DNA from: Dioscorea cayenensis subsp. rotundata
Lineage: Eukaryota; Streptophyta; Magnoliopsida; Dioscoreales; Dioscoreaceae
Length of the DNA stretch: 64,000 nucleotides
Direction: 5' to 3'
Assembly: GCF_009730915.1 (NCBI RefSeq)
Contig: NC_052496.1
Location: forward strand, 1-64,000
Shown here: positions 1 through 64,000 of the stretch, in pieces
Position numbering within the stretch: position 1 is the stretch's first letter
Layout of the letters: the number at the start of each line of letters is the position of its first letter
Position numbers and translations under genes: made by a program
Notes under the pieces: model-generated
The model's input: only the letters and a program-made list of their open reading frames with translations
Database searches by the model: none
What the model was told of the DNA's origin: nothing

Positions 1-2323
1 CAACAAAATTAAATTTATGATCATAAAACTCGAGTCTAATTAAAATGAAAAGCCTCATCAATGTAATCATCCAACTCTAAAGTACAAAGTCACAATATAA
101 AAAGATCACAATAGCACAACTAAACTACATAAAAAGATTAGCCATGCAACATAATTAGAAAAACATAAAACAAAAAAGAGTTAAAGAGAAAATGACATCT
201 CAACCATGGATAAACCTAACCAAGTTCATGCATGTAATCCAATCAAAAAAATATTTATATATATATATATATATATATATAGATTCAAACCAAGTTTCAT
301 CCAAAAAATTCAATCCAAAGAATATATATATATATGTATATATTGGTGGCAGACAATTAGAGCAGGAATGGTAGGTGGCTAGGCATGGGAACTTTGTCCA
401 GTGGAGGCACAAGAATGACCAGCATTGTCATGCATGTCTTAAGCTTGCCATTGAACTAGTCTATCACTGCATGCACCAACACCAACTTAAATCACTTCAC
501 ACATCAATCCACTTCTCACCAAATTAATTGTGTTGGAAATTGAGAATTGTTTGGCACCAAGTTAACACCCTCACAACAATCCATATTGGATACATATGTC
601 TTCCTACTTGATTCAATTCCCACTTGTGTGCAAGTGCAACTGTTTGTGCATGTTTTCATTGTTGTGTTTCTTGATTCGTTTCCATTGTAGCAAAATGATA
701 TGACATTCAATGTTTTGAATTTTAGTAGAAGACAAGAGAATATGGAGAAAAGGAGAAAAAAACAAGCCTTGCCAAACATTGAGATGCAGAGATGTGGCCA
801 TGGATATGGATGTGAAGGAAGGAAGAAGAATACAATGGATGAGTTTAAAGACTTATTTTGTGAAAATATTTATTTTATTTTTTCAAGCCACAGTACTGAT
901 GCATTTTTGTACCTGTTTATCCTTTATTTTGTTACTTGTTAACTTTATCAATATATATATATATATTATTTGTGTTTGTTGATTATTTTGTTTAAGTGAC
1001 TACAAACATCATGTTTTATGGGCGATTTATCTTCTAGTAATTTTTTTTTAAGTTGAACCTTTAATCTTCCATATGAGAAAAAATCACACTACTATCAGGC
1101 TATATATGCCGATTGAATTTTTATTTTCTATCTCGCTAAACCACCTTAAAATTATAAATGCAAGCTTAACTAAACTAAAAAATTGCCAAAAACAACTTCT
1201 CTATAACATTAAAAATTTGAAATATATATTGAATTCATGATATAGAGCATGTGATAAAAACTTGGTGTTAGAAACCAAGTTTTTGGGTTATTTGAATCCA
1301 GACAAAAGCATCAGTAACAGTAAGGCTAGAAGAGGCCATTTTAGATTAAACCAAAAACATTGATCACAGCTAGGTTTCCTTTTGATATTATTATATATAT
1401 ACATATATATATTTGCATGTATGTTAAGGAATAAGTACCAATTTAAGATGAAGTCATCCTCATTGAAAATATTAATTAAAAATGGGAAGGATGGTCCATG
1501 ATGTTATGTTTAATTATATTGGTCACTGTTGACAACTCAAAGCTAAACATATATAACATCAAGGTTGTCATGATTGAGCTAATGTATGATATAGCTAGCA
1601 CACATAACAGAGAACTAACAATTCATTCTTTAGTTTTTTTTTTAATTAAAATAAAGTTTACTACTACAATGATAAGATAGGAATAGCCCTATATATGAAA
1701 GATTTTCCTCAAACCAAAGAACCTCCAAAAGAAAAAGATAAAATAAAACAGCTTCTTAACAATGAAGCATAGAATCAAACTTACCTTTACTCCTGCTGAG
1801 ATAGAGATGTGAGTTCTATTCTGTCACGGGTGAAAACAACACTTCAATTCCTCTAATATCAAAAGTGAAAATTGAATCAAATCAAAATGAAATAAAGCAA
1901 TAAATCCTCAAAATAATTTTTTTTTAAATAAAATGTTTATTATAAATAAAAAGAAAAAAAGAGTTTGTAACCTGTTTTTAGTATTGGTCAGTTAATTATA
2001 TTCTTGTTTTTGTTTAATGTCTTTTCCTTTCTCTGATTTGGATTATAATTAACTATAAGAGCAAAGTGGATAAGTGAAAAGAGTACTATATATGTACATA
2101 TATATATGAACTAAACTCTTATTATCCACTCGAATCCAAGAAGCATACTATAGTAACATGTTTAAAAAATGAACGTTAAAATTAATCCTTTGCCGACACA
2201 CAGAATGATAATAATAAAATAATGCATTATATGTAGACTGGTTTTGAGCACCATAAACACTTGAAACCAGTTTGACATAGAGCTAGCTTCTCTCTTTTAC
2301 AGAAAGGACCAAGAGTTTGATAT
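1..2323. other. AT-rich upstream region without a recognised gene
   Basis: No coding region could be supported here. The stretch is AT-rich with (TA)n runs near 257-280, 323-340, 951-965 and 1391-1411. Short open frames on either strand have no recognisable domain and are rich in Ile, Tyr and Lys from the AT repeats. The last few hundred bases presumably carry the promoter of the PEBP gene that follows, but I see no distinctive element. Confidence 0.6.
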
Positions 2324-2779
2324 ATGGAAAGGCCCTTTGATCCACTTATTGTTGGGAGGGTGGTAGGAGATGTACTGGATAACTTCACTCCAACAGTGAG
2401 GTTGATGGTGACCTACAACTCCAACAAGCTGGTTCTTAATGGCAGGGAGCTCTTGCCTTCTTGGCTTATCCATAAGCCAAGGCTTGAGATCCTTGGTGGT
2501 GATATGAGAACCTTTTTCACTCTGGTAAATATATATTTATATTTATACATATATATATACACATATACATATCTCATGCCTTAATGAATTTCTTCTTGTA
2601 GGTCATGGTGGATCCAGATGTTCCAAACCCAAGTGATCCATATCTTAGAGAACACTTGCACTGGTAACCCTAACCCTAACCCTAATACTGCATGCATGTA
2701 TGAATCTAACTCTTCCTGGACTGTAATTAACAGGATGGTAATGGATATTCCAGGAACTACAGATGCTACATTTGGTTAG

Positions 2780-2810
<31 letters not shown>

Positions 2811-3125
2811 TTATAGAGAAATGCATGCATGTTAAGAATATATGGAAATATATAAATGCAAACTAACTCGTTGGATTATATGGTAATTAATTAATATATT
2901 TTAGGAAGGGAGGTGGTGGAGTATGAAATACCAAACCCTAATATTGGAATACATAGATATGTATTTGTGATCTTCCAACAACGTAGCCGGTTTGTTGAAA
3001 TGCCAAGGCAGCCCGAGAGGGAGCGGTTCAATACACGGCGGTTCGCCGGGGAGAACGGGCTTGGTGCTCCGGTCGCCGCCGTCTTCTTCAATGCACAGAG
3101 GGAAACAGCTGCAAGGAGAAGATGA
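2324..3125 (+). CDS. TFL1: TERMINAL FLOWER 1 / CENTRORADIALIS-like PEBP protein
   Basis: Phosphatidylethanolamine-binding protein of the TFL1/CEN/BFT group. Members act with FD-type bZIP factors and 14-3-3 proteins to repress flowering and keep meristems indeterminate. Exons: 2324-2524, 2602-2663, 2734-2774 and 2905-3125. They are 201, 62, 41 and 221 bp, the conserved four-exon pattern of the FT/TFL1 family, and give a 174-residue protein, the usual length. Visible motifs are [18 protein letters not shown] and the C-terminal [13 protein letters not shown]. His85 lies in REHLHW at the position where FT has Tyr85 and TFL1 has His88. The loop residue before the FNTR motif is acidic (Glu141), where FT has Gln140 and TFL1 has Asp144. 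Both point to a TFL1-type repressor rather than an FT-type activator. All four exons are intact with GT..AG borders. The exact subgroup (TFL1, CEN or BFT) is not settled. Confidence 0.95.
2668..2685. repeat. Three CCCTAA units at the start of a PEBP intron
   Basis: Intron 2 of the PEBP gene opens with the donor GT, then AA and three perfect CCCTAA units. The complementary strand reads TTAGGG, the six-base telomere unit, not the seven-base TTTAGGG of most plants. Plant telo-boxes (AAACCCTAA) are common near plant genes, so a role in chromatin or transcription is possible, but a short chance repeat is equally possible. Confidence 0.7.
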
Positions 3126-4203
3126 TGATCACCATCATCACCACATGCAAGTACTGATCAGTCACTATGGATGATGGATGGTTAATTAGGGTTTTTTTCT
3201 TAATGCATGCATTGTTTTACGTTATTGTTCTTTAAGTTTTCCAAGTGTTGTGTTTGGTTTGAACTCTGAAGTCTAGTGTTTTAGTAGTAGTAGCTAGTGT
3301 TGTTGTTCTTCTTATTATATTATTATTATATTATTATTATTATTTTGATGTGACGATGCGGTGTTTCAAGTCATGCACTAATTGTACTTCCACAGTTGTG
3401 TTTTTTGTTTCACTATCTATGGTAATGTTTGAATGTGAGTGGCCATGGAGTTTTATATAGATATTATGTAACATAGTAGGGACATCCAGTTTAATTTCCA
3501 CGTGAAACTTTACCCTCCCTCCCTGTAATTTATCTTAACAATAAAATAAAAATCAATTGGTATTGGTTGATAAAAATTAATTATATTTTTTAAATAAATA
3601 ATTTTGAGTTCGAATCTTTCCGTATTTAATTACTCTTTTACAAAAATTTTAATATTAAAATAGGATTAATTTAAAACCAAGAGATCGTGGTTGGATAGTT
3701 TGGGGGGGGTGAAAGATCAAAATAATAATAAGAAAATATCAAATAAAAAACTACCGCAAGCCAAAAAAATATTTATTTAAAAAATGAGGAACAATACGCA
3801 CGTCATCATCATTCAAGTTAGCGATAAGGACCGCATTTGAGAAAAAAAAAATTAAATATATCAGTTGGATGTCATATCACATTCATAATTTTTCCTAACA
3901 TAAATATAAAAACAAAAAAAAAATTATGACAACATGAAAATATCTAGCTATTTTTTTATTTGTTGAGTTCGCGTGCCACATCATGTGGCAATTCACATGG
4001 CAACCCTCTAAATTAAAACAATTATTTAATTTATGTGATTTCAAAGTTATTTCAAAAAACAACAAAATATAATGATATTATATGGGTCCATGTCACGTGG
4101 ATTGCCATGCGACATGCGAACTCATATAATTGTTTTCTGATTGAGTGCACATATAAACCTCAGTGTGTGACTAGTGCCTAATGTTGAACTAAATCTAAAG
4201 TAC
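3126..4203. other. 3' flank of the PEBP gene, AT-rich, no gene
   Basis: This stretch holds the likely 3' untranslated region of the PEBP gene, including TTATTATAT-type trinucleotide runs near 3311-3343 and an AATAAAA motif near 3540. Beyond that it is AT-rich sequence with no supported coding region. Confidence 0.5.
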
Positions 4204-5313
4204 TATGGTTGTGTTTAGATGAAGAGATTGGGCACTATTGGCATGGGATTGATTGCCAATAAAGATATACATCCATATTTGGATATTTTATTATTAGCTT
4301 AGTAATGAGTATTATAAATAATTGTATAGTGTATAGTAAAAGAATTTGATTACCTCCAAAATTGGTGGGATAAAGGGAAATAAATACTATTAATAGTAAA
4401 ATAATATTTTTACTCATAGTTAAAATTTAATTAAATAATAATTATTAATTTAAATAACCAATTATAAAAATTAAAGTAAAAAATAATTAATATAAATTGA
4501 GCTATATAAATATTATAACAATTAAAGTGAAATGACATTTTTACCCATAGTTAATACTTAATTAAATAATAATAATAATTAAATTAAATTATAATAAACA
4601 TAAATTGGCCATTTAAATATTATAATAATTAAAATAAATAATAGCTAATAAGAATTATATACTATACAAATTATATTATAATAATTAAAGTGAAATGACA
4701 ATTTTGCCCCTATATAGATTTAATTAAATAAAATACTTAGTAAAAGTATTTAATCATGTAATTAAAGTGAAATGACAATTTTCCCCGTCATTGAGATTTA
4801 ATTAAATAATATTTATTAATTTAAATAACTAATTATAATAATTAAAGTAAATTATATTGAACATAAATTGAGTCATTTAAATATTATAATAATTAAAATA
4901 AATAAAAATTAAAAAGAATTGTGTAATATACATATACATTATAATAATTAAACTGAAATGACTTTTTTGCCCCTACATAGCTTTAATTAAATAAAATAGT
5001 TAATAAAAGTATTTAATTATGATAATTAAAGTGAAATGACACTTTTACCCATTAAATAATTTAATTGGTTAATGATAAAAAAATTATTTATTCTAAATAT
5101 TTAATTATATGTAATCATTTTATATATTAATTTATCATTACTTATATTAAGGGTATTAAAGTAATTTACATACAACTCTCTATGTCACTTTTTTCATTCC
5201 CAATATTTATTCCTTCCAACTAAACACCGTTTTCTGTACCATTACCATAACCATTACTTTTCTCATTCTCATTACCATTATCATTCCTATTCCGTGATCC
5301 AAATGGACCATAT
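4204..5313. mobile_element. Possible MITE-like element with internal tandem repeats
   Basis: The left edge (TATGGTTGTGTTTAGATGA from 4204) and the reverse complement of the right edge (ATATGGTCCATTTGGATCA ending near 5313) resemble each other. They look like the GTTTGGAT-type inverted termini common in plant non-autonomous DNA transposons. Inside, the motif ATTAAAGTGAAATGAC, or a one-base variant, recurs at about 4521, 4683, 4761, 4947 and 5024. Spacings alternate between about 78 and about 160-186 bp, and 4683 to 4947 and 4761 to 5024 give a higher-order period of about 264 bp. No transposase is visible and no clear target duplication was found. Confidence 0.4.
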
Positions 5314-6982
5314 GTTTAAAAGATATGATAATAGTTATAGTTTCAGATTAATATATATTTAAATTTCAATCTCTCGAACTCCTTTTTTTTTTAATGAGAT
5401 TATTTACCATTATTTATTTTGTCATAATATTAGTGAAATTCCAATTCTACGCACTCAAATAATAAATTGATTTAAAAAAAATAAGTTAATAAAATGTTGA
5501 TTTAATAATATATAAAATTGCACAATAAAATGACTTGATTTTAATTAGTTCACTATTTTTTTCACTATATAAACAAGTCATTCTACGCACACACTAAATC
5601 CTCAATCATATTTTAAAAAAAATCAAATCCTTTATTGAGTTTTAATGGAATTAGCTTCATAAAATTGCAAAAGCTGCAAATCAAGAAATACTTTTTTTTT
5701 TCTTTAAACCTATGTACCAAAATAGCCAATTGATCAAAGAATGAAAAAAAGAAAGCAATTGAGGAAGTAGAATAACGACCGTACAAAAGAAATCAAAGAC
5801 CTTTTGATATATTGGCATTGAATTATTTACGTAAAATATTCATTTTGAGAAGGACCCAAAATCAAACTTGAACCTTAGCACATGATGAGAATACAGGTCA
5901 GTTGAAATTGCCATACCTTACACACGCATGGTTTGTATACTTTCTCATTAAAAGAAAAGAATAATAATCAATACAAATTAAGCTGACATGAAATTAACAA
6001 GGTCAAGTAACAACTATAAGCTCTAATCGCCCAACCAACTTCTTGAACCCTCATGCTGATGTGGCATGACTCTCACGGTCAACAAGTCAACAAGCTGAAA
6101 CCCGTTCCATAGACAAAATCCAATGTAAAACTCTAACATTAACACCCTCGATCTTACTTATGAGAGCTAATCATATTAATACTACAGAAGTGATATCAAA
6201 TAATTATCCTACTAAATAATAATTTTTTTTACTTGTAATTTCTGAAAATATCAGCTATATATTGGCGTATAAATTCAATAACTGTAGAATTATATTTTGC
6301 ATGTATATTTTTTGGGGAAAAAAATCAGAGTATAAAATAATATATATATAAAATATAAATTGTTAAAATGCCTCAAATTCCCTTACGATTTCAAGATTTC
6401 TTTTCTTTAAAGTAAGAAATTTGTATATTTTTTAGAAGTGTATGTGTAAAAATACCAGCTTAATTAGAACCATTATATATTCATGGGTTTAATTTATATC
6501 ATTTAATATTTAAAATATTTGTAACATTATATATTGGGTAAAAGGACATATATAAACATATATGTGAGACAAAAGATCATTTGGTAATGACGTAGTTGGT
6601 ATTTTATTTTTCCCCATGCTAAAAGGTCAAATATTCAAATCTCATTTATAACATTTGGTTTAATTGAGGTGGATGTGAAGTTAGTTGAATTTTTAAAGAT
6701 ATGCATGTATGCCAATTAAAAAACAAACAAACAAATTAATAAATTTTATTTTCAAAGGTGTTAACCTATTATATTTGTTATGTTCAATGCAATTTAAAAA
6801 AAAAAAAAAATGAAAGAAAAACAAAAGCAACCTCCTAGTGCATATTTTATTATCAAGAGGACAGATGAAGTTGTGAATTATCTAATTTTTTAAACAAAAT
6901 AAAATAAAAATAAAAATAAAAACACTCTGCAAGTCACAAAGTATAACAGACAAGACATTGCAGTTATCACACAACCTCACCC
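5314..6982. other. AT-rich intergenic desert
   Basis: No coding region, RNA gene or clear mobile element could be supported. The stretch contains homopolymer runs of A and T and short (TA)n tracts. The end next to 6983 presumably holds the 3' untranslated region of the Csl gene on the minus strand. Confidence 0.5.
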
Positions 6983-9605
6983 TCAAAACAGAAAGAAAGA
7001 AAGCAATACAAACAGTGAAGTCATACAGACTCCAAAGACAGTAACAATGGTTGGCATCCTTCCTTGATCCTTTCTGAAAAACATGGCTTCGTAAATTGGC
7101 CAAGAATTCAGAACAACAAAACCAGAGATGAATAACTGCACAAACATCTCATCAAAACTCACCTTCTTCCTCAAAACCTCTGCAACTCCCAAAGTAAAAC
7201 AGCTCAAATTAACAATGGTCACAACTGCAAGTGGGAAGAACAAAGGTGAAGCCACACCAAACTCATACAGTCCCTTATTATATCTCTCACTTTGTTCATC
7301 ATCCTCCATAACTTTATTAGTCACAGTGAACCCTGGTGTTGAGATTCCAATACATTTAAGTGTGAACTCTATGGATCCAAAGAGGAAAGAAGTGACTCCT
7401 CTTATCATCCATATTCTTTGCTCATTCCACCATTTCCAAAATGTTGATCCTCCTCTCATAAACTCAATGAGTTCTTGAGCATACGTCGTGATGAAGAGAT
7501 ACGCGTACAAATAAAAACATGGGTCGGAGATCTATAGTTAAAATATGATGTCAAAGCTAATGAATGTATTCATATAGTTGTATCAAAGCTGATATATATG
7601 AGTGAGTATATATGTTGATAGCAATACCTTTGGAAAGAGAGGAATGTGATTTATGAGAGCGAGTTGAGGGAGAAGAGCATAAATGGTGATGGAAATGGAC
7701 CAGAGACCCCAAAAGGAATAGTAAGCATAACATAATCCAGCAAGGAAGGACACATTCTTAGCTCCAAATGTTAAGGGGCAATACCTTGAGAACCCCACTT
7801 CATACAATCCCACACACCATCTCTTAGTTTGGCCTAGAGCATCATTGAGACTCATTGGGGCATCGCCGAAAAATGCTGGCCTCTCCGGCTCACAAAACAC
7901 TGATCTCCAACCTCTGCATTGTAGCCTATATCCCGTGTTGTAATCCTCAACTATAGATTCATATTGAAAGCCAATCTGCAGAGATGAAACAGACAATTAT
8001 AATATGATGTGGGACTATTTATTCATTAATTTGATCATTTTTTCCAATGAAAAACTTACTGAGGAGCCCCATTTGGTTCCATGCTCATATCTACAACTCA
8101 ATGCATCAAGAGCTTTTTGAAGGATAGAATAACTAATCCCTTCATTCTTAGCATCACAAATAGCATCATTATGAAGTGATGATGAGGAGGGCGAGCCAAA
8201 GAAGCATCGGCGATTGAAGAAGCAATTAGTGCCGACACAGCTCGGTCCGCAGAGACCTGCTAATCCTTGAGAATTGATTTGGAAGAGATGCCTAATCTCT
8301 GCTGCATAAATGTCCTTGTCATTAATTCCCGGAAAACGTTGTGGAAACTGAACGTAAGCCAGGTCGGAGGCCATGCTTGGATCAAGAAGATAACACATTG
8401 CTCTCAATGGAGTGGATGGATCATTTGAATACATGTCACAGTCCAAGGTGAGTATCACTGGTGCATTTGTTATCATACCTGAGACTCGTAGCTTAATTCC
8501 AAGCATACATTAATCAGTATGTATCTACATGTATATGTATATGTGTATGTATATATATGTGTGTGTATATATACCAGGGAATTGAGAGCTCCAGCTTTGA
8601 AGTTGTGAGCAATCTTTGAGGATTTCTCTCTGGAAAGGTAGATAAGATTGGGTAATGGAACACTGGAGACGTCTTTATCTTTGTCGCTTTCCAGTAATAT
8701 CTGATTGTATATAAGATGATATCAGAGCTACTGCATGATGATTAATTGAATATAAATAAAACTAACATAAAAGTAACCTCGATGATTGAAGGGTGGTCAC
8801 GGCGAGTGAATCTTTTCCACTTCATGAAGAGCTCGCTTTCTTTTTGAGAGATGATCATGTCTTCGCTAACAAATCCTCTCTTCATGCAACTATCAATTCT
8901 CTCCTTCATGTCTTGATACATGATCTAAATCAAAGAAATTAAACAGTATAGTAAAACAGGAACATCAATTTTCTTTCTTGCATAATAATAATTAATAAAT
9001 TAAATTAAATAAAATAAACATACCTTAATTTTCTGATGAGAGTGGTCATGGTGATTAGAACTATTGAAATAGGCTTCCGGAGATCTTACCAAAATGTTGT
9101 TATCTTTGCAGAAAGGAAGCCAATGCAGAGCAAACTTTGCAGCCTCCATGAAAGCAAACAACGTCAGCTCTGAACAACCATCATCGGAAACATACACCGA
9201 TAGCCGATCGGTCGGGTAGTCGAAAGCCATGGCAGATAAAGCAGTGCACACAACGTTCACGGGTGGCTCCTTATAAGGATCAGCAGTGCAAACAAAGACA
9301 TCAAGCTTTGGAAGCTGCTTCTCCTCCACCATCTCCCAAAGCCTCTCCGGAAACTCTCTTCTTGTCACCGGACGCCACTTGGAGCCCTGTCCCGTGAACC
9401 ACTGAAGAGCAAACAAGAGCTCAGCGACTAAAAGAGAAGCAAACATGGAGAAAGGTACACCACTGGAGGTATCATTCATAACTAATGAGAAGCGATGGTA
9501 AACAACTGCAAGAACAGCAAAGAAGTAGACAAATGCATGGAAACGATTGAAGGGGATTAAAGGGTCTTCTTTGAGTGTATGAAGGCATTTCATCTTCATC
9601 TTCAT
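6983..9605 (-). CDS. Cellulose synthase-like protein, G-type
   Basis: Family 2 glycosyltransferase of the cellulose synthase superfamily, a multi-pass membrane enzyme probably of the endomembrane system. Exons in transcript order: 9605-9024, 8924-8778, 8700-8575, 8491-8060, 7975-7628 and 7531-6983, all phase 0, total 727 residues, normal for CslE/G/H/J/M. The catalytic set is complete: Asp in VSDDGCSEL, DCDMYSND, the ED pair in SIVEDYNTGYRLQCRGW, and QTKRW of the QxxRW motif. Hydrophobic segments occur near the N terminus (two) and after QTKRW (several). The C-terminal NSWPIYEAMFFRKDQGRMP resembles CslG more than CslE. CslG/M relatives include enzymes that glucuronidate triterpenoids, so a role outside wall synthesis is possible. 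The start ATG is one of three alternating Met codons in a GAAGAT-type microsatellite. The subgroup call is moderate; membership of the superfamily is certain. Confidence 0.93.
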
Positions 9606-9645
9606 CTCCTTCTCCTTCTCCTTCTCCTTCTCCTTCTTCTTGTTG
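9585..9645. repeat. CTT/CTC microsatellite over the Csl start codon
   Basis: On the plus strand CATCTT units pass into CTTCTC units. Read on the minus strand, GAAGGA repeats lead into ATGAAG repeats, which supply the first three Met-Lys pairs of the Csl protein. Length changes here would alter the N terminus and the choice of start codon. Confidence 0.8.
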
Positions 9646-11013
9646 GCAAGCTAACAATGAAGTATACCGGTATTTGTATCTCAATGATTATGGTGGAGCC
9701 CATGCATGTTGACGTTTCAAGTGGAAAGTTGGCATGTGGAGATAGCATGGAGGAAGAGAGAAAAATAATCAGAATCAGAATACACTTGTTGTTTGTTTGC
9801 ATGCATATCAGTGACAAAGAATCTCTGTTATAATACAAAAGAAAAACAAATAATTAATAGTACATGAATCACAAGAACAATATCTCCAAAAAAACAGCTA
9901 GCAGGACAAGTGTTAGTGGTGCAAATGGTCCCTAATTGGGTTCAGCTTTATGTGGATTTCCTTGTCTGTTTGAATACTAATCAGTAAAAATATATTTTTC
10001 CACTTAATCCAAAAGATGGTTGCAGCAATATTATATTATAAAAGAAGGGAACATGTTTGTATGTATATGAGGAACTTTCAACCCAATGAACTTCATGGTT
10101 GATTTTATTGTCATAAAACAACATTGTTATCACTTTCTATCTTCTTCAAGGTTGCTTTGTTAAAAGAATTTCTAGTCTAATCACTGTAGGTTAATGTCAT
10201 TACTTATCTTGATATTCTATTTCGACCAGTCATTAGACGCTATGTGTAATGTGTATATTCTTGATTCCTTGGTTGGATGAGATGGAAGATAAGGGATAAA
10301 AAGGTAGGGGAGAATGGTGGATAAACTTAATTCATAAATATCAACTTACTGTTTTAATTCTTTCATTGTCTTTGAGGTAGATATTTTACTGTAACATCTG
10401 AATTTTCTCCATGGAAAATGAAAACCATATATAATTGAACCTCATCATCTATCTAAGGACTAAAAAAAATTATATTTTTTTCAATTGGAAGATGAAAACA
10501 AACAATATCTCATAATATATTTTATTGAAACTTCATTCGTAGACCACGTCTAAAGAAGACAAAAGAATATTTTGCAGTATTTTTATGGATGCAAGAAGAC
10601 CTCTAATAAAATAGTAAGCAATGCACGTCCTTGACTAAAAAATTATCTAGTTAATTAACAAGCACCAAAACATAATCTGGACAAGTGAAACAATGCAAAG
10701 AAACAACAAGAATGGATGTAGAACAAACAAGCTGATTGTGAGTTATATAGAATTCCAAGACATATCGGTTCCAATTCAAATGAGCAAATGAGATTCTTTG
10801 TGTTATTTTTCACACTTCTTTTCACAAATATGAACTAACTGTTCTGTAATCATCCAATGTGATTTTTTATCATGCAACTTCGGTTGCGCAAAACATATCA
10901 GACTCTGTAACATGTATTACAAATCAGTTGCTCTTGCTGGCTTCCATGCACAAAGAAAAGCAAAGCTTCTTACCACCCTGATCTACATTTGTTTATTTTG
11001 TCAAGGCGGCCAG
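9606..11013. other. Spacer between two minus-strand genes
   Basis: The part next to 9605 is the 5' flank of the Csl gene and starts with a pyrimidine/purine microsatellite (CTTCTC units at 9606-9645). The part next to 11013 is the 3' flank of the auxin response factor gene. No open frame with recognisable content was found. Confidence 0.5.
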
Positions 11014-14000
11014 TTACCCTCCTTCCGCGGTGATAGCAGCTGGAAGTTTGCTCCCGGGTCTCATCTTCTTCACCTCTTCGCTCCCATAAATGAATATCTT
11101 CTTCACCATCTTGCAGAATTCCCTGCACATGAAGGCATTTTCATCAGAAATGAACTAGAAATATATGAAAGTGGAAGCTGGGCTTCATAGGAACTCACGG
11201 CCATGGGTCATCACCAACGAGCATCATATCATCTTCATTGTCAGTGAAGACCACTTCCCATTTATCCCGATTGCGTAGCTCTCCTTTGATGTCGAACATC
11301 TCTTCTAGCTCCATTATGAGTTCATTGTAACCTTCAAGGTTTGTGAGATCTATGGCTCGACCAACAGCTATGCCTTGCATGTGAACCTTAACAAATAGAC
11401 ACAATATTAATTAATCAGAAGATACATACAAAAAGGGTTGTTCTTTCTAAGAGCCACTCTACCTTTGTGCGGCTCCTTGTATACAAGCTCTGCCGGCTCA
11501 GACACTCATTCGGTGATATCTGTGGTGCATGTTTCTGCTGCTTTGCAACATTCGCAAGCACTGAATTGGTCGATGAGTCCTTGAAAGAATTAGAGATAAC
11601 CACAGCAGGATGCTCATTAGTGGTACCTGGGGCGCTGATCAGACCAGCTGTTACCTTCTCAACAGGAGCTGTTGAACTGGCAGTCTGAACTAGTTCGAAC
11701 CCAAAAAGTCTGCAACCATTACTCACTTCAGGATTCTTTCCTCTCTCCATGTTGTTCTGTTTCAACAAGGAGTCCTCAGTTAAACAGCTGCTGGAAGCCC
11801 ATAGCCATGATGGGAGTGTGGCCTTAAGATCATTGCCGTCTTGAACCTCCTTTGGAGAAGCATCTGTAAGAACAGATGACGATGGGCTCTTCAAAGGAGA
11901 GTTAAGACCGACCGACCAAGCATTGCACTCTCCTGAGTTGTAAGAACTTAGGCTATTCATGATCCTATTGCTCCTGTTCTCTTCCTGCTTGTAAGGAGAC
12001 AGAGTTTGTTTTTCACCAGATGGAGTATTGGTACTGCAAACGGAGGCTAAATCATGTCTTGGCTGCGTTCCTCCAGGAAACCATAATGGTTCAGTAGGAT
12101 GCTCAGGAGATCTATCCTTGAGCGTACCTTGTCTAACAAGGGCTCGGAGATCAATCATTGAGTGTGATCTCTTATTCTTTGCAGGCACTGGTTCTGTAAC
12201 CTTGGTAACTGGCACAGAGGCATTGAGAAGTTCTACATCCCAAGGGGAAATTCTATCTGGTCTCCGAATATTAGTGTGTTCATCCCATTGAACCTGAAAC
12301 CACACACAATGAGAAAATAATCGAAGCATGAATGAAATTTTGATGAAGAAGCAAAAGATAGGCAACCTTCAGTGACCTCCACTTGGAACCTCCCCAATGA
12401 GGAGAAATGTCTCCAATTCCTATTATAGTGCCTGCAAAACTGAGATAGGAAATTCAACGTCAATTAAGATCAGTTAGCAAGTAAAATCAAATTAATGTTG
12501 TACAAGAAACAACAAAATCAGTGCAAGGACAAGATACCTTTTCTCTGGAACATCATCCCCTTCAAACTTCATCTTGAACCGCATGCCAATCTTTAATCCA
12601 TTATTGACTGCCTTGTAATATTTATTCACGCTCACAATGAATTGGCTTGTTCTGGATTATGAAAAACCGAGACATTTTCCTCGGCAAATAATAACATAAG
12701 TCATCCAGAACAAATGTGGAGTAAAAATAAAACACACAGTGGTTTTTTCACGCAAAAGAAAATGTTACCTACCTTGGCTTGTAGTAAACCGTGAAAAGGG
12801 ATTGAGTTGAAACAGCATGAGATGCAGTGGCAAGCACGCCAAGGTGCATGCTCTGACTTGATATCACAGAGGACGGGATCGTACTCTGCTGACGAGCAAG
12901 CCGCCTTAGCCCAACACGTAATTCTCCATTCTCCCCTCTAAGAAACATTGAAAGTTTTCCTCATAGTACAGAAGTAAATGGTACTTCAAAAAATCCACTT
13001 CTATAAATCACGAACCATCAGAGAATAAGTAAAGATCAGAAACAAAGTCCAGTTTGTTCTCCCTATGTGAAACATTGAATTATTTACTTTGAAGGGTTGT
13101 TGGTACCTCTAGAGGTTGGTCTACTTTTTTTCTATAAATCAAGAACGACTGCAGACAGGTGAAGATCTGAAACATAATTCTATGATAATCTACCTCATAA
13201 ATATGAATACATCACCAGCAACCAATCTCTTAGATGTTACAAATGTACTCCAGCCAGTTGTCAGCAAATGCCTTCGTGGTTGCCCTGCAACCATGAACAA
13301 AGCCAATAGTTTCAAAACTTTATAGGACAAATAGGTCGTCTAACAAATTCAGGAGACATGCTTATTATGTATGATATCCACAAAACCAGAACGGCATTGT
13401 GCAAGGATGATAAGATTTTTACCTCTGAATATATGTTTGAATCGCCATTCAAAGCCATGCAAATCCTTGGCAATCAGCTCCTGATTCGGGATTGGTTGTG
13501 ACATATCCTGGTCAAAAAAGAACATAATCACTAAACAGCTTGATAAACAACCTTCACGGTGTAAATCAGACATATATATAAGAAATAAGGCAAAGATGGA
13601 ACTAACTAGTGGAGGAAGGCAATCATTGGCATGTCTCCGACGAACAGAGAACCCACCATGTGTGCTTGTGTCAGAGGCCGTCAAAATCTTATAGAATGAG
13701 GAAACCCCAGGCCTTGGAGGCTCAGGTTGACATGGGTCAGGGCTCTTAAGTTCATTTTGCTGAACAATTTCAACCAAAATTTGATCTTTCACATCAGAAA
13801 TAACTATGCCGATAGAATTAAACCCAAATTTGCTCCTTCAATTTGATACTTTGAAGAAGACGAACCATAGCCAAAGTATTCCACAACAGATGAAATAGAA
13901 ATTATTGTCCTTAATTTTACATCAGAGATTCACAAAGCATAAACAGCAAATTTATATGACAAAAGTAAAGCTATTCTCTTGTTCATGAGCTACTCACATC

Positions 14001-14754
14001 TGGTTCTGGGAGCAATGTAATTTGAGCATAGACCTCATCTGTCTCAGACTCGGCCTGTTATCCATTATAAATAAAGTTACTATTAATTGTTCACTCAAAA
14101 AAGCAACAAAAAAATGCAGAAAAACAATAGAAAAAAAAAAAACTATAGTAAATGAAACAGAAGTTATTCAAGATCCCAAACAAACCTTCAATTGAATGTG
14201 AACAACACGGCAAAGGATTTTAGTTGGAAGCTTGAACATGGGAACCTGCTGATTCAACTCATGGTTCATCGTTGCCTCCAACTACACAAAATCACAAAAA
14301 TGAAAACATTCACAAACAAAAAATCACAACCTTTTTTTCCTTTATGGATAAACCACGCTAACAATTAAACAAAGAAGAAGTCCACCAAGCAAACGATACA
14401 AACCTAAAAATCACAACTTTAAACGAAAAGACAAGAAAAAACCCAACCAAAAACCGAAAAAATCCAACTTTTTTCAGAGAAAATGAGAATATCATCATAA
14501 AAGGGAATCCCATCACCTGTTCCATATGACCTTGAGGGAAGTAAAACACCCTCTCGCCGACTCGCGGGATCTCCACCAGCGGTCCAGCGCACGCCCTCCA
14601 TAACTCTTCATAGATCCCTTCGACTAAACCCACCCCAAAAATTCAAATTGAGAAATCAAATCAAAACAGCGAGAGAGACAGAACAAATCCACAAAAGATG
14701 AAGAAGAAGAAGATGAAGAAACTCACCCGACCCAGCGGCCGAAGCATAGGCCAT
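11014..14754 (-). CDS. ARF: Auxin response factor, class B (ARF1/ARF9/ARF18 type)
   Basis: Nuclear transcription factor that binds auxin response elements. Thirteen exons in transcript order: 14754-14727, 14623-14517, 14281-14186, 14054-13998, 13759-13607, 13507-13423, 13284-13194, 12937-12773, 12651-12538, 12439-12367, 12293-11463, 11386-11199 and 11122-11014. Joined, they give an open frame of 698 residues. Domains: N-terminal [17 protein letters not shown] and FPQGHMEQ; B3 DNA-binding domain around residues 110-215 ([34 protein letters not shown]); ARF domain to about 323; a Ser-rich middle without glutamine runs; and a C-terminal PB1 domain from about residue 600 ([24 protein letters not shown]). 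An RLFG motif near residue 518 matches the LFG-type repression motif of class B ARFs. The first exon codes only nine and a third residues, so the start was missed by simple frame scanning. Likely a repressor. Confidence 0.94.
14330..14390 (-). repeat. LINE-like 3' tail in ARF intron 2
   Basis: A T run is followed by TATGGATAAACCACGC and an A-rich stretch ending AAGAAG. The core GGATAAACCAC is identical to the core in the short insert at 28615-28677, and the downstream AAAAGAAG-like stretch is also alike. On the minus strand it reads as GTGGTTTATCC followed by a poly(A) tail, like the 3' end at 18800-19055. It lies in the second ARF intron, in the sense orientation of that gene. Confidence 0.4.
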
Positions 14755-14764
14755 AGAAAACCAG

Positions 14765-14796
<32 letters not shown>

Positions 14797-15360
14797 TCGC
14801 TAAGAATCCAAAAGCCAATCAGCAACTACAGGGAAAAGCTTCTTTCTCCTCATTTATGGCGCCAAAACTGCCCGCCGGCCGCCGCTTCAACTCCGGAACC
14901 CGAAATCCGTTCCCCTTTCTCTCGCTCTGTCTCTGTCTCTCTCTCTCTCTCTTCTTGAAGAGCCTCCAGAAAAGGAGGCTGAGTGCTTAATAAACGCCAT
15001 TTTAAATACCATTCTCGTTTCCCAATTCCAACGGGAAACGTGGAGCCAATTCCAACATTTTTCCATAACATAACATGCAACGTGTTCTTAATACCATTTA
15101 TTTATTTATTTATTTATTTATACCTTCAAAATCCAAGAAAAAACTTAAAATAAAAAAAGTTTTTCCACAATGCTTACTTATCTTCTCTGAATAAATATTA
15201 ATTTTGTACATATGTACTTTATATATATATATATATATATAAATGTATATGAGATTTAGATAGTAATAAAAAAAATAAATTATAAAATATATTAATTTAT
15301 AATTCATTTCATCGTGGTATAATAGCTTAAGAATAAAAGAAATTTTAAAAAAGAAATAAA
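14755..15360. other. Upstream flank of ARF with AT-rich stretch
   Basis: Just upstream of the ARF start lie purine-rich AAGAAG repeats (14764-14798) and a CTCTCT tract (14931-14955), likely 5' untranslated or promoter sequence. A TTTA pentamer-like run near 15097-15120 and a (TA)n run near 15221-15240 follow. No gene was seen. Confidence 0.5.
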
Positions 15361-15735
15361 AAAAAAAGAGGGAAACGAATGGGAAACGAGTGCATGCATG
15401 AACGGTGAAAGATAACGGTAGGCGGCGGAGGTGGCGGGGGAGACGGCTCAGTTGAGATGACAAGGGAACGGAATAGAACGTCCGTTAAGGGACACATGTC
15501 TGCCCGCGGGTTGGCAGAGTCCGGCAAGGCCCAACAATAAAGAGGCTTGATTTTGAAGTTAATTACGGTTTTATGCCATGGAAGTGGGACCCACGGTAGG
15601 TTACACGTGGGAAAGGATCTCAAGGGTCACTGTTTGGCGCGCGATTTCCGGGCACGACTCGAACCGAGCCGCACTTTCCATATGGGTTTGGTTCGAACCT
15701 GTGGGTCCCCCTTCTCGATATTTGACACGTCACCA
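15361..15735. promoter_or_regulatory. GC-rich island with ACGT elements upstream of ARF
   Basis: A sharp rise in GC content within AT-rich flanks. It contains ACACGTGGG near 15604 (G-box/ABRE-like), ACACGTCAC near 15725 and GGCGCGCG near 15637. It lies about 0.6-1 kb upstream of the ARF start codon and may be a distal promoter. No convincing reading frame is present on either strand. Confidence 0.35.
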
Positions 15736-18700
15736 ATAATGAAATTTTATTTATTTATTTTTAATAATTATATATGTATAGATATATAGATATATAGATA
15801 TTTAATTTAGGTATTCTAGAACAGGTCTGGAAAATGAAAAAGGACAATGATCATGATAAAGAATAGGGACTATATCTAAGGCATGATTTCCTTCTTGTCT
15901 TCTATGTATTATTTTATAATTTTATTTTAGAAATGTTATTAATTATTGTTATCCAAGAAACTTATAGTTTATTTAAACATTTGATTTAGGAACTATTAAG
16001 AATGAGAGTATTTAATAAATAGATGATTAAAGTATTTTACAAAAAATTCTTGATAATCAATTTGTCATTATCTATCAAAAGTCTACACAAGTTTTTTTCT
16101 TTTTTCATAAAATGAATAAATCATAATTTATTTAAACTTAAAAAAAAAATAGTGTGAATACAAAAAAGAGCACACATAACATAAGGAAAGAAAGAAAAGT
16201 TCAAACGAATATATATATATAGAGTACAAAGTAAGTCCAATAGACACAAGATTTTCACAATGAAATTTATTTTCTAAAATTATAAATTTATGCTAAACAA
16301 ATCACACAACTATTTAGTATATATGAAGTCAATATAAAATATCACCCTGTAATAGGATAGTTTGTATTTCATTTTTCTATTAAGAATTCAAATTTTATTT
16401 GTGACTTACTAGCATTTCTCAAAACATGAAATCGATATAATTGGTGTACAGAAAAAATAGAATATATTAAATATATATATGTAATAATTTATTATTTAAA
16501 AACTCAACCAATTGACCATATGATTTTGCAATATATTAGAATATCACAAACTAAATAACTCTATATTATTTTATAATTTCTATTCACAAACATATGACAA
16601 TTATTTATAGATATATAATGGCAAAGAATAGTTACAAAACTCCATATAACAAGAAAGGAAAAAAATATTGTTTTATAAAAAAAAATAGTAGTCTGAATAT
16701 CAACATTGGTATAACTTAACAATAAGGCATGAAAATCCTATGTGGAAGGTCGGGAGGTCAAACTATTTCTATCAGGTGATGTATAATATAAATAGTGAAT
16801 TATCAATTTTATTAAAAAAATAGTGATTTGTCAATTTTATTAGAAAAAAATAGTAGCTTGAATAATTAGTTTATATAAAAGAGATATGATAAGGAAACAT
16901 TGTTGGGGATTTCCCTTTCAATCAAAATGCTTACTAAACTTTTGCTTAATTAAGAGATTAAGAAAATATTTAATTCCTATTAAGGTTATTATAATGACAT
17001 AATTGGCCATCACCTAAATAGTAAGACCATGACCCACAAGGCCGGCATTTGGCTAGCTTCGCTTGTCCTACTCCTACTCTAGATATAAAGAGAGGAAGAC
17101 TACTCCATCATTCTTTCTTCCTTTTTTTTCTTGTAATACAAGAGAAAAGTTTGGCAATTATATATCTATTAAATTTAAAATAAAGTTTCATTAGATATAT
17201 AATCTTTGGTCTTTTATATATAAACTTCGTCTTATATGTATATAACCTTATATTTGTTTTTAAGGTAAAATTTATATGTATGATATATGCATGCCATAAT
17301 TTCTTTTCTTCCTTCTTCTTCTTCGTGACATGTGTGTGATCAAAGAAATCTAAGGTTTTGTAATTTACGATCGATATAAATCTTATGATTATTTATTTAC
17401 ACAAGTTAGTATCAATTTTTTTAATGTTTTGATATTATTGTTATATTGTTGATTAATAATGTCAAGTTTTGAATTTGCAAACTTATAAACAATTTTTAAA
17501 AAAAAATCCAACCTAGTCTTTATCTGTCATGTTAGTTTATTATTTTTAGAGTTTCATTTTTTAATTATTAATTACCTCTATATATAAATTGAATCGCTTA
17601 AACTTTTAGAAATCGACAAAATGATTGACCCTAAGAAAGACAATGTTAAACAAGCTAATTAATAATTTTTAATTTTTTACTATTTGTTTTAATGAGTGAT
17701 CCTATGAGAAGATGGGTTTGGTGATGCATTTGGATCCAAAGGATCCAATCAAGGTTGAGTCTTTGTTCAATAATAAAGTTATGGGGATGGCCTACTTAAA
17801 AAGAGTCCATTGGCTTTGGATTCTAACTTGGTCTTATCTTATCATTATTGGCACTTAATCATATATTAGATGACTAAAATAAAGTTTGTTAGAGTGCCAT
17901 TTCATTTATGCCATTTGACCAACTAGACCTAATTAATATTCTATGTCTTCATATGGGATATTTTTTTTCTTTATTATTCATCAATTCGTGTATATAATTA
18001 TATAACAGATAAATACATAAAAATCCATACCAAAATATGACAAAATGAACACCAAAAATGGCAATCATAACTAGATAAACTATAATTCATTTTAAAAAAT
18101 ATATTCAAATTACATAAATTAGTAAGAAAGATTAGTGCAATCTAAAAAAAATTATTTAACCGAAATAAATAAAAAATAAAAAACTTTAGCTGGTGCTATT
18201 GAGGCTGCCATTAGAGGTCCTCCAAAGATGAACATTCAAAGTATTATTAAGTACTTCGCCAAGATGAGTAATATATAAGGTAGTGTTTGACGAGTATAAT
18301 CTTATCCTCTAGTTTGATTTTTTTTTTTTTCTTTTAAATAACATAAACCAATCAAGGAGTATGGTGATCATAATTGCATAAAATAAAATAAAATAAAATA
18401 AAATAATAATTAAAAAAAAAGAATAAAGAAAAAGGTTTAAAGATGAGATTTTGTCCCCTCACAAAAGGCAATCAAATAAGGATGTAAATGAAGAGTGGAT
18501 AACATATTCAAGATGGAAGTTAATCTATCACTTAAGCTATGCTAACATTGGAATCTAAGTTTAATGCAATATATTAATACAATGATGAGAGTATAGAAGA
18601 AAAGGTGATCAATGAGGAAAGAAACACAAAAATATTAATTTATTCAAGAACCTCATTTTGAGTTGCATACATGCTTTTTTATATTAATTATCTCAAAATA

Positions 18701-18779
18701 TATTCTAGATAGAAAAATATTAAAAAAATATTAAAAATCGACAAGAACTCTATCATATGATTAGTTAATCCAAAAAGCT
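15736..18779. other. AT-rich intergenic desert
   Basis: No gene was found. There is a small tandem duplication at 16793-16850, where AGTGAATTATCAATTTTATT is followed by the near-copy AGTGATTTGTCAATTTTATT. A SINE-like relic may cover 16715-16816. A TGTTGGGGAT start followed by AGATATAAAGAGAGGAAG at 16901-17100 recalls a retrotransposon terminal repeat, but no right end was found. Confidence 0.4.
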
Positions 18780-18799
18780 TGTGATTAGTTAGCCCAAAC

Positions 18800-19055
18800 C
18801 AGGAGTAATCCGTTACATCCGTTTCTGGACAGGCCTATGTCTTCAGATGTTTGACTTCGCCGGCTCCAGATTTTTCCCTTTTATTGTGTGTTTTTCATGT
18901 TTCCTCTGCTCTCTGTTCTACTCATCTCTGGTGAGGTTTACAGTTTTATATCTTTCTAGCTTTTTTTCTTATTGCTACTATTGTACCTTGTACTTCCCTG
19001 TATTTCTTTTTTTAATAAATTAATGGTTTATCCACCTTATTCAAAAAAAAAAAAA
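18800..19055 (+). mobile_element. 5'-truncated LINE-like 3' end with poly(A)
   Basis: This GC-richer stretch stands out from its surroundings. It is T-rich in its second half, carries a TTTAATAAATTAATGG polyadenylation-type signal, then GGTTTATCCACC and ends in an A run at 19043-19055. The same core (GTGGTTTATCC plus poly(A)) appears in inverse orientation at 14330-14390 and 28615-28677, and more weakly at 41150-41215. This fits the 3' end of an L1-type LINE truncated at its 5' end. No endonuclease or reverse transcriptase frame remains. The left edge is uncertain and no target duplication was confirmed. Confidence 0.5.
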
Positions 19056-22000
19056 TGTTTTGCATCTTTGAAATATAATAGAAGCAACTCAAGTATGGTT
19101 GTATATATTCAAACGAATTACATTTTTAAGTTATGTATATGAATAGTTAATTATTATATTAATTTAAATTTCCATTAGATTATTCCAAAGAAAGAAGACA
19201 TGATGGGAGTCAAGGTGGCAAGTTTTGGTCATGTCTTTTATATAAATGAAAACAATGGAACAGTGAGTCCAAGTTGTTTTCTTAACTAATTTAGCCATCC
19301 CTTGATGTGGATGTAATTCTCTTTGTCAAATTAGAATAGAAGAATAATTATTTTTAGTCCATTTTTTTTTAATAAACATATTAATTAAGAGTGTGATTAA
19401 ACATGAATTAATGGGTATCAAAACAAAATCATTCCAAGACAAGAGGAAGTGGCTTAGTGATTTACTTTGTAATTATTTCCAACCATTAAAATTAAAAAGT
19501 TGGATATTTTTTCCATGAATTAATCTAAAAAAAAACACATTTATATTCATAGTAAAATAAATATTGTTTTGAATTATTAGTGTGCCATTTTTTTAAGAAT
19601 ACCAAAGGTTATGAATTATTCCTTCTCTTATTTTATTCGAGCAATCAAATAAATCATATCTATCAAGAATCGATTGATCTATTGGTTAACTAATTACGTC
19701 TTAAGATATATAACTTAAAAATTATATTTAAATAAGACTTAGTAGACACAAGACTAAACAAGAAGTGCACTTTCCAAAGAAACATCAAGATTCCTTTTAG
19801 ATAAGGTATCTTATTAAGAAGTTCATTAGTGGGGGTGATGGGGAAATGCATATAGCCGGTAACTTGTCAAGGAGTTTAATTATTAGTTAAATGAGTGGAT
19901 TAGCAACTTAAGCATGTGTTAATAAACTCTAGAGAGACCAAGCCAACATCATGTAATTGGAATTCAAACATTATCTAACACAATGTAATTGCCTTCCTTT
20001 CATTTAGTAGCAAAACTTGGACATGGAGAAGAAATCATATGGAAAATAATAATAAAAAAAATTAACTTTTAAATAAAATAGTAAAATATTAATCAACATA
20101 TATGTTTGTAATATTATTGGTCTCTACAATAGGAATTGATTCGTTGAGTAGTGAAGTTCAAGGCAATTATAATAAATAACATGAAATTTTGTGGTAATTC
20201 ACAGAGACTTAACTCATTTGACTATGTATTTTTTATATTAAATTTTGAGAGGCATTTACTAATTAAGTTCTTGGAATATATTAATTTGTATAAATTATTA
20301 GTCTATTATTTTTGTTGGATTAATATAATATAACCATAGCTGACAAACATTAGAAATTGGATACTTTTTTAAATTATTAAAAAAAATTGAATTTTATCAT
20401 TAAAAAAATAAGCTAGGTTGGAACAAAATAATCATATCTATAATTATTACATACTTCCACCAATCTTGATTATTATCAAAATTAATCACATATTCCTCCT
20501 GTAGGTATTGACAGCTTCAATTGTGAAAAAAATCAAATTGGAGAACTCGGTTTTCACCGTCAAATGAAGTCTTGAATTCTTTAAATATCTCACCAACAAT
20601 CTAGGAAAAATGATGACTCATATAGGACTCAACTAATGTTCTGACATACTAAACTCATTGTCATGTCATCTAAAAGACTAAAACAGATGATCACTTATGA
20701 GATAATGTAATGTGTTTAATGCCAATTATTTGTGAAATGTCTGGAATTATTTTTTCTCTCTACACTATAAGTGGATTATGTGATAATTTTCTTATATTAT
20801 TGTTTGTTTCTATGCTATATAGCCAGTTTTATTTTATTTATCAAAATTATGGTTTATTTATTTTTATTTTATTAAAAAATCAATAACAAATGTAATAAAT
20901 TATTCTATTTATTACACCATTGGATATTCCAATGATATGACACCAAAATGTAAAAGGGGAGGTCATGGGTTCAAATCCTTCCTTCAGCAGTACTATTCTC
21001 TATAATGTTTATACACTGTTCACCCATGATTCTTATATTAATTTTGTACCGTATATATATTGTACATCTGGCCTCTAGTACTGTTCGGTACTATTTATAT
21101 TCATTAAAAAATGACACTTGTCACCTATTATTGAAAAAAAATTGTAATAAATTAAAATCATTGACAATTACACACACATATATATATATAACTCTTACCC
21201 TTTTTTCTACTCAAGTATTCCATGATATTATTTTAAAAAGCAAGTTAAAATAATAAGTTTTTTTTTTTAAAAAAAAAGATAATTTAGCAAATTAAAAGGT
21301 GATAAACAATAATATAAAAATCAAGACTAGAAATTTAGGCAAAATCAATATGTCAATCCCCAATTTCCAGACTCTATGACCAATGTTTTTTTCCCTCGAA
21401 ATTATTATTTTCATCTACTGTCATCCTCCAAATGTGTTTGGTGAAAAGCACACGGAGGTATTACCTTGAAGCTTCTTTTTTAACTTTATTTATATATTTA
21501 TATATTTATTTATTTATGAATGCTGGTGGTTGTGGCAAAGTTAAATATGGCTTCAAAGATGACAAATTGATAAGAAAAAGAAATGTAATCACTCATAAAG
21601 TTCATAGCAAATTGTCACACAATTTCTAGCACTCCATCCTCTAGGTGCAATGTAATGTCATAATATTGGCCTTGTTACAAGAAAAGGTATTTAAAACTAT
21701 ATTATATATATGTTGAGGAATATATATATATATATATATTATTAATAAGATGTGGACCTTGAATAGTTGATCCAAACCAAATAAAATATAACAAGGAAGA
21801 TCAAGGATCATCTTCAACCTAATTTAAATAAGTAGCCCAAAAATAGTATTGCTATAAATAATAAATTTTCAAAAATAGTTTACTTATAGTAAAAAAATAC
21901 AAAACATTTTTTTGGAAGAATTCCAAATACGATTTAAATTTCAATTGAGTTTGGACCATATTATTTATATATATATATATATATATTAAGATCAACTATG

Positions 22001-22790
22001 TACATACACAAATTAATTGTTCTCTAAAAATGTTTGATGATAGCCATTAAATTATTATTTAACAGTTATTATTCGTACAAAAAACTATATAAGTTTATTG
22101 TTATTTACCACACATGATTACTCTTTGGTACTATTTAGCACTGTTTGGTGCTGTCCATGAGATGATGGTAATCATTGGATATAAATCCAATAGCACTTTA
22201 CAATGTCCTTAGATAATGTGCTTATATATATTAAAAAAAAAATTGTACGAGACATTTATGAAATTTTTGATAAAATTTTGTAATATTGCTTAACATAATT
22301 CATAGTATTAATTTGGTCATAGTTTGTATGTATAAAAAAAAAATAGAACTAAACTAAGTTTTTAATAAATTTCTAATTATAACCCATCTAACCAATAAAT
22401 AAATACATACATACATAAATCAATCAAACTAATGCAATTAAATCAATTTTACCAAGTAATGCACCACCACACATATAAACACTCATAGGAAACAACACCA
22501 AACATAAGACCACCCTAATAATTAACACATATAAAATAATCTCAAATTAAGATTTATTTCCCGAAAGAGCATATCCAAAAAAATATTCACTTTTTATAAC
22601 CAATACATAGTTATTATCTTGGAGAAGCTATTATGAAAGATTAAATACTCTTAATCTAACACTGTGTTTAATTATTCATGTTTTCTTTTTGGCTTGTATA
22701 ATTTTTTCCAATTAATTATTTTTTTAATAAAATTTAAATTATATTATTGGTTTCAAAGATAAAGACAAATTAAATGAAGTGGTCTCAGCC
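19056..22790. other. AT-rich intergenic desert
   Basis: No gene was found. At 20955-20985 there is a motif GGTTCAAATCC that matches a pol III B box (or a tRNA T arm), possibly a SINE relic, but no matching A box or tail was convincing. (TA)n tracts occur near 21178-21190, 21720-21740 and 21966-21986. Confidence 0.45.
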
Positions 22791-23240
22791 CACATCAATC
22801 AAGGCCCATCAGAGACCAAGCCCATCACTTGCAGACCACACGATGTCATTTTTAACACGTGGGCTCCTAAAAAAACCGCCACGTGTATCCAAACAGTGAC
22901 TGTGTAACGTCTCTATATTTAGAGAACGTTTCAACTGATCATCTGTTTATATACAATCACAAGACCACCATTCGAACCAATAATAATTCGCCACGTAATC
23001 CAAACACCGTGTACTAGCTACTCCAACCTCTCACCTGATTTGGTTACCCACCCTTGAAGTAATCCTCTCATTATCACGACAATTAATACTCTTAATCCAT
23101 CACTAACACAATATTTGCAAAGAGACCCCTGTAAAACTATTAAATTATATTCGACAATATGCAAAAAGGCCCCTGTTTTATTTACATATAAGCGCGAACT
23201 CTTCTCTTCAGAAGAACAAACACGCAGCGGCATCGACGGC
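22791..23240 (+). promoter_or_regulatory. Promoter region of the NRP gene with ABRE/G-box motifs
   Basis: ACGT-core motifs cluster upstream of the NRP start: ACACGTGGGC near 22856, GCCACGTGTATCC near 22879 and GCCACGTAATCC near 22990. CACGTG motifs flanked like these are typical bZIP (ABA or stress) binding sites, and NRP genes are known stress-induced genes. A TATA-like TTTATATACA lies near 22945. Motif positions are seen directly; binding is inferred. Confidence 0.5.
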
Positions 23241-25294
23241 ATGGATTCCACTAGAGAGTTTTGGAACTTTGGCGACCAGCTCCGGCGTGCAAACCTCGCC
23301 GGAATCTCCATCGGAGACAGCATCTGGTCAGACTCATACCTCGCTGAGGCGTCTCCGATGATCACCAGCCAGAAGCTCGCCTTCGCCAACAACAACACTG
23401 ACAGGTATAACAACAGGAACACAAGTGTTGGTGTTATTGGTGTTGATGGTACTGTGAAGGATGGATTCAATGGAGATATCAAGAATTTATACAATAAAGG
23501 GAGTGGATTGAAGGGTGGAGCTAAGAAGATCAACGGTGATGGTAACAATGGAGGCAAGAAGAAGAACAGCTACAACGACAATGGTAGCGTCAGTGTGTTG
23601 GAGGGGAAAAGGTTTAAGACATTGCCGCCATGTGAGTCTCTTCCAAGGAATGAAGCAGTGGGAGGGTATATATTTGTTTGTAACAATGATACCATGATGG
23701 AGAATCTAAAAAGGCAGCTCTTTGGTATGAATTTCAGCTTTGTTTTCTATGTTAATTCTTCAAATTCATGTGCACAAGGATTAGGGTTTATTGCAAATTC
23801 ATGATGAATTGGGAATTGATTGATTTGAGTGAGCTTGTATGATAAAATTAAAAAGGTGATGTTTTGATTGAATTAGGGCTGCCTCCAAGGTACAAGGACT
23901 CTGTTAGGGCAATCACACCAGGGTTGCCCCTTTTCCTCTACAATTACTCTACTCATCAGCTACATGGAATTTATGAGGTTCTTAGCTTGTTATTCATTCT
24001 GGTTGCTATGTCTTGTTTATCTATGTTTCGTTATGTTCTGAATGTGTTAGAGTTATTTAGCTGTATGGTTTTGATACTCAGGCTGCTAGTTTCGGTGGGA
24101 CGAACATTGATCCCACAGCTTGGGAGGATAAAAAATGTCCTGGTGAATCAAAGTTTCCGGCTCAGGTATATCATGTTTATGTTTTTGATTTGCACATCAC
24201 CATTGATTTATTGCTTGCAATTTGTAGACATGTTTGAATTTTTTGTGAATACTTTATCATTCAACATTCATTCTTAGTATTGATCTGCTGCTATATATGT
24301 TTAGTTCATGAAAACATGGTACATTTGAATCAGTTCATTTCTGCATAATGATCAGCTATTCACTTTCTGAGAATAATCTACATATTATTCATCTCAATTT
24401 TTCACAATCTCATTGTATGGATTTGTTCTTGTTTTGATCCTATACTTTGTGATCCTGTTGCTGCTTTAACGATGAATTATTTGTAAGATAAGAATGTTTA
24501 GATATAGGCAAGTAAAATTAGAAGATGCATTATTGTTGGGAATTCTGAAACTCTGTTAGGTGTATGCATTGCCCCACACTGTGACTTATTTTGATAATTA
24601 CAAGCTAACAACTTCCATTATTCCTCTCCATTTATCACAATCTCATCATCGTATGGATTTACTCGGGTTTCAAACCTATGCTTTTGTGATCCTTTTGCTG
24701 GTTCAACTGTGAATTATTTGTAAAAATGAGAATGTCTAGACATAGGGAAGTAGACTCAGAAGATGCACCATTGTTGGGAATTCTGAAACTCTGTTAGGTG
24801 TATACATTGCCCCACAGTGTGACTTCTTTTGATTGTAACAAACCAACTAGTTCCATTTCTTAGTGATCATAGTAGGTATGATGATCTACTAAACTAATTT
24901 AGTATAAATTACCCCACATTGTTATGGCATCTTATTCAAAGGGTTGGTTACAACTCTTTAGTTAATTTGTAAGGTTGATGTGGACTAGCAACAACTGTGT
25001 TTTGTCATATTAAATTTAGTATACCTGCTTGCTTGCTTATCTCATGCTATTGTTTTCGATCTCTTTTATAGGTAAGGGTTGCAACAAGGAAGCTTTGTGC
25101 ACCATTGGAGGAGGATTCTTTCCGGCCAGTCCTTCACCACTATGACGGTCCGAAATTCCGATTAGAGCTCAGTGTTCCAGAGGTATATGTATATGTGTAT
25201 TGTATATATGTATGTAAATCTTGTATTAAGAACAACTTCATTCCATTTTCAGGCACTGGACCTCCTTGACAAATTTGCTGAAATGAATGTTTGA
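23241..25294 (+). CDS. NRP: NRP-like DCD-domain protein (asparagine-rich)
   Basis: DCD (Development and Cell Death) domain protein, similar to plant N-rich proteins that take part in ER-stress, osmotic-stress and cell-death signalling. Exons: 23241-23724, 23877-23977, 24082-24165, 25072-25182 and 25253-25294, total 273 residues. Residues 1-140 are variable and rich in Asn and Gly (runs such as NNTDRYNNRN and NNGGKKK). The DCD domain runs from about residue 141 to the end: GGYIFVCNND, LKRQLFGLPPRYKDSVRAIT, PLFLYNYSTHQLHGIYE, SFGGTNIDPTAWEDKKCPGE and DSFRPVLHHYDGPKFRLEL. The start follows the first ATG before the conserved MDSTREFWNFGDQLRRANL. An in-frame open stretch continues upstream but has no Met of note and lies in the probable leader. 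Introns are normal; intron 3 (24166-25071) contains a tandem duplication. Confidence 0.94.
24383..24853. repeat. Diverged tandem duplication of about 233 bp in NRP intron 3
   Basis: Two adjacent copies share CACAATCTCAT and GTATGGATTT, then GAATTATTTGTAA and TTGTTGGGAATTCTGAAACT, then CTGTTAGGTGTAT and CATTGCCCCACA. The shared words are offset by about 233 bp (for example 24403 and 24636). Copies differ at scattered bases and small indels, so the duplication is not recent. Confidence 0.85.
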
Positions 25295-26150
25295 AAATTG
25301 AGTTCATCTTTGAGGCTTGAGCCATGAACTAACTGCAAATGAAGATAAGTATAAATATATGTGTGTGAATTTATTTTATCTGGTGGTGATGAGTATTTTC
25401 TGGCATTTTATGTGTTCATTATCTAAAGAGAGCATATACAAAAGGAAGAGCATTTAGATGGGATTACAACTTTGTAAGTGAACTTATTTTTCTTCATGTA
25501 TTTGTGGTGCTTGTGTATCCACTGTGCTTGATTGTAAGTGACATTGTATTGTGGAGAATTCATTTTGTTTAATTTTATTGATGTTTCTTGTTTCTTTTCT
25601 TATCTGTAGCTCTTCTTCTTTACATTTAACCATGCTTAATGTAAAATGAAAATTTAAATAATGATAATAATTGACTTGAAAGCGAGATATTCTCTGTATA
25701 TATATATATATATATTCAGACTAATTGATTTACATTTATATTAAATCTTAATTTTAAGGTTTTGTTTTGATCATTATAGCTAAAAAACCACATGAAAAAT
25801 AAATTATATAATTTTTTTATAATAAAAGTGAATTAATAAACAAACAAGTTCAAATATAACCACGAGCGGTGATAAACTATCTTGACTATGAAAACAAATA
25901 TCTATTTTTATTTAAATTAGTTTAAAATTTATAAAAAATAACTAAACAAAAAAGTTGTTAGAGGTGATATTTTATTTCTTGGGAGGTCAAGTTACAAATT
26001 TTATGTTTTTGTATTAGGATTTCTTATTTTTGTAATTTTTTTTAATATATCATTATAGTTTATTCACTTAATTTAATAAAAGATCGTTAGGAATGAGAAA
26101 TGCATCAATGAATGTGAAATTAATATCCATAAAATTTAGAAATTATATTA

Positions 26151-26192
<42 letters not shown>

Positions 26193-26708
26193 GTATATAT
26201 CCTTATCATTCATGTCACATCTTCCAAAATTGAATATGCCATTTAAAAGCAATTAAAAAGAGTATTCATCCACCAACAGGTACCTCCCAACTGCTACATT
26301 GAAATGAAATAATTTTATTTTATTATTATTATTATTATTATTTACTGTGAAAGCTTCTCTTTCAATTTTATTTTATTTTATTTTTTGTAAAAAAAAGATC
26401 ATTTTTACCGCCTTTGAAATGAAATAATTGATATTTCATTCATTTCCTTCATTCGAAGGACAAGGCCTCCAATCTTATGCGTTTTATCTATATTTTTATA
26501 AATAAATAAATTTCTCAAGCAAAGACAATTACAAGTGGAAGACGACGGAGCCTTTCTTTTCTCTTTTTTGTAAATGGTGTCCAATCTTGGTATTTATTTT
26601 TTCAAAAATAAAAGTGAAGATTTCGTTTGGATTTTTTAATTTATTCATTTAATCAACAAAATCTATCAAAGAATTCGTGGAGCAAAAACTATCAATATAT
26701 TGATAAAA
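25295..26708. other. 3' flank of NRP and AT-rich desert
   Basis: The first few hundred bases are likely the 3' untranslated region of the NRP gene. The rest is AT-rich with a long (TA)n tract near 26151-26190 and ATT trinucleotide runs near 26317-26345. No gene was seen. Confidence 0.5.
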
Positions 26709-26912
26709 AGTAAGCCAACGGCCTTTGGGTCAATTGACATGGGATCCCTTGCGTAAGATGTTCGTTTCGGGGAGGACCTGAAATCTCATAGCCTACGCAA
26801 GGTGAGGGCACGTGGGTCGGCGTTGAGCTTTGCTCCCCACACATGCACGTCCTTGGGTTCTGGTCTTGTTGCCTTTCTAAAAAAAATAAAAATAAAATAA
26901 AAATAAAAACAT
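26709..26912 (+). mobile_element. Probable tRNA-derived SINE
   Basis: A 190-bp GC-richer block in an AT desert. It opens with CCAACGGCCTTTGGGTCAAT, contains TGGGTCAATTGACATGG (A-box-like) near 26727 and GGACCTGAAATCTC (degenerate B-box-like) about 48 bp later, and ends with an A-rich tail (AAAAAAAATAAAAATAAAAT). This layout is that of a tRNA-derived SINE with pol III promoter and 3' tail. The ends and a target duplication were not resolved. It has no coding potential. Confidence 0.5.
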
Positions 26913-28614
26913 GATATATATACATATATACAATGATTACATGTGATAAAAAACATAGAAAAATACAACTAGGTAATGGAGGATCATAAACAATCTAGTA
27001 CAATGAATGCAAGATAACAATATTAAAAAGAAAAAGAAAAAAAGAAAAAAAGCTCTAATAATACAATGGATGCAAAACAAATAAGAATAATAAAGGCAAA
27101 AGACACTGAATTCTTAAAAATAGGAACATCATTATTAGAAAATTAAACCAATTAATTTTTCTTGGAATCAGTTATCAGATAAGAAAGGAAATTTTAATTA
27201 TTTTCAAACATAACAAGAAGCAATCTAGTACAAGTCACACGTTTTAATATATATGAATTGATTTCAAACTTAGCTACATGATTGACATATAACAGAAACA
27301 AAGTCTTATGTACATAGGTCATGCTTTATAAATTCTAGTTGAGATACTAAATCACATAAAAAATTAATTGAATTAATTAAAAAGTGCTTTGATTTTTCTT
27401 CATAGCTTTTTTGAGTATATTTTATAAGTTAAAAATAAAGTTATAAATTAACAAAAATATTGATTTTTTTTATTTTTTATTTTTAGATAAATAAAATGAA
27501 GAGAATAAAAAATAATTCCACTCTCTTATAAAATATTTCAATTAATTTTTTAATTAAAAATATAAATAAGAATGATTTATAACATATATAAACAACATAG
27601 TTTTCAAAGATGCATATAACAAATCACCAATTTGAAAAAAAAAAAAGACTAAGAAAAAATAATTATTATTACCGAGGAAGATTGGGAATTTGAATCCCTA
27701 TCAATTGTGCACGGTGAATGATGTAAACAGTGAATTTACCCAATTTATCAAAAAAAAAAAATTACTAATTAGATTTACTAGATGGATTTCGAACTCATTG
27801 ATCTCTATCCCTTGCACTTTAAGATTGTGATATTGATTTTCTCAAAAATAAATTAATTATGATTAATAAGCTATAAAATACATTGATTTTTTTTTTTTAT
27901 AAGAAGTGAATAAATCATATTATTATTTACATTATTGACCCTGTGAAAGATAAGGTTTAAACATCCAATAAAACTCATGTGCTTTACTATTATGCTACAC
28001 CAATATTGACATATTGAGTACACCTTATTTGGAACAAAAACATTGCTTTGGAAGCATTCAATTTTTTTCCTTCGTTGCCTAACTTTCTTTTATCTTGAAA
28101 ATTTTCAACCATGAAGCTACCGTTTCTACATTATAAACTGTTTTGAAATTTTTTTTAATAATTTAATCAGACAACAAGAAACAACAGCCAATCTATGAAT
28201 ATATATATATATATATATAATAATAATAAATAATAATAATTATTATTATTGGTAAGTTGGAATTTGGAAAGCCGTGTGCGCTTGAATGATCTAGTGATTC
28301 AAAGTTTGTCCAATCTTGGAATCCATGCTCTCATTGTCACTTTCTCTCCTTCAACTTTTTCTTTCACGTTTTATTCCCCTTGTCTCCCTTCACTACCGTA
28401 CAAACTCTACACCATTTTAATTTAAAAATTAATTTAATTTTAATTAAATTTATGCAAAAACTATTGTTCAAACAACACACTTATAAAATCCTAATTTGAC
28501 AAATTACTCTTGCCCGAAATAAATAAATTATATTAAAATTGGTTAATTTAAATAAATTTCTGAAACACTTTTTATTTAGCATTTAAGGAATTATTTTAAC
28601 AAACTCGTTTTAAC
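26913..28614. other. AT-rich intergenic desert
   Basis: No gene was found. At 27669-27767 a short stretch with TTGAATCCCTATCAATTG, then GTGAATTTACCCAATTTATC and an A run resembles the stretch at 16748-16816 and may be a SINE relic. A (TA)n run lies near 28199-28220. Confidence 0.4.
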
Positions 28615-28677
28615 TTTTTTTTTTTTTTTGAAAAGGTGGATAAACCACTACCATTAAATAAAAAGAAGGGAATTCTT
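28615..28677 (-). mobile_element. 63-bp LINE tail insertion with target duplication
   Basis: The insert begins with 15 T, then GAAAAGGTGGATAAACCACT and an A-rich stretch, i.e. a poly(A)-tailed 3' end read on the minus strand. It is flanked by AACTCGTTTTAAC (28602-28614) and AACTCGTCTTAAC (28678-28690), a 13-bp duplication with one mismatch. This is the signature of target-primed reverse transcription by a LINE that stopped after about 48 nt. It is one of several related tails in this window. Confidence 0.75.
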
Positions 28678-28690
28678 AACTCGTCTTAAC

Positions 28691-29219
28691 TCATTAACAA
28701 TTCTTTCAAATTGTTTTTTAAAAAGATCGTCGGTAAACTACAAGTAAGATTGGAATCATTAATTTTTTAATATAAAAGAGAATGAAATTCTAACTTGGAA
28801 ATTATTATACTATAGTACGGTCCAACTTTTGACCATCTCTTTTATTATCATTTTATATTTTACATTCAAATAAAAAAATATTTATATTTATTATTATTAA
28901 GATTGCACAATCAAAAGGAAAAAAGCTTCAAATCTTATTTCACGTGTTTATCATGTTTTGATTTTATATTTCATTTTTTTTCTTTTAGATTACATCCAAA
29001 AGATATATATACAAATAAAATTAGTTTTATATCACAATCAAAATAAATGAATTATAGTGTACTTAATTTCTACACATAAGATAATGATTTTTTTTTTTTT
29101 CAAAACATAGTTGAGCATTTGGGAGCATGCTGACTGATTTGTTCATATTATTAAATAAATAAATAAAAATAATATTAAAAGAGGATGTGATTCCGAATCT
29201 CAAAGCAAAGATGTAGTAA
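28691..29219. other. AT-rich spacer
   Basis: No gene, RNA or element was recognised here. The sequence is AT-rich with T homopolymers near 29086-29100. Confidence 0.5.
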
Positions 29220-29645
29220 AGAAGCAGACCACGCGGATCACGTTGAGTGGTGAGATAGTGTGCAAAACGACATCACGGAACACACACACACTCTCTCACT
29301 CACGTTCTCTTTCCATCCTCGCTGTCGTCACGTGCCATCACAAGTTTCAGCTGACCCTCTTCCTCTTCCGCTTTACACGCCGTTAAATCCATTCCGTCAA
29401 CCCCACGGACCACGTGACATTTGCCGTGCCGTACGTAGACACGTGTCGACTCATCAAAGCGTCGGCGTCGTAGAAGGGTTGATGGGCCTGCCGGGGCACT
29501 TCATCAGGCCCATTTTGATGCCTCGTTTTCAACGATTGATTGATGGATGATCAAGCCTTTGCCCGCTTAGCCGGCTCAGCCGGTATCTTCGAGCCGCTGC
29601 ACCAGCTTTATCTCCTTTCACGTGAAAGGCGCGTGCTGATGTGCT
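29220..29645. promoter_or_regulatory. Orphan GC-rich island with several G-boxes
   Basis: A 0.4-kb island of much higher GC than its flanks. It contains CACGTGCC near 29330, CCACGTGAC near 29411, ACACGTGTCGAC near 29440 and TCACGTGAAA near 29618, all with a CACGTG core. It looks like a stress-type promoter, yet no gene is recognisable within 2 kb on either side. Short open frames in it have no known domain. It may be the promoter or first exon of a lost, non-coding or unrecognised gene. Confidence 0.35.
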
Positions 29646-30447
29646 TGTATATATATATATATATATATATAATTTTAAAAATGTTAAAAATATTTATTTA
29701 TCTATTTATTTTAAATTGTTATTATAATATTAAATTTTAAAATTTACTAAATGGCTTTTTATTAATACATTTTTTGCGGAAGGTGTTTATTAATACAGTA
29801 TTTATTAAGTTTGTGATTACACTTATATATCTGTGCAAAATTTTGATTTATTTAATCCCCATTCGTAAAAAAAATATATATTAAAATTTAATATAGGATG
29901 AAGCTCATGGTTGGGCAGAATAGTTTTGTTAGAAATTTAGTAATTTAAAAACATAGAGAAAATATAGGATTTTTTTATTTGTAAATTGTTATTGTGATAT
30001 TAATGTTTTTCATTATAATAATGCAGGAGAACCTCAGAAAATCTGTGCCTTCCTTGATTATACCAAAATTAATTTAAATTTAATATTTGCTCTTTTTTTT
30101 TTTATGTTTGCATTGTACAAATATATTATTTTTAGGTTTCTACTGCACAAGCATATTTATTTTTGACTTAATAAGTTAGTTGTACTTCAATAATTAATTA
30201 TGTGCTTTAACCTTTTATCAGTTTTGTGTACATTCATTCGGAACATTTACCTGTATGTAAATATATTAATTTATTATATATTAAACGGCAAAAGAAAAAA
30301 TGCATGGTGAAACTAGACTTCGTGATTAATTAATGTTGATTAGGTTTTTTTCCTAATAAAATGGTTATGTTATTTAAATGTATTTTTTATAGCATCATAT
30401 TATATTAGTTTATAGTACAACATTAAAATCTTAAAATGCCTTGTAAG

Positions 30448-30491
<44 letters not shown>

Positions 30492-30679
30492 CACAAGCAT
30501 CAATCACTTTTACTGATATTAAAGGGAATATTGTTAAGACATCAAATCTAAGATTAAGGTTTGTTTAGATGTGGCTATAATAACTTGAATTGCTTTTCAT
30601 AACCAAACCCAATTGATTGCTTCCATAGCTTCTCCACCATAATAAATGGAATTGATTTTGACAAGACTTGATAAATTTA

Positions 30680-30716
<37 letters not shown>

Positions 30717-31440
30717 TATTTTGCAAAAAAAAAATTAGGTATATAAATTAAATGGTAAAATTATCTTTTTAGTTCCTAAATAAATATAATTTCCGCTAAT
30801 TTGATCACTCTATTATTTTTTTAGTCCTTTAAGTCCTTTTATTAATTGAAATTCAGAAATCCTAATCCCAACTACGTTTGATTTTTGTTTCTTTGATTAA
30901 GTGGTATTTTTATTTTTAAATATTATTAAAAAAAACGCAATGTTTTTTTTACTAAGATGAGTGGTTAAGTTACTAAGAAAGGCACAAGTGTGCACAAGCC
31001 TCAATGAAGCGAGTAAGAGTGGGGCTCACATATACATAAGCACGGACAACTACTGTTTACGCTCTCAAAAATATGCTTTCATTCATAATTCGAACTTTGA
31101 TCATTTATGAAGGGTTCTAATAGAGATCTGATTACAAATAGAGCATTTGATCATTGATTAAAAAATAATAATAATAAAACTATAGATTATATACAATTTT
31201 TGACAAAAGATGGATCTGGATCCATGAAAGTTGATCCCCGATCCGGTTTTCTTTAAGCATATTTTTTAATTATTTTTTTAATAAATTTAAATAATATTAA
31301 AAATAAAAAATACCACAAAATAAAAAAAAAAACGAAAAATCAAATGTTCGTCACACCATGAAAGCTAGGATTTTCGAATTTAAAAAAAATAAAATTAAAA
31401 AAAATTAATAGAGGGATTAAAAGACGGCTAATTTTACATA
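29646..31440. other. AT-rich desert with microsatellites
   Basis: No gene was found. It holds (TA)n at 29647-29671, a (TAA/ATA)n run of about 14 units at 30449-30490 and a (TA)n run of about 16 units at 30683-30714. At 30955-31100 a less AT-rich stretch (AGTGGTTAAG ... ATTCGAACTTTG) recalls pol III-type boxes but at unusual spacing. Confidence 0.45.
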
Positions 31441-32224
31441 AATTAAATATAAAATTAGATAATCCGATGAACCCCACACGGTGGCGTGAGGGAGCCAACC
31501 CAAATCCAGAACCTCGAGATCCAACCCAAAACTGTACAATTGTCGTACTATCCAAGCACCACAGCCCATCAACCCTGTCGACAGTGGCCGCCATCCACAA
31601 CACGTATAAGTCTTTCTTTGCGAATCAAACTTGGCTCCCAAGTCACACACTCACACCTCAAAGTCCTCTCTCTCTCTCTCGATCGACCCAAACCAATCGG
31701 TCCACAATCCTACGGACCTTCGTTAATCATCAGCCACATATCTCTCGGCTCGGCTCGGCTCGGCTCGGCTCACTACTTCCTTTTTTTTATAAAACTCTCG
31801 TCATCTTCTCACGAGGAGGCCTCTCCCAACTTCCTATAGAACACACGCGTACAAATACCCAAAAAAAACCCTCCTCGCAGATCCTTCTCCTTCCCCCAAT
31901 CCCTTCACTTCTTAGGGTTTCTTTCCCTTCACTCGTTTATCACCGTTGGATTTTAATCTAACGGCCAAGAAACAAAACACTCAAGCTCTGCCGGGCTTCC
32001 TTCTTTGTTTCTTTGAATTTCGAGAGTTCCGGTGTTTATATAGAGTTCGGAGCCGGTCACTCTTCGTCGTTCTCCGATGTGGGACTATTATTTTTTTCTT
32101 TTTAGGTTACAATGGGATCTTATAAATGGGAGCGGGATCTTTTGGGATCTTTGAATTTCTCTAGGGTTTGATTTGAGACTTCGTTCATCTTTGTTGTTAT
32201 TCTTCTTCTTGTTTCATTTGAGCG
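31441..32224 (+). promoter_or_regulatory. Promoter and leader of the bHLH gene
   Basis: GC content rises from about 31465. Features are a CTCTCTCTC tract near 31665-31680, five to six GGCTC pentamers at 31746-31770, and TATA-like stretches at 31787-31794 (TTTATAAAA) and 32036-32043 (TTATATAG). Either could set the transcription start. Open frames in this stretch show no conserved protein and are likely leader or promoter. Confidence 0.45.
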
Positions 32225-33922
32225 ATGAAGTCGGAGATGGCGTCGGTCGCCGGATTCTGGACCGACGACGACCGAGCCATGGCCGTCGCCGTCCTTGGCC
32301 CCCAAGCCTTTGACTACTTGACTGCCAGCCATGTCCCGCCTGATGGCCTCTTCACTGCTGTCGGCTCCGATGCTGACCTCCAGACGAAGCTTGTTGATCT
32401 TGTGGAGGGTTCGGCTGGCTGGACCTCGGCGATTTTCTGGCAGATCTCGCGTCCCCGCTCCGGTGGTGACCTTGTTCTTGGTTGGGGCGATGGGTACTGT
32501 CGCGAGGCGGATGATGACGCTGCGGGAGCGAACGATGATGGGTTGCAGCGGATGCGGAAGCGGGTGCTGCAGCGGCTGCATGCTGCTTTTGGCGGGGGTG
32601 CCACCGACGATGAGAACTACGCGCTCCGGCTCGATCGTGTCACTGATGCCGAGATGTTCTTTCTGGCGTCCATGTACTTCTCGTTTCCTCGCGGGGATGG
32701 CGCGCCTGGTCGGGCGTTTTTGTCTGGGAAGCATGTGTGGATCTTGGACCCCTCTGATTACTGCGTCCGTGCGTCGCTTGCCAGGTCTGCGGGGTTCCGG
32801 ACCATCGTTTTGGTGCCCTTTGAGACTGGGGTTCTCGAGCTGGGATCGGTCAAGGTGATTCGAGAGAGTTTGGAAGGGTTGCAGGCGATTAGATCTGTGT
32901 TCACGCCTGTGATGAATGAGAGGAAGGATGAGAGTACTGTTTTATCTCCTCATATTGGTTTGGCCAGGATTTTTGGGAAGGATTTGAACATTGGGAGGCC
33001 TCCGGCTGCAGCGCCAGCAGCTGCTAAGGTGGATGAGAGGCCGTCATGGGAGATTTCTCAAGCGAGCAATGGCCCGATGTTGAATGGTGGTAGAAAGGGG
33101 TTGCAACAAGCTATGAATTGGAATCATCCACAAAGGTTTAGTAATGGTGTGGTTGTCATGGGGAACGAAATGGATTCCTCTAATAGGGCTGCTGGAGTTT
33201 TGGGTCATCACCATAGCAATGGGGCCAGTCAGTTTCCGGCACAGAAGCAGCAGACTCCTCAGCAATTGCCCAGGCAGATTGACTTCAGTGGTGGCGCGAG
33301 CTCAAGGATGGGTTTTTCAATTGCCAGAATGGGAGCCATGGAGTCTGAGAATTCAGATGGAAAGGCATTATGCAAGGAAGAGAGGCCTGTTGTGATTGAG
33401 GAACAGAGGCCGAGGAAGAGAGGGCGAAAGCCTGCCAATGGTCGGGAGGAACCACTAAACCATGTAGAAGCGGAGCGGCAAAGAAGGGAGAAGCTCAACC
33501 AAAGGTTCTATGCGTTGCGAGCTGTTGTGCCAAACATCTCAAAGATGGATAAGGCATCATTGCTCGGGGATGCCATCTCATACATAACTGAACTGCAGAA
33601 GAAAGTCAAGGAAATGGAATCAGAAAGAGTGCATTTTTCCGACCCTTCCATGCTGGAGCACAGAAGGCTGGTGCAGTGCCCGGACATTGATGTTGAAGCA
33701 CTGCAGGATGAGGTGGTGGTCCGCGTGAGCTGTCCTCTGAACTCACATCCAATCTCTAAGGTCATTCAAGCATTCAATGAGTCACAGATCAACGTGACTG
33801 ATTCAAAGATCTTGGTTGGTAATGACTCAGTGTTGCACACCTTCGCAGTGAAATCACCAGGCTCTGAGCAGCTCACAAGAGAGAAATTGATTGCCGCTAT
33901 ATCTCACGAAATGAATTCATAA
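32225..33922 (+). CDS. MYC-type bHLH transcription factor, JAM/bHLH13-like
   Basis: Nuclear bHLH protein of subgroup IIId (Arabidopsis bHLH3, bHLH13, bHLH17; JAM1-3), which compete with MYC2 and dampen jasmonate responses. One uninterrupted exon codes 565 residues, usual for the group. The bHLH-MYC_N domain lies at about residues 10-225: [56 protein letters not shown] and [20 protein letters not shown]. The basic region and helix-loop-helix lie at about 411-465: [20 protein letters not shown] followed by [22 protein letters not shown]-terminal ACT-like region follows ([20 protein letters not shown]). The middle is Gln-rich. The ATG at 32225 is followed by a second at residue 5; the first is taken. 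No acidic activation motif like that of MYC2 was evident, which agrees with the repressor group, though this is inference. Confidence 0.93.
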
Positions 33923-36544
33923 TGTGTATTTTGTATTGCAGATTAGATTGAAGTAGATGAAGAAGTAGATCACGGTTATGTAGATTGAAATCCTAGTAGA
34001 AGCAATTGTTAAACCTGTTGTTTATTATACTCATAGAATTTCATGAGGACTATAGGCTCTGACATTAGCAACCATGACTGATCTGTGAGTTCTCTCACTC
34101 TGCTCTGATTGATGTCATTGAGGCTGTGTTCTTTGTTTATCAATTTACTAATTTTATTCTTTTTGTCACCTTTTGCCACATTACAGGAATATATTAACTT
34201 GGGGGCACTATTTTTATCCTCTTGCTTTCGTCAAGCTATAACTTCTTCAAGTTGTTGGAGGTCATGATCCATTAGTTATTTGGTGTGAAGCATATATGCT
34301 TGAGAGTTGAGTCCTTCTATTGTGTTTGTTGTATTCGTCAAGAAGCGTTCACCTGTTTTTACAAGGTAATTCTTCCTGTCACTAGATGCATGAAAAAACA
34401 TACTATGATCACAAATTAAATGTATTGCTATAGATGTTGTTCAAAGTTCTTTTCTTGATTGAGTGTACATGAATTTTATGGTTTATATAAAATTCCTCTG
34501 TGTACCTTAATTTTGTCAACCAGTCTTTTGTAACCAAACAAGCTTATGTTGAATGAAAAGTTATACTATTTCGTCATTCATTGTCTCATTTCGTTATGAT
34601 AGTGGCTTATGTCAGCAGCTATAGAACTCCACTAATAAATTGAAGATCATCAATTCTAATTCGAGTTCCCACTGGCACAATATGTCTCTTTACACACATG
34701 TTTAGCATGTTTGTTGCTAAAGTTTTGATTTTTGACATAAATGTTGAGTATGCGAGCTTCTTACCATGTTCCTCCCCTGGATTGAGGTATCAGTCTCTCT
34801 CAGAAAGTGTCATTCAAAAAGGTTGTCTGGAACTCAAGACTATTATCAAAGTAAAGATCATGCATACTATTCTGACTAACATAATGCCCTCTTTACATGC
34901 ATGTTTGGAATGTTAGTAAAGCTTTGCTTCTGGACATCATGTTGAGTGTGTGAACTTCTTGCCATGTTCCTCAACTGAACTAAGAAGTTAAGTCTCTGAA
35001 AGAGTGGATACAAAAAGTTTGTTTGGAGCTTTCTGCTGATTGATCTGTTATTATCCATGTTGAAAATGATTTTGAGTAAAGAAAGCTTTATCCTTTGAAA
35101 CTGGAAGATGCCTCCAATTGGTATGGCCACACCAACCATGTGCTTGTTACTTAAATAAGTCCAGACATGTGCACTTGTTGCTATTGAAGAAAATCCATAT
35201 GAACTTTACCAATTCTTTCTACATGTGGTATCTATTCATATACCTCATCCACTGCAAAAATGTGCTTCTTTGATCTCAACAACCATCAGTTATTGAAGAA
35301 GCCCACCTACTGCTGTTTTTTTCCAGTTTGAGAAACACATGAGCGAAGGAGGTAAATATTCTATAGCTTATTCAATATTATTATTGTTTTAGCAATGGAG
35401 TGGTGTTTATTTTAATTTAATTTTATTCTTCTTCTAACTGTCTGTAGTTTGCTTGTGTGATGTGTTAGTGAACTTATTCTTCTCTCTTTCTTTCTTTCTT
35501 TCTTTCTTGTGATTCTCTCTACATCCAATTGTTATAAACCCTAGTAAGGTTGTTGTTGTCTAGGCTCACATGTGCCTACAGGTGCTTCTTGAATCTTCAG
35601 TTACTTTATGAACATTAAAATCTATCTGTAATAGTACTGAGGTATCTGTTACTTGAATCAGTGATTGAGATGGAAATTTGTTTTTATGCCGTGCCTGTGA
35701 CATCTGATTTGAAATTATGTGAAAACATGACTTTTTTTTTTTTGTGTGCAAAAAACAATTAATCTTGTTTGATTTTTGTTGGTCTTTATTGTGTTTGCAA
35801 TTGAAAATTGAGCATATTTAGGTTGGCTTGGAAAATGAAATTAGGTCTGACAAGTGGGAAAATTGTCATGCTGAACAAGTGGTCAAATGGTTTCAAGTAG
35901 ATATGTGGTTCATACTTATTTTTTATTTATTTATTTATTTATTTATTATGTAATCAATCAATCAATCAAGATCTAAAGAATTTGAAAAACCATAACATAT
36001 GTGAATGAATATATCAGAATACCATTTTAGACATTTTTAAGGAAAGTCACTAGTCTCCCACCTATTGTTTCTGTCACTTGATCATTTATTCTATATTTTT
36101 TATTCTCATAATATATATATATATATATATATTAAAAAGTGCTTATTTCGTAATGCACACATATTCAATGGTTGTGCTGTTTAAAAAGACATAATCAGTC
36201 AACCATTAAAATTATATATCAATATATATATATATATATGAAGCAAATACTCACTTTATACTCACGTGAACTAATAAATAATTTTTCATTTTATTTCGAA
36301 CATGTATATAAATATTTTTTTAAACAATTTTTTTTAAAAAAAATAAATAAATCACAAATGCATTATTAATAATGGGAAACAAAAATAATAGGGCAAAAAT
36401 TGCACAATAAAAAAGACAAAAGTATTCTGGTCACGAGAAGTGAAGCATGGATTAAAAGATTTTTTTAAACAAATTATGCACTAACTAGCATTTTTTAAAA
36501 AAAAGAAAAAAAAAAAAACTAAAATGAAAAAGATAAGATGAGCA
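33923..36544. other. 3' flank of the bHLH gene and AT-rich spacer
   Basis: The start is the 3' untranslated region of the bHLH gene. A diverged tandem duplication lies at about 34691-35050. A CTTT microsatellite is at 35484-35507 and a TTTA run at 35926-35946. Up to about 35700 the base composition is less AT-rich than in the true deserts, so an unrecognised non-coding transcript is possible. No protein was recognised. Confidence 0.45.
34691..35050. repeat. Diverged tandem duplication of about 198 bp
   Basis: GTTGAGTATGCGAGCTTCTT followed by ACCATGTTCCTC at 34743 recurs as GTTGAGTGTGTGAACTTCTT followed by GCCATGTTCCTC at 34941. The flanking sequence also matches (ACATGCATGTTT/ACACATGTTT before, AGTCTCT and AAAAAG later). 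The offset is about 198 bp. The copies are diverged, so the event is old. Confidence 0.75.
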
Positions 36545-36790
36545 TGATTGAGAGCATGCGTGGGTTCTGCGAGACGGCATCGAGATGAAAGCGATGTATA
36601 TATAAATATCGATCACGTGAAATCAACCGTAGTATATTGCCACGTAGCGAGCGTATGTTACATGATAGCATTAATTTGTTCTTGCGGAACAATAGAACCC
36701 GACAACATACACCCGTCCGGTCACCTTCCGGCGGGCCCACGCGTACAATTCCGGGACCCAAAAAATTCTTGACCATTTTGGCATCTCATG
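36545..36790. promoter_or_regulatory. Orphan GC-rich island with ACGT motifs
   Basis: A 0.25-kb GC-rich block in AT-rich surroundings with GATCACGTGAAATC near 36611, GCCACGTAGCG near 36639 and CCACGCGTAC near 36737. No conserved open frame could be supported. It resembles the islands at 15361-15735, 29220-29645 and 50660-50880. Confidence 0.3.
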
Positions 36791-38689
36791 ACTTTTGCTC
36801 TTTGGTCGGTGTGAATTTATTTGATCAATAAATTCCTGAATTTTTTTGGAAAAATATTTTTTTTCTAATTAAGTATTAAAATAATTATATAGCTACGTTA
36901 GAGAATTCACTCGTTACTCTCAAGTGTAGTCTTGATTTTATAGTATCACATGGAGTTGATGTGGTGAGTTTTGATAAAACCATTTCCATTTATGTGCAAA
37001 GTAAACTCAGCTTTTAAAATCGCTCTTTATTCTTATATAATGTATTCTCAGTTGCGATTTTTTTTGTTTTAAGATCACTTTTATTTAAAAAAAAAAAAAG
37101 TAAAGTCAGGATTTTTAAAATTGCTTTTTATTCTTACCCAATGTACTATTTATTGTTTTTTCTTTTTATTTCATCAATCTCATTGTTTTACTTGATTTTT
37201 TCCCACGCCTAGTGAATATTATTATTTTATTTTATTTTTTCTTTGTCAAGTCATTTTGTAGTTGTGTCAGTCTTTAATTTATCTATTTAAAAAAAAACTC
37301 AATTTTTTAGTAGTTATTTAATTAGTTAAATTTAATTGATCAATGAAAACAATTATACTTGCAAGAATATGGCTGTTGGTAAATTTAAAAATCATTGCAT
37401 TAAAAAAAATGTTGAAATTCTAGCAATTATATTTTCGTCTCTCGGCTAAAAATCCAGAATAAGCTTGAGCTAAGCCAAGCTGAACTAGGTTTGGCTTGAC
37501 AAAACACCCACTTGTTTCTATCTATAGTTTATTGATAAATGTCACCATCTAACAAGTGATAGAATTATTATGAACGCAATAGAATAAATTTATATATATA
37601 TATATATATCTTATATGGTTTTAAAATGAAAACTCCAATGATAAGGCATTCCCATGGTGGTAAGAGAATGGCCTATGCGGCTATCAGGTGATCTCAAGTT
37701 TTGGATAAAGGCCAAGTAGGTCCATAGTTTCTTCTAGCCATTAATTAATTTGTTTATAATTATTTTTTAATGTCATTTAGGTGCATTGAATTGCATGCAA
37801 TGATCGCACAAAAATAATGTATGATTTGTCAATTATCTCTGTTGAGTCACTGCTTCATCTCATTCTCAAAACTTTAAAATAAAAATAAAGATTTCCCACA
37901 ATGATTAATTGTGTAGGGTGCCATTTATTCTAATTTGCTTGATTGTGTATGGACAGGATTAGAACCAAATGTGTTATTCTCAAAATTGACTTCTAATGCT
38001 AATTGATAAAATTAAGATAGTTATTATTGCAGATTAGATTAATTGTAATAATAAATGATATAATTCCTCTCTTTGTTTGTGGCTCAATATTTTAATATTA
38101 ACATTTTCTCAATCCCGTAGCGTTGCTTGCGTGTGATTTATTATTTGTTCTTCGTACCATATGAAATGGTTTTTTATTTTATTTTATTTTATTTTTGTGA
38201 GTTGATAATCACTATCTAGAAATGGTGTGGTATTATCATATAAATGCCAATTTATTTGAAAAAAAATTAAGAAAATCTTTTTTTTTTAATTTATGAAATT
38301 GATTTAAATAAAACTCAAATGATTCAAAGGGTTAAACTAACAAAATTGAAAGAACACTCTCTTAATCTCCATCACAGTTTCTAATGGTGGATAATAAATT
38401 AAAAAAAAAAATAAAAAAAAACATCACTTCTTTACAATATATATATATATATATATGAAGAAAGGAAGAACAAACGGTCATTAGGCATATCACACTTGAA
38501 TCCAGGGCATTAAATAGACACATTAATGAAGAACTCTTCTGAGCTCTGCCACAGTTGCAACATAAGCATTTACCAGCTTCATCCTAAATACAGACCAAAG
38601 TATACATAAAGGCAATATTTACATGACAACAACACCAATTCTGTGTATTTCACAGTGCATATATGCATATAAACAAGAAGGCTAATCTT
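36791..38689. other. AT-rich spacer
   Basis: No gene was found. At 37640-37735 a stretch with GGTAAGAGAATGG (A-box-like) and GGTGATCTCAAGTTTTGG (B-box-like) may be an old SINE. The sequence AGCTTGAGCTAAGCCAAGCT near 37463 recalls the GAGCTCGAGCT-type interior of the element at 43793-44251. A (TA)n run lies near 38440-38456. Confidence 0.4.
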
Positions 38690-40746
38690 TTATAACACAT
38701 CAACCAAACTGGATTCACAACCTTTGACCTTTGATCCATCAAGATCCACCCAAACTTCATTAACACGGCCGATAAGACGGAACGGAGAGTTATACTGAGC
38801 AATTGAGTAAGCATTTGTGCCATCTAAATTTGTGGCATCAGCCCAGGGAGAGCGGCGCAAACTAAGAGCTAGCTTCTCTGCTTCTTTGACAATGTTGTCG
38901 TCTCGAGCAAAGCCAGAAAATTTCCTCACTGCAATGCATTGGGGTGCCCATTCGGCCAAATGGATGTTCAACTCCGGCAGGGGAACGGGAGGGGAGGATT
39001 GGAATTTCGTTGGCAAGTAAAAACGGACAAAGTAGGCGGAGGAGTGAAGGGGGCCTGCATCTGGTACAAGGCTTGTCAAGACTGGGGTGGTCATTCTGAT
39101 TCTTGAAGAATTCAGGTTAGCTCCCTGAATGTACTGAAACAATCTGAAACAAAGGAACCAATCCAATAATAGACAAATAAATTTCTATATTAAAACAGAT
39201 GGTAAAAGACAAATAGCAAATGAGGTTATCTGATGAGTTCAATAAAAAATCCTAGAGAGGTGAGAACTGCGTATAAATGCAAACCGAGAGGTTGCCAATA
39301 CTTGAAAATAAATATAACCAAGAACAACATACATCCACAGTCACTTGTTCATCCTTGTGGTGACAGATTGCCTTGGATATGCAATATTTATATTTCCATC
39401 AGTACATTTCCTTAAACAACTACATAGACAGAAGACTGAGTTCCTTACATCTCTACTTCCACTATTAATAGAACTCCGAATATGGTGGAATATTTGGTCT
39501 CATTTGGCTATCACTACTAAATTTAGAAAGTTATAAGGAGGCAAAGGAATCTGTACTACAGTCAAAAGTCCAACTAGCTGCTACTAATTATAAGAACAGA
39601 TATGAATTTTGTGGTTGGCCACTATAGGTTAAATAGTTCATTTCTCTACCAAGATGTCTCTGTTAGTTTTGGGATATCTTATGAGCATATGTAGATTGAC
39701 ATTTTTCATCAAAACAGGTTAAAAATGCATTCAATTAATCAAGAGGAAGGATGCTCACCACTTATATGCACACAAAGAGTCCATCTCATAGCCGATGTGG
39801 GACTAAAGGGGTTAGTTCATTTACAATCATTACACAACACCACAGCTTTGTGGTCTCAAAACAGTACAGAAAAAGAGCAATAAACACTGAGTTTATATAG
39901 ATGAATTAAAAAATAAAATATCTCATATGTGCCAATGGGGGCAATGGGCATCAGCAAAAGGAGGTAGATGGACAATGGCAACAAATTTAAACAACCAGTT
40001 GTCAGTCTAAGGATGATTTTTCAATAATCAAATTGGATTGAATCGGATCACGCACACACACACACACACCAAATCCACTTTGTATTCATAAACAAACACT
40101 AAAAAAAAGTTCATAATTTGTAGTTGAAAACATTGTCAAATGTTGGTCATGTTTTTACTAATAATGCATTCATTTAAGAAATCATTCATACAGAACTTCA
40201 AATATATACACAAAAGTTCCTACAAAATTCATGTTTAACACCATCTAAACCGCAATTTAAAGCCCTAATTGCACGAAAAGTCAACGACAAGGAAACGATC
40301 ACGGATCACTCACACAATATTTCAACTATATAAATTAACAACCCCAATAAACTTCACACACAACATTGTCTACATTGAAATCCAAATTCTATACCCTAAT
40401 TGCGAAAAAAAAGTCAATGATAACCATTCCATCAAATTAGCACCAGAATCACCAGAATCAACTAGTAAATTCTCACATTCAATACATCGCAAAGATCAAT
40501 CCAGCTTGAATTCCCAAAAAACAAACAGAAAGTCATGAGATGGAGTTACCGATGAAATCCGAGCTTGGTGGCCTTATTGAAGGAAATCTCATCGGAGGGG
40601 GCTGACATCCAAGCTGATCCCCGATAGAGCCTGATCTCGAAATCGGATTCAGAGTGGACGACGGTGTACTGCGGGGATTCGATCCCGCAAGCGCTGGCGA
40701 CGAACGATGAGAGAACGAGGAGGAGGAACGGCACGACGGTGTTCAT
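38690..40746 (-). CDS. SOUL heme-binding family protein with signal peptide
   Basis: SOUL/HBP-type heme-binding protein. Two exons: 40746-40550 and 39143-38690, joined by a 1406-bp intron (phase 2), total 216 residues, usual for the family. The N terminus MNTVVPFLLLVLSSFVASAC is a clear signal peptide, so the mature protein should enter the secretory pathway. The SOUL domain follows: ESPQYTVVHSESDFEIRLYR, LFQYIQGANLNSSRIRMTTP, FVRFYLPTKF and AYSIAQYNSPFRLIGRVNEVW. An upstream in-frame stretch exists, but the chosen ATG gives the signal peptide and is the first ATG in frame. Related plant proteins bind heme or porphyrin in vitro; the physiological role is poorly known. Confidence 0.92.
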
Positions 40747-42129
40747 CTCTCTCTCTCTCTGGGTCGTCTTCTTTCGAAGAACACAACGACATTTTCCCGC
40801 AAGCCTGATTAAGTGGGGACAGGGCCGCACTCACGTGGGCGCTGGAATCACCCGTATATAATCACTATTTACAACTCCCAGAAATGTGCCATCAGCCAAG
40901 AATCGAACTCTCATTATTTGGTGAGAGCTCTATCGGCGACCCGTGTATTAATAGACCCGAACATCGTTGGCCGTTTTCCCGGAATATTGAGCTCCTTTGT
41001 TTGTTGCTTGGGATTTTATAATGAATATTTCAATTTGAGGAAATTTTAAAAATTGGATATAAATAAATAATAATAATAATAATAATTAAAAAGAAGGAAT
41101 AAGGAGATATAATTTCCATGCCAAAATGCCTCTTACAACGTTGATAGAAGATTTTTTTTTTAAAAAAAAAAAAATTGGATAAACTAATGATTTATTACAA
41201 AATGAGAAAGCTAAGTACAATGAGCGAAAAAAATAGCAAAATAAAGTGAGTCACGAAACTAAAGTAGACACCATAAAAAGGAGGATGCATAAATGAATTA
41301 AGACAAACTAAAGAGAATACATAATTCTTTGTGTTGGATATTCATTTCACGAAGTACTTGAAATCAAACTTTAAACATATTTTAGATGAGGGCACATTAC
41401 AAACTTTTTTTTAAAAAAAAAATGAATAAACTATACTATTAAAAATAAAAAATTAAATAGATGAAAAGACCTGCACATGCAAAATAATACAAAAAGACCA
41501 AGAAAATAGAGGAGAGATGGATCAAAAAGACAACATAAAAACTCTAGGAAGATAGCACGAGGGTGGGGATGCTCGGAGGAGTGATTTTTGCATTTTGTCA
41601 AAAATAAAAATAAAATTTACATATTCTTTTATAGGCTTAAAATCTATTATCCCTCCCAAATTTGATGTTATTGTTTTTATTTTGATTAAGTTATTAATGT
41701 AATTGTTTAAAAACAGTATGAATGTTGAATTTATTTTAAGTTATAGTAGATAAAGAGTAAAATTGAAGAAATTTGTACAATTAGAAAGATTATTTTAAGA
41801 GAAAAAACGTTGGATTTTATGAAAAATAGGAAGTTATTAATTGGAACACCAAGTGACAATTATTTAAAAAAAAAAAATGGTGAGCTGAATCTCAAATTTG
41901 TTCTTCTCTGATTTTAGAAGCTTTTGTAATATGTCTTTTATTGGGAATATCTTTAATGGACAAAAGAAAGTGGAAAAGTTGTTGGTGGTGCATGATAAAG
42001 AGGAAATTGATGAAGAGAATATATAGGCAATGGGATTAGAAGCGACAAAATAGAGAATGATAAAGGGGAAATATAAATTTATTTTAAATTGGAATTTGGA
42101 AAAATAAATTTAAAAAAAAGGAAAAATAA
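40747..42129. other. Spacer between SOUL gene and tRNA gene
   Basis: A GC-richer piece at 40747-40990 is probably the 5' flank of the SOUL gene (minus strand). The rest is AT-rich. At 41150-41215 and 41404-41460, T/A runs are followed by TTGGATAAACTAATGATTTA and ATGAATAAACTATACTATTA, diverged relatives of the LINE tails described at 28615-28677. Confidence 0.45.
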
Positions 42130-42201
42130 AGGTTCCACCGAGATTTGAACTCGGGTTACTGGATTCAGAGTCCAATGTCCTGACCACTAGACCATGGAAC
42201 C
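42130..42201 (-). tRNA. trnQ-CUG: tRNA-Gln (anticodon CUG)
   Basis: On the minus strand a 72-nt cloverleaf reads GGUUCCA at the 5' end and UGGAACC plus discriminator U at the 3' end, pairing as acceptor stem. The anticodon loop is CUCUGAA with anticodon CUG between stems UUGGA and UCCAG. The T arm contains GAGUUCAAAUCUC, a good B box, and the D arm UGGUCUAGUGGUCAGGA, a good A box. No intron is present and the CCA end is not encoded, as expected for a nuclear gene. A T run just downstream on the minus strand (complement of AAAAA near 42122) can serve as pol III terminator. Confidence 0.95.
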
Positions 42202-43379
42202 AACTGCGCTCTGGCAAACTTTTTAAAGTACAAGGATAGAAAATATTATAGCTCTTATCTACTTAACAATTAACACAAATCTTATGTTATCAGTTAAAAG
42301 AAAATTTAAAAAAAATAAAATTTGATCAGGATTATGGAAGGCACCCATGGTAAAATCTATATTTGATAGCCTATGAGAACCTCCATAGGCACCAACAAGA
42401 AATCCTTGACTTTTTAGTAGTAAATTTGTTGTTTTTATCATTGGCAATCATGTTAATCTTGATGAACAAATGAAATGTGCTTGAGTGGATTGCCATTTTC
42501 ATCCGACAAATATATCAATATCATGTCATAGTCCTTCATACATTCTTACTATGTACGGTTTAACTTATAAAAATATATGATAAAAACGATGGCATAATAA
42601 TGACATTATCTTCCTTTGGTGTACCCTTTTTTAACAAGTTACGCATTTTGGATCTACATGCTCAAAAATACGAGTGGAGAATCTTCCTTTGTCCTTACAC
42701 CTCACATGTCTTTGTATATATATATATATACATACATTAAAAAAATATATATATATATATATGACTATGGAACTACCCTCATGTTGAAAAGTATGAGACA
42801 AAATGAATAAGAGAGACATAGAAGGTCAGAATAGTAACAGATATACTCCCTCTCCGAGCAAGTGGTTGAGTTTCTTTTAGTTATTATAGTTTCCAGTATA
42901 AGTTTAGTAGAAATAATATTCAATAGTTGTAATTGATTAGATTACTAATTTACTATACAAATATAATCAAGTGGTTCGGATCAAAATACTATATATCTTA
43001 TTTTTAATATGTTATTATTAAAAAATTTTCATAACATGATACACGTGTTTAGGATTTCCATCCAACAATTGAGGATCATCAATCATAGAATTTGAATATA
43101 TAAATGCATATAGATAATGCACACTCATATATATATATATATATAAAGATAATATTTTTTTTTAAATATTATTGGTGACCCGGTTACATTAACACATTTT
43201 ATTTTTATTTCAACCGTATATTAAAAAAAAAAATGAAAACGTTAAACCTCCTATTCAGCCAATGCGGCCATAGCTCTTATGATAATTTTTTTTGGATTAA
43301 TATTATTTCTTTACATATTATATCACTGAAATTACCAGAATACCAATAAAAATTAAAGTTCATAAACCTTAAAAATTTT
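42202..43379. other. AT-rich spacer
   Basis: No gene was found. (TA)n tracts are at 42716-42732, 42746-42762 and 43128-43144. Short open frames over these tracts have no conserved content. Confidence 0.5.
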
Positions 43380-43415
43380 CAAAGGTAAAAGTGACTAACA
43401 TAGATTAATACATAC

Positions 43416-43604
43416 AGTGTGATGATGCGCCACGGAGACTTGGAAATATTGGCCATGAGAGTCTCGCATACACTTTCCAGCTCGCATCCATCTTTTGAGA
43501 CGAGGGAGAACCCCAGCGGAAAGCACCAGCAGGCAACACAACGGAAGCATGAAAAAAGCGCTTTTCCCACACATCTCGTCTTCAATTAAAGCCAAAGCCA
43601 CCAT
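43416..43604 (-). CDS. Hypothetical small first exon with hydrophobic N terminus
   Basis: An ATG at 43604 opens a 69-residue frame that begins MVALALIEDEMCGKSAFFML and contains a strong hydrophobic stretch (LPLCCLLVLSAG) followed by a basic part (RLKRWMRAGKCMRD). A possible splice donor (GTATGT) ends it at 43416, so it could be the first exon of a gene whose other exons I cannot see. The GC content is higher than in the flanks. No family was recognised. It might equally be a chance frame. Confidence 0.2.
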
Positions 43605-43792
43605 CTCTTCCTCCTTTTGTCAGAATTTCCCTCGCTCCTGCTGCTGCTGCCTTGGTGTAGTGCCTGCCACCTTATCGTCATTAATGAACCTCACCATCAC
43701 TAACTTGTACTCTAGTCTCACGTTATCAATCCTTTTCCTCCTCCTCCTCCTTAGTTTTCATCACTACCAATCAGTCATTAGACTCTCATTAC

Positions 43793-44251
43793 TAGGGCTG
43801 TAAACGAGCCGAGCCGAGCCGAGTATCACCAGGCTCGAGCTCGGCTCGAGTATACTATTCGAAGGCTCGAGCTCGGCTCGAGCTCGTTCGAGCTATTTTT
43901 TTTGTGCTCGAGCTCGGCTCGCTGAAAAGCTCAAGTACTCGAGCTCGAGCTTTGTTTAAAGTCTCGATTAGACTTGTATACATAAAGTATTTTTTGTAAT
44001 TTTTATATAGTTTATATAATTATGTATTTTTTTGTAATTTATATATAAATAATTTAATATTTTTATATATAAAAAGCTCGTTTAGGCTCATGAGCCTCAC
44101 GAGTGAAAGTATTTTTTTCGAGCTCGAGCTCGTCAACATAAAGCGAAGCTGAGCTCGGCTCACTTTCCGTGAAAAAAATCGAATCGAATTCGAGCATTGA
44201 CCGAACCGATCTCGAGGAGCTCACGAGTAGCTTGGCTCATTTACACCCCTA
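43793..44251. mobile_element. Non-autonomous hAT-type element, 459 bp
   Basis: The left end TAGGGCTGTAAACGAGCC and the reverse complement of the right end TAGGGGTGTAAATGAGCC match at 16 of 18 bases. The subterminal parts are filled with short GAGCC, CTCGAG and GAGCTC words, as in many hAT termini, and the centre is AT-rich. No coding capacity. The flanks share TCATTAC (43786-43792 and 44255-44261) but not as a clean adjoining 8-bp duplication. Confidence 0.7.
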
Positions 44252-45072
44252 CAGTCATTACCCATTAGCCACGCTTCCGCTGGTGCTGGACCATCTTAAC
44301 AAACACTTATTCCCCTCCACCTAGAGGTGTCAAACGGGCCGTCTGGGCCGGGCCAGCTGACGGCCCAGACGATTTGGGCGTGCCCGATCCGAACGCGATG
44401 CTACGATGATCGTGTCCGGGGTGAGCACGGCCCGAACCCTGGCCGGGCGAGGGCCAGGTTCCGTGGCCCGTGGTCGGCCAGCGACGCCGTCTCGGGCCGT
44501 GCCGGCCGAACGCTGGGCCGGCCCAGACGCTGACCCAGTGGTGGCAGGGTTGGGCTCGTGCCAGACGCAGCTGGGCCGACCCAGAACGATCCCACTTCTT
44601 ATTTTTTTATTTTTTTATTTTTTTGTGTTAAAACTTTGATTTTTATTTTTTTCTTTTTTTCTTTGATAGAAAGACATTTTTTTACCCATCCCAACAACTA
44701 TCTAACGGCTAGTTTTATGGGTATTTTAGTCTTTTGGTGTAAATGACAATTTTGCCCTTTACAACAACTATAAAGCGGCTAGTTTATGAGGGCATTTTTG
44801 GAATAAAAAAATATTAAAAAAATTATAAATACCCCTAAATTCAAACTAAAAATTTCCACACCAAACTCTCTCATCTCTCAATCTAATTCTCTCTTTGGCT
44901 TCTAAGTGCAACTTCCAAGCTTCAAGTTTGCAAATCCAAGTTTCAAGTTCATCATCAAGTATCTCAATTGCACTCAAAAGAAATCGACACCAAAAAAATC
45001 GACTTCAGTAAATTATTTGTTAAAAGCAATTGAGGGTAATCCGTTGTTCTTAATTTTTTTAATTTTTCATAA

Positions 45073-47215
45073 TGGCCGGTTCTTCTCCCAACTTTCCCTC
45101 CGATAATTCTCCGTTTGGTTTTTTATGAAAATGCCCCGTTAAATTCTCCGGATGATGATGATGTTGTTATTGAGACCCCAAATATTGGGCCATCAAGTGA
45201 CAACCCTCGAAGCTCTAGAAAAGCGAACTTCCGGGGTTTGGCAATTTTATGACATTGTTGATTTTTCCGAACAAAAGGCACTCGGGCGGTTTGTAAAAAA
45301 ATGTAAAAAGATTTTTTTCTTGCCAAACTTCGGGGACGGGGCATTTAAAAAGACATGCCGATAAGCATGCCGCTGAAGCCACACGATCCCACAAAGCGCA
45401 AATTAGTTTTTACCGATTCGAGTATGGGAAATTTTATTTTTTTAATAATGAAAATGCAAGAAAAAGAAGTTGCGAAATTTATTGTTCAAAATGAGCAACC
45501 TTTTTTTATCTTGCCGAAAAATCCCGCTTTTTATAAAAATGCTTATTCGAGGTTTTAATCCAAATTTTTAAATCGGTTTCAAGAAATACTATGAGAAAAT
45601 ATTGTCTTATTATTTATGATGATTATAAACAAAAAAATTAATTTCGAATTATCTTCTTGTTCTTTTTAAAAATTTCTCTTACTTCGGATATTTGGTCTTC
45701 TCAATTTCAAACGAATTATCTTTTGTGTTACGGTCACTATATTGATAATAATTGGGTTTTGCAAAAGCGTATTTTTAAGTTTTTTTGAATTAGAACACAG
45801 TCATACTGCAAGTGTTATTGCAAGTTATATAACTCGGGCTATTAATGAGTATAATATTTCGAGTTCTATATTTTTCAATTAGTTTGGATAATGCTTGACA
45901 AATAACAATGCGGTCGATCTTTTAAAAAAATGAATTTAATGCCTTTATTTTTCCGGGCTTTTTCATGTGCGTTGTGCTTGTCATGTTTTTGAATTTATGT
46001 GTTAAAGATGGTTTAAAAAAATAATTGAGCCCCATATTAAAAAAAGTTCGAAATTCTATTTTTATATGTTCGAAATGGTTCAACCCGAAGACATGATTTT
46101 TCAAGCTTATTGTTCGGAAAGGGGAGAAAATGTAAAAGATATATCATTGATGTTGAGCATAGGTGGAATTCAACTTATGAAATGTTGGAGTGTGCTTATA
46201 ATGATAGAGATATTATTTCTATGTTTGTTAATGAGAGATTTCCCAATGATCATGTCACTAATTATGATTGGGAAGTTTGCCATTTAATTAAGGAATTTTT
46301 TTGGAAATTTTTTTATGCTTCAACTAATATTTTTGTCCGGTGTTTATTATTCCACTTCATCTATTATTGTCAACCAAATATTTTTTTATTAGTGAGGTTT
46401 TTTTGCAAAAATATAGAGAAGACCCTAATTTTTGCTCCTATTATTGCTCCCATGGAGGAAAAAAATTTAAAAAAATATTTTTGGAAAAAAATCGAACCAC
46501 TCCCTATTTTTAGCTATGTTTCTTGACCCCCGTTTTAAAATTGATGGCACTTTTTTTGCATAATTGATTCTTATGATAATAATATGGATCTTGATCATTC
46601 TCTTTTGAAAGAAAATTATCGTTCTTTATTTTTATGACATGTATAATGAATATCATAGAAAAATATGGTGATAGAAGGACTTTCAATATGCCTCAATCTA
46701 GTGAAAGTTCCTCTTCAAGCACCAAAAAAATAGATCCGCCACTTATGTTGTAAATATAATTAACAAAAAAATTTTTCCATGGGTGCTTCTTCTTCTTTTT
46801 TTCTTCTTCTAATTCTAATACTAGTACTTCTTCTACTTCTCATGAAATAAATCATTATTTAAATAATAATATTAATAATTTTTTCTTACATCGGAAGAAA
46901 TGGATAAGTTTGATATTTTTGACATGGTGGAAACAACGGGAGCATAGTTATCCTGTACTTGCCGCCATGGCTCGTGATCTGTTAACTCCACCGATGTCTA
47001 CGAGTAGCATCGAGTCTTGTTTTAGTGCGAGGGAAAAAAAGTCTTGGATGATAGGAGGAGCGAGAATGAATAATCAAAGCGAGTGCAAATGTGCATATGT
47101 CCGAAGGATTGGCTAGATCTTTGAAGATAGATTGCAAGGGCTAATAGAACAATTCACCCACGATGGCGCGGAGAAGGCATATATCATCGATCTCGACGTA
47201 GAAGAAATAAATTGA
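45073..47215 (+). pseudogene. Decayed hAT (Ac-like) transposase
   Basis: Pieces of an Ac-type hAT transposase appear in order but in different frames. A BED zinc-finger-like start lies near 45210-45370 (SGVWQFYDIVD, then C-K-K-C). A central part lies near 46100-46300 with HRWNSTYEMLECAYNDRDII and NYDWEVCHLIKEFF. A hAT dimerisation part lies at 46919-47114 (WWKQREHSYPVLAAMARDLL, then TPPMSTSSIESCFS). Many frame breaks and stops separate them, often at T runs, so no full-length enzyme can be made. The usual hAT transposase length is about 650-800 residues, and the pieces are spaced as expected for one. Confidence 0.85.
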
Positions 47216-47499
47216 TGAGCCTCAACTCTCAAGCTTGGAACATGCCAAGATTAATCCTTTATTCCTTTTTTTATTGTTTCAAATGTTCAGATAAGTATTT
47301 TTGAGTTTATTTCAAAAATTCAAATGATAGTATGAATCTATGATACTAATAATTAATTGTTATTTTTTTGCAATTTTTAAGATTTTTTTATTTAAATATA
47401 AAATATATATTTAAGTATTTAACTAATCTTTCATTCTTTCTTTCTATGTTTCTCATTAGGGTTAGCTCCTTAGTTGGTGACTTGGTCCTTGACTCCTTG

Positions 47500-48090
47500 A
47501 AGCCGTGGCCCGTAGCCGCCGATCTCTAAAACCAGCTAAGCCCTCTCCCAAACTCATCCCGATCTCCTCAACCCCAATTCCCAACCTTTTCCCACCCGAC
47601 CACAATCCCATCCCCGGATCCGTTCCCCATCAAGAACCACAGAACCCACCCGATGATGGACTCCCTCAAATCCTCCTCCGCGCGTAAACTCCCCATCAAG
47701 CGTCGTCCCCCTCCTCTCTCCTCCTCCTCCCCTCCTTCCCCTTCCCCTTCCCCTGACCCTTCCTCCACTCTCCCCTACTCCGACGATGCCGCCGACGATG
47801 ATCCTTCCTCCGACTCCCTCCATCCTCCTCCTTTCAAGTTCCAGCAGCATCCGGGTCCGAGTCCGATGAGATCCGCTTCCTCCAAGGCCTTCTCGGGCGC
47901 CACGCTCGATCCCATGGTCTTCCCCGCGACCTCAATCTCTTCTTTGATCGCTTCTCGAGCACATGGCTCGACCTTTCACTCGCTCTCGACTTTCCGAGAA
48001 GCTCCGACGTCTTCGCACCAAGTTCCGCATCATGTCCGGTCGTATCCACCGTGGCCAGGACCCCTCCCGTCTTGCCCCCCATGTTGAGTG
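47500..48090 (+). pseudogene. Captured GeBP/STOREKEEPER-type gene fragment inside the hAT element
   Basis: GC-rich host-like coding sequence, unlike the AT-rich transposon body. A Pro/Ser-rich N-terminal part (KLPIKRRPPPLSSSSPP from 47653) is followed in another frame by SDEIRFLQGLLGRHARSHGL and DLNLFFDRFSS (47862-47960). In a third frame come RLSEKLRRLRTKFRIMSGR and HRGQDPSRLAPH (47987-48083). Together these follow the DUF573 DNA-binding domain of GeBP/STKR plant transcription factors. Two frame changes break the fragment: two extra bases just before SDEI, and a small deletion before RLSEK. The C-terminal part of the gene is absent. It lies between the transposase and the right end of the element. 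Confidence 0.8.
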
Positions 48091-49032
48091 ATTTGAAGAT
48101 AGATAGTGTATGGATTGGCTGATCTCTCCTATTTCATCTTCTTCTAAGTTTATTTCTACCTGTTATAACTTGTCTTATGGTTTACACCTTGATGTTACTG
48201 GATTTGTTCATTCAATGCTTGAGGTCCAAGATGGAAATTCAGAGGTGAAACAACACTTGGAGAGTATTCTTTTCTATTTTGTGTTCTTAAATTTGTATTA
48301 ATAAATCTCATGCTCTCTTGTTTGAGTTGATTTTGTAAACTCTTCATCTTTATGAGACCAAGTAATGTGATTTTCTTCTTTTTTTAATTTTTTTTTGCTT
48401 GTATAGTTCCTCACTTCCTCTTTACTGAAATTGAGAATGGTTCTTGTTTTTTTGGGTTATTCACTTATTTGAATATTTATGTTGAATCGTTGATTGATGA
48501 TTTCAAGTCATTTAACTAAGGATTTAGATTAGGAAATGGATTAAAACTCAAAAAAGCCTGAAGGATTTGATTTCAAAGATAAATAGATAATGATAAATGA
48601 TAATATAGTTTTTCAATTATAGTAAAATTTAATTTATATTTATATTATTTAATTATTAGATAATGTTTCTTATATTTTAAATTTTTTTTTTAAATTTTTC
48701 TGATTTTTTTATATATTTTTATTTTTAATATTTTATATTAAAAAATATTAACGGGCCGGCACGGCACGAGCCCGGCCAAAGTGGGCCGTGTCTCGTGCTG
48801 GGCCGACCCTCCACCATTTGCGGGCCGTGCCGGCCCGGCACGACAAAGCCATGGGCCGGGCCGGCCCGGACACGCACAGTTCTCGGGCTGCCATGGGCCC
48901 GGGCCGTGCCGGGCCGTGCCGGCCCGTTTGACACCTCTACCTCCACCGCAACATTAAAAAAAAATGATTTTATATTATTATTATTATTATATATATATAG
49001 CATTACTCACCATTCACTCTAGACCCAAATCA

Positions 49033-50478
49033 ATGAGTCTTCTCGTCTTCTTCACTGTTTTCTTTGGAGTTGTGCTTTCGCTCGTCGCCGGTTCACTGAA
49101 TCGGGTCGAGTACCAAACCCTGGTCGTGACCCGACTCGAGTCACCCACTCCTCTCCGGCCCGACGACGAGTTTCTCGCATGGGTCGTAGACCCGAACACG
49201 TTATCGGATCTCGTTTCTGGATCCGAACCCGCTACCTCCTTCCACGTCGGTCTCGCCCACCGTGACGCGCTTCACGCTGGGAACTCCTCTGGCGAGGAGC
49301 TCTTCAAACTCCGTCTCGACCGCGACGCCGCGCGCGTCGCGACCCTCGCCGCAAACAGGACGCGGCCGAAGGATTTCAGTAGCTCGGTAGTGTCCGGGCT
49401 TGCTCAGGGGAGCGGTGAGTACTTCACCCGGCTGGGAATCGGCACACCGCCGAGCTACGCCTTCATGGTTTTGGACACCGGCAGCGACGTGGCGTGGCTG
49501 CAGTGCGCTCCCTGCCGCCGGTGCTACTCCCAGACTGAGCCCATCTTCGACCCTCGCCGCTCTCGAACCTACGCCGCTGTCCCTTGTGCTGCCTCCCTTT
49601 GCCGCCGGCTCGACACCTCCGGCTGCGACACCCGCCGCGGCGCCTGCCTTTACGAGGTCTCCTACGGCGATGGGTCCGCCACCATGGGGGACTTCTCCAT
49701 TGAGACTCTCACATTCCGCAGCGGTGCTCGCTTACCTCGTGTCGCTCTTGGCTGTGGTCACGACAACCAGGGCCTCTTCGTCGCCGCCTCCGGCCTTCTC
49801 GGTCTCGGTCGTGGTCCTCTCTCCCTCCCCTCTCAAGCTGCCTCCCGCCTCTCACGCCGCTTCTCCTACTGCCTCATAGATCGCACTTCCCCATCCTCCA
49901 AACCCCCATCCCGCTCCTCCTCCCTCATCTTCGGCGCCTCCGCCGTTCCCCGAGCATCCACAGGGGTGGCCTACACTCCGATGATCCGAAACGCTAAGAT
50001 GGACACCTTCTACTACGTGGATCTCATCGGGATCAGCGTCGGCGGGGCTAGGGTTCCGGGGGTGGAGCTAAAGCTAGATCGAACATCAGGGAGGGGAGGA
50101 GTCATCGTGGATTCGGGGACGTCAGTGACGCGGCTGGCGAGGCCGGCGTACGAGGCCGTCCGTGACTCGTTCAGGGCGGGGGCATCAGAGCTGAAGGCAG
50201 CGCCAGGAGGGTTCTCACTGTTCGACACGTGCTACGATCTCACAGGGAAGTCGGTGGTGAAGGTTCCCACGGTGACGCTGCACCTAGCCGGCGGCGCATC
50301 CGTGGCGCTGCCGGCGGAGAACTACTTGATCCCCGTGGACACGAAGGGGACCTTTTGCTTCGCCTTCGCTGGGACGGAGAGCGGCGTCTCCATCATCGGA
50401 AACATTCAACAGCAAGGATTCCGGGTTGTCTTCGACGCCGCGAGGTCGCGGATCGGGTTCTCTCCTCGCGGGTGCTGA
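49033..50478 (+). CDS. ASPG1-like nepenthesin-type aspartic protease
   Basis: Secreted pepsin-family (A1B) aspartic protease similar to ASPARTIC PROTEASE IN GUARD CELL 1/2. Single exon, 481 residues, GC-rich. The start at 49033 was preferred over an in-frame ATG at 48964 because it gives the signal peptide MSLLVFFTVFFGVVLSLVAG; the upstream residues are a Tyr-rich run from a (TAT)n repeat. Catalytic Asp148 lies in DTGSDVAWLQC and Asp360 in VDSGTSVTRL. The nepenthesin-type insert, with Cys in CAPCRRCYSQTEPIFDP, CAASLCRRL and CDTRRGACLYEVSYGDGS, is present. A prosegment with RDAARVATLAANRTR precedes the mature enzyme. The leader and promoter are cut short by the hAT element that ends 93 bp upstream. 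Family members act in stress and ABA responses. Confidence 0.94.
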   Translation: MSLLVFFTVFFGVVLSLVAGSLNRVEYQTLVVTRLESPTPLRPDDEFLAWVVDPNTLSDLVSGSEPATSFHVGLAHRDALHAGNSSGEELFKLRLDRDAARVATLAANRTRPKDFSSSVVSGLAQGSGEYFTRLGIGTPPSYAFMVLDTGSDVAWLQCAPCRRCYSQTEPIFDPRRSRTYAAVPCAASLCRRLDTSGCDTRRGACLYEVSYGDGSATMGDFSIETLTFRSGARLPRVALGCGHDNQGLFVAASGLLGLGRGPLSLPSQAASRLSRRFSYCLIDRTSPSSKPPSRSSSLIFGASAVPRASTGVAYTPMIRNAKMDTFYYVDLIGISVGGARVPGVELKLDRTSGRGGVIVDSGTSVTRLARPAYEAVRDSFRAGASELKAAPGGFSLFDTCYDLTGKSVVKVPTVTLHLAGGASVALPAENYLIPVDTKGTFCFAFAGTESGVSIIGNIQQQGFRVVFDAARSRIGFSPRGC

Positions 50479-52600
50479 AAACGGATCTTGATCCGGATCC
50501 GTTTTCATTTTTCGAATTTTCTTTTTAACGGGAGGGAAAAAAAAATATTCCGGAGAATGCGATGTTTCTTAAATTTTCTGATAATATGCGTTTTAATTAA
50601 TTAATTCCAGAAAGTCTCGTTAATTGCGGCAATAAATATTAAATAGTAAAAAATAAAAAATAAAGAGAGTGGGGCCCGTGCACGTGGGCGGTGAACGGAA
50701 GAGCACTCCATCGGGGCGTCTTTTCCCGCGCGGGCTCGGTTTCCGAGACATGCGGGACGATATCGTCACGTGGCGGTGAGAGTATGAGCGGTTCGGTGAG
50801 GTTGCCAGCTGTCTCTTCCGAATAGTAACCGCCTGCCCCTAGGCAGCGGTGGTGACGGTAGTGGTTCAAGCACGTTGGATATTTTTTTTTATGAAAAAAT
50901 TTATATATATATATATATAATTTTTTTACACTAAAAATTGAATATTTTATAAAAGAAAACGTTTAGAATCTTTGATACATAAAATCTATGTTTGGTACGT
51001 AAAATCCACGTAAAATCACGTTACAGTGTTTAGTAGGTTGGCATTTTTTTTAATGTGTTATTAATTTTTTTTAATTTGTTTTCTAACTAGTTAATTAATT
51101 ACTTTTTTGTTTTCCTTGTCTATTATAGAGGATTTTATTTATTTATTTAAGAAATTCGTGAAACATGTTTTTTAAAATTTATCTTTATATTTAATGTATT
51201 TTTATAACTTTTTGATAAATCATATTTTAAATAAAAATGATTAATATATATTTTAAAATTTTAAATTACTAATTAACTTTAATTATTTTTAAATTTATGC
51301 TAAAATTGATAAGTAAAAGAATTAATTGGAATAATTTATAAAAATTTTAAATTTAACTAAATCCCAAATTATGGATCATCTATCTAATCATGTTTTTATT
51401 TTTTTATTAATATTTAATTATATTTTAGTATTTTTATTTTGAAAGGGCGATATTGTTGTTCACTAATTTAGGGAAAACCATGAAAAATAACTCAAGTTCA
51501 TGATTGAACCAAACATGATTTAATAGATGGACAAAAAGAAGGCAGACAAAGATAAAAATAAAGCAATAAAGTAGAAAAGAAAACAAAAAAATAGAAGAGA
51601 AGATTTTTGTATTTTTATCTTTCTTTTTGGGAAGTAAATCCCACGTTAACTCAATTGAAAATAATTTTTACTAGACAAAAAAACACCAGATTTTGAAGTT
51701 TTTTATAATTACAATTACATGTAGTTTTATATCCGGCCAAACAAACACACCCTAATTTTTTTTTCATAAACCAAACTAAACTGTAAAAAATGACTCCCAC
51801 TAATTAAATTCCTTCTCACTCACTCTCCATTGTATCAAACAGACACTAAGGTTATTTTTGCAATTTTTATTTTTAAATTAAATGATTAATTCTATCATTT
51901 AACTTGTCGCCTCACTGTTTTCCAAAATGAATAATATACTATTAAAATCAAAAGATACTATTATGTTTAATTTTGATCAATAAAAAGGTTATAAAATTAA
52001 TGAGAATAACTTGCTCATGCCAAGTACTACCACATCTTTTTAAAAAATTTAGCTACTGATGATTAATCGTATATAATCAAATATATTCAATTGAACCACC
52101 GTATCACTTTATTTTTATTCATATTCTACAATTAACTGATGGGTCAAAAGTAAAAAAAAAAACTTGGTTAGCTCTGTTAATCAAACTCAATTAATTGTTA
52201 ATGAGTTTGCTCTAATAATGATATTTACGATGAGTTCATTGTGAAAGAAATGAACAAAAACAAAAAGTAGTCCTTTTTTTTATTTAAAAAAATTTAAAAT
52301 AATAATATTTTTTTAACTGTAGTGGATTTTAAATTAAATCATTTATATTATTTTTTTATTGAAATAACAAAATAAACCATACTTTAAAAACCCACTTCTG
52401 CTTATTTATTTTCAATTTTTTTAATTTATAAAATTTTATTTGATGCATTAACTCTTCCGTTGTATTCTAATTTTCTAACAAATGAACATTATAATCACTG
52501 ATATGAGTTAGCTCCCGTTTCACAAAATAACACTTCCCAACTTCAGTTCACTTGCTCTAGAATAAAGGCCCCTAGTTTGGCTTGTGTATATTATATTAAT
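50479..52600. other. 3' flank of protease gene and AT-rich spacer
   Basis: A GC-rich block at 50660-50880 contains GTGCACGTGGGC and GTCACGTGGCGG motifs, like the other ACGT islands. From 50990 (ATGTTTGGTACG) to about 51850 (TGTATCAAACAGACAC) the ends are loosely complementary and might bound an old non-autonomous DNA element, but this is weak. No gene was found. Confidence 0.4.
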
Positions 52601-52777
52601 ATATAAGTTTGGGCATCATGACTCGCATGGAATCTTATGACGTGTTCACAATCTCTACCGTTCGATCAGGGTTGCATTGTCACAGCCGTTCGTTCGAGCG
52701 ACTCTTATGTCTATCCATAACCAGAGAGCCCGAGATTGTAAGTAATAAAAAAGCCCCGATTTTTCTCGACGGCAATC

Positions 52778-52779
<2 letters not shown>

Positions 52780-52817
<38 letters not shown>

Positions 52818-52840
52818 CGCTCGCTCGCTCGCTCGCGCTC
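52780..52840. repeat. (TC)n and (TCGC)n repeat in the ClpX leader
   Basis: A run of TC dinucleotides from about 52781 to 52813 passes into five to six CTCG units up to about 52836, just before the ATG of the ClpX gene. Pyrimidine tracts are common in plant leaders. The same frame is open upstream of the ATG, but the residues come only from the repeat and are not conserved. Confidence 0.85.
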
Positions 52841-52848
52841 TCAGAGCC

Positions 52849-55800
52849 ATGGCGGCAGCCGTACGGACCCGTTCTTTTCGTGCTGCGACTGCCGCCTTTG
52901 CTGGCCGATCGCCTTCCCTGGCATCGCACCGCAGGCGGTGGTATGAGCTCTGGTCCCTGGCACGAGCTCACGGGGTTGGTTCGCTGCAAGGTGATCTGGT
53001 TGACCGGGCGTCGATCGTGGCTCAGGATGTGGCTGGAGCGGTGAGGTTGTCATCTGGTGAGCCGCCGGAGATCTGGCAGCAGCCTTCGGATGCCGGGGCG
53101 ACCTTCCATTCGGCTAGCTTGCCTGGGAGGATCAACGTGATTAGGGTCGGAGGGGGTGGGGGGCGGTGGTGGCGGTGGCGGCTCGGGGAATTCTGGTGGC
53201 GGCGGGAAAGAGGGCTGCTGGGGTGGGGCTAGTCTCGGGAACCAGCTCCCCACGCCCAAGGAGATATGTAGAGGTTTGGATAAGTTTGTGATCGGCCAGG
53301 AGCGGGCAAAGAAGGTAAACCTTTAGTTTCGTCACTGTTTGATGATTTTCTCTTTGGATTATTGTTTTAATTGGTGGAATTATCCATTGTTATTTCCACC
53401 TGCTTGGTGATCGTGTGAATTGATGCAGCATAACTCGCTGTAGATTTACTTTTGTTATATGGGAGTTTGCATTGGAGTTTTGCGAATAGTGTTATACAAG
53501 CTGCAAAATTGTACCTTTTGTCTTTTTTCCTTCGTGTTTTTTTTTTGGCTGTGTTTATTAATTTTGGGTGAGTTATCAGTTAATATAATCTGGAAGGTTG
53601 ATAACTAACCAAAAGAAATTGTTCTTTAGTTTATTATCATCTGCCTTTCCTAAGGGTCTAGAGGTGTGTGCTATTCTTGGGAGTGTTCTGAGTTCTGTTT
53701 TATTACTAGTCATTTTTATAATAGTCCTCTTTAGGAAATAACTGGGCTTTTCTCATCTTAAAAATGCCTAATTCTGTAGTTCAGATGAGAAATCTTAGAT
53801 TTTGAAACCAAGATTTATTTTATGAAATCATTGTTAGTTTTTTTTAATCATTTTGTTCTCATCAAATTTACTTCAACTATTATTTCGGTAGTTTTGATTC
53901 TATCTTCCCCTAGTATATTAGTTTCAGATGGCCAATTAAACGTAAGAAGCATTTTAGGACTGATTGAAATCAGTTGGTCAATGGTTTTAGCGAATGGAAA
54001 GGGGAATGACAGTATAAAAATAGCATAAAGATGTTGTGGTTCTTCTTTTAGTTCAGTTGCCCTCCTTAGATATATGCTTCGTCTGATGAATCTTCTTGGT
54101 GTTTAGAATTTTGTGAAGCAATTGACCTGATTTACTGCTAGCAGGTACTCTCTGTGGCAGTCTACAATCATTATAAGAGGATCTATTATGAGTCTCTGGC
54201 AAAGTGGTTAGATACTCATCACATGCTCTCATATGCGTTTATAGTCATTTCCCTTTTTCACTTCATTATTAATTGTAAAGATCCTGAATTGTATTGTGTA
54301 CTAGAACTAACAAGTGCTGGTAAATTATGTCTTTCTAACATAAATTTTTATGGTCTAGGCCTGCAGGAGATTCAAATAATGGTGAAGCTAATGCAAGTGA
54401 CGGTGAGACTGTGGAGCTTGAGAAAAGCAACATTCTTGTAATAGGCCCAACCGGATCAGGTATCTATGGTTTGCTTTACGAAACGTTCAATGATGCTGCT
54501 GGTGATGTGATATACGATTATGCTGTTATTCTTTTGGCTAGCCTGTGTGTTTCACATTCATCACAGTCCTAAAACATCCAATGATGATTAAATTTTGCTA
54601 AGAACTGTGATATATTGCAACTTGTGTCCATTATTCAAAATGCTCTGAATGCATGTTAAAATTGGAATGCATATTAGAATCCCACTTTCAGGCTATATGA
54701 TGAAAACTTTGCATATCAGCACCCAACAAATATGGATTTTTTATTATCCATTCTTAATTATTTTAATTAAAATATGAGTGCCTCATGTTCTGCAGAATTT
54801 AATTCTTTATCACACCATAACTGTATGATTACTTTTCTTTTGGCCAGATTTTGAGAAATAAGATGATCCAATGCATTGTTGTCAACTTATTAATTATCAT
54901 GATTCATGTACATCATCTCTTGACATATAAGTCTAGATCTGTCCTTTTAAATAAGCTCTGTTGTGTCTTCGAATGAAACTGACTCTTTTGATTGCCATAA
55001 AGATATTATTAACTGACTATTCAAACTCCTTGCTTGTCAATCTGCTAAAATGATTAAGGATTGTTTCTTCCATCTGTTTTGTCTCATTTCTAGCATAAAC
55101 TAATTAATATTCTGGCATTTGAAGTCATTCTTGATGCATGCAAAAGGCTGCCAAATGGATATTTTTTAAGTAAAGTGCTTAGAATGTGTACTTATACACT
55201 TATAACATTTCTTCAAGGACAGGGAAAACATTACTAGCAAAAACTTTGGCACGTTTTGTGAATGTTCCATTTGTCATTGCTGACGCAACCACACTCACCC
55301 AGGTGTGTTCAATCATTTCTGTGATTATTCCAGATCTTTATACTATATCAAAATAGCTCTGAATTTTAGTGATGCTACATAGTTTGATGTTGTGGTCGGT
55401 TATGTCTCACAATTGCACACCATTATTCAGATCTATGTAGGTTTGGTATAATTGAATTATACCATCATTCCAGTATTGATTTATAGCTTTGGTATAATTG
55501 AACATGATTTATTCTTAATAATGCCATCTCTTATTATCTGTTACTTATTAATGTAAGATTAAATTCATGATCTTGTGTTCAAATGCAGTGATTTGAATTT
55601 TGCTTATCATCCCAGTTTCCAATTGCATGAGGCCTTTTTATACTGTTCTTTTACTTGCTTATGTTAATTTCATTCATGCATTATTTATGTTAGAATGGTT
55701 CTATTCAATCAGAAAAATGAGCATGGGCAGATTCTGTTATCAGCTCTGTTCTTTGCATGAGATATACAGAGTGCCACTTTGCAGCCACTAGTTTGGAGGC

Positions 55801-58800
55801 ATGTAAACATCAACCTTGTCATCTATGAAATCTAACAATTAAAAGATTTGTGGCATCTGAGTATATTGTTTATATTGTTAGTGTAGCTATCAATCTAGGG
55901 TAATTGGTATACAGTAGAAAAGAAAATTCATATATTTATTAGAAATGATTTTCCTTTGTGTATTCTTGATTGTGAGTATGCTTTACTACTTTACAGGCGG
56001 GCTATGTTGGCGAGGATGTGGAGTCGATATTGTACAAGCTTCTAATGGTGCCTTTTTTTTGTGGCCTCCTCCTGTACCTTAATCAATTTTTCTGATATTT
56101 TGTCTATTGTGGTGGTTCATACGCTGTTGGCTTTAGGTTTTTCATAACATGATACTACATCTCATGCCATTTATTAACGATCATTTTGCATCCTATTTTC
56201 ATTTGGGAAAACATGATATTAAAGAAATAACAATTAGGTTTTAGTCGTCTTATTATGGAAAAATTGATGGGCATTTTCGTGGTCCTTACCTAGGGCCTGT
56301 GGCTCATTTTTATGGTTAAAATTGATTCATTCTCTTTCAATTATTTTTTAAGGAACATTTTTATTTTGCTTCTCAGGCTGCTGACTTCAATGTGGCAGCG
56401 GCGCAACAGGGCATTGTGTACATAGATGAAGTTGATAAAATCACCAAGAAGGTCCATTGAAGCAATTTATAGCTAAAATGTGATAATTCCTTAATTTATC
56501 TTGTCTTCATCATATAACTTTCTTTTTTTTAATTATTAACAGGCAGAGAGCCTCAACATCAGCAGAGATGTATCTGGCGAGGGTGTTCAACAAGCACTGT
56601 TGAAAATGCTTGAAGGAACTGTGAGCACTTGCGTCCCTTCATTATGCACCATAAGTTCAATACATTTTATTGGCAGTCTAATTTTTTTACCACAATATGA
56701 TTAGTATGGTATTTGTTTATGCATCATATATCTATAACTTGGGACTTTGGAAGTGTGCTGTGAAACTATTCTAGATGCATGCCAAATACTCAATTCAGTG
56801 GCACTCTCAACTCAATTTTCAAGCTTAAGTCATATTCAGGCATGTCTCGAGGGTTTTCATGAGAAAGCTTCTTTGGAAGAAATAATAGTTGAAGAGGGTT
56901 TCATGTCTCAATCTGTGTAATCATAGTAATGATTTTCTTACTTTGTCAAACTTTGATAACTAACAATGAGTAGGACTCAAAAAAAAAACAAATGGTCAAT
57001 TGCAATTTCTTTGAACTTCCAATCCCTCCTTATTTAACCATGACTACTCTTGTTCAATTGTGTGCTATTCCCTGTTGGAGAACTTGCTTTTCTTCCATTT
57101 TTTTTTTCTATATTGTATTGCTCTCATCCCTGCTGGTTAATGTCAGGGAAAATCAATGGATTTATTTTTTTCTCTAATAGCTGATTTTTTGTTTCACAGG
57201 TTGTCAATGTGCCCGAGAAAGGAGCTCGAAAGCATCCACGAGGTGACAATATTCAGGTACTTGAACCTTTCTTATTGATCAATTGTATGCTTGTGTTCTA
57301 ATGGAAAGACGACATGCAGTTTTCTACAGAATCTAAGATTGATTTATCATTACTAAAGTAATATTTTAACCAAATCTTAGAAGCTGTTAAAGAGCATTTT
57401 GAATTGGTATTGACGCTGCAATTATTATCTTAAATAAAATGTTGCTATCGAATTATCTGTAAAGCATGCTATCATGTGTATGGAGCAAAGAAACTTACTT
57501 TGGAATCAGCCAAAATGATTGATACTTGTTTAGAATTTTCTGAAAGATATGATGATGAGAACAATTTAAGTGTCTAGTCTTATGTAAAATACGCCTGATG
57601 CGGGATGCTAGTAAAGACAGAGAAAGAAATGCCCTTGTATTAAATGAAAAGAAATTGAGACATGGCTGGGATGCTTCTTTAAAATGATTGGAGTTTTCTG
57701 AGTTGGATTTCGATTTTATCAAGCAGTGTGGCTGAGGTGTTGTTCAGATAAGGGACAAAATTCAGATGAGAGGATGGAGAAGAGAATTTTGATTAGATTT
57801 TTCTTGTCATTTATTGATACTTCTTTGCTTATTTAAACACAAATCATCCCACGTTGGAGCCTGATTCCGTCATTTATTAATTAAAGTGGGAAGATTCTTT
57901 CTCTTCCTTTGTTTCTTTCTCTGTTGTCATTTATTGGTGAGAACATTCAGTGATAATAATAATAACTAAACATATCTGTGTCTTTTGCAGATCGATACAA
58001 AAGACATTCTTTTCATCTGTGGTGGTGCCTTTATTGACTTGGAAAAAACAATTTCAGAAAGGTAAGAGAGAATATCGGGAATGTTTTACTTCATTTGGCT
58101 ATTCATAGAGAATTTATAAGTTATTTTCCACGGCAGGCGGCAAGATTCTTCCATTGGATTCGGGGCACCTGTACGTTCAAACATGAGGACAGGTGGTCTG
58201 ACAAATGCTTTTGTGACATCATCATTATTGGAAACTGTAAGTGTCATGTTGTGTTATATTTTCATGTTTCTTCTTGATGAGTCTGTGTTCTCGAAATTGA
58301 TCTGAGCTTTATCTGAGATGTTACAAAATTCTGCTACTTTATTCAGGTTGAGAGTGGTGATCTTATAGCATATGGCCTAATACCTGAATTTATTGGGAGG
58401 TTCCCAATCCTAGTTAGCTTATCTGCACTCAATGAGGATCAACTTGTTCAGGTAGCTGTCTTTTTCCCAATGCTATTGTCCATAGAATCATCCCTTGGCA
58501 TTTTCTTTCACAACTTGATTTGCCTCTAAATCAACTTTGACCTGGTGAATAAAGTCAATAAAAAATCTGTCATTCAATGTGTATTTGTATCCTTTGTACT
58601 TAATTTAGTCCTTGCATATGTGCCTGCTTCAGGCATTATGGCCATGCTTAAATTATTATGCTGTATGATTATGATGCATTTGAGTGCTCATACTGTATGA
58701 TGATGATGCATTTGAGTGTTCATACTGTATGATGATGATGCATTTGAGTGCTCTAAAAGTTTTTTCAGAGCTTCTGATGAACTAAATGGTGTTCCTTGTG

Positions 58801-59945
58801 ATTCCATTCAGGTTCTTACAGAACCCAAAAATGCTCTGGGAAGACAGTACAAGAAATTGTTTCAAATGAATGATGTGAGTTCTGGTTTCTTTTATTTTCT
58901 TTTAATCTTTTATGCAAATTACTTTTTCATTAAATATTTTCAATATGTCAGGTCAAACTTCATTTTACCAATAATGCTTTGCGGTTAATTGCAAAGAAAG
59001 CAATGGCTAAAAATACCGGAGCTAGAGGGTTGAGATCAATATTAGAGAGTGTTTTGATGGAAGCAATGTATGAGGTTTGTACTTTGTGGTATCTTCCTGT
59101 TTTTTGTTATTATGATCTAGTTCCTGTTCTTCAGTTTTATTTGTCTTTTTGTTTATTTATGGTCGAGTATCATTTTTTTTTAAAAAAATATATACTCTTT
59201 CTTGTAGATTCCTGACATAAAAACAGGTAAAGATAAAATAGATGCTGTGGTGGTTGATGAGGAGTCTATTGGTTCTTCGGATTCTCGTGGTTGTGGAGCC
59301 AAAATCCTTTCTGGTGAGGGGGCATTAGAACAGTACCTTTCTCGACAAGATGGAAAACAACCAGGGGTATGTGTTGAAATTTGTCATAGTACATGCATTT
59401 CTGACATTTGCATCTACCATATATTTTCTGTCTCTTTCCCTTAATATAATTGCGGGCCTTCCGCATTAATATACAAGTCAATATTTATCATGACAGGAAG
59501 TTACAAACATTGGTCGAGGTTTTTTGATTGTAGTGCAATTTGGACTTACACACCATGATTCTTCTACATGTTATTACAGTTGTAACTGTCATATGCCTAG
59601 CAGAATGAATTAATGAAATGCCTACTTTACCTAAGTTATATGATTACAACTTCATATTCTAGTTCTAAATTGATTGTATTATTAGATCTGAGCTTCATAT
59701 TTGCACTAATGTTCCTCATCCAAGAAAAATGGTTGGGAAGCTTAATTTTCCATCTTTTTGTTGTCTTTTCCTCAGTTCGACTGCAATCCTAACATCAATA
59801 TAACATATTAATCATTCATAATGTTAGTCATTACTTAAAAGTATTGAGTTGGCATGTTATTGTGTTACAGATAACTCTTGAAAAGCCGGAGGGCGAAGCT
59901 GAAGTGGAACCAGAGCTTCTTGCCTCTGGAGCTGCTAACATGTGA
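52849..59945 (+). CDS. CLPX: ClpX-like AAA+ unfoldase, mitochondrial type
   Basis: Unfoldase subunit of the ClpXP protease, probably mitochondrial (Arg-rich start [20 protein letters not shown]). Exons: 52849-53314, 54145-54206, 54359-54459, 55223-55302, 55997-56047, 56377-56451, 56543-56620, 57200-57256, 57991-58061, 58137-58236, 58347-58451, 58812-58874, 58952-59074, 59208-59366 and 59871-59945. Motifs: Walker A GPTGSGKT, pore loop AGYVGED, Walker [17 protein letters not shown] loop, GFGAPVRSN with the IGF loop that docks ClpP, and GRFP. Exons 2-15 are intact. Exon 1 does not keep frame: the ATG frame and the frame of [19 protein letters not shown] differ by one base, with the change point in a G run near 53158-53164. 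No Cys4 zinc-binding domain is visible in exon 1. Without the extra base the protein would be 554 residues. Sequence error, leader misassignment or a damaged gene are all possible. Confidence 0.88.
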
Positions 59946-61213
59946 AATTTGGTAACTATTTGTTCTGTACATGAGTTGTGGTCTACTGCCTTTCTAGTTT
60001 GGCAGGCATTCTAACATTTGTTCCCATGATTACATAAGAAAATAGAATAATATTTAAGTAGTTTACCAGGATTTATAACGAATCAGTTATTGATTAATCA
60101 ATCATGTGCGGGCAGCTTTTGGTTTTCATTTTAATCACCAATGATATAAATTACAACAGAACAATTTGTGTGATTATGTAATAAATTGTTAGATGTGATT
60201 TAGAGGATGGTAAATTGGTCATGGTGTTTTATATTTAATCTTCTGTTTCGTCTGGCCGCGCATTAATTTGCCAAATGGCCAGATGAATTATTTTGGGATG
60301 CTGGCTATTTCGTCTTGCTGGGAAAAATATATTCTCATAATGAAATTTGGTAGGCGTTTTTATTTACTTATATATTTCTGTGGGGTGAAATTTTTTTTGT
60401 TTTTTGTAACCATAGTATATTTTTAAACCGTTAAAGCGCTCATGAGCTCATAAATTTTAAAGGATTCGATTGGTCAGGTTTATAACACATTTGAGTCACA
60501 TTAAAAAGCATATTTTTGAACTTATTAGTGACAAAACAAAGAGCAAACGGGTTGAGTTGACTGCTCTCTCGGTATAACCTCCATTGTGTAATCTTGGAAG
60601 AAGAAACAAGAGATAATCTTCAGGGAATGATGAACATGAATTGTAATTTAAAATGTTTGAATTTGAGATCTCTCAATCACGATTACAGGTAGTTATTGTT
60701 AGGTTAATTCGCGGTTCCGCGGCAATGCAACCTACATGAAATCAAGTCATTGAATCATTAAATATATATATCTTAGTTATAGTAAATTCCGGCGTCCCCC
60801 TCAAAAAAATAAGAACAATAAAATAAACGCAAATGAGCAAGTAAAGCTGAGTCTTGAATGATTATTATACATTTCCATGATGGGCCGTGTGATCCACTGA
60901 CAAAAGTCCTCTTTGGTCCATAGACACTTATAGCAAGTTTTAAATCGCATTGTTATAAAATAAAATAAAAATAAAAATAAAATAAATCCTACTTAGCAAC
61001 CAATTTACTAACCACAACAAGGTCTAAACAGTGACCCAAGAACTCAATGCGCAGGCAGAGCAAAGCTACGTCAAGAATCACAAACGTCCATGTTACATAA
61101 CAGCACCATGCACCCAAAATTGATCCACTAATAATACAAAACGTCCTAGTCCCCATATGAACCCACAGGTAATTTAACTTGCATGGGTCCATATACAAAA
61201 TCAACCATGATGA
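59946..61213. other. Spacer between convergent ClpX and FTSHI1 genes
   Basis: This 1.27-kb stretch must hold the 3' untranslated regions of both genes, which point at each other. It is AT-rich without a supported gene. Possible polyadenylation signals (AATAAA-like) are present, for example on the minus strand side near 60960-60985 as TTTTATTTTATT. Confidence 0.5.
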
Positions 61214-63868
61214 CTATAGAGCCTGTGTCTGTGGCGTCAAAGAGGATAACAACCTCTCATTATGCTCACGTTCCACATGGAAGTCTGGAAGGCTGCCTGG
61301 ATTTTTCTCCTCTAAAACAAGCTTTACCGGAGTTTCTGCAGGATAACTATCAATAATGAATTCAATTTGGTCTCCACTTATCTCCTTGTTATCCAAAAGA
61401 ACCTGCATAGGTTTTCCACTCTTTTCTCATCAGTTGAAATATATTTATATCTATACATTTTCTTATGAAACAATTGAGAGCTCTATAAAGAGAAGCAGCT
61501 GCAAAGGAATGACTTCATCACTCAATACCTTTACTGTTTTCAGAAGTGCGGCGAAGTGGTTGCTCAATAGCGTGCGTGTTTTCTCATACATGTCATGCAA
61601 AAGTTGTTCAGTTTTTCGAGCAACTCGATCATCCAACTCAAAGTTGATTGGAGGTTCAATTAGACCGTAGTCATCATAAAGAGATCCTTCAAAATCCAAC
61701 CTTGGACCAACAAAGCTAACTTTTTTTCTCCAGGGGAAGGGTTCTCCATGAATTGTTATAGGATTTTCCAAATTCCAACTGTTACACAGTAGACAAACAT
61801 GTTTACACATAAAAGAATGGAACGAATAGCAGTTGAGGATGATAGATAAGGCACAAGGTAGGGCTCACATGGTTAAAATTTTACGAGCAAGGCAAGTGGC
61901 ATCTTCAAGATACTTCACTGAAGCTCTAGATGTATCCCGGCCATATATTACTTCCTCAGCAGCTCTCCCTCCCAGAAGAACCTTTATATTCAACCAAATT
62001 AACCAATGTTGCATTACCAGTTACTTTAATAATAGCACATATCACGCAAAACACTGACCTGAAGACGATGTAGCAACTGAGGTTTCCTTTCAAACATATA
62101 AGATTCTTCATCGAGATGATGAAATACAATTTGAGAGAGTGACTGCAAATGCCATTTGAAGTTTTAAAAGATTGTATCTAATATATAATTCAAGAAAAGA
62201 AAAAAGGTCGAATACCTGGCCACGAGGAATGATAGAAATACGTTCGCAGAATTCTACTTTTGCATTTTCATACCGTCTCAATAGATGAGATGTTATTGCA
62301 ATGCCAACCTCTGTGACGGCCCTTCTACACTGCCCTTGATGTCCCAATTCAATTCCCACACGCTTTGGTCCTACTGTTAGACGATCGACTGCATCGTCCA
62401 TGTCAGATTGAAGAATGGACTCATGTCCGTTCCTGACTGCCACCAGTGCAGCCTCTTGTGTAAGTTGGGCCAACTTAGCTCCTGTCCACCCTGATTCACA
62501 AAAAATAATTCAGATCATGGAACAAGTTCATATTCGGCAACTTAAATGTGAAAATAATAGCATATAAAACTGGATGGTTGAAGAGTACTGAGCAAACTCA
62601 AAGTCAACTTATGACAATCACTTCTATCTATTCAACCCAAATTGGAACATACATGTTCATGAGCAATGGGATACCCCAGTCACTGTCAAATAGCATGAGA
62701 AGCAAATGGTTGATATGATATTCAAGGAGGCTATCAAGGAAATCATAAAAGTTCAGCCAAATGCAAGCTGAGATCATCTCATGGCATGACATAAGAAAAT
62801 GTAGATGAGAAAATACCTGGTAAATTTTGAGCATAGGTTGAGAGATCAACGGATGGTGACATTTTAACTTTGCGAGCATGAACTTTCAAAATGTCCAATC
62901 GTCCTTTCGCCGCAGGAGGGCGTATTCGTATCTGATAAGGGCAGAGGTGGAAGGAGTAAAAACAAGTTGCTATGTTGCAGTAAAGAAAAAAAAAAGATTT
63001 TCTTCACTCAAATTTAGATTGCTATAGATCTGTAACAAAAACACACCTTACGGTCAAATCGACCAGGTCGAAGAAGTGCAGGATCTAACAAATCCATGCG
63101 ATTGGTAGCACCCAAGAATATGACACCTTTTCCAGTATCAAACCCATCAAGCTCTATCAAGAGCTGGTTGAGTGTGGTCTCCCTCTCTTGAGTTGCAGCA
63201 TTATAAAGATAGTTGGTAGATTCACTAAAGATCCCTTGACGCCTAGCAATCAAGATCAAGTATAAATACTATTTCTCTTGCTCATCCAAAAACAAAGGGT
63301 CTATTTGATAATAGAAGCAAGCGCTACCTCTTTATTTTCTTCTTATATTATTAGTAGAGTGGGGGGTTGCATGTGTAAGCATGCTTGTGGTTTTCTACCT
63401 GACATCTGAAAATAAATAAAAGTTCAAATTGCTGTCCTAGAAATTACATCATATATATATATATATATATCAGATGTGGCCATAATAAAAAGTTCATAGT
63501 TAAGTAGAATTTTCTCATTGACTTTAACATTTAGTTTGGGATAATTCTAATTAAAGATCTAAATTAGCTTGATCAAAGGACAAAATTCAACTGACCAAGG
63601 AACCAAAACAAACAGATGGCTTGCTTCATTTTATATCATGCATAATTATCATGCTTTCCTTTTTCTTTAAAAAGATAATTGTAAATCTTTCGTTGCCCAT
63701 TTGGTTTGCATTTGCATAACATCATTGACCTACTCAGAACCAAATAACATACAAAACAAAATAGAGCTAAGAGTTCATATTAATAACAGATATTGTAGAA
63801 ACTACATGTTCATACCTAGTTGCCAATGCATCAATTTCATCAATAAAGACCACTGAAGGTTTATTTAC
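61214..63868 (-). CDS. FTSHI1: FtsHi1/ARC1-like AAA protein, proteolytically inactive (3' part)
   Basis: Chloroplast FtsH-like protein of the FtsHi1 (ARC1) type. Exons visible in transcript order: 63868-63816, 63242-63047, 62931-62817, 62490-62216, 62142-62059, 61981-61869, 61778-61529 and 61402-61214; earlier exons lie beyond the window. Visible parts are Walker [14 protein letters not shown], the second region of homology [20 protein letters not shown], and the M41 region. The zinc site HEXXH of active FtsH is replaced by TEVGI in [20 protein letters not shown], so no protease activity is expected. The C-terminal [34 protein letters not shown] and [14 protein letters not shown] match the special tail of FtsHi1. 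In Arabidopsis this gene affects plastid division and import-motor function. The neighbour on the other strand is ClpX. Confidence 0.93.
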
Positions 63869-64000
63869 CTGCAGATACAAATGAACCAAAATGCATTAAA
63901 CAAATATGTCGAAACTACAGTCAGCACCATCAAAATCATTAATTTCTGATAATGAGTTTAAAAAGCAAAGCACCTTAATTTAAAGATATTCTGAAAAAAA
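63869..64000 (-). other. Intron of the FTSHI1-like gene at the window edge
   Basis: The stretch after the splice acceptor at 63869-63870 is AT-rich and should be an intron of the FTSHI1-like gene, whose 5' exons with the Walker A motif lie outside the window. Confidence 0.6.

Follow-up and report, generated by a model that had tools for sequence, protein, structure and literature searches.

How cut-and-paste transposons gain host DNA is still debated. Helitrons transpose in another mode than hAT elements and are not known to have inverted ends. For maize Helitrons, several host fragments per element have been reported that were gained stepwise (PMC3288121), and the yam transposon described here resembles them in the successive capture of host fragments by one element. 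The direct precedent is Hatvine-6, a hAT family of grapevine. Its members are described as sharing the transposase and the inverted ends, while the remainder is in many cases private to one member or common to few, with frequent matches to introns, exons or non-genic DNA of the host; more than 90% of the transposase is retained in 35 copies, and 13-bp ends and 9-bp duplications are listed in the table (PMC2528002). The yam family likewise combines a common transposase and common ends with a variable remainder that matches host genes, and the host parents of two pieces could be located. However, the account of Hatvine-6 consulted here gives no order of capture (PMC2528002), whereas for the yam family a single slot and two parental genes can be named, the captures can be ordered and exchange between members is evident.

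In maize, hAT ends and 8-bp duplications have been reported around copied host exons and introns in two Ds2 and nine Ds-l4 cases (PMC3260210). Copies of host genes within hAT ends and 8-bp duplications are also features of the yam element. However, the Ds elements are described as non-autonomous, with Ds-l4 sharing little with Ac beyond the ends (PMC3260210), whereas the sampled yam copies keep a transposase gene in broken form. Pack-TYPE elements, including the Pack-hAT elements of maize, are reported to have spread host coding DNA inside hAT ends by transposition, and elements that match a transposase are classified separately from them (PMC8903248). The yam element shares with Pack-hAT the host coding sequence between hAT ends (a GeBP piece, 95.6% identical to its parent), but it has a PF05699 domain and a transposase gene of about 2.1 kb. 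The 19-bp ends of rice Dart/nDart, which are printed as gcccatttggccacctcta and start with TAGAGGTG when reversed, are accompanied by 8-bp duplications (PMC2956540). In a by-eye comparison of the ends alone, the yam element is very close to Dart/nDart; captured genes, which are present in the yam element, are not mentioned in the part of the rice report used here (PMC2956540).

Thus, the yam element is a new, well documented case of host-gene capture by a hAT transposon, of a kind already known from grapevine and maize. It also provides an example of a hAT element that has retained its transposase gene next to the captured DNA. The original prediction had called such capture less often described for hAT elements; however, it has already been reported for Hatvine-6, maize Ds and maize Pack-hAT. 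As detailed below, the yam element very probably belongs to a hAT family that has Dart-like ends and one internal slot, behind the transposase gene and before the right end, whose DNA was repeatedly exchanged for host DNA.

The hAT element and its siblings

The window, which is the entire 64-kb stretch of DNA that was analysed, contains the following features (unstranded unless a strand is given):

44322-48939: hAT element with 20-bp perfect inverted ends and 8-bp target duplication
44314-44321: left copy of the target site duplication, CCTCCACC
44322-44341, forward strand: left terminal inverted repeat, 20 bp, perfect
44342-44590: left subterminal region, GC-rich
45072-47215, forward strand: hAT transposase gene, broken here (bounds set by eye from the three-frame translation)
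47216-47504: AT-rich spacer behind the transposase, followed by the left boundary of the variable slot
47519-48083, forward strand: captured GeBP piece in the same sense as the transposase (parent G000:C18:9197380-9197949)
48081-48208, forward strand: 128-bp SLT11-like intron piece, remnant of an earlier capture (source gene on C3)
48273-48750: right region, AT-rich, beyond the terminal part common to 26 of 38 siblings
48751-48919: right subterminal region, GC-rich
48920-48939, reverse strand: right terminal inverted repeat, 20 bp, perfect
48940-48947: right copy of the target site duplication, CCTCCACC

The sequence TAGAGGTGTCAAACGGGCCG is found at both termini (44322 and 48939) as a 20/20 inverted match, and CCTCCACC immediately flanks the element on either side as a perfect 8-bp duplication. 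The start codon of an aspartyl protease gene is located at 49033. The 64 kb were scanned for 12-bp perfect inverted pairs within 10 kb that are flanked by 8-bp perfect direct repeats. This element was the sole pair left after low-complexity filtering; without the filter, 351 pairs were obtained, as compared to none in 20 first-order random windows. A search against Pfam identified the Dimer_Tnp_hAT domain (PF05699, E=1.9e-12) at 46760-47113. Six further stretches from the transposase region or the cargo had no Pfam hit up to E=1, including 45297-45491 and 45349-45555, which were considered for the N-terminal zinc-finger BED domain and lie in a broken region. Given the short inverted ends, the 8-bp duplication and the transposase with its dimerisation domain, 44322-48939 is an element of the hAT superfamily, as had been proposed from its ends of about 20 bp, its perfect duplication and its transposase relics.

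Siblings occupy at least 38 places in the 584-Mb genome. They were found by their likeness to the window element and 39 of the 441 candidates were scored; copies lacking the transposase are therefore under-sampled. Of the 39 loci examined, 26 have the two inverted ends together with a perfect 8-bp duplication, a count for which agreement of the duplication entered the choice of ends. It includes two pairs of loci with a common duplication, and each pair may represent copies of one insertion. The sampled siblings are 84-95% like the window element. One of them, L040 (also labelled L002), is 94% identical to the window copy (L001) over the full element and also carries the GeBP piece. The transposase region of four siblings shows 3.2-4.0% substitutions relative to L001. 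In a transposase tree of 36 copies with short inner branches, L001 did not group beside L040, a separation that would need recombination or sequence error as explanation. Moreover, the left subterminal region (element positions 1-270) shows 24% substitutions relative to L040, as compared to 3% in the transposase region, and this divergence may likewise be due to sequence error or recombination.

The transposase consensus derived from 34 copies is open for 667 codons, and the window copy deviates from it by 44 frameshifting differences and no stops. Part of these differences is possibly assembly error. The differences of the window copy cluster at CAG/CTG sites and homopolymers, and its frame changes cannot be relied on, as they are possibly due to base-calling error on methylated repeats; the literature consulted on nanopore sequencing and CHG methylation offered no direct support for this idea. 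The two frame changes that had been predicted for the GeBP fragment are indeed present in the letters as read. However, the conclusion that the fragment is no longer coding is unsafe because base-calling errors may be present in the sequence of this copy. Caution is therefore needed with frameshifts in other repeat copies of the assembly, which may be technical as well.

Two successive captures of host DNA

The GeBP piece (47519-48083) is 95.6% identical to a locus on C18, and the copy in L040 is 93.4% identical. The fragment bounds given in the original prediction (47500-48090) were nearly exact, and the quoted GeBP/DUF573 peptides are present in the translations. The parent is an intact, uninterrupted open reading frame of 342 codons (PF04504, E=5.5e-21, 75.5 bits), and an end of the TAGAGGTG type is absent from the surrounding 3.6 kb. 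A query with the GeBP piece gave eight matches from seven candidates, which were all scored, and located the piece at three places, namely in the window, in L040 and in the parent. Chance peptide resemblance to GeBP was ruled out by the DNA match to the intact gene. The derivation of the C18 gene from the element was also ruled out, as this gene is longer, intact and devoid of hAT ends.

The captured piece comprises 565 bp, with 134 bp before the start codon, the N-terminal part and about 81 of the 94 positions of the DNA-binding domain, and it stops short of the end of this domain. In the cargo, PF04504 is split over two frames (E=0.099 at 47802-48119 and 4.7e-4 at 47948-48088; 13.8 and 21.2 bits), and L040 reaches 24.7 bits, all under the Pfam cut-off of 29.5. 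The retained 5' UTR, start codon, most of the DNA-binding domain and sense orientation, together with possibly unreliable letters at the frame changes and the mention of Pack-MULE small RNAs in the literature (PMC8277862), could suggest that the cargo still acts as a truncated DNA-binding protein or via small RNAs on the parent gene. However, this is quite improbable given that only two copies were found, that the domain lacks its last part and that a stop in frame follows soon after the junction. Most likely, the pieces in the slot are passenger DNA, which is probably silenced by methylation, and a putative role for their transcripts is possible.

The capture of the GeBP piece by the hAT element is supported, but the piece is not the lone cargo because it overlies a second host piece. 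The adjoining 128 bp (48081-48208) are intronic and originate from a C3 gene for an SLT11-like splicing factor (PF21369, E=9.8e-23); given this intronic source, genomic DNA was the template. At the right junction, CCCATG|TTGAG, the ATG is common to the host sequence CCCATGACC and the pre-capture element TTATGTTGAG, and the two pieces overlap by this 3-bp microhomology (48081-48083). The left GeBP junction shows a 2-bp microhomology, with CC common to both sides; microhomology was inspected for this one capture, and 2-3 bp are close to chance.

The fragment could also be a nested retrocopy, in which a processed GeBP mRNA was put into the hAT element by retrotransposon machinery. The absence of introns from the fragment is uninformative in this respect because the parent itself is an uninterrupted open reading frame. 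However, the fragment ends within coding sequence, its junctions have neither poly(A) nor an internal or flanking duplication, and it substitutes for the slot sequence found in siblings L010/L041 without interrupting it. Moreover, the piece that its right edge joins is intronic. A retrocopy, which the prediction had named as its refutation, was thus rejected and is extremely improbable.

Capture by the hAT element is also supported by siblings with and without the fragment (34 of 36 tails lack it) and by the parent locus lacking inverted ends; this was the check set out in the original prediction, and the prediction passed it. The GeBP piece is present in two and the SLT11 piece in five of the 36 tails, the latter including both GeBP carriers, which shows that the SLT11 capture preceded that of GeBP. 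The second GeBP-bearing copy has a different target duplication; therefore, the double-cargo element transposed after the second capture. The five SLT11 copies are 98.4, 97.7, 98.8, 95.4 and 83.5% identical to the source. Given the 3.2-4.0% transposase divergence of the four siblings, both captures are as old as the spread of that subfamily. The SLT11-like intron piece thus occupied the slot first, and the GeBP piece then took the place of its left part. For such swaps, a break or an excision gap inside the element may have been the trigger, and repair synthesis could have switched, at 2-3 bp of sequence identity, to a second template, either a gene of the host or a different member of the family, and back again.

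Variation of the slot across the family

The slot contents of the 36 tails were assigned to 15 groups by script and to 14 after one merge by eye; since groups share pieces, 14 types are not equal to 14 captures. Pfam searches revealed PROPPIN in the slots of L030 (E=3.1e-9) and L022 (E=1.1e-6, below cut-off), a beta-amylase piece in L035 (Glyco_hydro_14, E=1.3e-8) and a weak HhH-GPD match in L022 (E=0.0097, below cut-off). No Pfam match below 0.05 was obtained for the forward frames of the L012, L017, L018, L019, L029 and L031 slots, for the slots of L037 and L043 and one frame of L041, or for 18 reverse frames of six slots that served as a control. Base composition and variability suggest a host origin of the slots of L012, L017, L018, L019, L029, L031, L037 and L043.

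The slot of L022 is a mosaic that resembles L019 as far as tail position 806 and L030 from position 815 onwards, showing that breakpoints between family members also fall in the slot. Thus, slot variation could stem mainly from recombination among old, already diverse members, with host captures being rare. This explanation, which we regard as unlikely, would also fit the pieces common to several slot groups, the GC-rich subterminal regions of L001 and L040, which diverge far more than the transposase, and the outcome of the genome search for parents, which covered the GeBP and SLT11 pieces and gave these two parents only. However, the GeBP pieces of both carriers match a single host locus at the identities given above, as do the SLT11 copies their source, and the two captures are contemporary with the spread of the subfamily.

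Repeated replacement by host DNA remains the preferred reading. More tentatively, and with considerable doubt, the lineage might have a capture slot behind the transposase, in which host DNA comes and goes but the ends and the transposase gene persist, so that capture would be routine in transposase-bearing copies. If so, one family would hold about 14 slot types, some of which share pieces. The nameable parents, the pre- and post-capture siblings and the junctions make models of gap filling and template switching testable copy by copy. All host pieces that were recognised (GeBP, the SLT11 intron, PROPPIN, GH14 and the weak HhH-GPD match) have the same orientation as the transposase, and this would be compatible with their transcription together with the transposase gene.

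Origin of the host DNA in the hAT element

44322..48939: hAT element, 4618 bp
46760..47113: hAT dimerisation domain (Pfam, E=1.9e-12)
47519..48083: GeBP piece, in the same sense as the transposase
48081..48208: piece derived from an SLT11-like gene

The original prediction described inverted ends of about 20 bp, an 8-bp target duplication and relics of a hAT transposase. All three were recovered, the ends being perfect over 20 bp, the duplication reading CCTCCACC and the transposase being represented by the dimerisation domain. When the window was scanned for 12-bp perfect inverted pairs within 10 kb that are flanked by an 8-bp perfect direct repeat, 351 pairs were obtained before low-complexity filtering (none in 20 random windows), and the element was the sole survivor of the filter. 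Its ends begin with TAGAGGTG, as do those of rice Dart, which an excerpt of PMC2956540 prints reversed as gcccatttggccacctcta.

An intact GeBP parent lacking the inverted ends had also been expected and does exist, at C18:9197380-9197949 of the same genome (G000). The GeBP fragment gave eight matches there (seven first-look candidates, all scored), of which the long ones are the window, a sibling element on contig C1 (L040/L048) and the C18 locus; the remaining five cover 30-63 bp. The ORF at C18 runs for 342 codons without interruption and encodes PF04504 at residues 65-158 (5.5e-21); no TAGAGGTG-type end was found in the 3.6 kb around this locus. The captured piece begins 134 bp before the parental start codon and runs through about 145 codons to ...DPSRLAPH. 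It thus keeps roughly 81 of 94 positions of the domain and lacks both the remainder of the domain and the C-terminal half.

One of the short matches, a 30-bp hit on contig C3 (L052), turned out to be part of a 128-bp match to the window element at 98.4% identity. In the sibling L010 the same SLT11 piece comprises 346 bp (98.8% to L052). The captured stretch, 1283-1628 of the oriented L052, is flanked by coding stretches at 812-916 and 1705-1803, and a later stretch of this gene encodes the SLT11 N-terminal domain PF21369 (E=9.8e-23). The stretch lies in an intron, which indicates that the SLT11 piece was copied from genomic DNA.

Capture of host DNA by hAT elements is already known, and it is the history that is unusually complete here. 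According to excerpts of the respective papers, copies of grapevine Hatvine-6 have the transposase and the ends in common and a variable, often gene-matching remainder (PMC2528002), maize Ds elements contain gene fragments (PMC3260210), Pack-hAT elements have been described (PMC8903248) and Helitrons capture stepwise (PMC3288121). Because it has a transposase match, our element is not a Pack-hAT under the Pack-TYPE definition as worded in the excerpt.

Siblings, order of captures and the variable slot

Searching G000 (584 Mb, 2249 contigs) with the element yielded 84 matching pieces, with 39 of 441 first-look candidates scored; the number of siblings is therefore a lower bound and biased to copies keeping the transposase. 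We retrieved 38 sibling places, among which L040-L046 are the same seven places as L002-L008 with different bounds. In their main pieces they match the window copy (L001) at 84-95% identity. A perfect 8-bp duplication, together with both ends at no more than 3 mismatches in 13 positions each, was present at 26 of 39 loci, the window included, the choice of ends being partly guided by duplication agreement. At L025 the duplication is TATATATA. Ends were set for 38 loci (provisionally in L014, L021, L027, L036 and L037), L038 being excluded. L015/L016 and L028/L035 have common duplications, and each pair may be copies of one insertion. L038 (C16:21769000-21774900) carries a tandem array in which element positions 1223-1509 are matched four times in succession, and a longer fifth match also starts at 1223.

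The sequence after the transposase was obtained from 36 of 38 loci (none from L027 and L034). As anticipated, siblings occur with and without the GeBP piece, which is confined to L001 and L040 (2/36). The SLT11 piece is present in these two and in L010, L041 and L042 (5/36). The simplest order is SLT11 followed by GeBP, and GeBP would have replaced the left part of the SLT11 piece together with the GC-rich DNA ahead of it. The sequences of host (CCCATGACC) and earlier element (TTATGTTGAG) overlap by ATG at the right junction, and host and earlier element overlap by CC at the left one; neither length is beyond chance. Both junctions are compatible with the template switching described for Pack-TIRs in an excerpt of PMC8277862. 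The duplications of L001 and L040 are not the same (CCTCCACC and GCGATATC), and the two copies differ by 3.0% substitutions in transposase region and cargo alike; thus they descend from one element already carrying the cargo. Elsewhere they differ by 6.3% (AT spacer), 10% (right GC-rich subterminal part) and 24% (left GC-rich subterminal part).

The transposase part is common to all siblings by design of the search, and the AT-rich right region past the terminal part is common to 26 of 38. What lies between them, the slot, differs. Grouping by at least 75% mutual coverage placed 36 slots, 13 of them with a default right boundary where the boundary pattern was missing, into 15 groups, or 14 when L016 is joined by eye to the L009 group. 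These groups have pieces in common and hence do not represent 14 separate captures. In the slots named here, Pfam scans of all three forward frames (one frame for L041), in which X replaced the stops, revealed PROPPIN in L030 (3.1e-9) and, below the cut-off, in L022 (1.1e-6), Glyco_hydro_14 in one L035 frame (1.3e-8; the other two were empty), GeBP in L040 (3.9e-5, below the cut-off) and a weak HhH-GPD match in L022 (0.0097, below the cut-off). The stretch behind the latter is also present in L019, whose slot, like those of L012, L017, L018, L029, L031, L037 and L043, had no Pfam match below 0.05; nor had the single L041 frame or 18 reverse frames from six slots. L022 is a mosaic, L019-like to tail position 806 and L030-like, with the PROPPIN piece, from 815, so switches between family members also occur in the slot. 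That one slot swaps host DNA as a general property of the transposase-bearing copies appears rather unlikely. It is also doubtful that slot variation stems mainly from recombination among old, diverse members with rare host captures. The pieces shared among slot types, a family identity of 84-95% instead of 3-5% divergence and the bias of the sample to transposase-bearing copies weakened the former explanation and strengthened the latter.

Frame changes and base calling

The consensus of 34 transposase copies is open for 667 codons. Against it, L001 has 12 synonymous, 41 non-synonymous and no stop changes, and 48 indels, of which 44 shift the frame; for L040 the number of indels is five. All copies together show 458 synonymous, 1212 non-synonymous and 75 stop changes and 720 indels (600 insertions). 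The substitution classes are close to the neutral expectation, with little to indicate that the transposase was recently under selection, which argues against many copies being active.

Across the element and siblings L009-L046, CAG/CTG and homopolymers are altered above other sites, often to a new CG and in some copies only. Among triplets with enough cells, CAG (39.6% of cells) and CTG (35.8%) differ most, just ahead of the CG-bearing GCG (33.8%) and ACG (33.0%). CTG became the deamination-type TTG in 24 of 73 cases and gained a new CG in at least 28; CAG became CGG in 13 of 67 and TAG in 8. In the GeBP cargo compared with its parent, the sites hit were CTG 6/7, CAG 3/7, CTCAG 3/3 and CCG 0/18 in L001, where one badly aligned stretch raises the site count, and CTG 7/7, CAG 5/7, CTCAG 3/3 and CCG 4/18 in L040. 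Per copy, CHG-to-CG changes correlate with insertions (r=0.67) and hardly with substitutions (r=0.17), and 14 of 34 copies have none.

Judged from the sequence pattern, a somewhat probable cause is that base calling erred on poorly polished, CHG-methylated repeats; deamination-type outcomes, being roughly as frequent as those with a CG, speak against a stronger rating. Of the 47 insertion blocks in L001, a single one is unique to this copy, which argues against a technical origin and could alternatively mean inheritance. The two frame changes from which a non-coding status of the fragment had been deduced are present in the letters; if base-calling error is responsible, they would be no evidence for that status, and the element would be methylated.

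Neighbouring features

42130..42201, minus strand: tRNA-Gln gene, anticodon ctg
43793..44251: hAT-like miniature element, 459 bp, GAGCTCGGCTCGAG-rich, beside the hAT element
49033..50475: intact aspartyl protease gene, 481 aa (TAXi_N, 4.3e-53; TAXi_C)

The miniature element has the ends TAGGGCTGTAAACGAGCC ... GGCTCATTTACACCCCTA, and by eye no exact 8-bp duplication was seen immediately outside them. On the other side, the right end of the hAT element lies 85 bp, counted after the target duplication, upstream of the aspartyl protease ATG (49033), and a TATA-like run was noticed by eye between them at about 48990.
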